Shown piece by piece: positions 1 through 64,000 of a DNA stretch of 64,000 nucleotides. The notes beneath the pieces are model-generated. The model ran no database searches, was not told the origin of the DNA, and saw only the letters and a list, made by a program, of their open reading frames with translations. The stretch's first letter is position 1. Each line of letters starts with the position of its first letter. Position numbers and translations under genes: made by a program. Source of the stretch: Candidatus Terasakiella magnetica (GTDB lineage Bacteria; Pseudomonadota; Alphaproteobacteria; Rhodospirillales; Terasakiellaceae); the NCBI RefSeq assembly GCF_900093605.1, contig NZ_FLYE01000002.1, forward strand, positions 62,001 to 126,000. Direction: 5' to 3'.

Positions 1-69
1 ATTGAAAGATCACGCCGCTTGCGGCCTACCGGGACAAGAAAAAATTGTTTTTAAACAAGGATTTAACCT

Positions 70-684
70 ATGTCTAAGCGTATTAGCGCAAAGTATAAAA
101 TCGACCGTCGCCTCGGTGTAAACCTCTGGGGCCGCGCCAAATCTCCAATCAACCGTCGCGATTCCCGTCCGGGTCAGCACGGTCAGCGTCGCCGCAAAGT
201 TTCTGACTTCGGTTTGCAGCTCATGGGTAAGCAGAAGCTGAAAGGCTACTATGCGAACATCTCTGAGAAACAGTTCCGTCGTTACTACAAAGAAGCTGTT
301 CGTCGCGTTGGTGATACAGGCGAAAACCTGATCGGTCTGTTGGAAACACGCCTTGATGCTGTTGTTTACCGCATGAAATTCGTTCCAACTATGTTTGCTG
401 CACGTCAGTTCGTAAGCCACGGCCACGTACTGGTGAACGGTAAGAAAGTAACAATTGCTTCTTACCTTGTTAAAGAAGGCGACACAGTTGAAGTTCGCGC
501 CAAGTCTCGCGAAATCCCAATGGTTTTGGAAGCTGTTTCTTCTGGCGAACGTGATGTTCCTGAATATCACGATGTAGACCACAAGAAAATGGTTGGTAAG
601 TTTGTACGTGTACCAAAATTGGAAGACGTTCCTTACCCGGTTCAAATGGAACCAAACCTGGTAATCGAATATTACTCACGTTAA
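70..684 (+). CDS. rpsD: 30S ribosomal protein S4
   Basis: Small-subunit ribosomal protein that binds 16S rRNA early in 30S assembly. The 204-residue product has the usual bacterial length: an N-terminal rRNA-binding part (residues 1-90, starting [16 protein letters not shown]) without the zinc cysteines seen in some S4 proteins, then an S4 RNA-binding domain at about residues 93-155 ([25 protein letters not shown]). The start is supported by AAGGA about 10 bases upstream. It stands alone, not in the rpsM-rpsK-rpoA operon, and is followed by a clear terminator. Codon use is that of a highly expressed gene. Identification is secure. Confidence 0.98.
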
Positions 685-737
685 CTAGTACAACCAATCC
701 CCTGCGTTATGCAGGGCATTGGGCTAGATTTAAAAAA

Positions 738-768
738 GTCGTCGCAATCAAGTTGCGGCGGCTTTTTT
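738..768 (+). terminator. Rho-independent terminator of rpsD
   Basis: A GC-rich inverted repeat (GTCGTCGCAA / TTGCGGCGGC, with wobble pairs) is followed by six T, about 55 bases after the rpsD stop codon. Confidence 0.85.
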
Positions 769-1140
769 GTTGCCTGCGGCGCTGAGATGAAAATTTAGGA
801 AACAGTGATTTATACGGTTTTGAAACTGTACTGAAAAAATGCAGAAAACTAGCTTGTGAATTTATGGCTTAATCTTAATTAGCGTGCGGCAGGCTTGTGA
901 AGAGAGCCTGAGAAACGCTGAAACAGATTGAGCGCGGGCATGGTGCTTATAATGAGTTAGATATATTTATATAATACTAATGCACACTTAGATAATCATA
1001 TTGATTACGATATAATTAATGGATAAAAGCACATATGGTGCTGATAGTGTTATGAACGTTCGAAAGTTGTTTATTTGCAATTAGTTATTATTCTCATATG
1101 TACAACTCTCGTTAATTTTTACGAGACGAAATCGAACGAA

Positions 1141-1173
1141 GAAGCCGCTCAGTCATCAGGGCGGCTTTTTTTA
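1141..1173 (+). terminator. Orphan Rho-independent terminator
   Basis: GAAGCCGC ... GCGGCTTTTTTT forms a short GC stem ending in a run of seven T. It lies more than 450 bases after rpsD, which already has its own terminator, and no coding region precedes it on this strand. It may end a small RNA. Confidence 0.6.
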
Positions 1174-1306
1174 TGGATAAAGCCTGTGTGTTTTCTACGA
1201 GGGCTTACATTTGGGTAATTGTACTTATGCTGTCATACGGATATCATTTAAAAGTGGTTTCGTATAAAAACGCGTTTGTTTGAAAAAAATTAAAAAGGAA
1301 TAAGCA

Positions 1307-2098
1307 GTGAGATTTTTTGGGCTTTTTCTATTTTCATTATTCCTTTGTAACAGTGTATTTTCACAAGAAAAGCCAAGTGTAATCCATATCGCATTTGAAG
1401 ATGTCGCTAACCCACCAAGGATTATGAACTCTATTCGGAATTCACATTCAAAATTACCTGGTTTAACGCTTGAACTATTGAGTTTAATTGAGAAAAAATT
1501 AAACGTTGAGTTCGAGTTTACGCGAACACCTTGGGCGCGGTGTAAGGTTTTGCTGAAGTCCAACATTGCGGATGGGATTTTTCACGCAAGCTACAAAAAA
1601 GAACGAGAAAAATTTGGTGTATATCCAAAGCTAAATGGAAGAATTGATGCATCTCGTTCAGTTTTTTTCCGTAACTATGCGGTTTATGTTCGCAGCGACA
1701 GTGAAGCTTATATTGAAGATGGTCAGCTTAAAAACGTAGATGGCACGGTGTCTGCAAAAATTGGATATTCAGTTATTTCTGACTTAGAAAAAAACGGCTT
1801 GGAAGTTGATAGTGTAAAGAAAATTTCCAATGGTTTAGATATGGTCAGTGTTGGAAGGGTTTCAGCTTTTGTGGACTTGGAAGAAATGACCGATGCATAT
1901 ATTGCGCAAAATAATAGCAAATACCCAAATTTGAAAAAAATGAAAATTCCATATAGAACAAAAGCTTATTATTTGATTTTCTCTAAAGAGTTTTATGCAA
2001 AAAATAAAAAACTGACTGAGCAAATATGGGATGCCTTGGCAGAGATTTCGAGTTCAGCTGAATTTATTAAAATTCGGCATAAATATCTTTTGATGTAG
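1307..2098 (+). CDS. Solitary periplasmic solute-binding-like protein (family 3 type)
   Basis: The 263-residue product starts with a signal peptide (residues 1-19, MRFFGLFLFSLFLCNSVFS, cut before QEKPS) and then resembles the bacterial extracellular solute-binding protein family 3 fold (HIAFEDVANPP near the N-terminus, TPWARCKVLLKSNIADGIF around 74-92). The start is GTG, chosen for AAGGA about 9 bases upstream and because it places the signal peptide at the very N-terminus. No permease or ATPase is near. The gene is strikingly AT-rich compared with its neighbours, suggesting later acquisition. The ligand is unknown; such lone proteins may serve sensing rather than transport. It is the first of five in this window. 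Confidence 0.75.
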   Translation: MRFFGLFLFSLFLCNSVFSQEKPSVIHIAFEDVANPPRIMNSIRNSHSKLPGLTLELLSLIEKKLNVEFEFTRTPWARCKVLLKSNIADGIFHASYKKEREKFGVYPKLNGRIDASRSVFFRNYAVYVRSDSEAYIEDGQLKNVDGTVSAKIGYSVISDLEKNGLEVDSVKKISNGLDMVSVGRVSAFVDLEEMTDAYIAQNNSKYPNLKKMKIPYRTKAYYLIFSKEFYAKNKKLTEQIWDALAEISSSAEFIKIRHKYLLM

Positions 2099-2197
2099 AT
2101 TTGGTTTGCTAAATAGCAATCAGAACTTGTTAAATACTTGTTAGTAAATCTATTCTAAACTCAGCGGGTAATTCGTTAATTTAGAAAAGATATAAAA

Positions 2198-3454
2198 ATG
2201 ACGGCTCTTAGAGAGTTCAACGGAATAGATATCGATCTTGGGCGTGCCGCGCATACGGTGACGAAGGCGTTAGACTATGTTGGGATTGATGATAAGAGCC
2301 ATGGGCGTCGTGTGGGGCTGATCTGTCATCGTATCTCACATTATCTCGGCTGGGATCGTGATCGCCGTCATTTTATTCTTTTAGCGGGTATGCTGCATGA
2401 TTGTGGTGTGTCTTCTACCGCCATTCACCAGAAGCTACTGGACGAAATGGAATGGGACGGGGCAGAAGAACATTGTGTGCGAGGTGATTTTTTCTTAAAA
2501 AGCTTCCCGCCATTTTCCCCTTATGCCGAAGCCATTCGCTATCATCATACCCGTTGGGAAGAGTTTCCAGATACAGTTGCTCAGGATGTGCGCGAACATG
2601 CCAATCTTGTTTTTTTGGCAGACCGCCTTGATGTGGCCTATGCGATCTTTACCTTGGATAAGCCCGGGCATGAGACCTTGCTCCATCGTGATGATATTTT
2701 GGGGCAGTTAGAGCCTTTTATCGGTACACTCTTCAGTAAAGAGATTTTTGAAGCCGCCAAGAAAGCCATTGTGAAAGATAGTTTTTGGTTAGAGCTTCAA
2801 GATGAGTTTCTCGATGATGCCATCTTTGAAACCTTGTCGTTTAGTGATCATCGCATCTCTCTTCTCTTTGAAGAGATTGAAGCCTTGGGGGAGTTGATCT
2901 CTCAAATCGTCGATGCGAAAAGTCCTTTTACCCATTATCATAGTTTGCGGGTTGCTGATCTTGCCTATTCAATTTCCGGCTATGTGGGCTATGGTGAAAA
3001 AGAACGCCGCACCTTGCGCATTGCAGGATTGCTCCATGATGTGGGTAAATTGCGCACACCTGATGAGATTTTAGAAAAACCATCGGGCCTGTCTCCCACT
3101 GAGCTTGCCCAGATGCGCCGCCATCCCATGGATAGTAAGCGCGTACTTAATGCGATTTTCCCCGATACACCCATCGGTAAATGGGCCTCTGAGCATCATG
3201 AAAAGCTCAATGGTTCGGGTTACCCTTATGGCTGGAGTGCGGAGATGATTGATGAGCCAACACGCATTTTGGCAATTGCAGATATTTTTCAGGCCCTTTG
3301 TCAAAAGCGTCCCTATCGTGACCGTCTAAAGGTCAATGAAGTCTTGGAAATTATGGATAAGATGGTTGAGGCCAATGAGCTAGACCGTGATATCTATCAG
3401 TTCCTTACGACCAATAAGGATGAGCTTTATCAAACCGCCATTCGAGAAGGCTAA
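2198..3454 (+). CDS. Tandem HD / HD-GYP domain protein
   Basis: A 418-residue cytoplasmic protein with two HD-superfamily domains. The N-terminal one (about 30-200) keeps an HD pair (MLHDCG, residues 67-68) and HH at 116-117 but lacks the full GYP signature. The C-terminal one (about 240-405) is a full HD-GYP domain: HDVGK at 280-284, HHEKLNGSGYPYG at 333-345 and a conserved ADIFQAL at 361-367. HD-GYP proteins are usually cyclic di-GMP phosphodiesterases. No sensor or receiver domain is attached, so the first HD half may be regulatory (inference). Monocistronic, with a bidirectional terminator 20 bases later. Confidence 0.88.
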   Translation: MTALREFNGIDIDLGRAAHTVTKALDYVGIDDKSHGRRVGLICHRISHYLGWDRDRRHFILLAGMLHDCGVSSTAIHQKLLDEMEWDGAEEHCVRGDFFLKSFPPFSPYAEAIRYHHTRWEEFPDTVAQDVREHANLVFLADRLDVAYAIFTLDKPGHETLLHRDDILGQLEPFIGTLFSKEIFEAAKKAIVKDSFWLELQDEFLDDAIFETLSFSDHRISLLFEEIEALGELISQIVDAKSPFTHYHSLRVADLAYSISGYVGYGEKERRTLRIAGLLHDVGKLRTPDEILEKPSGLSPTELAQMRRHPMDSKRVLNAIFPDTPIGKWASEHHEKLNGSGYPYGWSAEMIDEPTRILAIADIFQALCQKRPYRDRLKVNEVLEIMDKMVEANELDRDIYQFLTTNKDELYQTAIREG

Positions 3455-3473
3455 GTGTCTTAGTCTGTAGACA

Positions 3474-3518
3474 TAAAAAAAGCCTCCTGTTTTTCGAAGC
3501 AGGAGGCTTTTCTTTTTT
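3474..3518. terminator. Bidirectional terminator between HD-GYP gene and grxD
   Basis: AAAAAAAGCCTCCTG / CAGGAGGCTTTTCTTTTTTT: a perfect 9-bp GC-rich stem flanked by A-run and T-run, lying between two convergent genes, so it can serve both strands. Confidence 0.9.
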
Positions 3519-3532
3519 TGTTTCAGCTTGTT

Positions 3533-3868
3533 TTAAGCGGCTGTTTCAATGCCTTTATCTTTAAGCAATTGAGCCAGTTCGCCATTATCAAACATTTCAC
3601 GAATGATATCGCAGCCACCAACAAACTCGCCTTTAACATAAAGCTGTGGGATCGTTGGCCAGTTAGAAAACTGTTTGATGCCTTCGCGAATTTCAGGGTC
3701 TGTTAGAACATCAACGCCTTTGAACTTCACGCCAATATGTGTGAGGACCTGCACAACAGCAGCAGAGAAACCACATTGCGGGAACATCGGTGACCCCTTC
3801 ATGAAAAGAAGTACGGAATTGTCAGCAATATCTTGCTCGATACGTTCAAAAACAGGGTTGTCGTTCAT
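3533..3868 (-). CDS. grxD: Monothiol glutaredoxin Grx4
   Basis: A 111-residue monothiol glutaredoxin that binds and transfers [2Fe-2S] clusters with glutathione. The diagnostic CGFS active site is in the family motif [16 protein letters not shown] (about residues 24-39), followed by the glutathione-binding [19 protein letters not shown]. It lies 60 bases after rarD and in the same direction as bolA. Grx4 and BolA proteins form a known iron-sensing/iron-sulfur complex, so the bolA-rarD-grxD order fits. The start follows AAGGATT. Secure. Confidence 0.96.
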
Positions 3869-3928
3869 AACTTTAGAATCCTTCTTGAGTGTGTTTGTGT
3901 ACGGATATGGCTGGCTTTAGGGCGTTTG

Positions 3929-4837
3929 TCAAGGTAGGGCTGCTTTCTTGGCCCGACTTTGTTGCCAAATACTCATGCTATAAAGAAGAACGCCTGCCCA
4001 AATGAAACCGAAAGTAACCAGCTTATCCAGCTCAAACGGTTCAAGGAAAATGAAGATCGCAAGCAAGAACTGACAGGTCGGATTGATATATTGCAAAATA
4101 CCCACCGTGGAATAGCGCAATTGACGCGCCCCAAAGGCAAATAAGATGAGAGGAACAGCCGTTACAGGCCCAGCAAGCATGAGGAGGCCCTGCATATCAA
4201 TATTTGCCGTGGTGAAATAAAGCGCGTTCTGGCTGAACAGGAACCCCATATAGAAAAGGGCAATAGGGGTCATAATGAGTGTTTCTAGAAAAAGCCCGAC
4301 GACTGACTCAGCAGGGGACTTTTTTCGCAACATCCCATAAAAGCCAAAAGAAAGCGCAAGGCTAACAGCAATCCATGGGAGCTTCCCATAGGCAAGGATT
4401 TGATAGAGCACTCCGAGCAAGGCAAGCCCGATGGCGAGGCCTTGCATCTTGGAAAAACGTTCTGCAAAAAAGACAGCACCGAGCAAGACCGCAACGAGTG
4501 GCATGATGAAATAGCCCATGCTGCCTTCAAGAGCTTGTCCTGAAATAACCGCATAGATATAGACACCCCAGTTAATGGAGATGAGCATGGCACTGAGTGC
4601 AAACAAAAAGAGCCTTTTGCGGTTTGCCAAAATTTCTGCCACATGGGGCCATTTTTTGGTGAGCGTGATAATGAGCGCTAAGAAAGCCACGGACCAGACG
4701 ATGCGGTGGCACAAAACCTCAAGGGCGGAGACCTCAGAAAGGGCTTTAAAATAAAGTCCAAAGGCACCCCAAAGAACATAGGCTGCCAATGCTGAGATGG
4801 CAGCCCAGTGCAATTTTTGTGAAGCAGGTGCGCTCAT
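3929..4837 (-). CDS. rarD: EamA/RarD-type permease
   Basis: A 302-residue integral membrane protein of the drug/metabolite transporter superfamily. It contains about ten hydrophobic segments and the RarD subgroup N-terminus (LAAYVLWGAFGLYFKALSE) and C-terminal half (YINPTCQFLLAIFIF). Substrates of RarD proteins are poorly known; chloramphenicol sensitivity was one reported phenotype of the family. It starts 12 bases after bolA and is probably co-transcribed with it and grxD. The family is clear; the substrate is not. Confidence 0.9.
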   Translation of the reverse strand: MSAPASQKLHWAAISALAAYVLWGAFGLYFKALSEVSALEVLCHRIVWSVAFLALIITLTKKWPHVAEILANRKRLFLFALSAMLISINWGVYIYAVISGQALEGSMGYFIMPLVAVLLGAVFFAERFSKMQGLAIGLALLGVLYQILAYGKLPWIAVSLALSFGFYGMLRKKSPAESVVGLFLETLIMTPIALFYMGFLFSQNALYFTTANIDMQGLLMLAGPVTAVPLILFAFGARQLRYSTVGILQYINPTCQFLLAIFIFLEPFELDKLVTFGFIWAGVLLYSMSIWQQSRAKKAALP

Positions 4838-4849
4838 GCGCAGAACTGC

Positions 4850-5083
4850 TTATTCAGGTGTACTTGTTTGTAGGGCAAGTGCATGGAGATCGCCGCCCAT
4901 TTTACCTTGAAGGGCTGCATAAACCATCTGGTGCTGTTGCACACGGTTTTTGCCTTCAAAAGATGGAGAGACGACATAAGCAGCATAATGGTCCCCATCA
5001 CCGCGCAGGTCTTCAATGCGGATCTCGGCATCAGGTAGGGCTTCACGGATCATGCTTTCAATTTCATGTGCTTCCATAGCCAT
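4850..5083 (-). CDS. bolA: BolA family protein
   Basis: A 77-residue BolA-like protein (class II KH fold) with the typical EIESMIREALPDAEIRIEDLRGDGDHYAAYVVSPSFEGKNRVQQHQ region; His in GDHY and in RVQQHQMVY are the conserved positions. An upstream in-frame ATG at 5098 exists, but GGGAGAG sits just before the ATG at 5083, so the shorter form is chosen. BolA and monothiol glutaredoxins act together in iron-sulfur cluster handling, and grxD lies two genes downstream in the same direction. Confidence 0.92.
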   Translation of the reverse strand: MAMEAHEIESMIREALPDAEIRIEDLRGDGDHYAAYVVSPSFEGKNRVQQHQMVYAALQGKMGGDLHALALQTSTPE

Positions 5084-5145
5084 GGTTTTCTCTCCCATTT
5101 ATTGTTTTCTTCCCCTTAAGGATATAAGGCTGAAGGGGCGAAGCG

Positions 5146-5931
5146 TCAATGCTTTAGGGGCGGGGCCTTATAATTGATGCCAAGGGGTGGTTCATCTAGA
5201 CCATATTTTGCAAAAAGGCTTTTGAGAATATGTTTATCCTTAAGCTTTTTAAGTAATGCATCAAACTCAATTTTGGTTATCTTGGCGTTCGGCATAACAA
5301 TAAATTGGCGATTATAAGTGTGATCGGCTTTAGGTAGGATATTGAGCCTTCGATAGAGCGTGGGGTCTTTAACAGAAACCCAATTTAGATAGGCCTCACT
5401 GGAAATAGCTTTATGAACCCGGCCTTTTGCTAAAATATTAATGGCGCTGGATTCGGAATTAACCAGCGTCACATTGGGCATTTGGGCAAGTTTATCTATA
5501 TCAAACTGTGCAAAGGCGTAATGAAACCCCCGTACAGCCCCAATAGAATTTACATGATCGTGCTGGTTCTCTTCTTTGAGCTCAACAAATAGGTCTTTGC
5601 CATCTGTTAAGGTCAAGCTTCCTTGCCCGCCGCGCTCAAGCCAACCCCATTTCACATCGTTAAAAGCGATGAGATCAATCTGCTTTTTATCGTAAGTTGC
5701 CAGTAGGCGTTTTGCCGGAAAGAGGTGGGCGGTGAACTTATAAGTTCTTTGATCTTCATTTAAAGCGCCGAGCAGATCATAGACCAACCCTTTTTGGCTG
5801 TTATGGTCCAGAACAAAAGGCGGCTGCACAGAGGTGAGCCCCACATTAATTGGCTGTTGTGCCACCGCTTTAAAGGCAAAGAGGCACATGCAGAGCAATA
5901 TAGCCCATGAGAGACGAGAGCGCAGTTTCAT
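5146..5931 (-). CDS. Solitary periplasmic solute-binding-like protein
   Basis: From ATG 5931, preceded by AAGAAGGTG, the protein has 261 residues with a signal peptide (MKLRSRLSWAILLCMCLFAF...AVAQQ). A longer in-frame start at 5985 would bury the signal peptide and is rejected. The mature part resembles family-3 solute-binding proteins (PINVGLTSVQPPFVLD, KGLVYDLLGALN, FPAKRLLATYDKKQIDLIAF). No transporter partner lies nearby, as with four other such proteins in the window. It sits between bolA and ptsN without clear functional links. The ligand is unknown. Confidence 0.75.
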   Translation of the reverse strand: MKLRSRLSWAILLCMCLFAFKAVAQQPINVGLTSVQPPFVLDHNSQKGLVYDLLGALNEDQRTYKFTAHLFPAKRLLATYDKKQIDLIAFNDVKWGWLERGGQGSLTLTDGKDLFVELKEENQHDHVNSIGAVRGFHYAFAQFDIDKLAQMPNVTLVNSESSAINILAKGRVHKAISSEAYLNWVSVKDPTLYRRLNILPKADHTYNRQFIVMPNAKITKIEFDALLKKLKDKHILKSLFAKYGLDEPPLGINYKAPPLKH

Positions 5932-6011
5932 ATCTTTCACCTTCTTTAAGAGGAGATTGAATATCACTATATTAGAATGTAACATTTTTTTTCAAGAGGC
6001 ACTCACAAAAA

Positions 6012-6042
6012 AACCGCCTTTATGAAAAAGACGGCTTTTTTA
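6012..6042 (-). terminator. Terminator of the ptsN operon
   Basis: On the minus strand CCGTCTTT / AAAGGCGG (one G-T pair) is followed by a run of seven T, about 25 bases after the ptsN stop. Confidence 0.75.
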
Positions 6043-6061
6043 TTTATTCTCTAGCGGCTTT

Positions 6062-6529
6062 TCAAGCGGCCTGATGGCTTTCGCCTTGTTCTGTCAGGAC
6101 CGAATATAGCGCCTCTGGCGTATCTGATCCGCGCAGTTTTTCACAGGCCGTATCATCACGCAAAAGGCGCGAAACACGGGCCAAGGCTTTTAAGTGATCT
6201 GCACCAGCACCTTCAGGGGCCAGCAACACAAAGATCAGGTCAACCGGGTCATCATCAATAGAATCAAAATCAACGGGCTTTTCAATGCGCGCAAACAGGC
6301 CGTACAGCCCATCCAGCTCATTGAGCTTTCCATGCGGGATCGCAATACCATTCCCAACACCAGTGGTGCCAAGACGTTCACGTTCCAATAATACATCGAA
6401 GATCGCACGTTCATTCAAGCCGGTCACTTCACTTGCGTGGCGTGCCAGTTCTTGCAAAGCTTGCTTCTTGCTTGTCGCACGCAAACTCGCAACAACACGT
6501 TCCGGTGTTAGAATATCTGAGATTTCCAT
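6062..6529 (-). CDS. ptsN: Nitrogen-PTS EIIA protein
   Basis: EIIA-Ntr, 155 residues, a phosphocarrier of the nitrogen phosphotransferase system that has regulatory rather than sugar-transport roles. The phospho-accepting His66 lies in the conserved GVGNGIAIPHGKL. It is the last gene of the rpoN-hpf-ptsN series, a well-known order in proteobacteria, and is followed by a terminator. No EI-Ntr or NPr gene is present in this window. Secure. Confidence 0.97.
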   Translation of the reverse strand: MEISDILTPERVVASLRATSKKQALQELARHASEVTGLNERAIFDVLLERERLGTTGVGNGIAIPHGKLNELDGLYGLFARIEKPVDFDSIDDDPVDLIFVLLAPEGAGADHLKALARVSRLLRDDTACEKLRGSDTPEALYSVLTEQGESHQAA

Positions 6530-6575
6530 TGCTGTATAATTTCCGGTTCTTAAAAAACGATGGCCTGCGTCTTAC

Positions 6576-7136
6576 TTATGCGCCTGTCGGATCAATCCAA
6601 CCGATATTGCCGTCATCACGACGGTATACCACATTTACGTTGCCATTTGCACTATTTCTGAAAACCAGAACAGGCAAATCAGCTAAATCCATGCGCATAA
6701 CCGCATCGGCAACAGCCAGTTTATGAATTTTTTTGTCCACTTCTGCCACAATTGCTGGGCCTGCAGCTTCTTCAACGGGCTCATCATGACCGTCAAAAAC
6801 GGTATAAGGCACAGTTTCAACAGCTGCACGGTCCTGTTCACGATGGTGATCACGCAGACGGCGCTTGTGACGGCGCAATTGCTTGGAGATACGTTCAATG
6901 CTTTCGTCCACAGCTGCATAGGCATCGCCCGCTGTACCACGGCCTTGAACGTGAATTTCTTTTCCAACGTGTACGGTGATATCGGATTTAAAAAGGTGTT
7001 TATCTTTGGAGACGGTCGCTGTGCCTTCAACGGCTTTATCAAAATACTTTTCAGTATTTGTTTTCAGCGTGTCTTCGATGTGAGTACGCAGGCTATCGCC
7101 AACGTCCATTTGTTTACCTTGTACCGCAATTCTCAT
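6576..7136 (-). CDS. hpf: Long-form ribosome hibernation promoting factor
   Basis: From ATG 7136 (AGGA 9 bases upstream; an in-frame ATG 30 bases earlier lacks a ribosome-binding site) the product has 186 residues. An N-terminal S30AE domain (MRIAVQGKQMDVGDSLRTHIEDTL, basic QLRRHKRRLRDHHREQ near 90-105) is joined by a linker to a C-terminal dimerisation domain (VDKKIHKLAVADAVMRMDLADLPVLVFRNSANGNVNVVYRRDDGNIGWIDP). This two-domain layout is the long HPF type that forms 100S ribosome dimers. It lies between rpoN and ptsN, separated from rpoN by 228 bases, so it may have its own promoter. Confidence 0.95.
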   Translation of the reverse strand: MRIAVQGKQMDVGDSLRTHIEDTLKTNTEKYFDKAVEGTATVSKDKHLFKSDITVHVGKEIHVQGRGTAGDAYAAVDESIERISKQLRRHKRRLRDHHREQDRAAVETVPYTVFDGHDEPVEEAAGPAIVAEVDKKIHKLAVADAVMRMDLADLPVLVFRNSANGNVNVVYRRDDGNIGWIDPTGA

Positions 7137-7364
7137 AATAGAAGTTCCTGCTTGGGTTATAGCCATTTATAATCCGGCCCTTCAAGCGTCTTTCATTTTC
7201 TCAAACGTTACACGTTTCCACAAAAGCGTTATCGTTTTTGCGCGAAGGCCGGGAACTTAGTGGCAGTGTTCCTATATGTCAATAGTATTAATATATGCCA
7301 ATCACTTTCCCTTCATTTTGATGTTCGTCATGAATATGTGGGAAAAGATGATTGAGATTTCAAT

Positions 7365-8888
7365 TTACTTTCCGAGTAAAGCCTTTTTCTCCCGCCTCCT
7401 TTGTACGGATGAAGCTATGCCTAAGGCTTCACGGTATTTTGCCACGGTTCGACGTGCAATGTCGATACCTTCATTTTTCAAATGTTGCACCAATTTGTCA
7501 TCAGACAGGATTTTTTTCGGGTCTTCATCGTCAATTAAGCGCTTAATCTTGAATTTGACCGATTCTGCTGAATGGGCATCTCCGCCTTCAGAACTGTTGA
7601 TGGCTGAGGTAAAAAAGTATTTCAGCTCATAAATCCCGCGTGGTGTGGCGATATATTTGTTGGACGTGACCCGAGAGACCGTACTTTCATGCATCTCTAC
7701 CGCATCGGCGATATCACGCAGCACGATGGGTTTGAGATATTCCACGCCTTTTTTAAAGAACATATCTTGTTGGCGCACAATCTCGGTCGAGACTTTCAAA
7801 ATAGTGGTGGCGCGTTGATGGAGTGATTTCACCAGCCAGTTGGCAGTTTGAAAACACTCTGAAATGTAATGTTTGGACTCTTTATCAAGGCCAAGCTGGC
7901 TGACCTCAGCATAATAGGAATTATTAACCAGAACTTTCGGCAGGTTTTCACTGTTAAGCTCTACCAGCCATTTTCCTTTAAGCCCCTGTTTCATCATTAT
8001 GTCAGGGGTGACAGCTTGGATTTCACTAGTGTCAAAAGCAAGAGCAGGGCGCGGATCAAGGGCTTGGATTTCTGCGATCATGTCGCTTAAATCTTCTTCA
8101 TCAATGCCGCAAAGCTTTAAAAGGGCCGGAAAATCCCGTTTGCCCAGCAAGTCCAGATTATCAACCAGTGCTTCCATGGCAGGATCAAAACGGTCTTTTT
8201 CTTTAAGCTGTAGGGCAAGACATTCAGATAGGCTGCGGGCAAAAATACCGACGGGGTCAAGGCGTTGAAGTTTGGTGAGAACGTCTTCTAAGAGGCTTTT
8301 TTCACAAGAAAGGCTCTCAGCCATTTCTTCTAAATCAGCGGTGAAATAGCCACTTTCATCAAGAAACTCAACCATATGAGCGGCAATGATGCGCTGGGTT
8401 TGCTCAGAAAGATCCAGATTGATCTGTTCAATTAAATGGTCGCGCAGGGAAAGATCGGCGGTGATGTTTTGTGCCCAATCAAAGCTTTCCCCATCAGCCG
8501 TGCCACCGCCTTTACTATAACTTGTGGTGTCAAGCCCACCTGAGCCCGCCAGTGTTTGATCACCCGGTGTATCGCTGCTCCATTGATTGTCCACATCGGC
8601 ATCGATGGAGTCGTTGTTGCTGCTTTCTTGACTGTTGAGATTGATATCTTCAAGGCCGGGGGCATCGCTGGCATTTTCTTTTGCATTACCTTCAGGCTCG
8701 ACTGTTTCCTGAATAGGGGCGTTTTCGCTTTCATCGCGTTGAAGCAGGGGGTTGCGCTCGAGCTCTTCTTCAACAAAGGTGCCGAGCTCAAGGTTAGACA
8801 TTTGCAACAGCTTAATGGCCTGTTGCAACTGGGGTGTCATCACCAGTGTCTGGGATTGTTTGAGGTCTAACCTGACGCTTAATGCCAT
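7365..8888 (-). CDS. rpoN: RNA polymerase sigma-54 factor
   Basis: A 507-residue sigma-54. Region I, contacted by enhancer-binding activators, is seen at the N-terminus (QSQTLVMTPQLQQAIKLLQMSNLELG, about 10-35). An acidic, low-complexity region II spans about 55-140. Then come the core-binding domain, a helix-turn-helix (VEMHESTVSRVTSNKYIATPRGIYELK) and the invariant RpoN box ARRTVAKYRE at 478-487. It starts 15 bases after lptB and is probably transcribed with it. Secure. Confidence 0.98.
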   Translation of the reverse strand: MALSVRLDLKQSQTLVMTPQLQQAIKLLQMSNLELGTFVEEELERNPLLQRDESENAPIQETVEPEGNAKENASDAPGLEDINLNSQESSNNDSIDADVDNQWSSDTPGDQTLAGSGGLDTTSYSKGGGTADGESFDWAQNITADLSLRDHLIEQINLDLSEQTQRIIAAHMVEFLDESGYFTADLEEMAESLSCEKSLLEDVLTKLQRLDPVGIFARSLSECLALQLKEKDRFDPAMEALVDNLDLLGKRDFPALLKLCGIDEEDLSDMIAEIQALDPRPALAFDTSEIQAVTPDIMMKQGLKGKWLVELNSENLPKVLVNNSYYAEVSQLGLDKESKHYISECFQTANWLVKSLHQRATTILKVSTEIVRQQDMFFKKGVEYLKPIVLRDIADAVEMHESTVSRVTSNKYIATPRGIYELKYFFTSAINSSEGGDAHSAESVKFKIKRLIDDEDPKKILSDDKLVQHLKNEGIDIARRTVAKYREALGIASSVQRRREKKALLGK

Positions 8889-8903
8889 TGTTTCAACTCA
8901 AAC

Positions 8904-9680
8904 CTAAAGAGTAAAGCGTTCGCCAAGATAAACGCGGCGTACATCTTCATTGCCCACAATATCGCGCGGTGTGCCTTCCATGAGCACAGCGCCATCATGG
9001 ATGATATAGGCGCGATCAATGATATCGAGTGTTTCACGCACATTATGGTCCGTAATCAAAACGCCAAGACCACGGTCTTTTAGATGTTTTACCAGTTCAC
9101 GAATATCACCCACCGCAATCGGGTCAATCCCGGCAAAAGGCTCATCCAGCAAAATGAAATGGGGTTGAGAGGCAAGTGCGCGGGCAATTTCTACGCGGCG
9201 ACGCTCCCCACCTGAAAGCGCCAATGCTGGTGCGCGGCGCAAATGCGTGATTGAAAATTCAGCCAAGAGGGATTCAAGGCGAGCTTCGCGGCGATTGCGT
9301 TTGGGTTCAACCACTTCCAAAACCGCACGAATGTTCTGCTCAACCGTCATACCACGGAAAATTGAGGCTTCTTGGGGGAGGTAGCCAATCCCCATGCGCG
9401 CACGGCGATACATGGGGAGTTCTGTAATATCATGTCCATCAAGGGTGATATTGCCATAGTCAGGTGCGATCAATCCGGTAATCATATAAAAGCAGGTGGT
9501 TTTACCCGCCCCGTTTGGCCCTAACAGGCCGACAACTTCACCGCGCTGGATTTTCAGGCTTGCACCACGCACAACGGGGCGTTTTTTAAAACGTTTGCCC
9601 AGCCCATCTGCAATAAGGCCCTGATTATCGGTAACAACACGGGGTTGTTTTGATCCCGGAGTATTTGTTTCTTCTGACAT
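8904..9680 (-). CDS. lptB: LPS export ABC transporter ATP-binding protein LptB
   Basis: The cytoplasmic ATPase of the LptB2FG complex that pulls lipopolysaccharide out of the inner membrane. 258 residues with Walker [13 protein letters not shown], the ABC signature [16 protein letters not shown], Walker [15 protein letters not shown] and the switch His in [13 protein letters not shown] 20-residue N-terminal extension precedes the core. It lies directly after lptC-lptA and before rpoN. lptF and lptG are not in the window, as is usual. Secure. Confidence 0.97.
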
Positions 9681-9728
9681 ATGGATGCGCCTAATGTGGC
9701 GTCCTTATTTTGTTTTTGCGTGGCACTA

Positions 9729-10550
9729 TTATTGCATAGTTTTCACGGTTGGCAAGACTAACCCGCGCACGCGGTTGTCATTTGTGCCTGCACAGGCCTT
9801 TAAACGGCTGATATTGGTCTTTAAATTCACGGTTGCAGAACAACCATTAAGCAAATTTCCACCGCGTTTGATCTTTACCGCCCCTGTTAAAGTAGCGACT
9901 CCGCTATTTACATTATAGATGCCTTTATCAGCGGTGATATGTTCGGTCTTACTTACAATGATCACATTGCCAAAGGCGTTTACGCGGTGAATTTGGCTGT
10001 TGCCTTGTTTGTCTTTGCGAAAAAGGGCGGCAATGACATCGGCCTTGATCTTGCGACCTTCACGCACCGCTGTGGCATTGCCACGCGCAACGGCTTGGGC
10101 ACGTTCTTCCCAATATTCCAAGGTGTCATCGGCGCTGATGGTATCTTGCGGGGTGACCAGTTTGGGGCGCGTGCCGGAAATCACCATGATGGCGCGCTTT
10201 AGGTCATAGACCGCTTTGTCACCTGTTGCCGTTTCTGTTGCAGAAACGATTTTAACAGCCCCTAGGGCTTCAAGGCGGTGAATATTTGTATTGCTACCTT
10301 CCGGCTGACCTTCATCTTCCAGGTAATAAGCGCGAAGCTCATCAGCATTTAGGGTAACGCCTGCGCGTTTGGCAACCGCATTACCTTGGGCGATGATCAA
10401 TTGTGAATTTTGCTGCCACTCAATGCCGTTATCAGCATAAATCTCTAGCGGTGCATTGGGTGAGCCACTGGCAAGATTGATATCTTGAGCATGGGCAACC
10501 GACAAGGCACAGGAAGATGCGATTAACAGGGCGAGGGCTTTTTTGATCAT
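9729..10550 (-). CDS. lptA: Periplasmic LPS transport protein LptA
   Basis: A periplasmic bridge protein of the LPS export machine. 273 residues: a signal peptide (MIKKALALLIASSCALSVAHA) and two OstA/LptA beta-jellyroll regions (IYADNGIEWQQNSQLIIAQGNAVAKRAGVTLNADELRAYY and the repeat-like AQAVARGNATAVREGRKIKADVIAAL further on). It is longer than the about 185 residues of the enterobacterial protein, as is common in alphaproteobacteria. Its ATG overlaps the lptC stop by one base (TAATG), indicating translational coupling. Confidence 0.93.
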   Translation of the reverse strand: MIKKALALLIASSCALSVAHAQDINLASGSPNAPLEIYADNGIEWQQNSQLIIAQGNAVAKRAGVTLNADELRAYYLEDEGQPEGSNTNIHRLEALGAVKIVSATETATGDKAVYDLKRAIMVISGTRPKLVTPQDTISADDTLEYWEERAQAVARGNATAVREGRKIKADVIAALFRKDKQGNSQIHRVNAFGNVIIVSKTEHITADKGIYNVNSGVATLTGAVKIKRGGNLLNGCSATVNLKTNISRLKACAGTNDNRVRGLVLPTVKTMQ

Positions 10551-11245
10551 TATTTTTGACTAATCCGGTTCAAGAAGAGCTTGGCAGTTGTCTTGCCCGT
10601 GAAGATGATGGTTTTTCCCTTATCAATCAAGCGAAAACCTTCTGACTCGATGCGCCCAAAGGGCCCTTGTCCTTTTACAGGGTTATGACCTTCAGCCGAT
10701 CCATTAGATAGGTCCACACCAGCCGTTGCCGTATGCATTTCATAACCTGAATCATGAAACAGGTTTACCGCACCATCTAGTTCAAGATATTGGGTCGGGC
10801 GGTCATAAAGTCCGGTTTCTGAGGTTAGCACCAGCCATGTGCCGTCATTAAGGGTAATGTCGGCCTTGGGCAGTTCCAGCAAAATGCTTTGGGTCTCATC
10901 ATCAATGCGCTTGGCAATATCAGCAGTCACGGAAAAAGGCTGATTATCGTTATCGGTGCCAATATAGCGCGCATTAATCATGGACGGGTCTTTCGCCTCA
11001 GAAAGCTCAATATTGGAAAAGCCGATGGAGAAACGTTTTGAATCTGCGCGCAAATGCGGCCAGATGATGATCATAATAATAAGCACAACAGCGATCAGCG
11101 GCAAAAACAGCTTCATCATTTGCACAAAGCGGCTATAGGCCCGGCTGGCTTTTGAACGTGTTGTCAAAGAAATGGCGTGGGTATCGCGATAACTCCTGCG
11201 CGAAGCAGGTGTTTGAGGGCGGTCAGTGCGTGATGCCAAAGCCAT
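10550..11245 (-). CDS. lptC: LPS export protein LptC
   Basis: A 231-residue bitopic inner-membrane protein. One membrane segment (about 44-62, LFLPLIAVVLIIMIIIWPHL) follows a basic N-terminus; the periplasmic part is the LptC fold (IELSEAKDPSMINARYIGTD, DITLNDGTWLVLTSETGLYD). It passes LPS from LptBFG to LptA. Coupled to lptA by a one-base overlap and preceded 18 bases upstream by kdsD. Confidence 0.9.
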   Translation of the reverse strand: MALASRTDRPQTPASRRSYRDTHAISLTTRSKASRAYSRFVQMMKLFLPLIAVVLIIMIIIWPHLRADSKRFSIGFSNIELSEAKDPSMINARYIGTDNDNQPFSVTADIAKRIDDETQSILLELPKADITLNDGTWLVLTSETGLYDRPTQYLELDGAVNLFHDSGYEMHTATAGVDLSNGSAEGHNPVKGQGPFGRIESEGFRLIDKGKTIIFTGKTTAKLFLNRISQK

Positions 11246-11263
11246 TAAATCTCAACCCGTTAC

Positions 11264-12256
11264 CTAAACGATGCCTGCGCGCAAGCAATCGTGAATATGA
11301 AGGACGCCGTGAACCATCGTTTCATCATTTAGCACGAAAAGGCTCGTAATGGCTTTTTCATTCATGATGGCGAGGCCTTCAACCGCTAGTGCGTTTGCAC
11401 CAATTGTCTTTGCGCCCGTGGTCATGATATCGCCTGCACGCTTTTGAATCAAATCATCTGTCATATGGCGGCGCAAATCACCATCCGTGATAATGCCAAG
11501 GAGGACTTTCTTTTCATCCACAACAGCCACGCAGCCAAAATGTTTTGCCGTCATTTCTAAAAGCGTATCACTCATCAATGTGTCTTTAGAAACAAGCGGT
11601 ATAGCCTCGCCACTATGCATGAGGTCTTTCACCTTCATCAACTGGTTGCCAAGGCTGCCACCGGGGTGGAACTGTTGGAAATCATCAGCAGAAAAACCAC
11701 GGCGTTCCAACAAGGCAACTGTTAGACAGTCCCCCATAGCCAAGGTCATGGTGGTTGATGTGGTGGGTGCAAGGCCTAATGAGCAGGCTTCTTGGGCCGC
11801 AGGTAGAACAAGGGAAACCGTTGCGGCTTCTGCCAAAGTGCTGTTACTGCGCGATGAAATGGAAATCATCGGGATGGAAAAACGGCTGCTATAGGCAATA
11901 AAGTCTGAAAGTTCAGCCGTTTCACCGGAATTGGAAAGGGCTAAAATAGCATCAGCCTGTGTGACCATGCCTAAATCCCCGTGGCTGGCCTCACCGGGAT
12001 GAACGAAAAAGGCAGGTGCCCCAGTGGAGGCTAAACTTGCGGCAATTTTACGCCCGATATGACCGCTTTTGCCCATGCCAGTGACGACAATGCGCCCTTT
12101 AACATGTGCAAGCACATCAATGGCTTTGGCAAATTCATCATCCAATGAGTCAGCAAGCGCATTTAATCCCTCGGCCTCCAGCTTCAAAACGCGTTTGGCG
12201 GAGTCCAGATCAAGGGCTGCAGGGCGTGGTTTTGCAATGCGGGTATGTAGGGCCAT
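11264..12256 (-). CDS. kdsD: D-arabinose 5-phosphate isomerase
   Basis: Converts ribulose 5-phosphate to arabinose 5-phosphate, the first step to Kdo of the LPS inner core. 330 residues: an SIS sugar-isomerase domain (about 45-180; VTGMGKSGHIGRKIAASLASTGAPAFFVHPGEASHGDLGM) and two CBS domains (about 210-328; MHSGEAIPLVSKDTLMSD and GDIMTTGAKTIGANALAVE). The neighbourhood of lptCAB fits the LPS role. The 105-base gap from rnd may hold a promoter. Confidence 0.96.
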   Translation of the reverse strand: MALHTRIAKPRPAALDLDSAKRVLKLEAEGLNALADSLDDEFAKAIDVLAHVKGRIVVTGMGKSGHIGRKIAASLASTGAPAFFVHPGEASHGDLGMVTQADAILALSNSGETAELSDFIAYSSRFSIPMISISSRSNSTLAEAATVSLVLPAAQEACSLGLAPTTSTTMTLAMGDCLTVALLERRGFSADDFQQFHPGGSLGNQLMKVKDLMHSGEAIPLVSKDTLMSDTLLEMTAKHFGCVAVVDEKKVLLGIITDGDLRRHMTDDLIQKRAGDIMTTGAKTIGANALAVEGLAIMNEKAITSLFVLNDETMVHGVLHIHDCLRAGIV

Positions 12257-12360
12257 GATTTAAGCGGTCTCTTTTCTCAAAGTAAGTTGCCCCAGATATA
12301 GGCGGGAAGGCGGCTTTTCGTCAATAAGTCTGCACGGCTATGTTTGTGCAAGGCATGAGC

Positions 12361-12972
12361 TTAATGAGAAAAGATATCCATTTCCGGCCAACCCTCAAGG
12401 TCAAGGCGTGCCCGAGTCGGTAAAAAGTCAAAGCAGGCTTGAGCCATTTCTCTGCGCCCTTCACGCACAAGCATATCATCCAGTGTTTCTTGAAGCTGGT
12501 GCAGGTAAAGCACATCTGAGGCGGCATATTTTACTTGTTCAGGCGTGAGCTCTTTTGAGCCCCAGTCTGAAGATTGTTGCTGTTTGGAAAGATCAATGCC
12601 GAGCAATTCCTGACAAAGGGCCTTGAGGCCATGTTTGTCGGTGTATGTGCGCACGAGCTTAGATGCGATCTTTGTGCAATAAACAGGTGTGCAGGTAATG
12701 CCAAGGTATTTTTCAATTACCGCAACGTCAAAACGCGCATAGTGAAAGAGCTTTTCCACATTTTGGTCAGCCAGAAGTTTTTTCAGGTTGGGGGCATCAT
12801 AAACAGGCTCATTAAAGTGAACCAGATGGGCTGTGCCATCCCCACTGGAAAGCTGAACGACACATAAACGGTCACGATGGGGGTTAAGACCCATGGTCTC
12901 GCTATCAATGGCAACGGATTTGCCAAAATCGATATTTGCAGGAAGGTCACCGTAATGTACTTCGATCGTCAC
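12361..12972 (-). CDS. rnd: RNase D-type 3'-5' exoribonuclease, short form
   Basis: A 203-residue DEDD-type exonuclease. Exo I motif is VAIDSETMGLN (Asp and Glu metal ligands near residues 22-24), Exo II is FHYARFDVAVIE and Exo III is KYAASDVLYLHQL with the Tyr of the DEDDy class. The HRDC domains of enterobacterial RNase D are absent, as in many alphaproteobacterial homologues. It heads the kdsD-lptCAB series. Confidence 0.9.
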   Translation of the reverse strand: MTIEVHYGDLPANIDFGKSVAIDSETMGLNPHRDRLCVVQLSSGDGTAHLVHFNEPVYDAPNLKKLLADQNVEKLFHYARFDVAVIEKYLGITCTPVYCTKIASKLVRTYTDKHGLKALCQELLGIDLSKQQQSSDWGSKELTPEQVKYAASDVLYLHQLQETLDDMLVREGRREMAQACFDFLPTRARLDLEGWPEMDIFSH

Positions 12973-13072
12973 AGCTTGTACTCACTTTATCACTGATATG
13001 GTTTTGCACCACTCTACAGAAATTTGCCATTCATGAGAAGGATAGAGTGTGGATATTTTGCCCTTTAGGCAT

Positions 13073-13101
13073 AAAAAAAGCGCCGAAAGCGGCGCTATTT
13101 T
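13073..13101 (-). terminator. Terminator of tRNA-Leu
   Basis: On the minus strand TAGCGCCG CTTT CGGCGCT is followed by seven T, about 20 bases beyond the tRNA 3' end. Confidence 0.9.
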
Positions 13102-13119
13102 TTAACCACTCTAAAAGAA

Positions 13120-13206
13120 TGGTGCCCAAGAGAAGAGTCGAACTTCCACGGCCTTGCGGCCACAGGTACCTGAAACCTGCGCGTCTACCAATTCCGCCAC
13201 CTGGGC
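13120..13206 (-). tRNA. tRNA-Leu (anticodon CAG)
   Basis: On the minus strand an 87-base class II tRNA: acceptor stem GCCCAGG / CTTGGGC, D-arm with GGCGGAATTGGTAGACGC, anticodon stem CAGGT / ACCTG with loop TTCAGGT giving anticodon CAG (codon CUG), a long variable arm (TGGCCGCAAGGCCG), T-loop GTTCGACTC and an encoded CCA end. Typical leucine tRNA in all respects. Confidence 0.97.
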
Positions 13207-13411
13207 ATCTTTCAGTGTGGCAAATCCCTCAACGGGATGGCGGTTTTTAGGGGGATGGCATCTTATTGTCAATATAAAATCTGAAACTTTTTTCTCAAAC
13301 GAATGAATTCGATTAAGAGGAAGGTTGTCGTGCTGATGGAAGGGGTATATAACCGCTAATAAGGAATAAGTTTCTTACATTGGTTATAGACCAGCATTGA
13401 GGAGATAGGTG

Positions 13412-14425
13412 ATGGGGCGCCGTATTGCGACAGTTTTTGGTGGGTCAGGTTTTCTGGGTCGTCATATTGTAAAACGTCTGGCTGAACAGGGCTACACTGT
13501 TCGTGCAGCTGTGCGTGATGTTGAAGCCGGCATGTGCTTAAAGCCATTTGGCAACCCGGGCCAGATTATCTTGCAAGCCTGTAATGTGCGAAATGCCGAT
13601 ATGGTCGCGCGCTCTGTTGAAGGGGCTGATGTGGTGTTTAACCTTGTTGGGCTTTTGTCCCAGTTTGGCAAGCAGACCTTTGATGCGGTTCATGCTGAAG
13701 GCGCCCATAATATTGCAAAGGCCTGTGCAGAGGCGGGGGCGGATAACCTCATTCATGTCTCAGCTCTTGGTGCTAATGAAGAAAGCGAATCACAATATGC
13801 GCGCACAAAAGGCGCTGGTGAAAAAGCGGTGCTGAATGTTTATCCAACAGCAACGATTTTGCGCCCAAGTGTTGTGTTTGGTCCAGAAGATAACTTCTTT
13901 AACAAATTTGCTGGCATCATGCGCTTTACGCCTGCACTGCCCGTGATTGGCGCGCCTTTGATCCCAGATGTGAAGTTCGACGGTGACCTGGACATCAATC
14001 TTTACGGCGATGGCGGGGCAAAGCTTCAGCCTGTTTATGTGGGCGATGTGGCCCAAGCAGCGGTAAATGCCATTGATAATGCAGATGCCAAAGGCAAGAC
14101 ATATGAGCTTGGCGGCCCTGAAGTGATGACATTTATGGGCATCATGAAGCGCCTGTTGAAACATACACAACGCAACCGCATTCTGGCCCCTGTGGCCTAT
14201 CCGATTGCAAAAATCCTCGGCGGTATTCTCGGCTTCTTGCCAAAACCATTGCTGACAGGTGACCAAGTGGTCATGCTGGAAACCGATAATGTGGTTTCTG
14301 AAGGCGCACTGACCCTGCAAGACCTTGGTGTTGAAGCAACCTTGGCTGATGTGATCTTGCCGACATATCTATGTCGCTTTAAAGAACTGAAAAACCAGTC
14401 GCGCCACATTGAGCGCCGCATCTAA
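13412..14425 (+). CDS. NDUFA9-like NAD(P)-binding complex I accessory protein
   Basis: A 337-residue atypical short-chain dehydrogenase with an N-terminal Rossmann motif (VFGGSGFLGRHIVKRLAEQGY) and the pattern of the complex I NDUFA9 subunit family (NVRNADMVARSVEGADVVFNLVGLL, EGAHNIAKACAEAGADNLIHVSALGA, YARTKGAGEKAVL, LRPSVVFGPED). Such proteins are accessory subunits of alphaproteobacterial NADH dehydrogenase. The ATG at 13412 is preferred to the GTG three bases earlier because GAGGAG lies 7-8 bases upstream. It is monocistronic and followed by a terminator. A catalytic role is unlikely because the YxxxK is altered (YARTK). Confidence 0.87.
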   Translation: MGRRIATVFGGSGFLGRHIVKRLAEQGYTVRAAVRDVEAGMCLKPFGNPGQIILQACNVRNADMVARSVEGADVVFNLVGLLSQFGKQTFDAVHAEGAHNIAKACAEAGADNLIHVSALGANEESESQYARTKGAGEKAVLNVYPTATILRPSVVFGPEDNFFNKFAGIMRFTPALPVIGAPLIPDVKFDGDLDINLYGDGGAKLQPVYVGDVAQAAVNAIDNADAKGKTYELGGPEVMTFMGIMKRLLKHTQRNRILAPVAYPIAKILGGILGFLPKPLLTGDQVVMLETDNVVSEGALTLQDLGVEATLADVILPTYLCRFKELKNQSRHIERRI

Positions 14426-14450
14426 GTTCTTTTAAAGCCCAACAACAAAA

Positions 14451-14495
14451 TAAAGGCCTCGCAGGTTTTATCCGGCGGGGCCTTTTGTTTTTTTG
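14451..14495. terminator. Terminator between convergent genes
   Basis: AAAGGCCTCGC ... GCGGGGCCTTTTGTTTTTTT forms a long GC-rich stem with A-run before and T-run after, just after the NDUFA9-like gene and before the stop of the opposite thioesterase gene. Confidence 0.85.
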
Positions 14496-14509
14496 TCGTG
14501 AAGGGCGCT

Positions 14510-14980
14510 TTATGAGGGCATCATGCTTGCGGGCATTTTTACACAAACGATAGAGCCTTTTGCACAAGCTTTGCCTTTTGCGAAAACGGTAATTTCAACA
14601 ATCACTTTCTTTTCTTTAATTTCCTTGATTTTACCGCGCAGTTCCAGCGTTTCTCCCATGGGGGTTGGGGCAAGGAAATCTACATTGAGGTTGGCTGTAA
14701 CAAAACGCAAGGCAGGTTCGCTCCCCATGTCACGACCATTGGCCTTATAAGCCGCAGCTGCGGCTGAACCTGTGCCATGGCAATCAATGAGAGAAGCAAT
14801 GAGCCCGCCATAGACATAACCGGGTAGGGCGGTATGTTCTGGGCGCGGTTCAAAATGGGCGACGGTTTCTTTACCCTCCCAGAAGCTTTTGATCTGAAGG
14901 CCATGGTCATTGTTTTTACCACAGCCATAACAATGGCCCAGCTCATCGGGGTATAGGTCTTGAAAGGCAAGCGTCGTCAT
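14510..14980 (-). CDS. PaaI-family hotdog thioesterase
   Basis: A 156-residue single hotdog-fold protein with the PaaI/YigI-like core (ALPGYVYGGLIASLIDCHGTGSAAAAAYK, RFVTANLNVDFLAPTPMGETLELRGKI). The Asp in LIDCH sits where the acidic catalytic residue of many acyl-CoA thioesterases lies. An N-terminal CYGCGKNNDHGLQIKSFWEG segment with two cysteines is characteristic of a sub-group. It probably hydrolyses acyl-CoA; the substrate is unknown. It differs from the PaaI of the aromatic cluster at 57.5 kb. Confidence 0.85.
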   Translation of the reverse strand: MTTLAFQDLYPDELGHCYGCGKNNDHGLQIKSFWEGKETVAHFEPRPEHTALPGYVYGGLIASLIDCHGTGSAAAAAYKANGRDMGSEPALRFVTANLNVDFLAPTPMGETLELRGKIKEIKEKKVIVEITVFAKGKACAKGSIVCVKMPASMMPS

Positions 14981-15077
14981 GGGGATTCTCCATATTCATA
15001 AATCTGTTGACAGACTTATAGCGGACAATCGCGCCTTAAAATATCAGATAATTGTAATATAATGTAAAGCCGAAGCG

Positions 15078-15446
15078 TTACTTCTTTTCGCCAAGATCAA
15101 CGGCACTTTGCACGATGATTTCACCGAACTCACGCAGATAGACCGAGCCTTTAACTGTGCGTTGAACCAGCACGCTGCGACGATCGCTATCATCAACTTT
15201 GCGGCGCAACAGTTCCATCTGGCCCAGACGGTCAAGCGCACGGGTAATTGCAGGCTTGGAAACATTCATGCTTTCAGCCAGCCCCCGCACGGTATGTGGG
15301 GGTGGTGTAAGATAAACAGTAAGCAATAAAGCCATTTGGCGTGCAGACAGGTCTGGCCCGTCACGACGCACGCTTTCAACAATTGCTTTTCGCCAGAGGT
15401 CCAGTGCCTGGACCGGTTCGAGTTCTACACCCATGTTTCTCGCCAT
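15078..15446 (-). CDS. MarR-family transcription regulator
   Basis: A 122-residue winged helix-turn-helix protein: recognition region VRGLAESMNVSKPAITRALDRLGQMELLRRKVDDSDRRSVLVQRT (about 52-97), where DDSDRR is the wing signature of MarR proteins. It is shorter than typical MarR (about 140) at both ends. It lies between the thioesterase and leucyl aminopeptidase genes in the same direction, with no obvious target; autoregulation is common in the family. Confidence 0.85.
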   Translation of the reverse strand: MARNMGVELEPVQALDLWRKAIVESVRRDGPDLSARQMALLLTVYLTPPPHTVRGLAESMNVSKPAITRALDRLGQMELLRRKVDDSDRRSVLVQRTVKGSVYLREFGEIIVQSAVDLGEKK

Positions 15447-15507
15447 TTCGTTACGGTTTCGAACATATTTACGTAAGCTAGTCTATAAGGGCAACACTTA
15501 ATATTTA

Positions 15508-16893
15508 TTAAAGACGTTTTTTTATCATGGCAAAGGCAGCGCGCAGGGCCATAGCCTCGCCACCTTCGGGGCGCCCAGCCTTGCTTGAGGTGTTCCATCC
15601 CATCACATCAAGATGGGCCCAAGGGGTTGAATTTAAAACAAATTCTTCAAGGAAAAGGGCTGCGGTAATGGCCCCGCCATAAGGGGCTGCGGACTCATTT
15701 GAAATGTCACCTGTCTTGCCATCAATCATTTTGCGATATGGTTTCCATAAAGGTAGACGCCACATGTTATCACCTTGTGATTGACCTGCCATGAGTAAAT
15801 CATTGGCCAAATCGTCGTTATTTGAAAATAGGGCAGGTAATTCGGTGCCCAAGGCAACGCGTGCTGCCCCTGTAAGGGTGGCGAAATCAATGATAAAGTC
15901 AGGCTTCTCCTCACTTGCCAGCGTTAAGGCATCAGCCAGAACCACACGACCTTCTGCATCAGTATGACCGATCTCAATGGTTTTACCTTGGCGCGAATCG
16001 ACCACATCAAGTGGGCGCATGGCTTTATCAGAAACCGCATTTTCAACAGCTGGGATAAGTACGCGCAGGCGAACAGGCAGTTTTGCCGCCATAATCGCCT
16101 TGGCAAGACCAAGCACATGGGCCGCTCCACCCATATCTTTTTTCATCAGCTTCATAAATTGCGCTGGTTTGATATCCAGACCACCGGTGTCAAAACAAAC
16201 GCCTTTGCCCACAAGGGTGATTTTGGGGTGTTTATCACTGCCCCATGTGAGGTCAATCAGGCGGGGGCGGCGATCACTTGCGGCCCCCTTACCCACCGCA
16301 TAAATAGCAGGCAGGTTTTCATCCATAAGCCCATCATCAATGATGAGCTCACATGCGGCTTCATGCTCATCAGCAAGGTCTTCAGCGGCTTGGGCAAGCT
16401 CAACAGGCCCCATGTCAGCCGCGGGAAGGTTGATTAAATCACGGGTGAGCTCAATTCCTTCAGCCAAGGCTTGAACGGTTTGTTTATCGGCTGTTTTAGG
16501 CAGGACAAGGCTGGCAAATTCTTTGGTGGCTTCTTTATACCAATCAAAACTGTATGTGCCCAAGGCCCAGCCCAGCACGGCTGCATTGGCCTCATCTGCC
16601 TTATGGCGGCCTTTGATTTTATAGAGGGCTTTGGGCAGTTTTGCAGGCAGCGCGGCAAAGTCCCACATCATATTGTCTTGGCTAATGCTAACAAGGATTT
16701 GCTCGATTTTGCCTTTTTTACCGGGAAGAGCGATGCTTGCCCCGCCAACAGGCTTGAAATCATTGGATTTAATCCAGTTTTGGGTGTCCTTGTCCTGCTT
16801 TTCCAACCATTTGTCAAAGGTGTCACATGCCACGCTGATCAAGGTGATCGGTTTGTCTTTTGGGTGTTCAACAATGTAATCAAAAGCAGGCAT
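15508..16893 (-). CDS. M17 leucyl aminopeptidase
   Basis: A 461-residue cytoplasmic two-zinc aminopeptidase. Metal and catalytic residues are visible: K230 and D235 in VGKGVCFDTGGLDIKP, D253 in KKDMGGAAH, and D312/E314 plus R316 in HTDAEGRV. The more usual NTDAEGR has His here instead of Asn. The N-terminal domain is diverged and shorter than in PepA (about 500), fitting the alphaproteobacterial PepA/B branch. Monocistronic, divergent from the GGDEF gene. Confidence 0.94.
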   Translation of the reverse strand: MPAFDYIVEHPKDKPITLISVACDTFDKWLEKQDKDTQNWIKSNDFKPVGGASIALPGKKGKIEQILVSISQDNMMWDFAALPAKLPKALYKIKGRHKADEANAAVLGWALGTYSFDWYKEATKEFASLVLPKTADKQTVQALAEGIELTRDLINLPAADMGPVELAQAAEDLADEHEAACELIIDDGLMDENLPAIYAVGKGAASDRRPRLIDLTWGSDKHPKITLVGKGVCFDTGGLDIKPAQFMKLMKKDMGGAAHVLGLAKAIMAAKLPVRLRVLIPAVENAVSDKAMRPLDVVDSRQGKTIEIGHTDAEGRVVLADALTLASEEKPDFIIDFATLTGAARVALGTELPALFSNNDDLANDLLMAGQSQGDNMWRLPLWKPYRKMIDGKTGDISNESAAPYGGAITAALFLEEFVLNSTPWAHLDVMGWNTSSKAGRPEGGEAMALRAAFAMIKKRL

Positions 16894-17046
16894 GGATGAG
16901 GTCCTTTTATCTGGAAGACAGGTGATGGGGGCATAATGAAGATATTGAGACAGGGCAGCAACAAGTTTAGATGGAAATATTAATTAGTTTATAAGCATTC
17001 TATGATACAGTGCTGAAAAAAAGATGGCAGGAATAGGTCTTAGAAT

Positions 17047-18450
17047 ATGGATGCCAAAAAATATAAGCAGTTGTTGGAATTTCAGCGCAGCGTTTCAGGC
17101 AAGCCTGAGCGTGAAATTATCCAGCAAGGGATTGAGCTGGCTGTGGTGCTCACTGATAGTGAGATCGGTTATATCCACTTTATGAATGATGATCAGGAAA
17201 CCATTGAGCTGGTGACATGGTCTAAAAAAACGCTGGAATATTGCGAGATGGCCTTTGCACGCCATTATCCGGTGTCAGAGGCTGGTATTTGGGCCGATAC
17301 TTTTAGAAACCGCGAAGCTGTCATTCATAACGACTATCAAAATATGCCCGATCGAAAAGGTTATCCTGAAGGCCATGCCCATTTGGTGCGCCATGTGGGG
17401 GTGCCTGTGATTGCAGGCGATATGGTGTGCATCTTGATGGGGGTGGGCAATAAGGTAGATGAATACGGTGAAGAAGATGTGATTGCCGTGCAGGCGGTTG
17501 GGGACATGATCTGGCAGCTGGTTGAGCTGCGCAAAAAACATGTTGAGCTGGAAAACCTGCAAAAGAAAATGCATCACGCCCAGAAAATAGCCCGGATTGC
17601 CAGTTGGGTGTGGGACCGTGATGATGATGTGATTGAATGTGAAGACAGCCTTTTTAACATCCTTGGCCTGCCCTTAGAGAGCAAAAAGCCCAAGACCATG
17701 AGTGAGCTTATGCGCCTTGTTTGCCCCGGTAAACATTGGGACCAGCATATGGAAACGGTTCATAAGACCCCGTTTGGCAAGCAGTTTACCTGTGAAGTTC
17801 TTCATGATGATCATAATGTCAAAAAACGCCTGCTTTTGATGGGCGATGTGCAAGACCGTGAACGCGGTGCGGGCGAGCTTGTTTATGGGATTGTGCAGGA
17901 TATGTCGCCTGCTGATAAAATGGCGCTGGATTATTGGGATGCGCGCCATGATGTGCTGACAAAACTGGGTAATCGTAAATATCTCCATGAAATTATCGGG
18001 CGCACAGAAACGCGCAAACGTTATCAAGACCGGATTGCCATTCATTATATTGATCTGGATTATTTTAAACCGGTAAATGATCAGCTGGGTCATAAGGTTG
18101 GGGATCGGGTTTTACAGATTACGGCAGAACGTATGCAGGCTGCGGTACGTTATAGTGACCATGTGGTGCGTATTGGTGGGGATGAATTTGTTGTGGTGCA
18201 GACAAATGCACAGACAAAAGACCATATTGAAAGCGTGGCTCAAAAACTGATTGAAACCATCTCTCACCCCATTGCCCATGAGGAGGAGATTATCCAAATT
18301 GGGGCCAGTATCGGCATTGAATGGAGCGAGGGCTGGCACTGGAATGGCGATGAAATCTTAAAACGCGCAGATAAAGCCTTATATGTAAGTAAGGAAGAGG
18401 GGCGCGGGTGTTATCGCTTCTTTGATCGCTCACTATTAACAGAGGAATAA
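17047..18450 (+). CDS. GAF-PAS-GGDEF diguanylate cyclase
   Basis: A 467-residue cytoplasmic signalling protein: a GAF-like domain at about 15-160 (SEIGYIHFMNDDQETIELVTWSK), a short coiled linker, a PAS-like domain at about 180-290 (ASWVWDRDDDVIECEDSLFNILG), and a GGDEF domain from about 300. The active-site GGDEF is intact (VVRIGGDEFVVV), and an RxxD inhibitory site (RYSD) lies exactly five residues before it, so feedback by c-di-GMP is expected. The GST gene starts 4 bases after its stop. TATGATACA occurs in its upstream region (17001-17009). Confidence 0.92.
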   Translation: MDAKKYKQLLEFQRSVSGKPEREIIQQGIELAVVLTDSEIGYIHFMNDDQETIELVTWSKKTLEYCEMAFARHYPVSEAGIWADTFRNREAVIHNDYQNMPDRKGYPEGHAHLVRHVGVPVIAGDMVCILMGVGNKVDEYGEEDVIAVQAVGDMIWQLVELRKKHVELENLQKKMHHAQKIARIASWVWDRDDDVIECEDSLFNILGLPLESKKPKTMSELMRLVCPGKHWDQHMETVHKTPFGKQFTCEVLHDDHNVKKRLLLMGDVQDRERGAGELVYGIVQDMSPADKMALDYWDARHDVLTKLGNRKYLHEIIGRTETRKRYQDRIAIHYIDLDYFKPVNDQLGHKVGDRVLQITAERMQAAVRYSDHVVRIGGDEFVVVQTNAQTKDHIESVAQKLIETISHPIAHEEEIIQIGASIGIEWSEGWHWNGDEILKRADKALYVSKEEGRGCYRFFDRSLLTEE

Positions 18451-18453
18451 GCC

Positions 18454-19107
18454 ATGTCTGATATGAAGATTATTCTGGGGAATCGCAATTATTCTTCTTG
18501 GAGCTTGCGCCCTTGGTTGGTGATGAAGCATTTGGGGCTGGATTTTGATGAAATCGTTGTGCCCCTGTTTGAGGGGGACTTTAAAGAGGAACTGCTCAAA
18601 CATTCGCCTTCGGGCAAAGTGCCGGTTTTAAAGTTTAAAGATCAAGAGATTTGGGATTCGCTGGCAATCTGTGAATATCTCAATGAAGAAAACCCTGATG
18701 CGGGACTTTGGCCCGTTGAAACAGAGGCTCGTGCGATTGCGCGCTCGGTCTCTTATGAAATGCATTCGGGCTTTTTTAATATCCGCAACGACATGCCGAT
18801 GAATATTCGGCGTACCATTGATGGGTTTAGCCCCAGCAGCCTGTGTCAGGAAGACATTAACCGCATTATTGAGATTTGGACAAGTTGCCGCCAACGCTTC
18901 GGGCAAAGTGGCCCGTTTCTTTTTGGTCAGTTTTCCATTGCCGATGCTATGTTCGCACCAGTCGTAAGCCGCTTTAACAGCTATCGCATTCCCATTAAAG
19001 GGGTGGCAGCTGATTATATGCATGCCATTTTGACGCTTTCTTCCATGGAAGAATGGACCGAGTCCGCCTGTGGGGAAGAATGGGTAATTGAGGCGGTTGA
19101 GCTTTAA
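18454..19107 (+). CDS. Glutathione S-transferase family protein
   Basis: A 217-residue protein with an N-terminal thioredoxin-like domain (ILGNRNYSSWSLRPWLVMKHLGLDFDEIVVPL; SSWS matches the catalytic-serine position of zeta-type GSTs) with the cis-Pro KVPVLK, followed by an all-helical C-terminal domain with FSIADAMFAPVVSRF. Its substrate cannot be told. Start preceded by GAGGAA, 4 bases after the GGDEF gene stop. Its TAA stop overlaps the stop of the convergent hydrolase in a shared TTAA. Confidence 0.88.
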   Translation: MSDMKIILGNRNYSSWSLRPWLVMKHLGLDFDEIVVPLFEGDFKEELLKHSPSGKVPVLKFKDQEIWDSLAICEYLNEENPDAGLWPVETEARAIARSVSYEMHSGFFNIRNDMPMNIRRTIDGFSPSSLCQEDINRIIEIWTSCRQRFGQSGPFLFGQFSIADAMFAPVVSRFNSYRIPIKGVAADYMHAILTLSSMEEWTESACGEEWVIEAVEL

Positions 19108-20081
19108 TCACTCTGGGCGAGGCGCTCAAAAGCATTGATGTCTGCCTGTGAGGGTAGGGCCTTGTTGCGCGCCTTTATCCAACTGACAATATCTTTCCAC
19201 ACGATAGGGGCGTTGATATCTCTAGGCAGCCAGTGCCAGCCCTCAGGGTAATACGCCAGCTTTGGAGTGTGCTGCATAAGTCCCAGCATGGCCTTGGTGG
19301 CGTTTTTGGGGATGACCTCATCCTTTGCACCATAAAGAACCAAGGTTGGGGTTTGAATATGGGGGGCGCTTTCAAGGGCGGCTTCCATGGCTTGGCTGAC
19401 CCCAAAGATGGCATCAACGCGGGTGCCTCTAATCACCAATGGGTCACGTGACCAGTTTTTCCAGTTTTCAAGATGATCCGTTGGTTGCACGATGCCGCCA
19501 CCGCTGAGCTTAAGCCAAGGCAGGGTATGGCTGATCAAATAAAGCCCTGCCTTTTGATACCAAGGCCAGATGCGCATGCCCCATACAGCAGGGGCCGATA
19601 AAATAATACCTTCAACGGGAAGTGGTTTCACGCTCGCCAATGTATTCATGACAATGGCCCCGCCCATGCTTTCGCCAAGGACGAAGAGGGGAAGGTCTTC
19701 ATTTCGGGCATGGATGAGGTGAATGATCTTGGCAAGATCGTTTTTTAGGGTTTGGGTCCCTGCCCACATACCACGATGGGGGGCTTGTCCAAAACCGCGC
19801 TGGTCATAGGTAATCAGCTCAATCCCATTTTGGGTAAAATGTTCCGGCGCATCTGGATTTAGGAAATTGCCATAATCATTAAAACCATGCACACCCAGTA
19901 AAATGGCTTTTTTCTCACCCTTTGCAGGCCAGATGCGCAAAGGCAGCTTTGCCTCATCGTGCATGAGGAAATGATCTTTTGTAATATCAGCAACAGCATG
20001 TGGCGCGCCGGCACCTTCCATATGCGGGGTGCAGGCAGCCAGTAAGAAAACAACCAGCAGGCTTTTAAGCGATTTTTGCAT
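19104..20081 (-). CDS. Alpha/beta hydrolase lipoprotein (lysophospholipase-like)
   Basis: From ATG 20081 the protein has 325 residues with a lipoprotein signal peptide (MQKSLKSLLVVFLLAACTP; lipobox LAAC). The rest is a serine aminopeptidase S33 / monoacylglycerol-lipase-type hydrolase: oxyanion region LGVHGFNDYG, nucleophile GESMGG, acid Asp in LYGAKDEVIP and a late His in GWHWLP. A longer start at 20117 would hide the lipobox. The chosen start lies inside the last codons of the upstream ABC gene (17-base overlap), suggesting coupling. A membrane-attached lipid or ester hydrolase is inferred. Confidence 0.85.
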   Translation of the reverse strand: MQKSLKSLLVVFLLAACTPHMEGAGAPHAVADITKDHFLMHDEAKLPLRIWPAKGEKKAILLGVHGFNDYGNFLNPDAPEHFTQNGIELITYDQRGFGQAPHRGMWAGTQTLKNDLAKIIHLIHARNEDLPLFVLGESMGGAIVMNTLASVKPLPVEGIILSAPAVWGMRIWPWYQKAGLYLISHTLPWLKLSGGGIVQPTDHLENWKNWSRDPLVIRGTRVDAIFGVSQAMEAALESAPHIQTPTLVLYGAKDEVIPKNATKAMLGLMQHTPKLAYYPEGWHWLPRDINAPIVWKDIVSWIKARNKALPSQADINAFERLAQSD

Positions 20082-21066
20082 TATCTTCACGGGTGAGTTG
20101 TAAGAACAGGTCTTCAAGATCGCTTTCTTTGGTGGTCAGGTCTGAGACTGTGAGCTTTGCCTGTGAAACCAGATCAAGGATTTTAGCAATTTCCACTTTT
20201 GACGGGCTATATTGAAAGCTCAACTGGTTATTGTGATGAAGTGCAACCTTATAGCCATGCCCACGCAGAATATCAGGGACCTCGCTTAAAGTTTCACTGA
20301 CGGTGACGCTCAGCTCTTTGGCATCCATTTTTGAAAGCAGGGTCTGTGTCTCATCACAAGCCACAAGGCGACCATGGTTGATGATGGCGACTTTATCACA
20401 AAGCTCTTCGGCTTCTTCTAGATAGTGGGTGGTCAGCAACACGGTAGTGCCTTGGCGGTTAAGCTCGCGCACATAATCCCAAAGCTGCATGCGAAGTTCA
20501 ATATCAACACCGGCTGTGGGTTCATCCAAAACCAAAATAGGCGGGGAATGGACCATGGCCTTTGCCACCAGCAAACGTCTGCGCATCCCCCCTGAAAGGG
20601 TGCGGGCATAGGAAGAGGCTTTATCTGCCAAACCAACGGCGTCAAGGATCTCATCGGTGCGGCGTTGGTTTTTCGGAACGCCATAAAGGCCCGCTTGAAC
20701 CTCCATTAATTCACGTGGGGTGAAAAAAGGATCAAGGTTAAGCTCTTGGGGGACAATGCCGATAGAACGCCGTGCAGCGCGCATTTGATCTTCAATATCA
20801 TAATCCCAAATGCGGGCCTCACCTGAGGTTTTAACCACCAGCCCGGCAAGGATATTGATGAATGTGGATTTACCCGCGCCGTTTGGCCCAAGCAGGGCAA
20901 AGAAGGAGCCTTGCGGGATGGTCAGGCTTACATCATTAAGCGCATGTTTTTCCGGCTGCCCGTACGCACTTTTATAGGTCTTGGAGAGATTTTTGACCTC
21001 AATTGCCGCTTTGGGCGTTGAATTTGAGGTGTCTTTAGGTTCATTTTGCGCTATAGAAGCTGTCAC
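20065..21066 (-). CDS. ABC-2-type transporter ATP-binding protein, orphan
   Basis: A 333-residue ABC ATPase of the YadG/CcmA-like export type: Walker [15 protein letters not shown], signature RTLSGGMRRRLLVAKAM, Walker B ILVLDEPTAGVDIELR, and a C-terminal about 90-residue extension (LSVTVSETLSEVP ...) typical of the family. The start is taken as GTG 21066 with GGAG 8-9 bases before it; a TTG 33 bases upstream has no such site. No ABC-2 permease is next to it: the downstream gene is a lipoprotein hydrolase and the upstream gene is divergent. The partner must be elsewhere. Confidence 0.9.
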   Translation of the reverse strand: MTASIAQNEPKDTSNSTPKAAIEVKNLSKTYKSAYGQPEKHALNDVSLTIPQGSFFALLGPNGAGKSTFINILAGLVVKTSGEARIWDYDIEDQMRAARRSIGIVPQELNLDPFFTPRELMEVQAGLYGVPKNQRRTDEILDAVGLADKASSYARTLSGGMRRRLLVAKAMVHSPPILVLDEPTAGVDIELRMQLWDYVRELNRQGTTVLLTTHYLEEAEELCDKVAIINHGRLVACDETQTLLSKMDAKELSVTVSETLSEVPDILRGHGYKVALHHNNQLSFQYSPSKVEIAKILDLVSQAKLTVSDLTTKESDLEDLFLQLTREDNAKIA

Positions 21067-21146
21067 GAGATTTGCTCCGGTTGTAATCTTATATGGCAAT
21101 CGGTATCATTGAGTTTAGTTAATGACAATGTTTTTAGGGGGCATTT

Positions 21147-21329
21147 ATGAAGCCTGAAGAAATCATCGAGGTAGAAACCGCATCTGTTGCTTGTGATGGC
21201 GACGGCGGTGCAGCGGGCCATCCACGTGTATTCCTGACCATTCAACAGGAACATTCTAACGAGGTTGTTTGCCCATATTGCTCCAGACATTATGTACTGA
21301 AAGAAGGCGTTCAATTGCACGGGCATTAA
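21147..21329 (+). CDS. CHCC zinc-finger protein, NDUFS6-like
   Basis: A 60-residue protein with the zf-CHCC pattern: Cys16, His25, Cys42 and Cys45 (VACDGDGGAAGHPRVFL ... VVCPYCSRHYV). This is the bacterial counterpart of the zinc-binding part of the mitochondrial complex I subunit NDUFS6, widespread in alphaproteobacteria. AGGGGG lies 6 bases before the ATG. With the NDUFA9-like gene at 13.4 kb it is the second complex I accessory homologue in the window, away from any nuo genes. Followed by a terminator. Confidence 0.9.
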   Translation: MKPEEIIEVETASVACDGDGGAAGHPRVFLTIQQEHSNEVVCPYCSRHYVLKEGVQLHGH

Positions 21330-21358
21330 GAACGATCTTTCTGAGAAGTGATTTAGAT

Positions 21359-21398
21359 GCAAAAGGATTCTCGTCAAGGGCGAGGGTCCTTTTTTATT
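21359..21398 (+). terminator. Terminator of the CHCC zinc-finger gene
   Basis: AAAAGGATTCTCG / CGAGGGTCCTTTTTTA: a stem with one or two imperfect pairs followed by a T-run. Confidence 0.8.
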
Positions 21399-21572
21399 TA
21401 TTTGACTGTATGATAACTATCATATTAAGAGTGCGATCTATTTATGTTATATATCATATTATAAATAAGCCTAATGGATTGATGGTATTGTTCTTCCCAA
21501 CTAGAGATTACTTTTAATTTTATCAAAATTTATCTATGATCCGGGCCGCTTTGGGGAAAGTAGATAAGTACA

Positions 21573-22292
21573 ATGTTGAAAAAACTATTTTTTATATGCC
21601 TGATATTTATAGGAAGCTTGCCTGCACAGGCCGGAGTCTTTGAATTAAGCGCGCGACAAAATTCTTTAATCGATTTAATGGGTGCTGAGATTCTTAAAGA
21701 GGCTTATGGCCGTTTGGGTCATACAATTATGGTGAAACAACGTCCCGGATCGCGTGCTATTAAAGAAAGTAATTCAGGCTTAAATGACGGTGTGGTCATG
21801 CGCCTTGAAAAGGTCATGATAAAAAATGAAAACCTCTTGAAGGTTGATGTGCCGCTGTGGAAGTTTCAGGTCGCCGTTTTTTCCCCATCACCTGTATTGA
21901 GTGTGAAAAACTGGGATGATATTAACAAGAAACGTGCTGCAACCTATCTTGGTTATAAATATATCGAGAGCAAGCTTGTGGGTAAGAAGCATGATTTGGT
22001 GCCCTCCTTTGAAATCGGCATGCGTATGCTCAGCAAGAAGCGTTTTGATTATCTTATTTATGGCAAGCTTGATGGTTTGGAAGCTGCCAGTAAGGTAAAG
22101 CCCCGTAATATTTACTGCACGAGCCCCATTGAAGAATATGATGAATTTCATATGGTTCATAAAAGCCATGCCGCGTTAGTGCCAAAATTGAATGAAGTGT
22201 TGCGCAAAATGGAAAAGAGCAAAGAGATTGAGAAAATCCAGATGCGTGTTCTTGAAGAACATATCGGTGAATATTCAAAACTCTGTGATTAA
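21573..22292 (+). CDS. Solitary periplasmic solute-binding-like protein
   Basis: A 239-residue secreted protein: signal peptide MLKKLFFICLIFIGSLPAQAG, then a family-3-like solute-binding fold (LIDLMGAEILKEAYGRLGHTIMVKQRPGSRAIKESNSGLNDGVVMRLE). Similar to the other four in the window in size and layout, with no permease or ATPase nearby. It ends 4 bases before an inverted-repeat element. The upstream 240 bases are AT-rich. The ligand is unknown. Confidence 0.72.
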   Translation: MLKKLFFICLIFIGSLPAQAGVFELSARQNSLIDLMGAEILKEAYGRLGHTIMVKQRPGSRAIKESNSGLNDGVVMRLEKVMIKNENLLKVDVPLWKFQVAVFSPSPVLSVKNWDDINKKRAATYLGYKYIESKLVGKKHDLVPSFEIGMRMLSKKRFDYLIYGKLDGLEAASKVKPRNIYCTSPIEEYDEFHMVHKSHAALVPKLNEVLRKMEKSKEIEKIQMRVLEEHIGEYSKLCD

Positions 22293-22296
22293 GACC

Positions 22297-22563
22297 TAGG
22301 GTCAGGACCTATTAATTTATTGAGTTTGGCAGAGATGAATTTGAAGAAGGATTAGGTATAGTCCCCGCAGAAGTATTTGTACTTTAAGGGGGGTATAACG
22401 ACAGCTTTCTTCAAATTCATCCTGTCCCTTCGGGATTTATTAAAAATGCCACAAATGCAGCGTCAAAGACTTTTGAAAGTACAAGTACTTCCTGCAAGCC
22501 ATTTCCTTGCCTTGTGGTATTTTTAATAAACCAAACACATTAAATTAATAGGTCCTGACCCTA
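22297..22563. repeat. 267-bp inverted-repeat element (MITE- or REP-like)
   Basis: Perfect 23-bp terminal inverted repeats lie at 22297-22319 and 22541-22563 (left end begins TAGGGTCAGGACC). Inside are three further inverted pairs: 22334-22348 with 22407-22421 (15 bp, perfect), about 22367-22386 with 22454-22474 (imperfect), and about 22435-22454 with 22513-22530 (near perfect). No reading frame fits. The last 18 bases at the right end (22549-22566) recur exactly at 47544-47561. It fills the gap between the binding-protein gene and polA. Confidence 0.85.
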
Positions 22564-22580
22564 AAATATAATCTTCCTTC

Positions 22581-22608
22581 TTGAACGTTGGTTCGGCTTC
22601 GCTATAGT
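22581..22608 (+). promoter_or_regulatory. Sigma-70-like promoter of polA, probably leaderless
   Basis: TTGAAC (22581-22586), 16 bases, TATAGT (22603-22608). A start point seven bases after the -10 box would be the A of the polA ATG at 22615. No Shine-Dalgarno sequence is visible before that ATG, so a leaderless message is inferred. Confidence 0.6.
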
Positions 22609-22614
22609 CTCTTT

Positions 22615-25452
22615 ATGACTGATACAACGACACAAACAGCCAAGCCCGAACATGTTTATTTGATTGACGGTTCCAGCTTCATCTTCCGTGCATATTTCGC
22701 CAATATGCGCAACCCTATGACCCGATCTGATGGCACGCCCGTTGGGGCTGTTTATGGTTTTTGCTCCATGCTGATGAAGCTGTTGAGCGATACGGATGCA
22801 GATCATGTGGCTGTTGTGTTTGATACCGCGCGCAAGACCTTTCGAAATGATGTCTATCCTGAATATAAGGCGCACCGCCCGCCGCCGCCTGATGATTTGA
22901 TCCCCCAGTTTGACCTTGTGCGTGAAGCGGTTGAAGCGTTTAATGTGGCACGCGTTGAAATGGCAGGCTATGAGGCCGATGACCTGATTGCAACCTATGC
23001 CAAGCAGGCTTCAAAAATGGGCTCAGATGTCACCATCGTGTCCATTGATAAAGATTTGATGCAGCTGGTGGATGACCATATCTGCATGTATGACACCATG
23101 AAAAACCGCATTATCAAACATGATGAAGTGGTTGAAAAATTCGGTGTTGGCCCAGAACGTGTCATTGATGTGCAGGCTTTGGCAGGTGATAGCTCAGATA
23201 ATGTGCCCGGTGTTGAAGGTATTGGCCCCAAAACAGCGGCATTGTTGATCAATGAGTATGGCGATCTGGAAACTTTGCTGGAGCGCGCTTCTGAAATTAA
23301 ACAGAATAAACGCCGGGAGCGTTTAATCGAACAGGCCGAAATGGCACGTGTTTCAAAAGAATTGGTGACGCTGTGTCAGGATGTGCCAATTGATGTACCG
23401 CTTTCTGATTTTGCCAATCAGCAGTTTGATGCTGAAAAGCTGATCAATTTCTTTGAAGAGCAGGGCTTTAAATCTCTGATCACGCGGGTTGCTTCAAAAT
23501 TTGGTGTCGATGTCGCCCAAGATGAGGGGGGGGCGACTGAGCGCAAAGATGGTGAGGTCGCACTACCTTCTATGGCAGAGCTTTGCCCAAAAGAAACAAA
23601 ATATGAGCTTGTTCAAGATGAAGCCACATTGGCACGCTGGATTGAAGCCGCACGTCTCAAAGGCACTGTTGCGGTTGATACGGAAACCGATAGTCTTGAT
23701 GCGTTAAGTGCCACATTGGTTGGGGTGTCTTTATCTTATGAAGTGGGCAAGGCTTGTTATATTCCCTTGCGCCATAAATCAGCCCAAGCGGCGCAAACTT
23801 CTCTTTTTGGTGATGATGAGGGGCCAAGTGATGCGCCAGTGCAGGTCAGCTTTGATAAAGCAACCAGCTTGATTAAAAGCCTGCTTGAAGATGAAACCGT
23901 CTTAAAAGTCGGACAGAATATTAAATACGATATGCTCGTGCTGGCAAATCCTGAGAATGGGGGCATGAAGGTTACGCCCATTGATGACACCATGGTACTT
24001 TCATACATCAATGAAGGTTCCCAACATGGTCATGGTATGGATGAACTTTCCGAGCTTCATTTCGGTCATAAACCCATCCCGTTTAAAGAAGTCTGTGGTA
24101 CGGGTAAAAAACAGATTACCTTTGATTTGGTGGAACTGGAAAAAGCGCGCGATTATGCCGCAGAAGATGCTGATATCACCTTGCGCCTGCATCAATTGTT
24201 AAAGCCTCAGTTGGTTGGCAATAAAAACACCACCCTTTATGAAACTATGGAACGCCCGTTGATTTCAGTACTGGCTTTGATTGAAGGCAATGGCATTAAG
24301 GTGGACGTGCAGGAATTGCGCGCCATTAGTGATGAATTTGCCTTGCGTTTGGCTGAACTTGAAAAAGAAATTCATGCCCTGGCAGGGAAAGAATTTAACA
24401 TCGGCTCGCCCAAGCAGTTGGGTGAAGTGATGTTTGATGACCTTGAACTTCCCGGTGGGAAAAAAGGTAAAACAGGGGCTTATCAAACAGGTGTCGGCGT
24501 TCTAGAAAAGCTCGTTGATGCGGGGCATGAACTGCCCGTAAAGGTTATGGAATGGCGCCAGCTTTCCAAGCTGAAAAGCACATATGCCGATGCGTTGATC
24601 TCACAAGTAAATGCCAAGACAGGGCGTGTTCATACCTCTTTCCAGCAAGCTGTGACCTCAACAGGGCGTTTAAGCTCATCTGATCCAAACTTGCAAAATA
24701 TTCCCATCCGCACACAAGAGGGCCGTCGTATCCGCCGGGCTTTTGTGGCTGATGAGGGTAAAGTGTTGATGGCGGCGGATTATTCACAGATCGAGTTGCG
24801 CCTGCTTGCCCATGTGGCAGAAATTGACTCCTTAAAAGAGGCTTTCCTCAAAGGCATTGATATTCACGCCTTAACCGCATCTCAAGTCTTTGGTGTGCCT
24901 GTTGAAGGCATGGACCCCATGGTTCGGCGCAATGCCAAGGCGATTAACTTCGGGATCATTTATGGGCAATCCCAATATGGCTTGGCAAAACAGCTGGGCA
25001 TTTCCAATGGGGAAGCCAAGGACTATATCGAAGCCTATTTTGAACAATATCCGGGCATTCGCACCTTTATGGAAGAGGCTAAGGATGAAGCCCGCGATAA
25101 GGGCTATGTCACCACGTTTATGGGGCGCAAATGTTTCATCCCCGGCATTAATGACAAAAATGGCGCGCGCCGTGCTTATGGGGAGCGTGCTGCTATTAAC
25201 GCACCGATCCAAGGCGGGGCGGCTGATATCATTAAACGCGCCATGGTTGGCTTGCCTGAGGCTTTAAATAAGGCGGGGCTATCCTCACTGGTTTTATTAC
25301 AGGTTCATGATGAACTTGTTTTAGAGGTGCTTCCTGATGAAGTTGAAAAAACAAAGGAAGTCCTTAAAGAAGTGATGGAGGGCGCAGCCCAATTGAGCGT
25401 ACCACTAGTCGTGGATATTGGGGTCGGTAATAATTGGGAAGAAGCGCATTAA
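22615..25452 (+). CDS. polA: DNA polymerase I
   Basis: A 945-residue replicative repair polymerase with all three domains: 5' nuclease (about 10-290; LIDGSSFIFRAYFA, EADDLIATYA, GDSSDNVPGVEGIGPKTA), 3'-5' exonuclease with intact Asp-Thr-Glu (VAVDTETDSLDALSATLVG) and DAEDADITLRL, and family A polymerase (RLSSSDPNLQNIPIRT, AADYSQIELRLLAH, NFGIIYGQSQYGL, VHDELVLEV). The ATG at 22615 is chosen; an upstream in-frame TTG would fall inside the promoter. It removes Okazaki primers and fills repair gaps. Confidence 0.97.
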   Translation: MTDTTTQTAKPEHVYLIDGSSFIFRAYFANMRNPMTRSDGTPVGAVYGFCSMLMKLLSDTDADHVAVVFDTARKTFRNDVYPEYKAHRPPPPDDLIPQFDLVREAVEAFNVARVEMAGYEADDLIATYAKQASKMGSDVTIVSIDKDLMQLVDDHICMYDTMKNRIIKHDEVVEKFGVGPERVIDVQALAGDSSDNVPGVEGIGPKTAALLINEYGDLETLLERASEIKQNKRRERLIEQAEMARVSKELVTLCQDVPIDVPLSDFANQQFDAEKLINFFEEQGFKSLITRVASKFGVDVAQDEGGATERKDGEVALPSMAELCPKETKYELVQDEATLARWIEAARLKGTVAVDTETDSLDALSATLVGVSLSYEVGKACYIPLRHKSAQAAQTSLFGDDEGPSDAPVQVSFDKATSLIKSLLEDETVLKVGQNIKYDMLVLANPENGGMKVTPIDDTMVLSYINEGSQHGHGMDELSELHFGHKPIPFKEVCGTGKKQITFDLVELEKARDYAAEDADITLRLHQLLKPQLVGNKNTTLYETMERPLISVLALIEGNGIKVDVQELRAISDEFALRLAELEKEIHALAGKEFNIGSPKQLGEVMFDDLELPGGKKGKTGAYQTGVGVLEKLVDAGHELPVKVMEWRQLSKLKSTYADALISQVNAKTGRVHTSFQQAVTSTGRLSSSDPNLQNIPIRTQEGRRIRRAFVADEGKVLMAADYSQIELRLLAHVAEIDSLKEAFLKGIDIHALTASQVFGVPVEGMDPMVRRNAKAINFGIIYGQSQYGLAKQLGISNGEAKDYIEAYFEQYPGIRTFMEEAKDEARDKGYVTTFMGRKCFIPGINDKNGARRAYGERAAINAPIQGGAADIIKRAMVGLPEALNKAGLSSLVLLQVHDELVLEVLPDEVEKTKEVLKEVMEGAAQLSVPLVVDIGVGNNWEEAH

Positions 25453-25470
25453 AAAGGTGTTTTGAAAATC

Positions 25471-25770
25471 ATGGCAAATGAACTTAGAAAAATCGTTTTT
25501 AATTTAACTGAAATTCAGGCGGCCCTTTATATTTTTAAAGAAAAGGTCGGGGTTGATTTGCCATCTGCTGCCTTGAGTGAAGTTAAAGAAGAAGCGGGTG
25601 GGCGGCTGATTTTCACTTTTCAAAATGGCAAAACCTTAGCCATGCGTGATCGCGATATGGTCACAGCCTTGCTTGTTTTTTGCCAACAGAAGAACATTAT
25701 GGTGCCTAAAAAAGGAAAAAAAGTTTTACGGGTTGAAGCTAAGGTATTGACAATGCTTATTAAAATATAA
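25471..25770 (+). CDS. Conserved-looking small protein, first of a tandem pair
   Basis: A 99-residue soluble protein that I do not recognise. It shares a layout with the next gene: an N-terminal strand-helix (LRKIVFNLTEIQAALYIFKEK) and a helix plus basic tail (DMVTALLVFCQQKNIMVPKKGKKVLRVEAK). ATG 25471 follows AAGGTG at 25454-25459; an upstream TTG is too close to that site. It begins 18 bases after the polA stop and could be read through from polA. Confidence 0.7.
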   Translation: MANELRKIVFNLTEIQAALYIFKEKVGVDLPSAALSEVKEEAGGRLIFTFQNGKTLAMRDRDMVTALLVFCQQKNIMVPKKGKKVLRVEAKVLTMLIKI

Positions 25771-25877
25771 TTTTCATAAAATTTTATAAAAAACTACGTA
25801 ATCTCACCTATTTTAGGGATGAAACTATTTAATTTTCGGCTATTCTTGAACCCATGGTTAAGTATTGGTGAGTGAAA

Positions 25878-26273
25878 ATGCCTGTTGAAGTTAGACGTAT
25901 TGAGTTCAGCGAAATTGAATTGCGCAAAGCTCTGATGTTTTATCAGGCCCGCAAAGAAGGCGAGGCCAATGTCAGTGGCATCAAGGTCATGGGCGGGGAT
26001 GAGTTTAATATTGTAGCCAAAGTCTCAACCGCAGCCAATGATGAGGTCTCGCGCAAAGTCTTTGATCATGCAACGACCATTGCAGTCATGGTGCTTTATT
26101 CAAAAAAGGCGGGGATTCCGCTGCCCCGAAAAGCACGCAAAATGATCACCCCGACAGAATTTGGCGGTGTTGCGATGACTGTTCGATATGAACATAATGT
26201 CTTTGATATGGATTTATCAGGGATCGAGCCTGTTTCAAAGGCACCGACTGTTGCGTCTAGCGGTCACGCATAA
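25878..26273 (+). CDS. Small protein, paralogue of the preceding gene
   Basis: A 131-residue soluble protein of unknown function. It matches the previous gene at the N-terminus (RRIEFSEIELRKALMFYQARK against RKIVFNLTEIQAALYIFKEK) and in the second half (TTIAVMVLYSKKAGIPLPRKARKMITP against MVTALLVFCQQKNIMVPKKGKKVLRVE), so the two arose by duplication. ATG 25878 follows GGTGAG. Its 3' end overlaps the convergent DUF423 gene by 17 bases. No motif suggests catalysis. Confidence 0.7.
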   Translation: MPVEVRRIEFSEIELRKALMFYQARKEGEANVSGIKVMGGDEFNIVAKVSTAANDEVSRKVFDHATTIAVMVLYSKKAGIPLPRKARKMITPTEFGGVAMTVRYEHNVFDMDLSGIEPVSKAPTVASSGHA

Positions 26274-26616
26274 AACCATATAAGGCAAGGCAAAGCCAAC
26301 CTAAAATAAAGCTGGTGCCGCCAATGGGGGCGGACATGGGGAAAAGGCTCATTTCCCAAAAGCCCTTCATATAAAGCGTGCCACAGAATAAGGCCACGCC
26401 TGCTGTAAAACAACATCCCGCAATGGTAATGATGCGGGATTTTTCTTTAGCTAAAATTGCGATGCCGACCAAGGCCAAAGCATGCCAGATTTCATACTGG
26501 ACGGCTTTATCAATGAGGATGATTGAAGCGCTATCAAGGTCTGCATGGGCTGAAATCGCACCTGCAATAACCGTTTGTGCCCCCATAAGGCCAGCAAGGA
26601 TGAGCCAGATGCGCAT
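26257..26616 (-). CDS. DUF423 family membrane protein
   Basis: A 119-residue inner-membrane protein with four hydrophobic segments and the DUF423 hallmarks (GLMGAQTVIAGAISAHAD, KAVQYEIWHALALVGIAIL, ALFCGTLYMKG, MSAPIGGTSFILGWLCLAL). Function unknown. The start is set at ATG 26616, directly after the DUF1178 gene; the same frame stays open further upstream only in its shadow. Confidence 0.87.
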   Translation of the reverse strand: MRIWLILAGLMGAQTVIAGAISAHADLDSASIILIDKAVQYEIWHALALVGIAILAKEKSRIITIAGCCFTAGVALFCGTLYMKGFWEMSLFPMSAPIGGTSFILGWLCLALYGFMRDR

Positions 26617-26617
26617 C

Positions 26618-26860
26618 CTAGTTCTGCATTGCCGGACAGCCCATATTACTACATCCACCAGCAGCGCCACAGCTTGGGGCGGGTGGGGTAGCAGCTGCAT
26701 TGGCGACATTAGGGGCCATAATGGTTTTTGCCACATCGCTTGAACCACATTCAGGGCAGCTATGTTCGCCATTTTCAGACATTTCATCAAATTTGGAAGA
26801 GCTGGCAAACCAGTCTTCAAAAACATGACCTTGTGAACATTGCAAAGTGTATTTAATCAC
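26618..26860 (-). CDS. DUF1178 family zinc-ribbon-like protein
   Basis: An 80-residue protein with the DUF1178 start (MIKYTLQCSQGHVFEDWFASSSKFDEM) and a pair of Cys-x2-Cys elements: Cys8 with His12 and HSCPECGSSDVAKTIMAP in the middle, likely binding zinc. The C-terminus carries an unusual Cys/Gly-rich tail (SCGAAGGCSNMGCPAMQN). Function unknown. It lies between slyX and DUF423 in one direction, probably an operon. Confidence 0.85.
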   Translation of the reverse strand: MIKYTLQCSQGHVFEDWFASSSKFDEMSENGEHSCPECGSSDVAKTIMAPNVANAAATPPAPSCGAAGGCSNMGCPAMQN

Positions 26861-26871
26861 GATGTATATCC

Positions 26872-27075
26872 TTAATAATGTGGGGGAAGGTAAGGCGCGT
26901 CATCAATCTCGCTGGGCGTTAAAGCTTTCATGCGATTTTTGAGCGATAATAACTCTTTTGTGAGACTATCAATTGATTGCCATTGTTCAAATACGGTCGC
27001 ATTGAGCTCATCAATCGTTGTTTCTTGATGGCTCAGTCGTATTTCCAATTCTGTGATGCGTTCTTCAGTAGACAT
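26872..27075 (-). CDS. slyX: SlyX family protein
   Basis: A 67-residue coiled-coil protein with the SlyX heptad region (RITELEIRLSHQETTIDELNATVFEQWQSIDSLTKELLSLKNRM) and the conserved C-terminal PPHY. Function unknown; named from its position near slyD in enterobacteria. First gene of a likely slyX-DUF1178-DUF423 operon. Confidence 0.92.
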   Translation of the reverse strand: MSTEERITELEIRLSHQETTIDELNATVFEQWQSIDSLTKELLSLKNRMKALTPSEIDDAPYLPPHY

Positions 27076-27171
27076 CTGTGCTCACGAAAATGTTATTAAA
27101 TGTTGGGCGCATGAAATCCTTTACCATATTACATTAGATAACAGGTAACCTTTTATGTAGAGTCTTTGACC

Positions 27172-28119
27172 ATGTTGATAAAAAATACAATTGCAAGCGA
27201 CCCGAAATCTTTCGAAATCACTCCGAAATCTGTGTATCTGGACCGTAGGCGTTTTTTACAAATGTCTGTGGGCGTTGCAGGTGCGGCACTTATGCCATGG
27301 TCAATGCGCGCGCAAGCCGCCATGCCCAATAAAATTGACGGGATCATCAAAAGCCCTTTTAGTACGGATGAGCCTATTAATAAATATGATGAAGTGACCG
27401 GCTATAATAATTTTTACGAGTTCGGCACTGGTAAAACGGACCCAATTGATAATTCAGCCGAATTTAAAGCACGGCCTTGGGCTATTCAAGTTGATGGGCT
27501 TTGTGATAAACCCGGCACACTTGATATTGAAGAGCTGATGAAATTCCAGCAGGAAGAACGCATTTATCGCATGCGCTGTGTGGAAGCATGGTCCATGGTC
27601 ATCCCGTGGGTTGGGGTGGAACTTGGCAGTATCTTGAAAAAGTTTGAGCCTAACTCAAAAGCAAAATATGTGGAATTCACCACCCTTGTGGACGAAAAAC
27701 AATTTCCGGCACAAAAATACCCCATCATTCCATGGCCCTATATTGAAGGTCTGCGTCTTGATGAAGCCATGCATCCTCTCACACTTCTGGCGACAGGTAT
27801 TTTTGGGGAAGAGTTACCAACGCAAAATGGTGCACCTGTGCGTTTGGTCGTGCCATGGAAATATGGTTTTAAATCCATTAAATCCATCGTGCGCATTCGT
27901 TTTGTTGAAGAACAACCCACCTCAACATGGATGAAACAGGCACCTAATGAATATGGTTTTTACGCCAATGTGAACCCGCAAGTAGACCATCCACGCTGGA
28001 CCCAATCAAAAGAGCGCCGCATTGGTGAGTTCTTCCGCCAGCCAACGGCTATGTTTAATGGCTACGGGGAAGAAGTCGCCAGCCTCTATAAAGACATGGA
28101 TTTAAGGAAATCCTTTTAA
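27172..28119 (+). CDS. msrP: Periplasmic methionine sulfoxide reductase, molybdopterin subunit
   Basis: MsrP (YedY) repairs oxidised methionines in periplasmic proteins. 315 residues with a twin-arginine signal ([17 protein letters not shown]) and the sulfite-oxidase-type fold; the molybdenum-ligating Cys is in [18 protein letters not shown] 27172 is used; a TTG two codons upstream is possible. The stop overlaps the msrQ ATG by one base (TAATG), so the two are translationally coupled. Confidence 0.95.
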
Positions 28120-28724
28120 TGGGTGCAGTGCGTAAATGGCCCCTGAAACCGCTTGTCTTTATGGTCTGTCTCTTACCCATCCTATGGCTGGTCTATGGCG
28201 TTTTTACAAGCCAGCTTGGCGCAAACCCTATTGAGTATATCTTGCGCGACCTTGGGGATTGGACTTTGCGGTTTTTATTACTCGGGCTCGCGATTAGTCC
28301 GTTAAGGCGCATTACAGGTTGGAATGGGGTGATGCGTTATCGCCGCATGATTGGCCTGTTTGCTTTCTTTTATGCCTTTATGCATCTGGTTACTTATATT
28401 GGCGTTGATCATTTCTTTGATTGGGCAACCATCTGGAAAGATATTGTGAAACGCCCCTATATCACCATTGGTATGGGCGCCTTGTTCCTGCTTATTCCAC
28501 TGGCGATCACCTCACCCAAAGCAATGGTGCGCAAAATTGGTGCAGGGAGATGGAAGAAGCTCCATAAGCTTGTTTATCCCATTGCCATCATGGGGGTCGT
28601 GCATTTCTTTTTACTGGTTAAAGCAGACTTGCGCGAACCGCTTCTCTATGGCGTGATCTTGAGTGTTTTATTAGGTGAGCGGATTTATCGCAATAAAGTA
28701 AAGGGTGTGCTTAGGGTGCGCTGA
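28119..28724 (+). CDS. msrQ: MsrQ haem-binding membrane subunit
   Basis: A 201-residue inner-membrane b-type haem protein of the ferric reductase-like family that passes quinol electrons to MsrP. About six membrane segments; conserved histidines in FMHLVTYIGVDH and WKKLHKLVYPIAIMGVVHF. Coupled to msrP. Its last 14 bases overlap the end of the convergent binding-protein gene. Confidence 0.94.
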   Translation: MGAVRKWPLKPLVFMVCLLPILWLVYGVFTSQLGANPIEYILRDLGDWTLRFLLLGLAISPLRRITGWNGVMRYRRMIGLFAFFYAFMHLVTYIGVDHFFDWATIWKDIVKRPYITIGMGALFLLIPLAITSPKAMVRKIGAGRWKKLHKLVYPIAIMGVVHFFLLVKADLREPLLYGVILSVLLGERIYRNKVKGVLRVR

Positions 28725-29454
28725 GATAGCTCTCTAATATCTTTTGATAGCGTCCGTTCTTTTGAATTTTGGCAATGGCTTTGTCTATTTGATGTGGGGT
28801 GAGGGAGGTTGAACTCTTTTTGCTCAGCGCGATATAGATAGGGTTAGAGGTAATGGGAATGCGGCTTGTTTTTATGTCTTTGGACAAGCCCAGCTCATGG
28901 AGCTTTTTCTTACCTGCATACTGTTCAGCAACCACATAATCCACACGCTCAGCCTTTAAAAGCTTCATTTGTTGATCAAGGCTATTCACAAAAATAGGGA
29001 TTAAGCGACCATCGGTTTTTGCCGCATCAAAGTCTGCATTTAATTGTGTACCCACAATGAAAGCGACGCGGCTGTTGGAAATGGAAGCCACCGTTCCTTC
29101 AAACTCATCGCCTTTAAAGTGCGGTCTAAACAGCATCATATCCAGTGAGAAAAGTGGCGTTTGATGAAAGAGCAGGTTTTTTTCACGCTCTTCACTTTTA
29201 AAAACGGGCGTGATGGCATCGCTTCTGCCCTTAACGGCAAAATTTAACGCGCGCGCCCATGGGTACAGCCTGAAAGTCGCTTCATAAGATGTTTCAGCCA
29301 AGGCAGCATTGGTCAGGGCAACCACAATGCCTTTTTGCTCATCTTCCACCAGTGGCGGATATGAGATTGAAGAAACCCTGAGCTCAAGCGCGTTTGCGCT
29401 TTTGAGGCCACAAATAAGGCTGAAACAAAAAATAAGAATGAAATAGCGTTTCAT
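28711..29454 (-). CDS. Solitary periplasmic solute-binding-like protein
   Basis: A 247-residue secreted protein: signal peptide MKRYFILIFCFSLICGLKSANA, then a family-3-like binding fold (LRVSSISYPPLVEDEQKGIVVALTNAAL, RLYPWARALNFAVKGRSDAITPVFKSEERE, VGTQLNADFD). PWAR also occurs in the family member at 1.3 kb. No transporter partner. It could be a periplasmic sensor; the chemoreceptor gene downstream points the same way but a terminator lies between. Confidence 0.75.
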   Translation of the reverse strand: MKRYFILIFCFSLICGLKSANALELRVSSISYPPLVEDEQKGIVVALTNAALAETSYEATFRLYPWARALNFAVKGRSDAITPVFKSEEREKNLLFHQTPLFSLDMMLFRPHFKGDEFEGTVASISNSRVAFIVGTQLNADFDAAKTDGRLIPIFVNSLDQQMKLLKAERVDYVVAEQYAGKKKLHELGLSKDIKTSRIPITSNPIYIALSKKSSTSLTPHQIDKAIAKIQKNGRYQKILESYLSAP

Positions 29455-29556
29455 TTTAGTCCTACCTTTACCTTTCTCTTATGTAGGTGTTCTATATTGA
29501 TGATCAATGTTTCACGTTAATTTTCTTGTCTCAAGGAAACATTAAAAGGCCCACCA

Positions 29557-29600
29557 ATAAAAACGGGAGAGACCAATAAAGGTCTCTCCCGTTTTTATTG
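29557..29600 (-). terminator. Terminator of the chemoreceptor operon
   Basis: A perfect stem of about 15 bp (AAAAACGGGAGAGACC and its complement) around AATAAA, ending in a T-run on the minus strand, 17 bases after the chemoreceptor stop. Confidence 0.9.
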
Positions 29601-29616
29601 AGTGTCTTTAACTTCC

Positions 29617-31458
29617 TTATCCGGCACGAACCTGATTTAAGAAGTCATCAACTTCGTGGCGCAAGGCCACAGATTGTGAGGAAAGGGCTTCAGCCGCACT
29701 TAAGACATCAGAGGCTGCCGTTCCGTTGCGCGCTGCACTTTGTGAAACCTCCTCCATATCGTTGGAAGCATCCTGTGTACTATGGGCTGCTTGCTCAACG
29801 TTAGAGGCGATTTCCTGCGTGGCCGCACCTTGTTCTTCAACGGCTGCGGCAATGGCAGAAGAGACCTCGTTCATATGATCGATCATGGTTGAAACTTCAT
29901 CAATGGCACCAACCGCATTTTCTGTGGTGCCTTGAATAGCCGTGATCTGTTGGGCGATCTCATCGGTTGCTTTTGCCGTTTGGTTAGCAAGGTTTTTCAC
30001 CTCACTTGCCACAACCGCAAAGCCCTTACCAGCCTCGCCTGCACGTGCGGCCTCAATAGTGGCGTTCAGTGCAAGAAGGTTGGTTTGTTCGGCAATGTCG
30101 GTAATCAGGTTAATAACCTCACCGATTTTAGCTGCGGCATCAGCCAACTCACGCATGGTGCCATTTGTGGTTTCAGCCTGTGTGGCTGCTTGGGCTGCCA
30201 TGGTGGCAGATTCAGCAACCTGACGGGCAATCTCGTTAATGGAATTGCTGAGCTCTTCTGCAGCAGAGGCCACCGTATGCACGTTTGTGGTCGCATTGGT
30301 TGCGGCTTGTGTTGCATTACCTGCACGTTCTTGGTTGCGCGCAGCAATCTCACTCATGTCTTTGGCTGTTGATTGTAGCTGAGATGAAGAGCTTGCAACA
30401 GAGTTTACAACTTCGCCAACCTTACTTTCAAAGTCATCAGCCAACTCATTGCGTTGAGCTTTTTGTTCAGCAGCAGCACGTTCACGTTCATGTTCGCGCT
30501 CCTCACTCATGCGTTTGTTATCAATAAGATTTTGCTTAAACACATCAAGTGCATTGGCCATATCACCAATTTCGTCTTGCTGGTTATCCGGGATTTCAAC
30601 ATCCAGCTCACCTTTACTCAAACGTCCCATAGCATCAACCATATTGGTTAGGGGAGCCGAGATTTTGCGTGAGGCGAAACCCATTGTGACGAAAATCAGG
30701 ACCACACAGACAGCACCAACGATGACGATGGTGAGGGTTTTTGTGGAATCAAGTTGGTCAAGCACAGACTCTTCAAACTCGTTGCGGGCTTGGGTTGCTT
30801 CGCGTTGAATTTCAAAAAGAAGCTCATCAAGAATATCAGCGCTATGGTCAAGCGTTTTTTGCAAAACAGCTTGGCGTGAAGCTTCTTCATAAATGAAGTT
30901 ATTTGCAGCACTATCAGAACGGCGATTACCAAGGAACTTCAAGCTACGTTCATTTGACTCGCTATAAAGTTCAAACAGGCGGGGCAGGTTGTTGGCTGTA
31001 CGCACCAGATAGCGCAGGCGTTTGGCTTCTTTTTCAGTTAGCTTGCCTTTTGTATCAATCATGGCTTGGCTGTTCAGGACCTTACCGAGCTCGGCAACAT
31101 CTTGCTGGAGCTTGATGAAAACTTTTTCCATGCCTGTGCGTAACTCACGGGTTTTATGCACAGCTAATTGTTGGCGCTGGAGAATGCTTTTTTGATGAAA
31201 ATTCGTTAAGCTTGCAAAATCATCGCGCACATTGATCAAGCTTTTGCGCACGCCTGAACTTGCATATTGCAGGTCATCTGCCGTTGTGGCTTTTTCTTCA
31301 AGTGTCGTTAGTGTGTCATGAAAAAGCACACCGTTTTTATAGCCAACACCAAGGTTTAAGCCTGCCATGAGCAGGACGGGTAAAATTCCGAGCATGGTGA
31401 TTTTAAAGCCAAGCCCACGTTTTTTAGCCTGAGTGTTTTCTTGTGTTTCTGTATTCAT
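29617..31458 (-). CDS. Methyl-accepting chemotaxis protein
   Basis: A 613-residue transmembrane chemoreceptor: first membrane segment about 20-42 ([21 protein letters not shown]), a roughly 190-residue helical periplasmic sensor part, second segment about 233-256 ([20 protein letters not shown]), a HAMP domain ([25 protein letters not shown]) and a cytoplasmic signalling hairpin with the conserved tip [20 protein letters not shown]. It ends in FLNQVRAG without a CheR tether. The gene starts 12 bases after a secreted repeat protein, probably in one operon, so that protein may be its ligand-binding partner (inference). Confidence 0.95.
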
Positions 31459-31470
31459 CTCTGGCCTCCC

Positions 31471-32400
31471 TTACCACTGCATGGATTGAATTTGACGGTT
31501 AACAAGGCCTAATTGGTCAAACACGGTTGAAGGTGTTTGGCCTGCCGCCGGTTTGGGTAGGATCAACTCCTCTTTTGAGCCAACAGCAACCTTCATGGAA
31601 GAAAGCTCAGCGAGGCAAAAAAGAAGCAGTTGCTGTACATCACCGGGTTTAATGCCTTTTTTAATACGCTTAGGCATGATCACACCCTTTGGAATAGAAT
31701 ACTCTTTCTTTTTAGAAAGGGTCTGAATGCCTTTAAGGGCATAAAAAGCCAGTGTATAGGCATCAGCTGGTTTCTTGCCAATGGAAGGTGAAGGTGCATC
31801 AACAAGAACAGTTTTATTCACAGCCGCACTGATGAATTTGATTTCTTGTGAGACAGATAGCGCATTGTTATAGACTTGGTTAGGGACTGTACCCGGAATG
31901 CCGAGCTGAACGATCATAGCTTGGGCACGCAGTAGGTTGGCATAAACATCGGTTGGTGATTTACCCTCAACCAGTTTGGCGCTTTTCTTAAAAGGCGACA
32001 GTCCATAAGCTTTATCAAAATTCACAAGCTCTTCTAAAATTACTTTTGCGACATCCATAACATCGCCAGGTGTTACTTCTTTTACAGGAGGTGCTTTAAG
32101 CTCAACGGGTTTCATACCGTTAACGCGCTTGAGCATCTGAATTTTTGACCGGACATTTAAGGCCTGCTGGATCACATGGCGCGGCAGGCGCGGTGGTAAA
32201 TCCAGATGGACTTTTGAGAGGTTTGGTATGGTCAGGTTTGCATCATGCATGCGTTTAAGCTGCAACAAGATATCTTCGGTAACCTGATAAACTTTACTCG
32301 GCGTAATTTTTTCAGCAAAGCTCGTATGACTAAGTGCCATGCTCATCCCTAAGACGAGTATGAAACTAAAAAATCTATGTACACTTATTAATTTGTGCAT
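31471..32400 (-). CDS. Secreted eight-repeat protein upstream of chemoreceptor
   Basis: A 309-residue protein with a signal peptide (residues 1-29, ending SHTSFAE). I know no family for it. The mature part has about eight units of roughly 38 residues, each starting with a Pro-x-x-Val turn-helix (ITPSKVYQV 32, LPRHVIQQA 72, VTPGDVMDV 109, KSPTDVYAN 147, TVPNQVYNN 171, KKPADAYTL 209, IKPGDVQQL 250, QTPSTVFDQ 288), followed by a second helix with I/L-rich face. The layout suggests an all-helical solenoid. It is 12 bases upstream of the chemoreceptor and probably co-expressed. Confidence 0.8.
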   Translation of the reverse strand: MHKLISVHRFFSFILVLGMSMALSHTSFAEKITPSKVYQVTEDILLQLKRMHDANLTIPNLSKVHLDLPPRLPRHVIQQALNVRSKIQMLKRVNGMKPVELKAPPVKEVTPGDVMDVAKVILEELVNFDKAYGLSPFKKSAKLVEGKSPTDVYANLLRAQAMIVQLGIPGTVPNQVYNNALSVSQEIKFISAAVNKTVLVDAPSPSIGKKPADAYTLAFYALKGIQTLSKKKEYSIPKGVIMPKRIKKGIKPGDVQQLLLFCLAELSSMKVAVGSKEELILPKPAAGQTPSTVFDQLGLVNRQIQSMQW

Positions 32401-32739
32401 TCAAAATTCTCCGCTGTTATCAGGTGCCTTAATGGTGCAGAAAAAGGAACCCGGTTTTGTGCATTTTTAAAGAAATGTAATGCACTTTTATCTTTAGGAT
32501 AGTATCCAAATGTAGATAGCTAACTCATTATAAAATAAGAATTAGTCTACGATATTTTAAGTGGGCGGGGATAGCAGCAAAGAAGATTTATGCGTTTTAA
32601 ATGTAAAAAACTATAAATATGCTGCGTCGCATCTAGCCAATCAATGGTTATGTCGGCGGTGCACAATAACTATAGGTAGAAAGATTGGCTATAGTTTCTT
32701 GTTTTCAGTATTATGGCATTTTAGGTTTGTAAATAGGAC
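32401..32739. other. 340-bp AT-rich intergenic region
   Basis: No convincing gene. It holds the promoter side of the secreted-repeat/chemoreceptor operon and the 3' side of tyrA. A 9-bp inverted pair, TAGCCAATC (32635-32643) and GATTGGCTA (32683-32691), encloses about 40 bases; a short GTG frame at 32561 lacks a ribosome-binding site and is not credited. Confidence 0.4.
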
Positions 32740-33630
32740 TTAAGCCTGATTCGCTTCAATAATGTCGCGTCTGATTTCACGTGTACGGGTGAAGAGCTCT
32801 TCTAGCTTGTCCCCTTCGCCCCAGCGAATAGCGCGTTGCAAGAAGGTCAGGTCTTCACTAAAACGCTGAAGGATTTCTAAAACGGCTTCTTTGTTGTTCA
32901 AGAAAACATCACGCCACATGACGGGATCAGAGGCGGCAATACGGGTGAAGTCACGAAAACCAGAAGCGGAAAATTTAATAACTTCCTGTTTTAAATGATC
33001 ACCAAGATCATCCGCTGTGCCCACGATTGTAAAAGCAATCAGGTGGGGCAGGTGAGAGGTAATGGCCAACACCATATCATGGTGCTGGGCGTCCATCACC
33101 TCGATGGTGGAACCTGCACGTTCCCACAAGGTGGAGACTTTTTTAACCGCTTCTTCATCTGTGCCCGCAGGTGGGGTCAAGATCAACCAGCGTTTATCAA
33201 ACAATTCGGCAAAACCAGCTTCAGGGCCGGAATGTTCAGTCCCTGCAATGGGGTGGGCAGGGACAAAATGGATGCCATCTGGTAAATGTTGGGACACATC
33301 ATGGATGATGGCCTGTTTAACCGATCCCACATCAGAAACAATGGCACCTTCTTTTAAGCCCGGTGCAAAGGCAGCCGCAGCATCCCCACACACACCGGGG
33401 GGAGTGCAGATGACAACAAGGTCGGCATCCTTGACCGCTTCAATAAAATCACCCGTGGCTGTATCACAAATGCCTAGCTCCAAAGCTTTATCGCGATGGG
33501 CTTTATTGATATCACACACGGTAATATGGCTTGCGGAATTGGTCTTTCTTGCACTGAGTGCCAGAGAAGAGCCGATCAGGCCAATGCCGATAAAGGCGAT
33601 GCGATCAAAAAGGATGCCGTCTTTTGACAT
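32740..33630 (-). CDS. tyrA: Prephenate/arogenate dehydrogenase
   Basis: A 296-residue NAD-dependent enzyme of tyrosine synthesis. Rossmann motif FIGIGLIGSSLALSARK at the N-terminus, ADLVVICTPPGV, SDVGSVKQAI, and the substrate-binding PAHPIAGTEHSGPEAG. No ACT domain is attached. The start follows hisC by one base, so the order chorismate mutase-hisC-tyrA is an operon for aromatic amino acid synthesis. Confidence 0.96.
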   Translation of the reverse strand: MSKDGILFDRIAFIGIGLIGSSLALSARKTNSASHITVCDINKAHRDKALELGICDTATGDFIEAVKDADLVVICTPPGVCGDAAAAFAPGLKEGAIVSDVGSVKQAIIHDVSQHLPDGIHFVPAHPIAGTEHSGPEAGFAELFDKRWLILTPPAGTDEEAVKKVSTLWERAGSTIEVMDAQHHDMVLAITSHLPHLIAFTIVGTADDLGDHLKQEVIKFSASGFRDFTRIAASDPVMWRDVFLNNKEAVLEILQRFSEDLTFLQRAIRWGEGDKLEELFTRTREIRRDIIEANQA

Positions 33631-33631
33631 G

Positions 33632-34729
33632 TTACTTACTCATAAATTCTTTCAAAGCGTCCATAAATGCGCTCATTTCATCTTCTGCACCGATAGAAAC
33701 ACGCAAACAATCCCCCAGCCCATAAGCTGCCATTTGGCGCACGATAATACCTTGTGTGCGCAAAAATGCATCAGCTTGGCGTGAGGAATGACCTTCTTGA
33801 TGGGGAAAGCGGATCAGCGCAAAATTAGCATAGCTTGTGGTACATTCAAGGCCAAGCTTGCGCACCTCGTCTTCAACCCAACGCAGCCATTTTGTGTTGT
33901 GCTTGCGTGTTTTGGCAACAAATAATTCATCATCAAGGGCCGCCTCACCTGCCGCCAAGGCAAGAGAAGTGACGTTAAATGGGTTGCGCGCACGGTTGAG
34001 CACATCGGTGATTTCTTCTGAGGCATAAGACCACCCCAGACGTACCCCGCCCAGACCATACATTTTTGAAAATGTGCGTGTCATGACGGTGTTTTGGGTG
34101 CGCTCTACCAGCTCAATACCCGCATCATAATCATCTTCAGTCATAAATTCAGCATAGGCTGCGTCAATCACCAGCAAGATATTATCGCGCAGACCTTGGC
34201 GCAGGCGGTTCATTTCCGATTTTGGAATATAGGTGCCTGTCGGGTTATTCGGGTTGGCAACAAAAACGATTCTTGTTTTTTCTGTTACGGCACTAAGAAG
34301 GGCTGTGACATCTGTTGTCAGGTCCGTTTCCATGGCGGTGACAGGGGTTGCGCCCGCGGCCTTGGCTGCGATTGGATACATCAAGAAACCATGGTCGGAA
34401 TAAAGCACTTCATCGCCCGGTCCCGCATAGGCACGGCATAAGAGGCCGAGTAGTTCATCAGAACCTGCCCCACAGACGATACGTTCTGCATCAATGTTAT
34501 ATTTTGCAGCCAGTTTGTTGCGCAAGGCTGTTGCCCCACCATCAGGATAGCGGTGTTGGGTTTCTGACGTTTTCTTCATGGCTTCAACCGCACTTGGTGC
34601 AGGGCCAAACGGGCCTTCGTTTGATGCCAGCTTTATGATGCGTGAAACGCCCTTAATTGCTGATTCACCACCTTTATAGGGTGTGATGTCCATGATGCCC
34701 GGACGCGGTGTTAACAAACCCATTTTCAA
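33632..34729 (-). CDS. hisC: Histidinol-phosphate / aromatic aminotransferase
   Basis: A 365-residue class I/II PLP-dependent aminotransferase of the HisC group: substrate region IIKLASNEGPFGPAP, NPNNPTGTYI, and PLP-binding Lys in TFSKMYGLGGVRLGW. Between chorismate mutase and tyrA it may act on phenylpyruvate or hydroxyphenylpyruvate as well as histidinol phosphate, as is known for such linked copies (inference). Confidence 0.92.
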   Translation of the reverse strand: MKMGLLTPRPGIMDITPYKGGESAIKGVSRIIKLASNEGPFGPAPSAVEAMKKTSETQHRYPDGGATALRNKLAAKYNIDAERIVCGAGSDELLGLLCRAYAGPGDEVLYSDHGFLMYPIAAKAAGATPVTAMETDLTTDVTALLSAVTEKTRIVFVANPNNPTGTYIPKSEMNRLRQGLRDNILLVIDAAYAEFMTEDDYDAGIELVERTQNTVMTRTFSKMYGLGGVRLGWSYASEEITDVLNRARNPFNVTSLALAAGEAALDDELFVAKTRKHNTKWLRWVEDEVRKLGLECTTSYANFALIRFPHQEGHSSRQADAFLRTQGIIVRQMAAYGLGDCLRVSIGAEDEMSAFMDALKEFMSK

Positions 34730-34749
34730 CTTCCCAACTACTATCTGTT

Positions 34750-35610
34750 TTATTTTAATTCATCAGAAGTGAACGGCACGGCGTAAGCCCCGAGCTTTTG
34801 CATGCCTGTCACAGTTGCTTCTGATTTTTCAATGAATGTTTGCATTTCAGCCATATCCTGTGTCAGCACCATATCGGCCTCAATTAAGAAAAGGCATTGA
34901 TCCCGCATGCTCTCATCATACCAGGTGCCTTGGATATCAACATCAAGACCTACAGCCGCAAAATTGGCAAGAACGGTGCGCGGGCTGACTTCTTGATTAA
35001 ATTCAAGGGCGGTGTAGTAACGCTCATTTTCCGTATGATCATCAGAGGGCAGGCCAATGATGAGGGCTTCTTCAAATGTGCCACGGACTTTTTCTGTTGA
35101 AGCAACAGGCAGGCGCGAGAGAATTTGCGGTGTGTTTTCACCACGCGAATAAATATGGCGCCACCATGGGTCCGTATCGACCATGGTTGGAACAGGTAAA
35201 ACACCAATGGCTGCGTCGCCACTTTGAACCGCACCGATCACACCGCGAACAGAAGCGTGAGAGGTCATGGGGGTTTGTGAGCCATATTGATCACGCGCCA
35301 AATCCCAATAAGCTGCACCGGGCTGTGGCATGTATACAGCCATAGCCAAATGGCCCTGTAATTTCAGGTAAGCCGACATGACTTCGCGCCAAATACGCAC
35401 CAAGGCCCCTTTGGGGAAAGTGCCATGGTGGCGGGCGATTAAGCGGCGCAAAACCTCGGCTTCACGGCCCGGGCGTAGTTTGATACCTTCTGCCCCTTTG
35501 GCAGCGCGCACATTATCAACAACTTGGGCACGTTCCATCAACAGGTCGTGGATGGTGTCGTCAATTCGGTCGATTTCTTTGCGCAAATCAGCAAGTTTTA
35601 ATTCAGACAT
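34750..35610 (-). CDS. Chorismate mutase with degenerate prephenate dehydratase-like domain
   Basis: A 286-residue protein. Residues 1-90 are an AroQ-type chorismate mutase (LADLRKEIDRIDDTIHDLLMERAQVV, GREAEVLRRLIARHHG, IWREVMSAYLKLQ). The following about 190 residues look like a prephenate dehydratase-type periplasmic-binding fold (SVRGVIGAVQSGDAAIGVLPVPTMVD), but the Thr-Arg-Phe catalytic motif is absent (ERYYTALEF instead), and no ACT domain is seen. So the second half may be inactive or regulatory. It heads the operon with hisC and tyrA, divergent from metX. Confidence 0.85.
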   Translation of the reverse strand: MSELKLADLRKEIDRIDDTIHDLLMERAQVVDNVRAAKGAEGIKLRPGREAEVLRRLIARHHGTFPKGALVRIWREVMSAYLKLQGHLAMAVYMPQPGAAYWDLARDQYGSQTPMTSHASVRGVIGAVQSGDAAIGVLPVPTMVDTDPWWRHIYSRGENTPQILSRLPVASTEKVRGTFEEALIIGLPSDDHTENERYYTALEFNQEVSPRTVLANFAAVGLDVDIQGTWYDESMRDQCLFLIEADMVLTQDMAEMQTFIEKSEATVTGMQKLGAYAVPFTSDELK

Positions 35611-35807
35611 GAGTTTTATCGCTCATTTAAGTGGTTATGATTTCTCATAGGAATAATCCGAAAGGGGGCGAAAGGCAAAGGAAACATTGAGAAAAGGGCG
35701 CTTTGTTTGCGCAATTTTTATATATTAAATGTATGAAATAGGTTGACCCTGCATCTTTTCCAGCCTAGCTAACGGTTCGTAAAGGATATTTATGTCATAA
35801 AGCACTC

Positions 35808-36983
35808 ATGAGTAACGAGACATCCATAAGCATCAATCCGTATGCGGATGATTTCCCAACACTAAAAGCAATTTTGGGTGTTGATGTTCCTTTGCGTCTG
35901 GATTGCGGGGTGGAACTCAGCTCTTTTCCATTGGCCTATCAGACCTATGGCACGCTTAATAAAGATAAAACCAACGCGGTTTTGGTCACCCATGCCCTAA
36001 CCGGAGATCAGTTTGTTGCCGATGTAAATCCGGTCACAGGTAAGCCCGGTTGGTGGACAACCATGGTTGGACCGGGTAAGCCGATTGATACGGATAAATA
36101 TTTTGTTATCTGCTCAAACGTTTTGGGCGGCTGTATGGGGACCATTGGCCCAGCAGCGATTAATCCTGAAACCAACCAGCCTTGGGGTGTTGATTTTCCG
36201 GTCATCACCATTGGCGATATGGTGCGCGCCCAAGCTTTATTATTAGACTATCTCGAGATTGAAACGCTCTTTAGTGTGATCGGTGGCTCCATGGGCGGAA
36301 TGCAGGCCTTGGAATGGGCCGCAGCCTATCCTGAGCGCGTTTTCTCTTGCCTCCCCATTGCCACAGCAGCAACCCATAGTGCGCAAAATATCGCTTTTTA
36401 CGAGGTCGGTCGCCAAGCCATTATGGCAGACCCGGATTGGTGTGCAGGGCGCTATCTGGCGGAAAATAAAAAACCACGCGCGGGCCTGTCAGTAGCACGT
36501 ATGGCAGCCCATATCACTTATATGTCTGAAGGGGCTTTGACGCAAAAGTTCGGGCGTCGCCTGCAAGATCGTGAGAAAGTCACTTTTGGTTTTGAAGCTG
36601 ATTTTCAAATCGAAAGTTACTTGCGCCATCAAGGCATCAGCTTTGTTGAGCGTTTTGATGCCAATTCGTATCTGTATGTCACACGCGCCATGGATTATTT
36701 TGATCTGGCTACAACCCATGGCAAAGGCAAGCTTGCGGAAGTCTTTAAAGAAACTGAAATCCGTTTTTGCGTGGTGTCTTTTTCATCGGATTGGCATTAT
36801 CTACCTGAAGAAAGCCGAGTGATTGTGCGCGGCCTAACCGGGGCAGCGGCGAATGTATCCTATGTGGATGTGGTCTCTGATAAAGGTCATGATGCGTTTT
36901 TATTAAAAGAACCTGAGTTTGAATCTGTACTTTATGGTTTTTTAAACGGTGCGGCCTTAAGGCGGGGATTGATCAATGAATAG
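35808..36983 (+). CDS. metX: Homoserine O-acyltransferase
   Basis: A 391-residue alpha/beta hydrolase-fold enzyme that activates homoserine for methionine synthesis. Nucleophile Ser in [15 protein letters not shown], with FSSDWHYLP and the late Asp/His in [12 protein letters not shown]. The ATG at 35808 has no good ribosome-binding site; AAAGGA lies about 22 bases upstream, just before a two-codon ATG-TCA-TAA. Overlaps metW by 8 bases, the usual metXW pairing. Confidence 0.95.
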
Positions 36984-37593
36984 CATCAAGTCCATTCGTG
37001 TTGATTTACAGGTCATTGCCGATTTGATTGAGCCACAAACCCGTGTGCTTGATGTGGGTTGTGCAGACGGGCAGCTTTTAGATTATCTGGTTAATGAAAA
37101 ACAGGTGCAGGGCCGCGGCCTTGAAATCAGCCCACAAGGGGTGAACCTTTGTGTGAGCAAAGGCTTATCTGTTGTACAAGGTGATGCGGAAGAAGACTTA
37201 GGCTATTATCCCGATAATGCCTTTGATTTTGTGATCTTAAGCCAGACCTTGCAAGCCACCCATCACCCTGACCAGATCGTGAAAGACCTGTTGCGCCTTG
37301 GTAAACGCGCGATTGTGTCTTTCCCTAATTTTGGTCATTGGCGGGTGCGTAGTTATCTGTTTTTTAATGGCAGCATGCCGGTCAATGATACCTTGCCTTA
37401 TCAATGGTATAACTCACCCAATATGCATTTTTGCACCATTAAGGATTTCATCATGATGTGTGATGAAATGGGTGTCACTATTGAGCGTTCTATCGCCTTG
37501 GATGCAGACGGTAAAGCCCATCGTATCCGCACAAACCTGTTCTTTGCCAACCTGTTGGGCGAGCAGGCTGTTTTCCTTCTTCGAAAAGATTAA
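36976..37593 (+). CDS. metW: Methionine biosynthesis protein MetW
   Basis: A 205-residue class I methyltransferase-fold protein ([72 protein letters not shown]). MetW is needed with MetX for full homoserine acylation in many proteobacteria; its own methyltransferase activity is not established. Overlaps metX. Its TAA stop shares a TTAA with the stop of the convergent binding-protein gene. Confidence 0.95.
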
Positions 37594-38360
37594 GACGCAG
37601 GCCTGTCAAGCGGGCTTTGGAAATAGGCTTTGTCGGTTAGCCCGTGTTTAAACAACACATCACGCTTGATTTTTGAATAGGTCCCATCCTCCTTTACATC
37701 TGAAATGCCTTTTGCAAGCTTTTCAATCAGGTGAGCTTTGGAGGAATGGAGATACATATACATGGGCTTAACGGCAAAAGCAGGCTTGACGGGATAAAGT
37801 CTTAAGCCTTCTTTATGGGCGATATAGGTGCCCTTATCCAAAGTATGCATGGCGACATCAATGCGATTGCGCGCCGCCATTTTAAATAGGGATAATCCAC
37901 TTAGGCCGGGTTGATGCATACGGTCTTCGCCAAAAGCTTTTGAATAAATCGTCCAGCCTCTGGGGTAAGAGACTTGCAACTTTCCTGTATCAGACCAGTC
38001 TTTTATTTTAAGGTCTGGTTGGGAGCTAAAGCCGACAAACTGGTCTATCAGAACAGTTTCGGGAACCCGAATGAGATTTGGGTAATATTTCTCCAGCCCT
38101 TCAATGCGGTGTAACTCTCCGTCACTTTCTCCATTATTTGAAGAAATCAGACTGCGTTTGGCAGGATGGGAATTGAAACGGACCTTAATGCCAACCCGCT
38201 TGCCGGCTTCTTGAATAATTTTTTTCAAGTAACCGGGGTGCTCCCCCGTTCCTGAAACAGGCGGGATGGCTGGCGAGGAGATATAGAGGGTTTCACCATA
38301 TGCAGGATGAACGGCATAGGCAAAAACGCATGCGCATAGGGCAAGTACTGTAATTCTCAT
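37590..38360 (-). CDS. Solitary periplasmic solute-binding-like protein
   Basis: A 256-residue secreted protein: signal peptide ending HPAYGE, then a family-3-like fold (LYISSPAIPPVSGTGEHPGYLKKIIQEAGKRVGIKVRFN, IDVAMHTLDKGTYIAHKEGLRLYPV). Fifth of its type in the window and again without transporter genes. Its start region lies about 50 bases from the end of the methyltransferase gene in the same direction. Confidence 0.75.
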   Translation of the reverse strand: MRITVLALCACVFAYAVHPAYGETLYISSPAIPPVSGTGEHPGYLKKIIQEAGKRVGIKVRFNSHPAKRSLISSNNGESDGELHRIEGLEKYYPNLIRVPETVLIDQFVGFSSQPDLKIKDWSDTGKLQVSYPRGWTIYSKAFGEDRMHQPGLSGLSLFKMAARNRIDVAMHTLDKGTYIAHKEGLRLYPVKPAFAVKPMYMYLHSSKAHLIEKLAKGISDVKEDGTYSKIKRDVLFKHGLTDKAYFQSPLDRPAS

Positions 38361-38411
38361 GGCTTTATAGTCTTTTTATTTCAACCCTGAGAGTATATTA
38401 GAAAAGTATTT

Positions 38412-39170
38412 TTAAAGCGAGGATTTATTTTTTCGATTATGCACATGCCAGCTTTCCCGGCTGGGCAGGGCCACCATGCGACGGCGTTTCACCTTGGCAG
38501 GTGCGCCTGGATTTCCCGCATAAATCTGTTTGGTGGCTTCCACAAGGCAAACCCCGGCAAAACCGGGAAAGAGACGATGACCGACTTTTTCCCATGCAAG
38601 GGCGGACCCTAACATCATGCGCGAGCGTGATGGCGGTACATAAAGGGCGCGTTCACCATGTAAAGGGGTGAACATGGTATCGCGCAATAAGGTATTAAGC
38701 TGGCGTGGAGAATAGGGGCGACCCATGCCAAAGGGGGTGCGCTCCATTCGTGCCCAGACACCACTGCGATTGGGCACAACAATCATGACTTTGCCGCTAC
38801 CGCTTAAGACCCGCCAGACTTCACGCAATAAATTACGCAATTGTTCTGAACATTCAACCGCATGAACGATGAGCACGCGATCAACGCTTAAATCTTCAAG
38901 GGGGAGTTCCGCCTCATCCACCAAAGTGGTGAGAGAGCGGCTTTCACTGGGCCAATGCAGCACGCCTTGGCTGGAGGGCATAAAGGCGAGTGTGCGTTCC
39001 GCATCGCTTTTAAACAGGCCAAGATAAGGCGTGGTATACCCAAGGCCGAGGATTTTCATCCCCTTGCAATCAGGCCAAAGCTCGCGGATGCGCCGCCGGA
39101 TCATTCGGCGTGCCACACCCCCAAGGGGAGATTGGTAAAAATCTCTTAAATCAACAACATCCATCCACAT
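38412..39170 (-). CDS. Class I SAM-dependent methyltransferase-like protein
   Basis: A 252-residue protein with a degenerate class I methyltransferase core (GMKILGLGYTTPYLGLF in place of the usual glycine-rich motif; VDRVLIVHAVECSEQLRNLLREVWRVLSGSGKVMIVVPNRSGVWARME). This type is found beside gloB in many alphaproteobacteria. It has a basic C-terminal tail (KVKRRRMVALPSRESWHVHNRKNK). The substrate is unknown. Divergent from gloB, sharing a 100-base promoter region. Confidence 0.82.
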   Translation of the reverse strand: MWMDVVDLRDFYQSPLGGVARRMIRRRIRELWPDCKGMKILGLGYTTPYLGLFKSDAERTLAFMPSSQGVLHWPSESRSLTTLVDEAELPLEDLSVDRVLIVHAVECSEQLRNLLREVWRVLSGSGKVMIVVPNRSGVWARMERTPFGMGRPYSPRQLNTLLRDTMFTPLHGERALYVPPSRSRMMLGSALAWEKVGHRLFPGFAGVCLVEATKQIYAGNPGAPAKVKRRRMVALPSRESWHVHNRKNKSSL

Positions 39171-39269
39171 AGCTTAAAAGTGTACCCTTAAAAAATCAGA
39201 CTGTCATTGTTGTTTCGTTTCAAAGACATGATATAGTTTTTAAAAGATGATTAATATAAGGGATGAAAA

Positions 39270-40040
39270 ATGGCTGCACTTCAAATTGAACAGGTTCCTG
39301 TCCTGTCTGATAATTATGTCTATTTGATTTATGATCCCGACACCAAGGCTTGTGCCTGTGTGGACCCGGCTGAAAGCGCGCCAGTTAAGCGCCGCCTTGA
39401 TGAGCTTGGTTGGCGCTTGACCCATATTTTCAATACCCACCATCATAATGACCATATTGGTGGTAACCTCCCCCTAAAGCAGGCTTATGAGTGCGAGATT
39501 ATCGGCTGTGCTAATGATGCAGCACGCATTAGCGGGATTGATGTTCAGGTGAGTGAGGGCGATCGCTTTAATTTTGGCAGCTCGACTTGCAAAGTGTTTG
39601 AGGTGCCGGGCCATACAAGCGGGCATATCGCTTTTTGGTTTGAAGAAGATCAGGCGCTTTTTTGTGGGGATACACTCTTTGCGCTGGGCTGTGGGCGTTT
39701 GTTTGAAGGCACGCCCTCGCAAATGTGGGATAGCCTTTCAAAATTCAAAGCTCTGCCCAATGAAACACGGGTTTATTGCGCCCATGAATATACCCAAGCC
39801 AACGCAGAATTTGCCTTAACCATTGAGCCTGATAATCAGGCGCTGGTTTCACGCATGGCTGAGATTAAAGAGTTGCGCGCCCAAGGCAAACCGACGGTGC
39901 CCTCAACAATAGGGCTTGAAAAAGCGACTAATCCGTTTTTGCGCCCAGAAGAAACAGGCGTGCAAAAAACATTGAATATGGTGGGTGAGGATACGGTGGC
40001 TGTTTTTGCCGAAGTTCGTCATCGCAAAGATAATTTTTAA
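39270..40040 (+). CDS. gloB: Hydroxyacylglutathione hydrolase (glyoxalase II)
   Basis: A 256-residue metallo-beta-lactamase-fold enzyme that hydrolyses S-lactoylglutathione. Metal ligands are intact: THHHNDHIGG, GHTSGHIAFW, FCGDTLFALGCGRLFEG, and AHEYTQANAEFA. The C-terminal HAGH domain ends FAEVRHRKDNF. Start preceded by AGGGA. A GST-type gene follows 15 bases later. Confidence 0.96.
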   Translation: MAALQIEQVPVLSDNYVYLIYDPDTKACACVDPAESAPVKRRLDELGWRLTHIFNTHHHNDHIGGNLPLKQAYECEIIGCANDAARISGIDVQVSEGDRFNFGSSTCKVFEVPGHTSGHIAFWFEEDQALFCGDTLFALGCGRLFEGTPSQMWDSLSKFKALPNETRVYCAHEYTQANAEFALTIEPDNQALVSRMAEIKELRAQGKPTVPSTIGLEKATNPFLRPEETGVQKTLNMVGEDTVAVFAEVRHRKDNF

Positions 40041-40055
40041 AGGGAAGGAAATATC

Positions 40056-40661
40056 ATGAAATTAAGCTATTCAGGCACCTCTCCATTTGTGCGCAAAGTG
40101 ATGGTCTCTGCCATTGAATTAGGTGTTATTGACCGCATTGAGCTGGAAGAAACTTTCGTATGGTCGCCCGAAACCGATATCGGCCTTGTCAATCCTTTGG
40201 GTAAAATTCCGGCCCTGACCTTAAATGACGGGCATGTGCTTTATGACTCGCCCGTTATTTGTGAATATCTTGATGAGCTGATCCCCGGTGTGGTGCTGTT
40301 TCCAGCGCCGGGTAAAGCGCGTTGGAAGGCGTTGCATTTTCAGGCACTTGGTGATGGCATTACCGATGCGGGTGTGTTGCGCTTATTGGAGGGACGTCGT
40401 GAAGAGGGTGAAAAATCCCAAGGCTGGATTGATCGCCAAAGCAATGTGATGAAACGCGGCCTTGATGCGCTGGAAAAAGAAGCTGAGGTTTTAGCTGGTG
40501 GCCCGTTGACCATTGGGCAAATTACGGTGGGCTGTTGTTTAAGCTGGGTGAATTTCCGTTTTCCAGATGATCAGATTTTTGAAGGTCGTCCAAACCTATC
40601 TGCATGGTATGAGAAGTTCAGCGCTCGTGCCTCCATGATTGAAACGGCCCCTAAAGAATGA
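40056..40661 (+). CDS. Glutathione S-transferase family protein
   Basis: A 201-residue protein: thioredoxin-like N-terminal domain (LSYSGTSPFVRKVMVSAIELG, GKIPALTLNDGHVLYDSPVICEYLDE) and helical C-terminal domain (LTIGQITVGCCLSWVNFRFPD). The SPFVRKV motif is typical of the beta/YibF-like group. Start preceded by AAGGAAGG. Its stop overlaps the next gene's start (ATGA). Confidence 0.9.
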   Translation: MKLSYSGTSPFVRKVMVSAIELGVIDRIELEETFVWSPETDIGLVNPLGKIPALTLNDGHVLYDSPVICEYLDELIPGVVLFPAPGKARWKALHFQALGDGITDAGVLRLLEGRREEGEKSQGWIDRQSNVMKRGLDALEKEAEVLAGGPLTIGQITVGCCLSWVNFRFPDDQIFEGRPNLSAWYEKFSARASMIETAPKE

Positions 40662-41074
40662 CGGCTGATGAGATAATAAAAAAGCTTGAGCTGATGCCAC
40701 ATCCTGAAGGGGGCTATTATCGCGAGACGTTTCGCGATGATGAGGGCGCGCGGGGAAGCTGCACAGCGATTTATTATCTGTTGAAAGCCGGGGAGAAATC
40801 CCATTGGCATAGGGTCGATGGGATAGAGATTTGGCACTGGTATGGGGGCGCACCATTAGAGCTTCATATCAGTCTTGATGAAAAAAAGGTCGACACTTTA
40901 ACCTTGGGTAACGATATCTTTAAAGGGGAACAGCCTCAAGGGGTCGTACCAAAAGATGCATGGCAAGCCGCAAACTCCTGTGGGGAATGGACATTGGTGG
41001 GTTGTACTGTTTCACCAGCTTTTCAATTTGAAGGGTTTGAAATGGCCCTTCCTGATTGGCAACCAAAGGGATAG
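40658..41074 (+). CDS. Cupin domain protein (DUF985 family)
   Basis: A 138-residue cupin with the DUF985 start HPEGGYYRETFRD and a metal-site-like segment SHWHRVDGIEIWHWYGGAPLELH, ending in a VSPAFQFEGFEMA strand. Related proteins are of unknown role; epimerase activity has been proposed for the fold. Coupled to the GST gene by a 4-base overlap. Confidence 0.88.
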   Translation: MTADEIIKKLELMPHPEGGYYRETFRDDEGARGSCTAIYYLLKAGEKSHWHRVDGIEIWHWYGGAPLELHISLDEKKVDTLTLGNDIFKGEQPQGVVPKDAWQAANSCGEWTLVGCTVSPAFQFEGFEMALPDWQPKG

Positions 41075-41077
41075 ACG

Positions 41078-41320
41078 ATGCAAAGACCGGGTATCACAAG
41101 GGAAAGGCTAGTCGGACTATGTTTGTTCGGCGTTCTTTTGTTTAGCCCGTCGATCATTTCTATTTTTGATCGGGGTGGGGAAACCATGTGGTTTGGGATC
41201 CCTGTTTTGCTGGTTTATTTATTTGGTGCATGGTTCGGCCTTATTGTGCTTGCCGCCCTGATGGTTATTCGCAGGCAGATGGATGCGCCAGACCCCATTG
41301 ATTTAGATGAGGAGGGGTAG
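41078..41320 (+). CDS. Small two-segment membrane protein before the symporter-kinase
   Basis: An 80-residue protein with two hydrophobic segments (LVGLCLFGVLLFSPSIISIF and WFGIPVLLVYLFGAWFGLIVLAALMVI) and an acidic C-terminus. Position and topology resemble the small partner proteins that precede sodium:solute symporters. It begins 3 bases after the cupin gene and ends 6 bases before the symporter-kinase, so all appear to be one operon. Function inferred from position only. Confidence 0.75.
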   Translation: MQRPGITRERLVGLCLFGVLLFSPSIISIFDRGGETMWFGIPVLLVYLFGAWFGLIVLAALMVIRRQMDAPDPIDLDEEG

Positions 41321-41326
41321 ACAGTT

Positions 41327-44047
41327 ATGTTGTCCAATGCTTCCATCTTTATTGCCTCAGCCATTTATTTGGGACTGCTTTTTGCTATCGCCTATTGGGG
41401 GGATCGCCGGGCAGAACAGGGGCGAAGCCTGCTTAAAAATCCAACGATTTATGCTCTTTCCATTGCGGTATATTGTACCTCTTGGACCTTTTATGGTTCT
41501 GTTGGGCGGGCAGCTTCCAGCGGGATTGGGTTTTTGCCAATTTATCTTGGCCCGACCTTAACCTTTTTACTGGGTTGGTTTGTGATCGGCAAAATCATGC
41601 GCATCAGCCGCAAGCATCGTATTACCTCCATTGCTGATTTTGTCTCCTCACGTTATGGTAAAAGCCATGTGTTGGGCGGGCTTGTGACCATCATCGCGGT
41701 GGTCGGGATTATGCCTTATATCTCCTTACAGTTAAAAGCGGTCTGGACCAGTTATAATGTGATGGTTGGTGTGGCTGAAAGCGCGCCAAGTGCGATATGG
41801 GATGATAAGGCTCTCTATGTGGCCTTGTTGATGGCGGCTTTTACCATTGTGTTTGGTACGCGCCATATTGATGCGACGGAGCAGCATGAAGGTATGGTCA
41901 CCGCTATTGCCTTTGAATCCATTATTAAGCTTTTGGCTTTTCTCGCGGTGGGGATTTTTGTCAGCTATTCCATGTTTGACGGGGTGTCAGATATTTATGC
42001 GCGCGCAGCCGCCCATCAAGATCTTTCAAGTTTATTGACCATGTCCAAGGCTGAAGGCAACTGGCTGACCCTTGGGATATTGGCGATGGTTGCCATTATC
42101 TTCTTGCCCCGCCAGTTTCAGGTGATTGTGGTGGAAAATACCGATGAGCGCCATTTGTCTCATGCGGTTTGGATGTTCCCGCTTTATCTTTTGCTCATTA
42201 ACCTGTTTGTCTTGCCCATTGCGTTGGGTGGCTTGCTTTATTTTAGTGATGGCGGGGTGGATGCCGATACGTTTGTGCTCGCTTTGCCCTTGGCAGAAGG
42301 TCATCCGTGGTTAGCCTTGTTTGTCTTTATCGGGGGGCTTTCTGCGGCAACAGGCATGGTGATTGTGGCTGCGATCGCACTTTCCACCATGATTTGTAAC
42401 GATCTGGTGATGCCGATTTTATTGCGTTTTTTCAAAACCAAACTGGAAGAACGCACAGAGATGACGAGCTTGCTCCTATTTATCAGGCGCATGGCGATCA
42501 TCATTATCTTGCTGTTGGGATATCTCTATTACCGCATTATTGGTGAATCTTATGCGCTGGTGACCATTGGACTTGTGTCTTTTACAGCCGCCGCCCAGTT
42601 TGCGCCTGTGATCCTAGGCGGGATTTATTGGAAAGGCGGCACGCAACGCGGTGCGGTTGCCGGACTGATCGCGGGCTTTATGGTCTGGGGCTATACATTG
42701 GTGTTGCCGTCTTTTGCCCTTTCTGATTGGTTGCCGATTTCTTTTGTTAATCAAGGCCCCTTTGGGATTGACCTGTTGAAGCCTTATCAGCTCTTTGGGC
42801 TGGGCGGCATGGATAATATCTCCCATGCGCTATTTTGGTCCATGATTGCTAATATCGGCAGTTATATTCTGTTCTCGCTGTTTGATCGTCCCAGTGCGAT
42901 TGAGCGTATTCAGGCCACCTTGTTTGTGGAAGTGGACCGTCAAGCTGCCTTGGCTCAGTCGGTCGGTTTTTGGGGCGCACAAGTTTCTGTGAGTGAACTG
43001 CGTAATCTCTCGTCACGTTATATTGGGCGCGATGCTACCTATAAAGCCTTTAGTGAACATGCGGTGCGCCGTGATATTGATGAAAATAATTGGGATCAGG
43101 CAGCACCCTATACGGTGCGTTTTTGTGAGCGCCTGCTTGCAGGTGCCATCGGGTCAGCCTCAGCCCGTGTCTTGGTGGCATCCGTTGTAAAAGGTAAAGG
43201 CGCAAGCCTTGATGAGATGTTGGAAGTGCTTGATGAAGCCTCCCACGTGATTGAATATTCCCACCAGTTGGAGCTAAAATCTGAAGCCTTGGAAACAGCA
43301 ACCACTGAATTGCAGGAAGCTAATGAGCGTTTGCGCGAGCTTGACCGTCTTAAAGATGAGTTTCTCTCTCATGTGGCCCATGAGCTACGCACCCCGCTGA
43401 CCTCCATTCGTGGGTTTACCGAGATTTTGCATGACAATCCAGATATCGAGATTGAGCAACGCCAGAACTTCCTTGGGGTGATGGTGGAGGAATGCCAACG
43501 TTTAACCCGATTGATTAACCAAGTGCTTGATCTCGCCCGTATCGAATCGGGGCGTGAGACATGGGATATTGGTGAAGTGGAAATGCGCGATGTGATTAAG
43601 CATGGTGTGGAGACATTGAGCCAAGAATGTGAGAAGGACAATGTGGAGCTGAATGTACGGGTGCCGAAATATCTCTCGCTCGTGTTTGGAGATAAAGACA
43701 AGCTCACCCAGATTGTTATTAACTTAGTCTCGAACGCCCAAAAAATTTACAAGGGTGAGGGCGGCAAGATTGATATCAACCTTGTGGATATGGGCGACCA
43801 TGTACGTGTGGAAGTCAAAGATTATGGCCCGGGCTTGCATGAAGATGAATTACAGCGCGTGTTTGAAAAATTCTATCAGGCCAAACAGGTTGGGACAGGC
43901 AACCCCACAGGCTCTGGCCTTGGCCTTGCTATTTGTCAGCGCATTATTGATCATCTGGGCGGCAAAATCTGGGTGGAAAGTATTCATGGTAAAGGCGCGA
44001 GCTTCTTCTTTACCGTGCCGTTTTCTGATCGCGCTATGAAGACGTGA
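41327..44047 (+). CDS. Sodium:solute symporter fused to histidine kinase (CbrA-like)
   Basis: A 906-residue sensor kinase. Residues 1 to about 500 form a full sodium:solute symporter-type membrane domain of about 13 segments (IYALSIAVYCTSWTFYGSVG, SIADFVSSRYGKS, GTRHIDATEQHEGMV). Then a linker with coiled coil, a HisKA domain with the phosphorylated His at about 685 (HVAHELRTPLTSIRGF), and an ATPase domain (NLVSNAQKIYKGEG, VKDYGPGL, TGSGLGLAIC). No receiver domain is attached and no response regulator lies nearby. CbrA proteins link nutrient uptake to gene control; the solute here is unknown. Confidence 0.92.
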   Translation: MLSNASIFIASAIYLGLLFAIAYWGDRRAEQGRSLLKNPTIYALSIAVYCTSWTFYGSVGRAASSGIGFLPIYLGPTLTFLLGWFVIGKIMRISRKHRITSIADFVSSRYGKSHVLGGLVTIIAVVGIMPYISLQLKAVWTSYNVMVGVAESAPSAIWDDKALYVALLMAAFTIVFGTRHIDATEQHEGMVTAIAFESIIKLLAFLAVGIFVSYSMFDGVSDIYARAAAHQDLSSLLTMSKAEGNWLTLGILAMVAIIFLPRQFQVIVVENTDERHLSHAVWMFPLYLLLINLFVLPIALGGLLYFSDGGVDADTFVLALPLAEGHPWLALFVFIGGLSAATGMVIVAAIALSTMICNDLVMPILLRFFKTKLEERTEMTSLLLFIRRMAIIIILLLGYLYYRIIGESYALVTIGLVSFTAAAQFAPVILGGIYWKGGTQRGAVAGLIAGFMVWGYTLVLPSFALSDWLPISFVNQGPFGIDLLKPYQLFGLGGMDNISHALFWSMIANIGSYILFSLFDRPSAIERIQATLFVEVDRQAALAQSVGFWGAQVSVSELRNLSSRYIGRDATYKAFSEHAVRRDIDENNWDQAAPYTVRFCERLLAGAIGSASARVLVASVVKGKGASLDEMLEVLDEASHVIEYSHQLELKSEALETATTELQEANERLRELDRLKDEFLSHVAHELRTPLTSIRGFTEILHDNPDIEIEQRQNFLGVMVEECQRLTRLINQVLDLARIESGRETWDIGEVEMRDVIKHGVETLSQECEKDNVELNVRVPKYLSLVFGDKDKLTQIVINLVSNAQKIYKGEGGKIDINLVDMGDHVRVEVKDYGPGLHEDELQRVFEKFYQAKQVGTGNPTGSGLGLAICQRIIDHLGGKIWVESIHGKGASFFFTVPFSDRAMKT

Positions 44048-44075
44048 TGAGAGTGCTTTAAAAAAAGGGATAAGA

Positions 44076-44100
44076 GGTCCCCGCTTTTGCGAGGACGACC
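44076..44100. repeat. Short palindromic hairpin between convergent genes
   Basis: GTCCCCGC TTTT GCGAGGAC pairs at seven of eight positions. It resembles the palindromic intergenic units seen in many alphaproteobacteria and may act as a weak terminator for either gene. Confidence 0.5.
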
Positions 44101-44104
44101 AATC

Positions 44105-45376
44105 TTAAAAGCTGACCTGTTTTTCACGCACACGGCCTGGGCGCGCGGCAGCTTCCTCACTGGCTTCGATTTTTTTCCAATTGTCAAAATCAACCGTGGT
44201 GACATTGCGCTCATTGAGTAGGGCATCTAGGCCTGCGGAGCCTTGCTTGTTGCTTTCACCATCAAACTGTTCAATAGCGCGCTTTGCCATCTCCATGGAT
44301 TCTTTGCGATTGGTTGGGATGGTGCCTTGGGGGCCGTGTTTGGCCCAGCCAGAAACATAAACGCCGTCTTCCACAACGCCTTCGTTATTTTTAACAATGG
44401 TGCCCGCCATGGGCAGACCTTCAAAAGGAGCGGTTTCATAGCCAATGGCAGAAATGACGGTGGAAACCTCAATATCAAAGGTCTCACCTGTTCCTTGAAG
44501 GCGTCCTTCAACAAGGGCTGTGCGTTCAAGTCGCAAGCCTTCAACCGAAGTCTCACCGAGAATTTCAACGGGTTTGGCCCAGAATTGCATGTTGAGTGTC
44601 TTGGTCTTATTCCCGCGTTCTTGATCCGCAAGAGCGCGCAGAATTTCCATATTTTTTTCTTTATTCTTTTGCGCTTTAGGATCATCTTCTTGCGGCTCAG
44701 CACTTAAGTCATCATTTAAAATGACAGGGTGGCACTGGGCAAGGTGACCAAGTTCATTTGCCTCTGACGGCGTAAAGGCGGCTTGGGCAGCACCGCGACG
44801 CCCGATCATGTAATAGGCGCTTAAGTCTTGGGCACCAATGGCCTCTTCTGCATGTTGGCACAGGTCTGAGCCTTCCATTTCCTCAGAAGATTTTGCCAAT
44901 ACGCGCACAATATCAATGGCCACATTACCGTTGCCGATAATTGCGACGCCTTGTGGGCCAAGCTTTGGGGAAAGCTCAACATAATCGGGATGACCGTTAT
45001 ACCAGTTTACAAAAGCGCTGGAGCCATAAACCCCTTTAAGTTCTTCACCTTTAATGCCCATTTTGCGATCAACCGAGGCACCGATGGCGAGAAAGACAAT
45101 GTCATAAAGCTCTTTAAGCTCGCCATAAGAAATGTCTTTGCCAATTTCCACATTACCGAGAAAACGCACATTTTCATTATTCATGGTGCGCTCAAACTGG
45201 CGGGTGACATTTTTGGTGCCTTGATGGTCTGGCGCTACACCGGCGCGCACGAGGCCAAAGGGCGTGTGTAAACGCTCAATAATATCAATTTGGCACTCGG
45301 GTAGTTTTTTGGCAAAGGTATCGGCGGCGTAAAAGCCACTGGGGCCACTGCCGATGATCGCGATTTTTGCAGTCAT
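44105..45376 (-). CDS. Adrenodoxin-type ferredoxin/flavodoxin-NADP+ reductase
   Basis: A 423-residue FAD protein of the adrenodoxin reductase / FprA family: FAD motif IAIIGSGPSGFYAADTF at the N-terminus, FGLVRAGVAPDHQGTKNV, NADP motif VAIIGNGNVAIDIVRVLAK, TVISAIGYET and the C-terminal VYVSGWAKHGPQGTIPTNRKES. It passes electrons from NADPH to ferredoxins or flavodoxins. Its ATG overlaps the paaX stop (ATGA), so it is translationally coupled to the regulator of the aromatic cluster. A role as reductase of the oxygenase system, replacing PaaE, is inferred. Confidence 0.92.
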   Translation of the reverse strand: MTAKIAIIGSGPSGFYAADTFAKKLPECQIDIIERLHTPFGLVRAGVAPDHQGTKNVTRQFERTMNNENVRFLGNVEIGKDISYGELKELYDIVFLAIGASVDRKMGIKGEELKGVYGSSAFVNWYNGHPDYVELSPKLGPQGVAIIGNGNVAIDIVRVLAKSSEEMEGSDLCQHAEEAIGAQDLSAYYMIGRRGAAQAAFTPSEANELGHLAQCHPVILNDDLSAEPQEDDPKAQKNKEKNMEILRALADQERGNKTKTLNMQFWAKPVEILGETSVEGLRLERTALVEGRLQGTGETFDIEVSTVISAIGYETAPFEGLPMAGTIVKNNEGVVEDGVYVSGWAKHGPQGTIPTNRKESMEMAKRAIEQFDGESNKQGSAGLDALLNERNVTTVDFDNWKKIEASEEAAARPGRVREKQVSF

Positions 45377-46344
45377 AAGGTGAGACTCTCTGTTTCTAGT
45401 GAGCCCTCTTCTGTACCGACAAGCCCGCCAAAGCGATTATAAAAATACGGGCTGGCATCGGGCAGGGGGCCTTCTGCTGTTTCAAGTAAGGATTCAAGAT
45501 GTTTTTCTGCACTGGGTGCACAAAGACGATAAAGATTTGCACATAGGGTTGCTGCGGTTGATCCCGGCCAGTCTGCATGAAGCAGCTCATCTGGCAACAT
45601 AGGGTCGCGCAACATGATACGGCGATATTCATGGATAAGCAGGGTGCGCACCAAAAAACTGTTTTGTGGGTCAATCTCGCCTTCACTGCTGAGCGCATGA
45701 TAAAAGGGGCGAAAGGCCTCAAGGAAATTATTGTAATCGTCTGCTAACTGCTCAAGGTCCCAACTGCCATGGACCATATTGCGATGCGGTGTATTGCCGC
45801 TTTGACGATCAGCACGCGCAGCCATGGTGACCACATCATCAGTCACATCCATATCCTGAATGATTTGACGCACCGCGCGAATATCGGCTGCGGGATGAGC
45901 AAACACATTGGGCGCAACAGTGCCAAAGCCAAGCCATTGAAATTCACGGCGCAAGGCATCCCGAATATCTTGAGACAGATTGGCCTTATTGACGATTACC
46001 ATCAGCCATTCCCCGTTCCATGTGCGATGGGGGGAGGCATAAATACGACGATGCGCTGTTTCAAAACGCCGACGACCAATTTCTGTGAGCTTATAATAGC
46101 TGCGTCGCCCGATCTGGTTTGAGGCCAGCCATTCATCTTTAGATAGGCGAAAAACAGCCGTGCGCACCATACGCTCACTTAAACCAAGTGGTTCGACCAG
46201 ATTAATCAAGCTACCAAGCCAGACAGAGCCACCATGAGGAAGAATGGCATCACCATAAACAGTTACCAATAAGGACTTCGCCCGCAATGTGGTTTTATCG
46301 CGTAACTCGAAAATAGCATCCTGAATTTTTTTGTTATTCGTCAT
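45373..46344 (-). CDS. paaX: PaaX-family transcription repressor
   Basis: A 323-residue regulator. PaaX of E. coli represses phenylacetate genes and is released by phenylacetyl-CoA. Here: N-terminal winged helix (LRAKSLLVTVYGDAILPHGGSVWLGSLINLVEPLGLSERMVRTAVFRLSKDEWLASNQIGRRSYYKLT), the central PaaX domain (RTWNGEWLMVIV, LRREFQWLGFGTVAPNVFAHP) and the C-terminal part (LVRTLLIHEYRRIMLRDPMLPDELLHADWPG). Divergent from the PaaA-like gene and coupled to the reductase gene. Its target is probably the TATGATACA motif in the cluster promoters. Confidence 0.95.
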   Translation of the reverse strand: MTNNKKIQDAIFELRDKTTLRAKSLLVTVYGDAILPHGGSVWLGSLINLVEPLGLSERMVRTAVFRLSKDEWLASNQIGRRSYYKLTEIGRRRFETAHRRIYASPHRTWNGEWLMVIVNKANLSQDIRDALRREFQWLGFGTVAPNVFAHPAADIRAVRQIIQDMDVTDDVVTMAARADRQSGNTPHRNMVHGSWDLEQLADDYNNFLEAFRPFYHALSSEGEIDPQNSFLVRTLLIHEYRRIMLRDPMLPDELLHADWPGSTAATLCANLYRLCAPSAEKHLESLLETAEGPLPDASPYFYNRFGGLVGTEEGSLETESLTL

Positions 46345-46711
46345 GGTAATCCGAACCTGTATTTCTAAATAGAGAGGTAAAATGTCGCGCTATGTCATAG
46401 CACATTGCGCGTAAATTTTCAGTGCTTACTCTCTGTGCGATACAATAGTTACATATTTTAGCTATGTCACTTAAAAAAGTGTAACGCTTTATGAAATGTA
46501 TCATTTGATATTAATTTTGTAAAAAAAAGCAAAACTAAAAATTCTAATGTTTTAATAGGTTAAGGTGATTTTTCTAGAGAAGATATAAAAAGGGTTTGAC
46601 AGAATTTAATATGATACATTATTCTCAGAAAAGAATCATTTAGTGTGTCATATAACGAGAAAGATGCCGCTAGATGGTATGGGAAGAAGATTTAAACAGT
46701 TGGAGGAAACT
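46345..46711. other. 367-bp divergent regulatory region of the aromatic cluster
   Basis: AT-rich region between paaX and the PaaA-like gene. It contains an inverted pair of the motif ATGTATCAT (46496-46504) and ATGATACAT (46611-46619), a weaker CGATACA at 46438, and a promoter for the rightward genes at 46596. The leader of the PaaA-like gene ends in a strong GGAGG at 46702. Confidence 0.6.
46596..46625 (+). promoter_or_regulatory. Promoter with overlapping TATGATACA operator
   Basis: A perfect -35 box TTGACA at 46596-46601; the best -10 is TATTCT at 46620-46625 (18-base spacer, partial match). TATGATACA (46610-46618) fills the spacer, a position that would let a repressor block RNA polymerase. 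The same 9-mer lies upstream of the paaF and paaN-side promoters. Confidence 0.55.
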
Positions 46712-47539
46712 ATGGCTAAATGGAAAACGTACGATAAAGGCGATGAAATGCCGGAAGAGTACAAGAAGCTCTTATTAAATTTGATGAGTTTCCAAGGCGA
46801 TTCTGAATATGCAGGCGCACAGCGCGTTGCAGAAAACATGCGCTTTGCTCCACGCCCTGAAGAAGCATATCGCCTTTCTAAAAAGGTGATGGAAGAAATG
46901 GGTCACGGGTATTACATCTGGAACTTGATGTCTGACCTTGGTGTTGATGTGAACGCACGTTTGCGTGAGCTGGTCACAAACCCAAATAACCCAGATGGTG
47001 AAAAAGTAACGATCATTAACGGTTTTCGTAAGGAAAACTGGTCTAAGCTTTTTGAGTGCTGGGAAGATGTTGCCTTGTTCTCAACTGTTGTAACACCTGC
47101 GGCTGTGGCTTTCCTTGGTCAATATCGTGAGTGTTCTTACCTGCCATGGGCACGTGTGAATGTGCGCATCCATAAAGAAGAATATGGTCATCTTGCATTT
47201 GGTGTGTGGGCTTCTAAGCGTTGTATCGAATTTGGTGGGGAAGAGACCCGTCAGTTCATGCAAAAGCGCGTTGAGAAATTCATGAAAGTTGGCCTTGGTT
47301 TTTATGGCCGTCCTTCTAAAGAAGGCGATAAGCAGTCTGCGATGTTTGATAAGTACTACGAGTACGGCATCAAAGTTAAAAAACCTGAAGAACTTCAAGA
47401 AGAATACCTTGAGCTTTTGGAATCACGTTTGAAAGAAGTTGGTCTTGAAATGCCACAAGGTGTTGAAGCTGATTATGACATGCGTGTTGGTTATGAAGCT
47501 GCTGATTTGGACGAACAAGTGTCTAAAGCGGCAAGCTAA
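46712..47539 (+). CDS. PaaA-like di-iron ferritin-fold oxygenase subunit
   Basis: A 275-residue phenylacetic-acid-catabolic-family protein. ATG 46712 follows GGAGG. It aligns by eye with E. coli PaaA: EEYKKLLLNLMSFQGDSEYAGA (Glu32), KKVMEEMGHGYYIWNLMSDLG (Glu62, His65), WEDVA (Asp119, with Glu118 beside it), and ECSYLPWARVNVRIHKEEYGH (Glu157, His160). These are all the expected di-iron ligands, so catalysis is plausible: epoxidation of an aromatic acyl-CoA. It is shorter than PaaA (about 309). paaB, paaC, paaD and paaE do not follow; instead a small unknown gene and an ABC importer do. Confidence 0.85.
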   Translation: MAKWKTYDKGDEMPEEYKKLLLNLMSFQGDSEYAGAQRVAENMRFAPRPEEAYRLSKKVMEEMGHGYYIWNLMSDLGVDVNARLRELVTNPNNPDGEKVTIINGFRKENWSKLFECWEDVALFSTVVTPAAVAFLGQYRECSYLPWARVNVRIHKEEYGHLAFGVWASKRCIEFGGEETRQFMQKRVEKFMKVGLGFYGRPSKEGDKQSAMFDKYYEYGIKVKKPEELQEEYLELLESRLKEVGLEMPQGVEADYDMRVGYEAADLDEQVSKAAS

Positions 47540-47543
47540 TATC

Positions 47544-47561
47544 TAGGTCCTGACCCTAAAA
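47544..47561. repeat. Solo 18-bp copy of the inverted-repeat end
   Basis: Identical to 22549-22566, the right end of the 267-bp element. It begins 5 bases after the PaaA-like stop and lies just before the ribosome-binding site of the next gene. Only this end is seen; no second repeat follows. Confidence 0.7.
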
Positions 47562-47577
47562 CAAGGAGGCGTTTATC

Positions 47578-47979
47578 ATGATCCCGGAACTACCAAACAA
47601 ACTGTTTTCAACTGGTCGCAGTGTTCTTTCAAAATTTGGTTATGTCCATTTTGAAGGCGAAGAAAGTCGTGATGACTGGGCTGAAATGTGGGAGCACCTC
47701 AAAGGTGATTTCCCTCTTGAGCAAGCACAGGTGCCAAGCTTTGATGGGTTGGAACCAACTGTTCGCGAAGCAGCACGTGACTATATGAAAGTGCGTTTGT
47801 TGGCAGATCATTATCTGGATGAATGTGAACGTCTCCACGTTAATATTTTTAAAGGCAGTATTGAAACCGATCTGGTGGAAAAATACTCCCTCGCACGTGA
47901 TCGTTACGAACATAGTGTGGAAGATTTTGGTGAAGCACGCGTTAAAGTACAGGGGCTCCTGTCTAAAAACGCGGCTTGA
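47578..47979 (+). CDS. Small acidic protein after the PaaA-like gene
   Basis: A 133-residue soluble, mostly helical, acidic protein; family not recognised. It starts MIPELPNKLFSTGRSVLSKFGY and has no cysteine cluster, membrane segment or signal peptide. AAGGAGG lies 7 bases before the ATG, and the gene starts 38 bases after the PaaA-like stop, so co-transcription is likely. It is unlike PaaB (about 95 residues) as far as can be seen. It may be a structural or effector subunit of the oxygenase (inference from position only). Confidence 0.8.
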   Translation: MIPELPNKLFSTGRSVLSKFGYVHFEGEESRDDWAEMWEHLKGDFPLEQAQVPSFDGLEPTVREAARDYMKVRLLADHYLDECERLHVNIFKGSIETDLVEKYSLARDRYEHSVEDFGEARVKVQGLLSKNAA

Positions 47980-48285
47980 TCAAGAACGGACTGGGCATCT
48001 TTCTTTGGGGGTGGGAAAGCTTTTTTAAAGAAGGATGTCGTCTTTAATCGTCAAGTTAAAAGGGTTCTAAATTTTTCTTGACGATTAGTTTTATTTGAAA
48101 TAGTTTCAATCGAAACTAATAAAAAGAGGGTGTGGTTATAAAAAATAATCAAAGCCCTGGTTGACGAAGTCGCCAGTTGCATGCGCATAATTAATTCGCG
48201 TTATAAGATAACGTGCAAAAAAGCACAAGCTGGCAGATAAAATTACAACAAACGAAATATTGTCTATTTGGGAGGCAAAGAGATT
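47980..48285. promoter_or_regulatory. 306-bp region upstream of the ABC importer, with palindrome
   Basis: No gene. It contains a palindrome TAGTTTC AATC GAAACTA (48101-48118) exactly 17 bases after a TTGACG (48078-48083), so the palindrome would cover the -10 region. It is unlike the TATGATACA motif and points to a second regulator for the importer. GGGAGG for the importer lies at about 48270. Confidence 0.5.
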
Positions 48286-49455
48286 ATGACTTCACGTCAC
48301 AATAAGATTAAAACTACAATCGCTGCATTGGGTATGGTTACCAGTGCACTTGCTTTGAATGCAACAGACGCAAATGCGGCTGACCCGATCAAAATCGGTA
48401 CGTTCTTGGCTGTTACGGGGCCTGCATCTTTCTTGGGTGACCCTGAACTGAAAACGCTTGAGCTTTATGTTGAAGAATTGAACAAAAGCGGTGGCGTATT
48501 AGGCCGTCAAGTTGAACTGGTGCATTACGATACGGGTGCTGCGCCACCTAAAGCGATCGTTGCGGCAAAACGCCTGATCAACCAAGATAAAGTAGATATC
48601 ATTGTTGGTGGTTCTGCTTCTGGTGAAACAATGGCTGTTATTCCGATTGTTGAAAAAGCCGGCATGCCCTTCATTTCTTTGGCGGGTTCTGTAAAGATTG
48701 TTGAGCCTGTGAAAAAGTGGGTTTTCAAAACGCCTCATACTGACAAAATGGCTTGTGGTAAAATCTTTGAAGATTTGAACAGCCGTGGCTTAAACACAAT
48801 CGCCATGATCTCCGGTACAGGCGGTTTTGGTAAGTCCATGAACGGCCAATGTGCGAAATTGGCACCTGCTTACAAAATTAAAATTGCAACGTCTGAAACA
48901 TATGGTCCAAAAGATACCGATATGACAGCGCAATTGACGAAAATTAAAGGTGTTTCCGGTGTTCAGGCCGTTGTAAATGCCGGTTTTGGTCAAGGCCCTG
49001 CAATTGTGACAAAAAATTACCGTCAGCTTGGTATGAATGCACCGCTATATCAGTCTCATGGTGTTGCCTCTAAGAGCTACATCGATCTGGCTGGTGATGC
49101 TGCTGAAGGTGTTCGTCTTCCTGCTGCTGCTTTGTTGGTTGCTGATGTGCTTCCTGCGTCTGATCCACAAAAAGCAGTGGTCCAAGAATATACCAAAGCT
49201 TACACAAATGCTTATGGTTCTTCCGTTTCCACATTCGGTGGTCACGCTTATGACGGCCTGCAAATGGCTGTTGCTGCAATCACACGTGCAGGCAGCACGG
49301 ACAAAGACGCAGTTCGTGATGAAATCGAAAAAACAAGCGGTTACATCGGCACCGGTGGTGTTGTGAATATGTCTGCGACTGACCACCTTGGTCTGGGTTT
49401 GTCAGCCTTTAAAATGCTGGAAATCAAAAACGGCAGCTGGTCACTCGTAAAATAA
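48286..49455 (+). CDS. ABC importer periplasmic binding protein (branched-chain amino acid type)
   Basis: A 389-residue secreted protein of the Leu/Ile/Val-binding (type 6) family: signal peptide ending ATDANAAD, then IKIGTFLAVTGPASFLGDPELKTLELYVEELNKSGGVLGRQVELVHYDT and GGSASGETMAVIPIVEKAGMPFISLAGS. ATG 48286 is preferred over an upstream GTG/TTG frame because GGGAGG precedes it. Heads a five-gene importer within the aromatic acid cluster, so aromatic acids such as phenylacetate are a likely substrate (inference; such importers are often found in these clusters). Confidence 0.9.
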   Translation: MTSRHNKIKTTIAALGMVTSALALNATDANAADPIKIGTFLAVTGPASFLGDPELKTLELYVEELNKSGGVLGRQVELVHYDTGAAPPKAIVAAKRLINQDKVDIIVGGSASGETMAVIPIVEKAGMPFISLAGSVKIVEPVKKWVFKTPHTDKMACGKIFEDLNSRGLNTIAMISGTGGFGKSMNGQCAKLAPAYKIKIATSETYGPKDTDMTAQLTKIKGVSGVQAVVNAGFGQGPAIVTKNYRQLGMNAPLYQSHGVASKSYIDLAGDAAEGVRLPAAALLVADVLPASDPQKAVVQEYTKAYTNAYGSSVSTFGGHAYDGLQMAVAAITRAGSTDKDAVRDEIEKTSGYIGTGGVVNMSATDHLGLGLSAFKMLEIKNGSWSLVK

Positions 49456-49463
49456 TGGCCTTG

Positions 49464-49491
49464 TTGGGAGTGAGGTTTTCCTCACTCCCAA
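49464..49491 (+). terminator. Strong hairpin after the binding-protein gene
   Basis: A perfect 12-bp stem (TTGGGAGTGAGG and its complement) with a short loop but only a weak T-tail. It probably attenuates transcription or protects the binding-protein message, giving more binding protein than permease. Confidence 0.6.
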
Positions 49492-49572
49492 TCTTTAAGA
49501 AAATTCTGAAAGTTTCCTGACAAGGTTTAGGAAGCAACAGGTGAGTTTTATCTTCAAGAAAGACTTAATGAA

Positions 49573-50448
49573 ATGCACGCAGAATTCCTGCAATTCCTGT
49601 TTTCCGGTGTGACGCTTGGCGCAACTTATGCCTTGGTCGGCTTGGGTTTCTCCATCATCTATAACGCATCACATGTGATCAATTTTGCGCAAGGCGAGTT
49701 TGTCATGTTAGGCGGAATGGGGACTGTTTTCTTCTTAGGGCTCGGTCTGCCGATGCCGGTTGCCATTTTGGCGGCGATTGCACTGACGACCCTTTTCGGT
49801 TTTGGTCTGGAACGTTTTGCCATTGCACCTGCACGCGGGGCATCAGTGGTGACCTTGATCATCATTACCATCGGGGCATCCATCGTCATGCGCGGTCTGG
49901 TACAGGTTGTCTGGGGCAAGGAATTTCATGCATTGCCATCCTTTAGTGGGGATGAACCGATTAACATCGCAGGGGCAACCATTTTGCCACAAAGCCTGTG
50001 GGTGTTGGGCGTGACCATCTTGCTGGTTTTGGCGCTTCGTTATTTCTTTGATAAAACCATCATGGGAAAGGCGATTATTGCGACCTCTCTCAATCGTGAC
50101 GCAGCCCAATTGATGGGAATTAACGTGCGTCTCGTTTTATTTATTAGTTTCGGCTTGTCTGCAGCCTTGGGCGCAGCAGCTGGTATTTTGATCGCTCCGA
50201 TTACGCTGACCAACTTTGAAGCTGGCATTATGTTGGGCCTAAAAGGCTTCTGCGCGGCTATTCTTGGTGGGCTTGGTAATGGTATGGGCGCGGTTGCTGG
50301 CGGGATGATCGTTGGTATTGCCGAGGCCATGGGGGCTGGCTATTGGATGTCTGAATATAAAGACGCCGTTGCCTTTGTTCTTATTTTGTTAGTGCTCTTT
50401 TTCAAACCAAGCGGCCTGTTTGGTAAAACCGGAACGGAGCGCGTGTAG
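49573..50448 (+). CDS. ABC importer permease, LivH type
   Basis: A 291-residue inner-membrane permease with about eight segments and the LivH pattern (GVTLGATYALVGLGFSIIYNASHVINFAQGEFVMLGG; LNRDAAQLMGINVRLVLFISFGLSAALGAAAGIL; GLKGFCAAILGGLGNGMGAVAGGMIVG). Second gene of the importer operon. It pairs with the LivM-type permease 2 bases downstream. Confidence 0.94.
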   Translation: MHAEFLQFLFSGVTLGATYALVGLGFSIIYNASHVINFAQGEFVMLGGMGTVFFLGLGLPMPVAILAAIALTTLFGFGLERFAIAPARGASVVTLIIITIGASIVMRGLVQVVWGKEFHALPSFSGDEPINIAGATILPQSLWVLGVTILLVLALRYFFDKTIMGKAIIATSLNRDAAQLMGINVRLVLFISFGLSAALGAAAGILIAPITLTNFEAGIMLGLKGFCAAILGGLGNGMGAVAGGMIVGIAEAMGAGYWMSEYKDAVAFVLILLVLFFKPSGLFGKTGTERV

Positions 50449-50450
50449 TT

Positions 50451-51386
50451 ATGATGACATTAAAATCACCTCGCACGGGCGGTATCCTCGCACTTTGTGG
50501 CGTTATCGCAATTCTTCCGGCCTTTCTTGATAATGCTTTCCATTATGAAATCGCCATTTTGATCGGCTTTAACGCGATAGTCTGTATCGGTCTAAACCTG
50601 TTAATCGGTTATGCGGGGCAAATCAGCTTGGGCCATGGTGCGTTTGTTGGTCTTGGGGCTTACGGTAGTGCCATTTTGACCATGAATCAGGGCTGGGACC
50701 CGATTTTGGCAATGCTTGTTTCAGCCCTCTTTACAGGTGTGTTGGCCTTCTTCATTGCCCGTCCGATCTTAAAGTTAAAAGGCCATTATCTGGCCATGGC
50801 AACATTGGGCATGGGGATTATCATCTCCATCGTGCTTAATACTGAAGATCAACATACAGGCGGCCCTGATGGTATGTATGTTGAAGGCTTGTCCTTTATG
50901 GCAGAGCAGATGAACTGGTATTGGCTTGTAGGTGCTTTATTGGTCTTTAGTGTTTGGGCCTCACTTAACCTGATCCATTCCCCTATTGGTCGCGCACTAC
51001 GTGCTGTTCATGGCTCTGAAGTTGCGGCTGAAGTTGTGGGTGTGGACACTACGCGTTTTAAAGTCCTGATCTTTGTTGTCTCAGCAGTATTTGCCAGTGT
51101 TGTGGGGAGCTTTGGGGTTTACTATTCCAACTTTGTTTCCCCTGATATCGCAGGCTTTTTCCATTCCATCGAATTGGTGGTGATGGTGGTCTTTGGCGGC
51201 ATGGCCTCTACATTTGGGGCGGTGATTGGCGCGGCTATTTTAACGTTATTGCCACAGGTTCTGACATTCTTGCATGATTATGAACATGTTGTTTTTGGTT
51301 TAATTTTGATGCTGACCATGATTTTCGTTCCAAAAGGTTTGGTGCCAACCCTTGCAGGCCTCTTTAAAAAGGGAGAGAAACCATGA
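50451..51386 (+). CDS. ABC importer permease, LivM type
   Basis: A 311-residue inner-membrane permease: NAIVCIGLNLLIGYAGQISLGHGAFVGLGAYGSAILT, ALRAVHGSEVAAEVVGVDTTRFKVLIFVVSAVFASVVGSFGVYYSNFVSPD. Translation may start at either of two successive ATG codons. Its stop overlaps the next ATG (ATGA). Confidence 0.94.
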   Translation: MMTLKSPRTGGILALCGVIAILPAFLDNAFHYEIAILIGFNAIVCIGLNLLIGYAGQISLGHGAFVGLGAYGSAILTMNQGWDPILAMLVSALFTGVLAFFIARPILKLKGHYLAMATLGMGIIISIVLNTEDQHTGGPDGMYVEGLSFMAEQMNWYWLVGALLVFSVWASLNLIHSPIGRALRAVHGSEVAAEVVGVDTTRFKVLIFVVSAVFASVVGSFGVYYSNFVSPDIAGFFHSIELVVMVVFGGMASTFGAVIGAAILTLLPQVLTFLHDYEHVVFGLILMLTMIFVPKGLVPTLAGLFKKGEKP

Positions 51387-52138
51387 CCCTTTTAAAAGTA
51401 AATAACCTCTCGATTGAATTTGGTGGTGTACGGGCCATTGATGATCTCTCATTCACCATTAACCCAGGCACGATCCATTCTATCATCGGGCCAAATGGGG
51501 CGGGTAAGACAACATTGTTTAACTTGATCACAGGGGTCTATACGCCAACCAGCGGTACAGTCCTTTATGATGATGAAGGGGTGACAGGGTTTAAACCTTA
51601 TGAGCTGGCTGCGCGCGGCATGAGCCGAACATTTCAAAACCTGCAAATCTTTTTCAACATGACGGCGATTGAAAATGTCATGGTGGGGGCTCACCTTCAT
51701 CTTAATCGTAGTTTCTTGGCTTCTTTCTTTGGTTTACCGCAAATCAAAAAAGGAGATGCCCATTGTCGCGAGACTTGCCTTGAGCTGCTTGATTTTGTGG
51801 GTTTGAAAGACTATGCCGATACCGATACGGACAGCATGCCTTATGGTGCGCTTAAGCGTTTGGAAATTGCACGTGCCTTGGCGTCCAAGCCAAAAATCCT
51901 TTTACTGGATGAGCCTGCTGCCGGTCTAAACCCGGCAGAAAGTCGCGAGATTGATGAAGTCATCAAGAAAGTGGCAGAGCGTGGTATTACGGTTGTTCTG
52001 GTGGAACATGATATGAAGATGGTTATGGAAATTTCAGATCATATCCTTGTCCTTGATTACGGACGTAAACTGACAGAAGGTAGTGCACAGGAAGTGCGAA
52101 ACAATCCGGATGTTATTGCGGCATATTTGGGGGGCTAA
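51383..52138 (+). CDS. ABC importer ATPase, LivG type
   Basis: A 251-residue ABC ATPase: Walker [17 protein letters not shown], signature SMPYGALKRLEIARAL (LivG types have YG rather than SG here), Walker B ILLLDEPAAGLNPAES, switch VLVEHDMKMVMEISD. Overlaps the LivM-type gene by 4 bases. Confidence 0.95.
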   Translation: MTLLKVNNLSIEFGGVRAIDDLSFTINPGTIHSIIGPNGAGKTTLFNLITGVYTPTSGTVLYDDEGVTGFKPYELAARGMSRTFQNLQIFFNMTAIENVMVGAHLHLNRSFLASFFGLPQIKKGDAHCRETCLELLDFVGLKDYADTDTDSMPYGALKRLEIARALASKPKILLLDEPAAGLNPAESREIDEVIKKVAERGITVVLVEHDMKMVMEISDHILVLDYGRKLTEGSAQEVRNNPDVIAAYLGG

Positions 52139-52142
52139 GGCT

Positions 52143-52847
52143 ATGTTGAAAATTGAAAATCTCACCAGTCACTATGGTCGTATCCAAGCCCTTCATGGGG
52201 TTGATCTTGAAGTTAATGAGGGCGAACTGGTTGCCTTGGTTGGCGGTAACGGGGCGGGTAAAACCACACTGTTGCGCACCATTTCAGGCCTTCAGCCCGC
52301 CTCAAGCGGCACAGTCAGCTTTGAAGGCAGTGATATTACCGATATGGCGGCTGAAAAGCGTGTACCCTTGGATATCGCCCAAGTGCCAGAAGGCCGTCAG
52401 GTCTTTACCGCCCTTTCTGTTGAAGACAATATCCGCTTGGGTGCTTTTACCAAGAAAGATAAGGTGGAGATCGAAAGTGATCTTGAAAGCATGTATGGGC
52501 GTTTTCCGATTTTAAAGGAAAAACGCAATCAGGCCGCGGGTACACTTTCTGGGGGCCAACAGCAGATGCTCGCCATGGCGCGTGCTTTGATGTCGCGACC
52601 GCGGCTTTTATTGCTCGATGAACCCTCCATGGGGCTTTCACCCGTCTTGGTGATGGAAATCTTTGCCATTGTTGAAGAACTCAAAGAACAAGGCGTCACC
52701 ATCTTTTTGGTGGAACAAAACGCCACAGCCGCCCTGCGTGTTGCAGATCGTGGCTACGTAATGGAAACAGGGAAAATCACGTTAACCGATAGCGGTGAGA
52801 AATTGCTTAACGATGAAACAGTTAAGGCCGCTTATCTCGGAATTTAA
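52143..52847 (+). CDS. ABC importer ATPase, LivF type
   Basis: A 234-residue ABC ATPase: Walker A LVGGNGAGKTTLLRTI, signature GTLSGGQQQMLAMARALM, Walker B LLLLDEPSMGLSPVLV, switch FLVEQNATAALRVAD. ATG 52143 lies 4 bases after the LivG-type stop; an upstream in-frame ATG would overlap that gene by 56 bases and is rejected. Confidence 0.95.
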   Translation: MLKIENLTSHYGRIQALHGVDLEVNEGELVALVGGNGAGKTTLLRTISGLQPASSGTVSFEGSDITDMAAEKRVPLDIAQVPEGRQVFTALSVEDNIRLGAFTKKDKVEIESDLESMYGRFPILKEKRNQAAGTLSGGQQQMLAMARALMSRPRLLLLDEPSMGLSPVLVMEIFAIVEELKEQGVTIFLVEQNATAALRVADRGYVMETGKITLTDSGEKLLNDETVKAAYLGI

Positions 52848-52873
52848 TTCTATCTTTAGGGACCTATATAGAT

Positions 52874-53830
52874 ATGACAAAGAATTTTGCCTCAGCAGCT
52901 GACTTGGACGAAAAACAAGTCTCCTTTGAGAAACTCGGTGAAGGCCTTTATGCCTACACAGCAGAAGGTGATCCAAACACAGGGGTCATCATTGGTGATG
53001 ATGGCGTGATGGTGATTGATACCCAAGCCACACCAACCATGGCCCAAGACGTGATCCGTCGTATTCGTGAAGTTACGGACCTGCCGATCAAATATGTTTT
53101 GATGTCACATTATCATGCAGTACGTGTTATGGGCGCTTCTGCTTATAATGCTGAGCAGATCATCGCTTCCAAGCCCACATACGATCTGATTGTAGAGCGT
53201 GGCGAGCATGACTTTAAATCTGAAGTGGGGCGTTTTCCGCGTCTGTTTGATGATGTTGAGTCTGTACCGGGCCTGACATGGCCAACAATGGTCTTTGAAA
53301 ATAAAATGACCATCTTTATGGGCAAGCGCCGTGTGGAAATTATCCATGCTGGTCGTGGTCATACAGCGGGTGATACCATTGCATGGTTGCCTGATGATGG
53401 TGTGTTATTTGCCGGTGATTTGGTTGAATTTGGCGCGACACCCTATACAGGTGATGCGCATTTGGGGGATTGGCCGCAAACACTGGATGTGTTGCGTGGG
53501 TTAAAACCTGAGAAACTGGTACCCGGTCGTGGTGCTGCTTTGATGACGCCTGAGCTGTGCGAACAGGCAATCTCTGAAACACAAGACTTCCTTGAGTCTC
53601 TTTATGGGTCTGTGAAAAAGGGCCGTGAAGAAGGCAAGGAATTGGGCGAGATTTATAAAGATACATATGAAGCGCTTTCACCAAAGTTTGGTGAATGGGT
53701 GATCTTTGATCACTGTCTGCCTTTTGATGTGACACGTGCTTATGATGAAGCAGGTGGGTTAGACCATCCCCGCATCTGGACAGATGAGCGCGATGTTGCC
53801 ATGTGGAAAGCGCTTGAAGAAGTCGAATAA
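52874..53830 (+). CDS. Metallo-beta-lactamase-fold protein with altered metal motif
   Basis: A 318-residue protein of the metallo-beta-lactamase fold: VIIGDDGVMVIDTQAT at the N-terminus, then SHYHAVRVMGA (79-84) where HxHxDH is expected, so His79 and His81 are kept but the Asp-His pair is Val-Arg. His163 (GRGHTAGD) and Asp182 (FAGDLVEF) remain. One metal site is probably intact and the second lost. No signal peptide. It lies 26 bases after the importer ATPase and 27 before the hemerythrin gene. Perhaps an acyl-CoA thioesterase-like or ring-product hydrolase; function not known. Confidence 0.85.
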   Translation: MTKNFASAADLDEKQVSFEKLGEGLYAYTAEGDPNTGVIIGDDGVMVIDTQATPTMAQDVIRRIREVTDLPIKYVLMSHYHAVRVMGASAYNAEQIIASKPTYDLIVERGEHDFKSEVGRFPRLFDDVESVPGLTWPTMVFENKMTIFMGKRRVEIIHAGRGHTAGDTIAWLPDDGVLFAGDLVEFGATPYTGDAHLGDWPQTLDVLRGLKPEKLVPGRGAALMTPELCEQAISETQDFLESLYGSVKKGREEGKELGEIYKDTYEALSPKFGEWVIFDHCLPFDVTRAYDEAGGLDHPRIWTDERDVAMWKALEEVE

Positions 53831-53857
53831 ACACTAAACTCTGATTGGGTTCTCAAA

Positions 53858-54448
53858 ATGACCAAAGCAATCAACATAATGAAGCGAGAGCATCTCAGCC
53901 TGAATACGGTTTTGCATGTTCTCAACCAGCTTGTTCTGGATTTGGAAGCAGGCCGTTTGAAATCAAGCGATGTGGATTATGACCTTATTGAAAAGATCAT
54001 GACCTATATCGAAGAATTCATCGATACCATGCACCATCCCAAAGAAGATGATTATCTTTTTCCGGCTTTGTTGAAAAAAACATCTGAAGCCAATGATGTG
54101 ATTATGGAATTGCAGGAACAGCACAAGCAAGGTGTTGAACATCGCAAAAAGCTGGAAATCCATATTCAGGCCATGAAGGACAAGCACCCGGGCCAAGTTG
54201 AAAAAGTTGTTGATGTGTTGAAAGACTATCTAACAGCCCATCGTGAACATATGAAGCTGGAAGATAATGTTGTTATTCCTTTAGCTGAGCGTGTTCTTGA
54301 TGAAGAAGACTGGGCACCGATTGAAGCTGCCTTTAACAACAATGCTGATCCGCTTTTTGGGGATGTGCCGAAGAATAAATTTAGAAAACTTCTGTCTGAC
54401 ATCACCTTCCTTGCGCCAGCCCCCATCGGGCTTGGTGGCAAAAGATAA
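53858..54448 (+). CDS. Hemerythrin-like domain protein
   Basis: A 196-residue soluble four-helix protein with an HHE-type iron site: His12 (REHLSL), His60 and Glu63 (HHPKEDDYLFP), His89 (EQHKQG), His131 and Glu135 (HREHMKLEDNVVIP). Such proteins bind oxygen, nitric oxide or iron, or act as sensors. The C-terminal about 45 residues are an extra tail (NADPLFGDVPKNKFRKLL). As last gene of the importer/lactamase run in an oxygen-using pathway, an oxygen-supply or oxygen-sensing role is possible (inference). Confidence 0.88.
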   Translation: MTKAINIMKREHLSLNTVLHVLNQLVLDLEAGRLKSSDVDYDLIEKIMTYIEEFIDTMHHPKEDDYLFPALLKKTSEANDVIMELQEQHKQGVEHRKKLEIHIQAMKDKHPGQVEKVVDVLKDYLTAHREHMKLEDNVVIPLAERVLDEEDWAPIEAAFNNNADPLFGDVPKNKFRKLLSDITFLAPAPIGLGGKR

Positions 54449-54603
54449 TTCTCCTAGGCTGTCGAGAGCAAATAGCCTTCCAAAAGGCGGCCTAATACTA
54501 AAGCCGGGTCCTTAAAGTATAGGGGCCCGGCTCTTTTTATATATATTTAGATAAATTGACTTTAAGCCTGCGAACTTGGATACTAACACCTAATAAGTGC
54601 CTA

Positions 54604-54617
54604 CCCCCCCCCCCCCC
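54604..54617. repeat. Run of 14 C
   Basis: A homopolymer of 14 cytosines in the intergenic region, about 60 bases upstream of a small ORF. Such tracts slip during replication and are also prone to sequencing error, so the exact length is uncertain. Confidence 0.8.
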
Positions 54618-54675
54618 TAACCAAGAGTTGGGTTTGGCGGGACGGATAAACTAAAATAACATTTGAGGGTATGAC

Positions 54676-54861
54676 ATGGCATTACTTGAATTAGCTACCG
54701 TAAAAATCGCTTTAGCAGGGATCACAAAGGCTGCAATTGCAGCTGGTCCAGTTGGTTTGCCTGTGGTGATTGCGGGTAGTTTTGGGTCTTTAATCTTGAT
54801 GGAAACTGCGGCTTCTAAAACAAATGAGATTATCCTGCGCAACAAAGAGTGCGAGCAGTAA
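54676..54861 (+). CDS. Small hydrophobic protein
   Basis: A 61-residue protein, unknown family. Residues 10-42 are hydrophobic and Gly/Ala-rich (VKIALAGITKAAIAAGPVG, VVIAGSFGSLILM), possibly one or two membrane passes, with a charged end (NEIILRNKECEQ). GAGGGT lies 5-6 bases before the ATG and a terminator follows 40 bases after the stop, which supports a real gene. A C14 tract lies upstream. Composition recalls small membrane peptides; no toxin or immunity partner is seen. Confidence 0.55.
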   Translation: MALLELATVKIALAGITKAAIAAGPVGLPVVIAGSFGSLILMETAASKTNEIILRNKECEQ

Positions 54862-54892
54862 TTTTCTTTTTAAAAGTGTAATTTGCGAGATC

Positions 54893-54933
54893 AAAAAAAA
54901 CGCCTTTTCCTGATGTGGAGAAGGCGTTTTTTT
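54893..54933. terminator. Bidirectional terminator
   Basis: AAAAAAAACGCCTTTTCC ... GGAGAAGGCGTTTTTTT: a 10-bp stem with one G-T pair, A-run before and T-run after, between the small ORF and the convergent paaK. Confidence 0.9.
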
Positions 54934-54949
54934 GTTTGATTTAAGAGGT

Positions 54950-56254
54950 CTACTCTTTAGGGCGATTATCAGTCACGCGAACCGCTTTTCCTTGGGAGCG
55001 CGGAATAGCACCGGGCTCAAGCACATCAATGCTGGTTGAAATCCCGATGTAGGATTTAATGTGATGAGACAGTTTCTTTTTAATATCCTCATCATTGCTT
55101 TGCCCGTCTTCACGGCGCTCAACCTGCACTGCCAATGAATCCATATGACCTTTGCGGCTTAGGATCAGGTGGTAATGTGGGCTGAGACGTTCATCGCGCA
55201 AGACCTGTTCTTCAATCTGGCTTGGGAAGACATTCACGCCACGAATGATCATCATGTCATCTGAGCGCCCTGTGATCTTATCAAAGCGGCGCATGGTACG
55301 TGCGGTGCCGGGCAGCAGCTTTGTTAAATCTTTCGTGCGATAACGAATGACAGGCATGGCTTCTTTGGTGAGAGAGGTAAAGACCATTTCGCCCATTTCA
55401 CCATCAGTCAGTGGGTTAAAGTTTGTATCGACAATTTCTGGATAGAAGTGATCTTCCCAAATGGTCGGGCCATCTTTTGTTTCCAGACATTCTTGGGCCA
55501 CACCCGGTCCGATAACTTCTGAAAGACCATAAATATCAAGGCAATCAATGCCAAGACGGGCTTCCATCTCATCGCGCATTTTATTGGTCCAGGGCTCGGC
55601 CCCAAAGATACCACAACGCAGTTTAATTTCGCGTGGGTCCAGACCTTGGCGTTCCATCTCATCTGCGATTACGAGCATATAAGACGGTGTCACCATGATG
55701 ACATCAGGATCAAAGTCACGCATCAACTGGACTTGCTTTTCCGTTTGACCACCTGACATGGGGATAACCGTACAGCCAAGCTCTTCTGCGCCGTAATGCG
55801 CGCCCATACCACCTGTAAACAAGCCATAACCATAAGCAACATGCACACGGTCATGGTGAGACACACCGGCTGCGCGAAGCGAACGTGCAACCACACCTGC
55901 CCAGACTTTTAAATCCTGCTTGGTATAGCCCACAACGGTTGGCTTACCTGTTGTCCCGCTTGAGGCATGCACGCGCACGACTTCTTCCATGGGTACGGCA
56001 AAACTATCAAACGGATAGGCTTTGCGTAGGTCTTCCTTCGTTGTGAAAGGGAACTTTTGCAAATCATCCAGATGCTTTAAATCATCGGGGTGGACCTGTG
56101 CATCAACACATTTTGCACGATAATAGGCCACATTTTGATAGGCATGTTCCAACGACCATTTCATCCGTTTGAACTGAAGCGCACGTAGCTCGTCTACGCT
56201 GGCTTTTTCAATGGGGTCTAGTTCCCCAAGCAAAGGCACATCTGTTGTTTGCAT
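54950..56254 (-). CDS. paaK: Phenylacetate-CoA ligase
   Basis: A 434-residue AMP-forming ligase that activates phenylacetate (or a related aromatic acid) with CoA, the entry step. ATP-binding motif VHASSGTTGKPTVVGYT, GAEPWTNKMRDEMEARLG, DIYGLSEVIGPGVA and the C-terminal KITGRSDDMMIIRGVNVFPSQIEEQVL. Last gene of the leftward paaF-G-H-I-J-K operon; 41 bases after paaJ. Confidence 0.95.
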   Translation of the reverse strand: MQTTDVPLLGELDPIEKASVDELRALQFKRMKWSLEHAYQNVAYYRAKCVDAQVHPDDLKHLDDLQKFPFTTKEDLRKAYPFDSFAVPMEEVVRVHASSGTTGKPTVVGYTKQDLKVWAGVVARSLRAAGVSHHDRVHVAYGYGLFTGGMGAHYGAEELGCTVIPMSGGQTEKQVQLMRDFDPDVIMVTPSYMLVIADEMERQGLDPREIKLRCGIFGAEPWTNKMRDEMEARLGIDCLDIYGLSEVIGPGVAQECLETKDGPTIWEDHFYPEIVDTNFNPLTDGEMGEMVFTSLTKEAMPVIRYRTKDLTKLLPGTARTMRRFDKITGRSDDMMIIRGVNVFPSQIEEQVLRDERLSPHYHLILSRKGHMDSLAVQVERREDGQSNDEDIKKKLSHHIKSYIGISTSIDVLEPGAIPRSQGKAVRVTDNRPKE

Positions 56255-56295
56255 TTTAAGTAACTCCCAAACTTTCCCTGTGTTTTGGTATTTTT

Positions 56296-57501
56296 TTATA
56301 CGCGTTCAATAATGGTTGCGATGCCTTGACCTACACCAATACACATGGTGCAAAGGGCATAACGACCATTTCTTCTTTCTAATTCATAAAGTGCGGTGGT
56401 GATCAGGCGCGCCCCGCTCATGCCTAATGGGTGGCCCAGTGAGATGGCCCCGCCATTTGGGTTTACGCGCCCATCATCATCAGCCAGTCCCAGCTCACGC
56501 ATCACCGCAAGACCTTGGGAGGCAAAGGCTTCATTAAGCTCAATCACATCCATGTCTTCAAGGGTCAGGCCCGCTTTCTCCAACACTTTCTTGGAAGCAG
56601 GTGCGGGACCAATGCCCATGATGCGCGGCGCCACACCTGCTGTTGCCATGGCGATCACACGTGCACGCGGCTTTAGGCCCATTTTCTCAGCGCTCTCTTT
56701 GGAGGCCATAAGTATAGCACATGCCCCGTCATTTACACCTGAGGCATTGCCTGCTGTAACCGAGCCGCCATCGCGAAACGGTGCGCGCAGGCCTGAGAGG
56801 GTTTTAATGGTGGTATCGCTTCGGGGGTGTTCATCCATCTCAATGATTTTTGGCTCGCCTTTGCGCTGGGGGATGCTGACCGGGATAATCTCTTGGGCCA
56901 GACGGCCTTCATCTTGGGCGGCTTTGGTTTTTTGTTGTGAGCGAAGTGCAAAAGCATCTTGGTCTTTGCGTGAAACATTAAAGTCCTCAGCCACATTTTC
57001 AGCCGTTTCGGGCATGGAGTCTGTACCAAATTCCTTATCCATCAGCTTGTTGACGAAACGCCAGCCAATGGTTGTGTCATAAACCGCATTGCCGCGTGAA
57101 AAAGCGCTTTCGGCTTTTGGCATCACAAATGGTGCGCGCGACATGCTTTCCACGCCACCAGCAATCATTAAGTCACAATCACCAGACTTAATGGAACGCG
57201 CTGATAAACCAACCGCATCCATGCCAGAGCCACACAAGCGGTTGACTGTGGTGCCGGGCACGTCTGTTGGCAGGCCTGCCAAAAGGCTCGACATGCGCGC
57301 AACGTTGCGGTTGTCTTCACCAGCTTGGTTGGCACAGCCATAAATCACGTCATCGACCTTGGACCAATCCACTGTTGGGTTGCGCTCCATCAGTGCGCGC
57401 ATGGGGATGGCACCGAGGTCATCCGCACGGACTTTAGAAAGGCCACCGCCATAACGGCCGATGGGTGTGCGAATGGCATCAATGATATAAGCGTCAGTCA
57501 T
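56296..57501 (-). CDS. paaJ: 3-oxoadipyl-CoA thiolase
   Basis: A 401-residue thiolase giving acetyl-CoA and succinyl-CoA from 3-oxoadipyl-CoA. Acyl-accepting Cys in NRLCGSGMDAVGLSARSI, His in NPNGGAISLGHPLGMSGARL, and the second Cys in YALCTMCIGVGQG. The N-terminus AYIIDAIRTPIGRYGGGLS matches the PaaJ/PcaF group. It lies one base after paaI. Confidence 0.94.
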   Translation of the reverse strand: MTDAYIIDAIRTPIGRYGGGLSKVRADDLGAIPMRALMERNPTVDWSKVDDVIYGCANQAGEDNRNVARMSSLLAGLPTDVPGTTVNRLCGSGMDAVGLSARSIKSGDCDLMIAGGVESMSRAPFVMPKAESAFSRGNAVYDTTIGWRFVNKLMDKEFGTDSMPETAENVAEDFNVSRKDQDAFALRSQQKTKAAQDEGRLAQEIIPVSIPQRKGEPKIIEMDEHPRSDTTIKTLSGLRAPFRDGGSVTAGNASGVNDGACAILMASKESAEKMGLKPRARVIAMATAGVAPRIMGIGPAPASKKVLEKAGLTLEDMDVIELNEAFASQGLAVMRELGLADDDGRVNPNGGAISLGHPLGMSGARLITTALYELERRNGRYALCTMCIGVGQGIATIIERV

Positions 57502-57502
57502 C

Positions 57503-57931
57503 TTAAATTACTTCCCCGGAAATGGTTCGTGAGCGTCCTCGAAACAGTGCAACCACTGTCCCGTCCTGTTTGGTAACGGTGACATCATAGATGCCCGAGC
57601 GGCCCATCAAGATGGTTTCGCGCGCTTTTGCAGTAAGGACATCACCTTCATAAGAGGGACCTGAGTAGGTAATGTCGCATCCTGATGCCACCGTAACTTT
57701 GTTATATGTGTTGCAGGCATAGGCAAAGATCGTATCTGCCAGTGCAAATGTGGAGCCGCCATGGGTGGTGCCATGACCGTTGAGCATACTTTTTGTTACC
57801 GTCATCTCACCCTTGGCATAGCCCGGTGCAATCTCGGTGACTTTGATGCCCATTTCTTGTGCCTTATGATCGTTGGCAAACATGGTCTCAAAAGTCGCTT
57901 GGGCGAGTTCTTGCGGGGTAAGGTTACTCAT
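57503..57931 (-). CDS. paaI: Hydroxyphenylacetyl-CoA-type thioesterase PaaI
   Basis: A 142-residue hotdog thioesterase. The PaaI signature is clear: [24 protein letters not shown] with the catalytic Asp in LADT, and [25 protein letters not shown] 57931 follows AGGGA and overlaps the last codons of paaH by 8 bases. PaaI is thought to free CoA from dead-end ring-hydroxylated acyl-CoA. Confidence 0.93.
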
Positions 57932-59465
57932 GGAAATATTTCCCTGCATTGACCTTGCGGCGCAAAAGCGGACTTACGCGATAGCGATCTTCCCCATAGG
58001 TGCGGCCCAAATTCTCAATCACGGCTGAGATATAATCCGGTCCGATCTCATCAGCCCAAGCCAATGGACCTTTGGGATAATTCACGCCTTTTTGCATGGC
58101 GAGATCAACATCAGCAATCGTGCAGACTTTTTTATAAACCGTATCAGCCGCTTCATTCACGATCATGGCGATGGTGCGCGCATTGATCAGGCCGGGCACA
58201 TCATCCATAACGGTGACGTTAATACCCATGGCTTGGAACAGGCCGCAGGCTTCGCTAATATGTTCTTCATCTGCAAGATCAGATGGGGCAATGGTAATGC
58301 GCTCTGTCTTGGCATAATCAATGGCCAGATCAAACAGCACCAACGCTTCATTGTCTTCACCTAATGGCATGGAGGCTTCCAGTTCGGTTGCCAACATACC
58401 CGGGGTGAGCATCAAATGGGTATGACCTACCGTGATGCGATCAATCACGCTGTCTTCAAGCTCGATACGTTCCACATCAAGGCCCGCTTCAACCATACGC
58501 TCAACCAACACTTCCGCAGGACCAAGATCACCTTCAATGATAATCTTGGAAGGCTTTAGCCCTTGTGGGGCAGTTTGAACGTCTGGGCTGGCAGCACCTT
58601 CGCTATAATCATAAAAACCACGCCCTGATTTGCGCCCGAGCAGGCCACCATCAACCAGTTCTTTTTGAACAAGCGAGGGTAAGAAACGGGGATCATTATA
58701 AAATTGAGCAAAGGTGGTTGTGGTCACCGCGTAGTTCACATCATGACCGATTAGGTCCATGAGCTCAAACGGGCCCATGCGAAAACCAGCAGATTGTTTG
58801 ATCACCGCGTCAATGGTTGCCACATCCGCGCCGCCTTCTTCAAAGACGCGCAACGCCTCTGCATAAAAGGGGCGGGCCACACGGTTGACAATAAAGCCGG
58901 GTGTGGATTTGGCATGAACGGGTTTCTTACCCCAAGCAAGGCTTGTTTCGTATACGCAATCAGCAACTTCATTTGAAGTTGTCAGGCCTGAGATTACTTC
59001 CACAAGCTGCATGATTGGGGCTGGGTTGAAGAAGTGCATGCCTGCTAAGTGACTGGAACGTTTCAGTTTCGATCCAATCGCGGTTAATGAGATGGACGAC
59101 GTATTAGAAGCCATAATGGTATCTTCACCACAGATCTCTTCCAGCTTGCCAAACACATCCTGTTTGATCTCGATATTCTCAATGATGGCCTCGATCACCA
59201 ATTTGGCAGGCGCGAGAGCTTCAAGAGTATCAACAACTTGGATGCGCTCAAGCAGGCTGTCCACATCACTTTGGCTCATCTTGCCTTTCTCAACAAGACG
59301 GGCAAGGCCCTTGGCGGTTTTATCTTTACCAACTTGGGCAGCCCCCATCATGGCATCAAAAAGCAAAACGGGGTGTCCGGCCTTGGCGGCGACTTGGGCA
59401 ATACCTGCGCCCATGGTGCCTGCGCCAATAACGGCAATGGTATCTGAGGATGAAAGAGCCGACAT
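57924..59465 (-). CDS. paaH: 3-hydroxyadipyl-CoA dehydrogenase
   Basis: A 513-residue NAD-dependent dehydrogenase with two 3-hydroxyacyl-CoA dehydrogenase C-terminal domains, the PaaH layout. Rossmann motif [26 protein letters not shown], active-site His region [36 protein letters not shown], and the second C-terminal domain [24 protein letters not shown]. It starts one base before the paaG stop. Confidence 0.95.
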
Positions 59466-60257
59466 TTATTTACCTGTGAAGTTTGGTTTACGTTTTTCCA
59501 AGAAGGCAGAAACACCTTCTTTGTAATCATCGCTGAAACCAGCAAGCTTTTGCAAGTCACGTTCCATATCAAGTTGCTCATCAAATGTATTGGTTGGCGC
59601 TTCATTAATGGCGCGTTTGATCAGACCAAGGCCTAAAGTAGGCTGTTGGGCTAGCTTGGCTGCCAGCTCTTCAGTGGTTTCAACCAAGGCATCGTTATCG
59701 ACACATTTCCAGATCATGCCCCATTCTTCAGCCTGTTCAGCCGAGATTTTATCACCGAGCAATGTCAAGGCTTTCGCGCGCGCGACACCCACAAGGTTTG
59801 GCAATGTCCATGTGCCGCCACTATCAGGCACAAGACCGATTTTGCAAAAGGCTTGGATAAAGCTTGCAGATTGCGCGGCATAAACAATGTCACAGGCCAG
59901 TGCGATATTGGCACCTGCACCAGCAGCCACACCATTCACCGCGCAAACGATTGGTTTTTCAATAGATTTGATCAGGCGCAATAGCGGGTTATAGAATTTA
60001 TCAATAGTCTGGGAAAGATCGCGAGGACCTTCATCACCTTGAACAGCGCGATCGCCAAGGTCTTGCCCTGCACAAAAGCCACGCCCAGCAGCGGTTAGCA
60101 AAATAGCGCGCACGCCATCGTCTTTTTGACAGTCTTTTAAGGCGTCGCGTAATTCAACATGCATGACTTCATTAAAGCTGTTGAGAACATCGGGGCGGTT
60201 AAGCGTAATTTTTGCGTAGCCGTCTTTTTTCTCAAATAAAATGGTTTCCAAACTCAT
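59466..60257 (-). CDS. paaG: Ring-epoxide isomerase PaaG
   Basis: A 263-residue crotonase-fold protein that in the known pathway isomerises 1,2-epoxyphenylacetyl-CoA to oxepin-CoA. Hallmarks: ITLNRPDVLNSFNEVMH, GRGFCAGQDLGDR (oxyanion), VNGVAAGAGANIALACDIVYAA, and FCKIGLVPDSGGTWTLP with the conserved Asp. Its presence implies that an epoxide is formed, which supports an oxygenase being encoded nearby. Confidence 0.93.
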   Translation of the reverse strand: MSLETILFEKKDGYAKITLNRPDVLNSFNEVMHVELRDALKDCQKDDGVRAILLTAAGRGFCAGQDLGDRAVQGDEGPRDLSQTIDKFYNPLLRLIKSIEKPIVCAVNGVAAGAGANIALACDIVYAAQSASFIQAFCKIGLVPDSGGTWTLPNLVGVARAKALTLLGDKISAEQAEEWGMIWKCVDNDALVETTEELAAKLAQQPTLGLGLIKRAINEAPTNTFDEQLDMERDLQKLAGFSDDYKEGVSAFLEKRKPNFTGK

Positions 60258-60262
60258 TGGTC

Positions 60263-61066
60263 TTATTGTCCCTTAAAAGTAGGTTTTCTTTTTTCCATAA
60301 AGGCGCTGACGCCTTCTGCTTTATCTTGTGTCGCAAACAGGGTCGCAAAGGAGCGACGCTCAAAGGCAATGCCTTGTGCCAACATGGCATCTGATGCTTT
60401 TAGTACGGATTCTTTTGCAAGTCGCGCCGCCACCGGGGGCTTTGTTGCAATGGTTTTAGCAAGGGCCATGGCTTTATCAATGGTCAGTTCCGGCTCACAG
60501 ACTTCAGCGACGAGGCCAGCTTTTTCAGCCTCATGGGCGGACATAAACTGACCGGATAAGACCATGCGCATGGCTTTTGACTTGCCAATCATCTGGGTTA
60601 AGCGCTGTGTGCCACCTGCACCGGGGATAATGCCAAGATTAATTTCTGGCTGACCAAATTGCGCGTTCGTGCCTGCAAGTAACACATCACAATGCATGGC
60701 AAGCTCATTGCCCCCACCCAGGCAGAAACCATTAACGGCCCCGATCATGGGTTTGGGGAAATTGCGAATAGCCATCCAATAGCCACTGCGCGGATCATTC
60801 ATCACATCCACAGGGGTTTTATCCGCCATTTCCGTAATGTCAGCCCCTGCGGCAAAGACCTTGGCCCCACCTGTTAAAACAACCGCGCGCACCATGTCGT
60901 CGTGTGTTGCTTTATCTAAGGTGTCTGCCAACTCTTTAAGCAGGTTTGTGCGCAAGGCATTGCGGGCCTTGGGACGGTTGATCTGAATGCTTAAGACAAA
61001 ACTGTCATCAAGCGATGTCAGGATATCCTCAAGGCCATCCAGATAGGGGGGGAGGCGATCAGCCAC
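60263..61066 (-). CDS. paaF: 2,3-dehydroadipyl-CoA hydratase
   Basis: A 267-residue enoyl-CoA hydratase: QINRPKARNALRTNLLKELADTL, AKVFAAGADITEMADK, VNGFCLGGGNELAMHCDVLLAG and EINLGIIPGAGGTQRLTQMIG with both catalytic Glu. First gene of the paaFGHIJK operon; a TATGATACA / GTATCG pair lies 25-50 bases upstream. Confidence 0.92.
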   Translation of the reverse strand: MADRLPPYLDGLEDILTSLDDSFVLSIQINRPKARNALRTNLLKELADTLDKATHDDMVRAVVLTGGAKVFAAGADITEMADKTPVDVMNDPRSGYWMAIRNFPKPMIGAVNGFCLGGGNELAMHCDVLLAGTNAQFGQPEINLGIIPGAGGTQRLTQMIGKSKAMRMVLSGQFMSAHEAEKAGLVAEVCEPELTIDKAMALAKTIATKPPVAARLAKESVLKASDAMLAQGIAFERRSFATLFATQDKAEGVSAFMEKRKPTFKGQ

Positions 61067-61088
61067 TGTTGGCTCCTGTTAAAATCAA

Positions 61089-61114
61089 TATGATACAAAA
61101 AACTCTTAGTATCG
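61089..61114 (-). promoter_or_regulatory. Candidate PaaX operator upstream of paaF
   Basis: TATGATACA at 61089-61097 is followed after 12 bases by GTATCG (61109-61114), giving an imperfect palindrome TGATAC-N12-GTATCG. It lies between the second PaaA-like gene and paaF. Confidence 0.55.
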
Positions 61115-61134
61115 TATGAAATTGATAAATTTAC

Positions 61135-61902
61135 TTAGCTGCGGGCTTCAAGGCCGATTCGGGCAAGCTGTTCAGCAATGCGGCTTTCCCATTTTGCCAT
61201 GAGATCCGCATTAGGTGTTTTGCGCAAACCATAAGCTTTACCTTGTTCAAAATGTTGCGAATCGCTTTTGCCAAATGTGGCGGCAACGCGTGCGTACCAG
61301 TAATCGACGCTGGCTTGGGCCGCTTCAAGGCTGTAGCCGTTTTCCAATGCTTTTGCCAAGCCATTGCGACCCAGTTCAGCATGTTCTGCTTCGCGTGCGG
61401 CAATCTGTCCCATGGCAGAGGCAAGCGGGGCGTATGAACAATGGGAAATTTCTTCAAGCTGGATGCTGGATGCCAAGCCCATCAACATGTTCATGACAAC
61501 TGAATCGAGCCAGCCTTCATAGGGGTAGTGCAAAACGTTCAGGCGTTTATCCCCGCCAATGTGGCGGTTGCCCAGATTAATGGTGCGCGACAAGCGGGCA
61601 TCCCAAGGGTGAGATTGAACATAAAGGTCCGTATTCACACCAAAATCTTCAAGAAGCTCAAGAACCTGTTGGGCGTGATCGAATTTTTCTGAAACGATTC
61701 GCGAGGCTGTGCAACGTTCGCGCATGCCCGGAGCTTTATTGATAATATCTACAAAGCCAGCGGCACCTGCCAATTCAGAGTCAACGAAAGTGACCATCAG
61801 GCGGCGTAATTCACCCTTATATCCTGCTGTAAGCTCGTCTTTAGCTGTCAGTTTTTCGTTGTTTGCGATGCGTTGCAAAAGTGCATCTTCGTTCTTAGAC
61901 AT
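61135..61902 (-). CDS. Second PaaA-like ferritin-fold protein, one ligand altered
   Basis: A 255-residue phenylacetic-acid-catabolic-family protein; ATG 61902 follows GAGAGGAT, and longer in-frame starts lack one. Compared with PaaA: Glu43 (DSELAGAAGF), His76 (SEKFDHAQQ), Asp133 (GWLDSV) and Glu171/His174 (AAREAEHAEL) are in place, but the position of the first ExxH Glu is Lys73. It also carries EEISHCSYAPLASAMGQ, matching RTSYGPYARAM of PaaA. So it is either an inactive partner, as PaaC is to PaaA, or binds metal differently. Divergent from the flavodoxin and paaN. Confidence 0.83.
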   Translation of the reverse strand: MSKNEDALLQRIANNEKLTAKDELTAGYKGELRRLMVTFVDSELAGAAGFVDIINKAPGMRERCTASRIVSEKFDHAQQVLELLEDFGVNTDLYVQSHPWDARLSRTINLGNRHIGGDKRLNVLHYPYEGWLDSVVMNMLMGLASSIQLEEISHCSYAPLASAMGQIAAREAEHAELGRNGLAKALENGYSLEAAQASVDYWYARVAATFGKSDSQHFEQGKAYGLRKTPNADLMAKWESRIAEQLARIGLEARS

Positions 61903-61969
61903 TATATCCTCTCCCATGGCAAAGGCTGTGTTGTTCATTTGCGTTGCTTTTTTATAGCATAAAATAAAA

Positions 61970-62089
61970 TATGATACAAAACTAGACAACTTTCTATAAA
62001 TTTAGTATCAAAAAAATTAGAGACATTCAAACATTAATGTTAAAAGAAATACGTAAGGTCCTTTTTAAATATGAATCAGTTCATATTTT
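61970..62089. promoter_or_regulatory. Divergent control region with operator motifs
   Basis: Between the second PaaA-like gene and the flavodoxin: TATGATACA (61970-61978) and GTATCA (62005-62010) face each other with 27 bases between. Farther right is a different perfect palindrome, AAATATGAA TCAG TTCATATTT (62068-62089), about 45 bases before the flavodoxin start. Confidence 0.55.
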
Positions 62090-62133
62090 TCTAGGGATTG
62101 CACAGGGTTAAACAAGAAGAACGAGTGTAAGTC

Positions 62134-62583
62134 ATGACAAGCATCGCCATATTCGTAGGTACAGAATCGGGTAACGCACAGATGGTAGCCGAAGCGTTAA
62201 ACGATGAGCTCTCCCGTCTCGAGCATGACGTGGAAATTATCGAAGACTTCGATGACGGCCTTGAAGTGCTGGACGGTCATGAGGCAATTATCATCAGTTG
62301 CTCCACCCACGGCCTTGGTGAATTACCCGATAATATCATCCCCCTTCATGATGCCATGAAAGAAGACACGCCAGATTTATCGGCCGTGAAATATGGTGTG
62401 ATTGCACTGGGGGATCAGACCTATTCAGATACCTTCTGTCAGGCTGGTAAAGATATGGATGCGGTTTTCACAGCTTGCGGGGCAAAACGTGTTGGTGTTC
62501 GCCTTGAAGTAGATGCCTGTACACAGCCCTTACCCGATGAAGAAGCCATCGATTGGGTTAAAGAGTGGCTGGACCTTCTGTAA
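62134..62583 (+). CDS. Flavodoxin (MioC-like)
   Basis: A 149-residue FMN-binding flavodoxin: phosphate-binding loop FVGTESGNAQMVAEAL at the N-terminus, SCSTHGLGELPDNIIPLHDAM and YGVIALGDQTYSDTFCQAGKDMD around the flavin. Short-chain, acidic, with no attached reductase domain. It is the first gene of the rightward paaN transcript and divergent from the second PaaA-like gene. A role as electron carrier between the FprA-type reductase and the di-iron oxygenase is inferred. Confidence 0.92.
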   Translation: MTSIAIFVGTESGNAQMVAEALNDELSRLEHDVEIIEDFDDGLEVLDGHEAIIISCSTHGLGELPDNIIPLHDAMKEDTPDLSAVKYGVIALGDQTYSDTFCQAGKDMDAVFTACGAKRVGVRLEVDACTQPLPDEEAIDWVKEWLDLL

Positions 62584-62659
62584 AGAAAATCAACTGAAAC
62601 AAGAAGCGCCTGTATTTTTAAAAGACAGGTTATGAATAGAAAAATAGGGAATTAAAACT

Positions 62660-64000
62660 ATGAGCCTCGAGCTGTTTGAACGTCATCGCGAAAAACTGGA
62701 TCAAGCCTGTGAAGCGTCTCATTCACGTGGATATTGGTCTGGCTATAAAGAAATGCCAAGCCCACGCGTTTATGGTGAGACGGCTCAAGATGATGGCATT
62801 AAAGCGTTTCAATCCCATCTGGGCAAAACCTTTGAAATTGACCAGCCCACAAGTGGTGGCACGCTTGGTGTAGAAGAAGGCCCGTTTGGGGTTGAGCTGA
62901 ACGTTCAATACCCAGCCCCCGATGTGGAAGCGATGATGGCTGCGGCAAAAGCAGCGATGCCAGCTTGGCGCAAAATCGGCCGACAAGGGCGTGCAGGCGT
63001 TTGTATGGAAATTCTTGAGCGTTTAAATGCGAAAAGCTTTGAGCTTGCTTTTTCTGTGATGCATACAACAGGTCAAGCCTTCATGATGGCGTTTCAGGCC
63101 GGTGGTGCCCATGCCCAAGACCGTGGTCTTGAAGCGGTTGCTTATGGCTATGAAGAACAGATGCGCCACCCAAAAACTGCTGCTTGGGTAAAGGCGCAAG
63201 GCAAAAACGACCCGCTGGAAATGACCAAGAAATATACTGCTGTAGGCCGTGGTGTTTCCTTGATGGTTGGTTGTGCAACCTTCCCCACATGGAATGGCTA
63301 TCCCGGCCTCTTTGCCTCACTCATTACAGGTAATGCGGTAATTGTAAAACCACATCCGCGCGCTGTATTGCCATTGGCGATTACGGTGCGTGTGGTGCGT
63401 GAAGTTCTTGTTGAGGCAGGCCTTGATCCAAACCTTGTTTGTTTGGCAGTTGATACGCTGGAGGCCCCCATTACCAAAGAATTTGCCACCCACGCAGATA
63501 CAAAAATTGTTGATTTCACAGGTTCTAGCGAATTTGGGAATTGGTTGGAAGATAACTGTAAGCAAGCACAGGTCTATACCGAAAAAGCTGGTGTGAATGC
63601 CATCATCATTGATGACTTTGATGATGTTAAAGGCATTTCACGCAACCTGTCTTTCACCTTCAGCCTTTATTCCGGTCAGATGTGTACAACACCGCAAAAT
63701 GTTTTCATCCCGCGCGATGGCATTGATGTAAACGGTGAGAACATGAGCTTTGACGATGTGGCAAAAGCCATTGCCACGGGCGTTGAAAAATTCCTGTCTG
63801 TGCCAGAGCGCGCGGTCGAAGTGCTCGGCTCCATCCAGAATAAAGGTATTTTGGACCGCATAGAGGAAGCCAAGAAACTGGGTGATGTGGTGCTTGATAC
63901 CACGCAGATTGATCACCCCATGTTTAAAGGTATCCAGTGCCACACCCCTGTTATCGTGAAAATCGATGGCGCAGATATTGAAAAATATTCTGAAGAACTG
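62660..64000 (+). CDS. paaN: Aldehyde dehydrogenase PaaN (runs off the window)
   Basis: First 447 residues of a PaaN-type aldehyde dehydrogenase; the gene continues past 64000. It starts at ATG 62660 (weak AGGGAA 9 bases upstream). Family features: start LFERHREKLDQACEASHSRGYWSGYKEMPSP, FPTWNGYPGLFASLITGNAVIVKPHP, DFTGSSEFGNWLE and catalytic Cys in YSGQMCTTPQNVFIP. PaaN is the single-domain counterpart of the aldehyde dehydrogenase half of PaaZ, which oxidises the ring-opened aldehyde. The MaoC-like hydratase half of PaaZ is not seen here. Confidence 0.92.
   Translation, partial: MSLELFERHREKLDQACEASHSRGYWSGYKEMPSPRVYGETAQDDGIKAFQSHLGKTFEIDQPTSGGTLGVEEGPFGVELNVQYPAPDVEAMMAAAKAAMPAWRKIGRQGRAGVCMEILERLNAKSFELAFSVMHTTGQAFMMAFQAGGAHAQDRGLEAVAYGYEEQMRHPKTAAWVKAQGKNDPLEMTKKYTAVGRGVSLMVGCATFPTWNGYPGLFASLITGNAVIVKPHPRAVLPLAITVRVVREVLVEAGLDPNLVCLAVDTLEAPITKEFATHADTKIVDFTGSSEFGNWLEDNCKQAQVYTEKAGVNAIIIDDFDDVKGISRNLSFTFSLYSGQMCTTPQNVFIPRDGIDVNGENMSFDDVAKAIATGVEKFLSVPERAVEVLGSIQNKGILDRIEEAKKLGDVVLDTTQIDHPMFKGIQCHTPVIVKIDGADIEKYSEEL

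Follow-up and report, generated by a model that had tools for sequence, protein, structure and literature searches.

What is the short, repeat-bounded unit in front of polA in Candidatus Terasakiella magnetica, and what is carried between its ends? The question arises in a window of 64,000 nucleotides, by which we mean the whole stretch of DNA that was analysed, where an initial annotation had described a 267-bp unit with 23-bp perfect terminal repeats and taken it for a non-autonomous mobile element. The unit is present as described, and its terminal repeat is the sole perfect inverted repeat of at least 23 bp within 2 kb in the 64-kb window. It is intergenic, lying between a 239-aa ORF (21573-22292), whose stop codon is five bases 5' of the element, and the polA reading frame (22588-25452) downstream, and no listed ORF of at least 80 aa is found inside the 267 bp. 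The PolA proteins closest to this one among plasmid records come from Azospirillum, at 56-57% identity, which points to a probable alphaproteobacterial host. Its parts, together with a separate end elsewhere in the window, are as follows.

22297..22563, no strand: whole element (family A), 267 bp, from genome copies and terminal-repeat analysis
22297..22319, + strand: left terminal inverted repeat, 23 bp, perfect, matching IS5-family ends
22297-22329: left terminal repeat extended, 33 bp with two mismatches
22330..22424, + strand: arm 1, from DNA fold and arm alignment
22345..22409, + strand: hairpin motif copy 1, model R2, 58.5 bits
22425..22435, no strand: central small hairpin TCCCTTCGGGA, from sequence and DNA fold
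22436..22530, - strand: arm 2, from DNA fold and arm alignment
22452..22516, - strand: hairpin motif copy 2, model R2, 62.5 bits
22541..22563, - strand: right terminal inverted repeat, 23 bp, perfect
47544..47558, - strand: lone 15-bp element end without the remainder of the element

Copies, lone ends and partner transposons

According to the initial annotation, a lack of further copies in the genome would speak against a mobile unit. Instead, a search of the organism's own genome (G000) returned four more full copies at 96-99% identity, giving five that are 96-100% identical when the copy at 22297-22563 is included, together with one one-armed copy and six lone ends; a single-copy element is thereby ruled out. 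The 15-mer element end has 18 exact occurrences in the 3.68-Mb genome and its reversed control pattern none, even with one mismatch allowed, so that the repeat is far above chance. Of ten copies with two ends, nine have TA on both sides and differing bases outside it, as a TA target-site duplication would leave them. In front of polA, the element is absent in all five congeners (G001-G005). The upstream neighbour gene is the same only in G005, where the spacer between its stop and polA is short and free of the element; this empty site is too diverged for base-level alignment. Since copies are dispersed and the polA site lacks the element in the congeners, we regard the element as mobile.

The lone end in the window bears on a further claim, that the terminal 18 bases recur at 47544: fifteen of these are indeed an element end, TAGGTCCTGACCCTA, and the other three matching bases belong to the flank. 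Besides 47544-47558, lone ends occur in G000 at C4:52614, C12:18700, C12:305473, C33:81406 and C44:158338. They measure from 15 to about 34 bp and make up 6 of the 18 exact end sites in G000 and 14 of 28 in G005; their left boundary is sharp and their right boundary variable, and one idea is that they formed by deletion over the hairpin. One-armed copies of 167-184 bp, with either arm gone and both ends kept, were seen in G000 (L006, C33:87503-87669) and in G005 (L105, L111, L118, L120). At one and the same spot between convergent genes, G000 has an element of a sister family, B (L010, C33:181145), and G005 a lone A end (L119). GC-rich palindromic repeats of another kind (CCGCCTTCGCGAGGACGAC-like) lie near G005 elements, in the downstream flank of L134 and at L107.

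IS5-family transposase genes, candidates for the enzyme that the initial annotation had placed outside the window, lie behind a near-identical end in G001 and G002, and a Hyphomonadaceae MAG has such genes with the exact end. G001 and G002 harbour IS5-family elements with one end, TAGGCTCAGGACCTATTAAT, that is one mismatch in 18 from the MITE end, and another that has 3-4 mismatches in 20. They encode two-frame transposases (PF13340; DDE_Tnp_1; NCBIfam IS5 family, with P0001 alone scoring below the cut-off for the last assignment). The exact 23-mer end was found in 19 stretches of GTDB contigs, 15 of them from the Hyphomonadaceae MAG SP12AHP1, two from Rhizobium sp. L1K21 and one each from Henriciella and Robiginitomaculum, and the Hyphomonadaceae genome has four PF13340 loci near the exact 20-base end (L244, L254, L256, L260). 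A search of the window's own genome with OrfA gave no match. From the matching ends, the copies and the empty site we infer that the transposase of an IS5-type transposon would move the unit in trans to TA sites, much as the initial annotation had supposed for a transposase of unspecified type.

By its size, ends, copies and the transposons with like ends in relatives, the element is thus a MITE, and it further resembles IS5-family MITEs in its TA flanks and in having no gene. It differs from them in its interior, where one hairpin with conserved loops is present twice, in inverted orientation, and in that this core is common to elements with unrelated ends. Two side observations concern the transposons of the genus. 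Their ends have TAGGC (L123, L145, L199, L163) at the place where those of both MITE families have TAGGG. The two ends of contig C36 of G002 (L123/L124) have in common an outer stretch of 46 bp and some 70 bp of transposon end, beyond which they diverge, as if they were part of a larger repeat.

The hairpin pair and its conservation

Folded alone, the element is far more stable than expected both as DNA (z = -14.0) and as RNA (z = -12.9), and in neither case did any of 200 shuffles fold equally well. The DNA fold has a terminal stem and two long arms, at 22330-22424 and 22436-22530, which stand side by side with the small CCCTTCGGG hairpin at the centre between them. Each arm bears one copy of a single hairpin motif of about 66 nt; the copies are inverted and 107 bp apart, and arm 1, read on the + strand, aligns to arm 2, read on the - strand. 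Interleaved internal repeats had been noted before, and they are there, yet the interior is made of two side-by-side arms round a small hairpin. Since the motif of one arm returns inverted in the other, arm can also pair with arm, and this gives rise to the interleaving. In order, each arm comprises an outer stem, nAGGM, a first stem P1 of 8 bp, a GCAG-like bulge, a second stem P2 of 7 bp, a loop, a CAA-like bulge, P1', RACGMM and the outer stem again. Promoter and terminator prediction yielded 2 and 1 sites in the element against 1.3 and 0.5 expected, and a reading of it as a promoter or terminator was set aside. A promoter-like TTAATA-16-TATAAT, of a kind that occurs in chance number, spans the right end and flank 5' of polA (22545-22572).

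Conservation of the motif was assessed in arms from many elements. With the first arms of L195, L184 and L191 and both arms of L002 left out, 62 reference arms remained, of which 43 were aligned; L211 has no two-arm fold. In these 43 arms, 85.1% of cells pair, a share that shuffling lowers to 60.2% and sliding to 36.5-49.4%, and 243 cells show a double change, compared to 88.4 in shuffles, while coarser measures are barely above the shuffled level (pairs with a double change, 18 versus 16.2; pair types, 54 versus 50.3). An alignment of 25 elements has changes on both sides in 63 of 100 predicted pairs. Unpaired bases are conserved too: in 97 arms found by the model, and therefore with a conservation that is partly circular, the AGG is kept at 97/100/93% and the ACG (CGT on the other strand) at 97/98/85%, the base that follows being variable. 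Correction of imperfect palindromes by template switching is a known process, and it could maintain the pairing in place of selection on function. It is compatible with long Watson-Crick stems in which both sides change, but it would not conserve the unpaired AGG and ACG in elements with differing stems, and we consider it very improbable as the source of the pattern.

The mismatches in the stems, whose counts come from related copies and are not independent events, carry a further signal. Read on the motif strand, P1 has 26 G-T against 3 A-C mismatches in the 43 arms, and 16 against 2 in those picked up by DNA similarity alone. With its basal pair excluded, P2 is unbiased (4 versus 3), as is, nearly, the terminal stem (7 versus 6); on the + strand, the outer stems have 7 versus 2 and 11 versus 8. 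As the G-T bias of P1 holds with the motifs on opposite strands, and as unpaired bases are conserved, the data suggest that each motif is read as a folded single strand.

Such a strand could be RNA, with either direction of transcription giving one motif in the right sense, which would bind a protein or set mRNA stability. This would account for the tolerance of G-T in P1, and it suits the strong RNA fold and the intergenic place 3' of a stop codon. However, the outer and terminal stems show little of the bias, the whole-element RNA fold prefers one strand only weakly (-132.7 versus -124.8 kcal/mol), and a G-T mismatch is milder than an A-C mismatch in DNA too. Neither does Rfam 15 hold a matching family, with no match at E<=1 for the element and none at gathering score for 20 distant loci, so that a known RNA family was discarded. 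An RNA role appears to us doubtful, though by no means far-fetched. The P1 bias is compatible alike with RNA and with single-stranded DNA and does not separate them. We find DNA slightly more likely: exposed as a single strand at replication, the hairpin might have a conserved binding factor through which transposition is enhanced or timed.

Recurrence across Pseudomonadota

How far the hairpin pair extends beyond the genus depends on the tool with which it is sought. DNA similarity gave matches in 5 of 60 relatives, own genome included, and a model of the whole core, R1, in 7 of 385 genomes of the class at E<=1e-5. With a model of the hairpin, R2, and a cut-off of E<=0.001, matches came from 47 of the 385 genomes of the class and from 55 of 398 genomes across the phylum (14 of the 55 in the class, 41 outside); both counts include the own genome, at most 13 candidates were scored per genome, and the E-values are rough. 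Near members read on the opposite strand still reach 41-94 bits with R1, whose matches are therefore no proof by themselves. This range overlaps that of the distant hits (43-93 bits), and the effective sequence number of R1 is 1.14, as would be the case if the element belonged to an ordinary MITE family and the wide matches were unrelated two-armed palindromes picked by a model that rewards pairing.

Several results argue against such an accident. R2, which includes the conserved loops, finds nothing in 343 of the 398 genomes. Among 56 loci, the best one per genome, 30 have a second R2 hit at E<=0.01, and all 30 pairs are convergent on opposite strands; in 28 of them the starts are 103-118 bp apart, the other two being partial or with an insert, and 26 of the 56 have no second hit. 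A model-free check with two short words and their distance agrees with this geometry, finding a partner in 30 of 52 loci, whereas control places gave one 2 and 3 times and random places in 83 of 1601 cases (left out were L309, which nearly duplicates L308, and three loci close to the end of a contig). Moreover, 28 of 29 pairs lie between distinct terminal repeats, which are part of none of the models; L286 was left out of this search, and L272 has none. With their repeats, 23 of these 28 are 260-279 bp long; for the remaining five, the alignment appears to continue beyond the repeat. Against these observations, chance palindromes are an improbable explanation, and a cassette that recurs across Pseudomonadota between many different terminal repeats is what the data show. 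A few members appear one-armed (L271, L292 and the C33 copy of G000), and ten transposon or end loci searched with R2 contain no hairpin motif.

The cassette also occurs on plasmids. For families A and B, 72,556 records held none at blastn sensitivity. Queries from other subfamilies matched records of Halomonas and Variovorax over 31-33% and of Nitratireductor over 27% of the query, and another matched two Azotobacter, one Halomonas and one Pseudomonas aeruginosa record over 62-71%. The hairpin model was applied to the P. aeruginosa and to one Azotobacter record: the P. aeruginosa PA83 plasmid and Azotobacter chroococcum pAcX50f, both gammaproteobacterial, have the two arms, 107-108 bp apart, with a weak second arm in pAcX50f (E 0.0014) and no annotated feature underneath in either. 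The phage records searched with an other-subfamily query gave none.

Ends and cores do not appear to have descended together, because families A and B share a core with differing ends and Rhizobium shares ends with a differing core. Family B, with four copies in G000 and ends like TAGGGCGTAAACTCATAAAATA, has a core 76-79% identical to the family A element; between the families, cores are 77.2% and ends 57.7% identical. In Rhizobium sp. L1K21, by contrast, the first 24 nt are 100% identical to family A and the core 59.3%, which is near background, so that the kinship of this core rests on the motif; core identities between genera are 55-60%, near the level of unrelated sequence. Compared in register at a threshold of 4 of 16, 34 ends (for G422, the right one) form 25 groups; with offsets allowed, the number of groups falls from 23 at 3 of 14 to 18 at 4 of 14, and it is 3 at the threshold of 5 of 14, which we took as too loose.

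Partner transposons are known for the A and B ends only, among the end groups compared. For B, the partner is a second IS5-family element in G001, which has one end at one mismatch in 20 from the B ends and its other end at four; its OrfA shares 41% identity with that of the first. With PF13340 used in 11 and 22 genomes, followed by end comparison, the listed PF13340 loci gave no own-end transposon in nine further genomes with a typed element end, nor in G362, G241 and G422. One B-type end was found in G025, where A-like ends are four mismatches off, and in G406 both ends of a transposon differ at three of 18 positions from the element end of G553; other partner-end matches, at four mismatches, look like noise. 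The simplest reading of one cassette behind many ends would be that the ends are exchanged for those of whichever transposon is at hand.

The description of the core, including six end or core strings, was not found in the open-access literature, and the core is likely, though not certainly, new to it. REPINs and REP elements are moved by RAYTs. Like them, our element has a pair of inverted hairpins and would be moved in trans (PMC3733652), whereas no GTAG tag is seen here and the ends are those of DDE-type transposons. It could further be proposed that the arms are CGTC-type REP dimers that were captured between transposon ends and are handled by a tyrosine transposase. In arm 2, CGT(C) does stand at the foot of an 8-bp first stem with A-T first pairs, and the inverted pairs, the mainly alphaproteobacterial occurrence and the lack of a dedicated transposase recall these repeats as PMC3733652 describes them. 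Yet there they have a single stem of 8-9 bp with a 4-5 base loop, whereas the hairpin here, with a second stem after an internal loop, is flanked by outer stems, repeated at a fixed 107-bp spacing and bounded by transposon-type terminal repeats, and arm 1 has CGTT. For lack of the single-stem feature we rejected membership among the CGTC REPs, and descent from captured dimers seems to us highly improbable. QMITE1 and QMITE2 of Coxiella burnetii are likewise long palindromic MITEs with strong folds, and are partly transcribed; the accessible part of PMC5896051 describes no core common to elements with other ends, and its authors report QMITE1 to lack orthologues elsewhere. Pae-1, a family of double hairpins in P. 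aeruginosa, seems too short at 84 bp and was set apart by this length, as tabulated in PMC2267715.

Taken together, we consider it likely that the unit is a MITE with IS5-family ends, moved in trans, whose interior is a structured hairpin-pair cassette that recurs behind many ends and is read as a folded single strand. Rather than decayed transposase DNA, this interior would be two inverted copies of the motif about 107 bp apart round a CCC..GGG centre. Such conservation beyond the ends was not foreseen in the initial annotation, and it suggests that the folded centre, found in widely separated bacteria, does something not yet described. More tentatively, the hairpin pair may be older than its present ends and have been a passenger of many IS lineages across Pseudomonadota, with the hairpin as a single-strand signal, DNA or RNA, for a conserved cellular factor; we hold this to be a serious possibility, short of a probable one.

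MITEs are usually filed under the transposon that supplies their ends and regarded as relics, whereas here the inside appears to outlast the ends. One can ask whether a sequence-specific hairpin helps a non-autonomous element to use any transposase, or whether it serves the host, and the conserved loops name the bases to change in such a test. If the inside does outlast the ends, many unannotated intergenic repeats would be one family that can be found with a 66-position model. If the hairpin pair is indeed the older part, the core rather than the terminal repeat would be the unit of descent, and elements such as this one a kind of mobile element for which there is at present no category.
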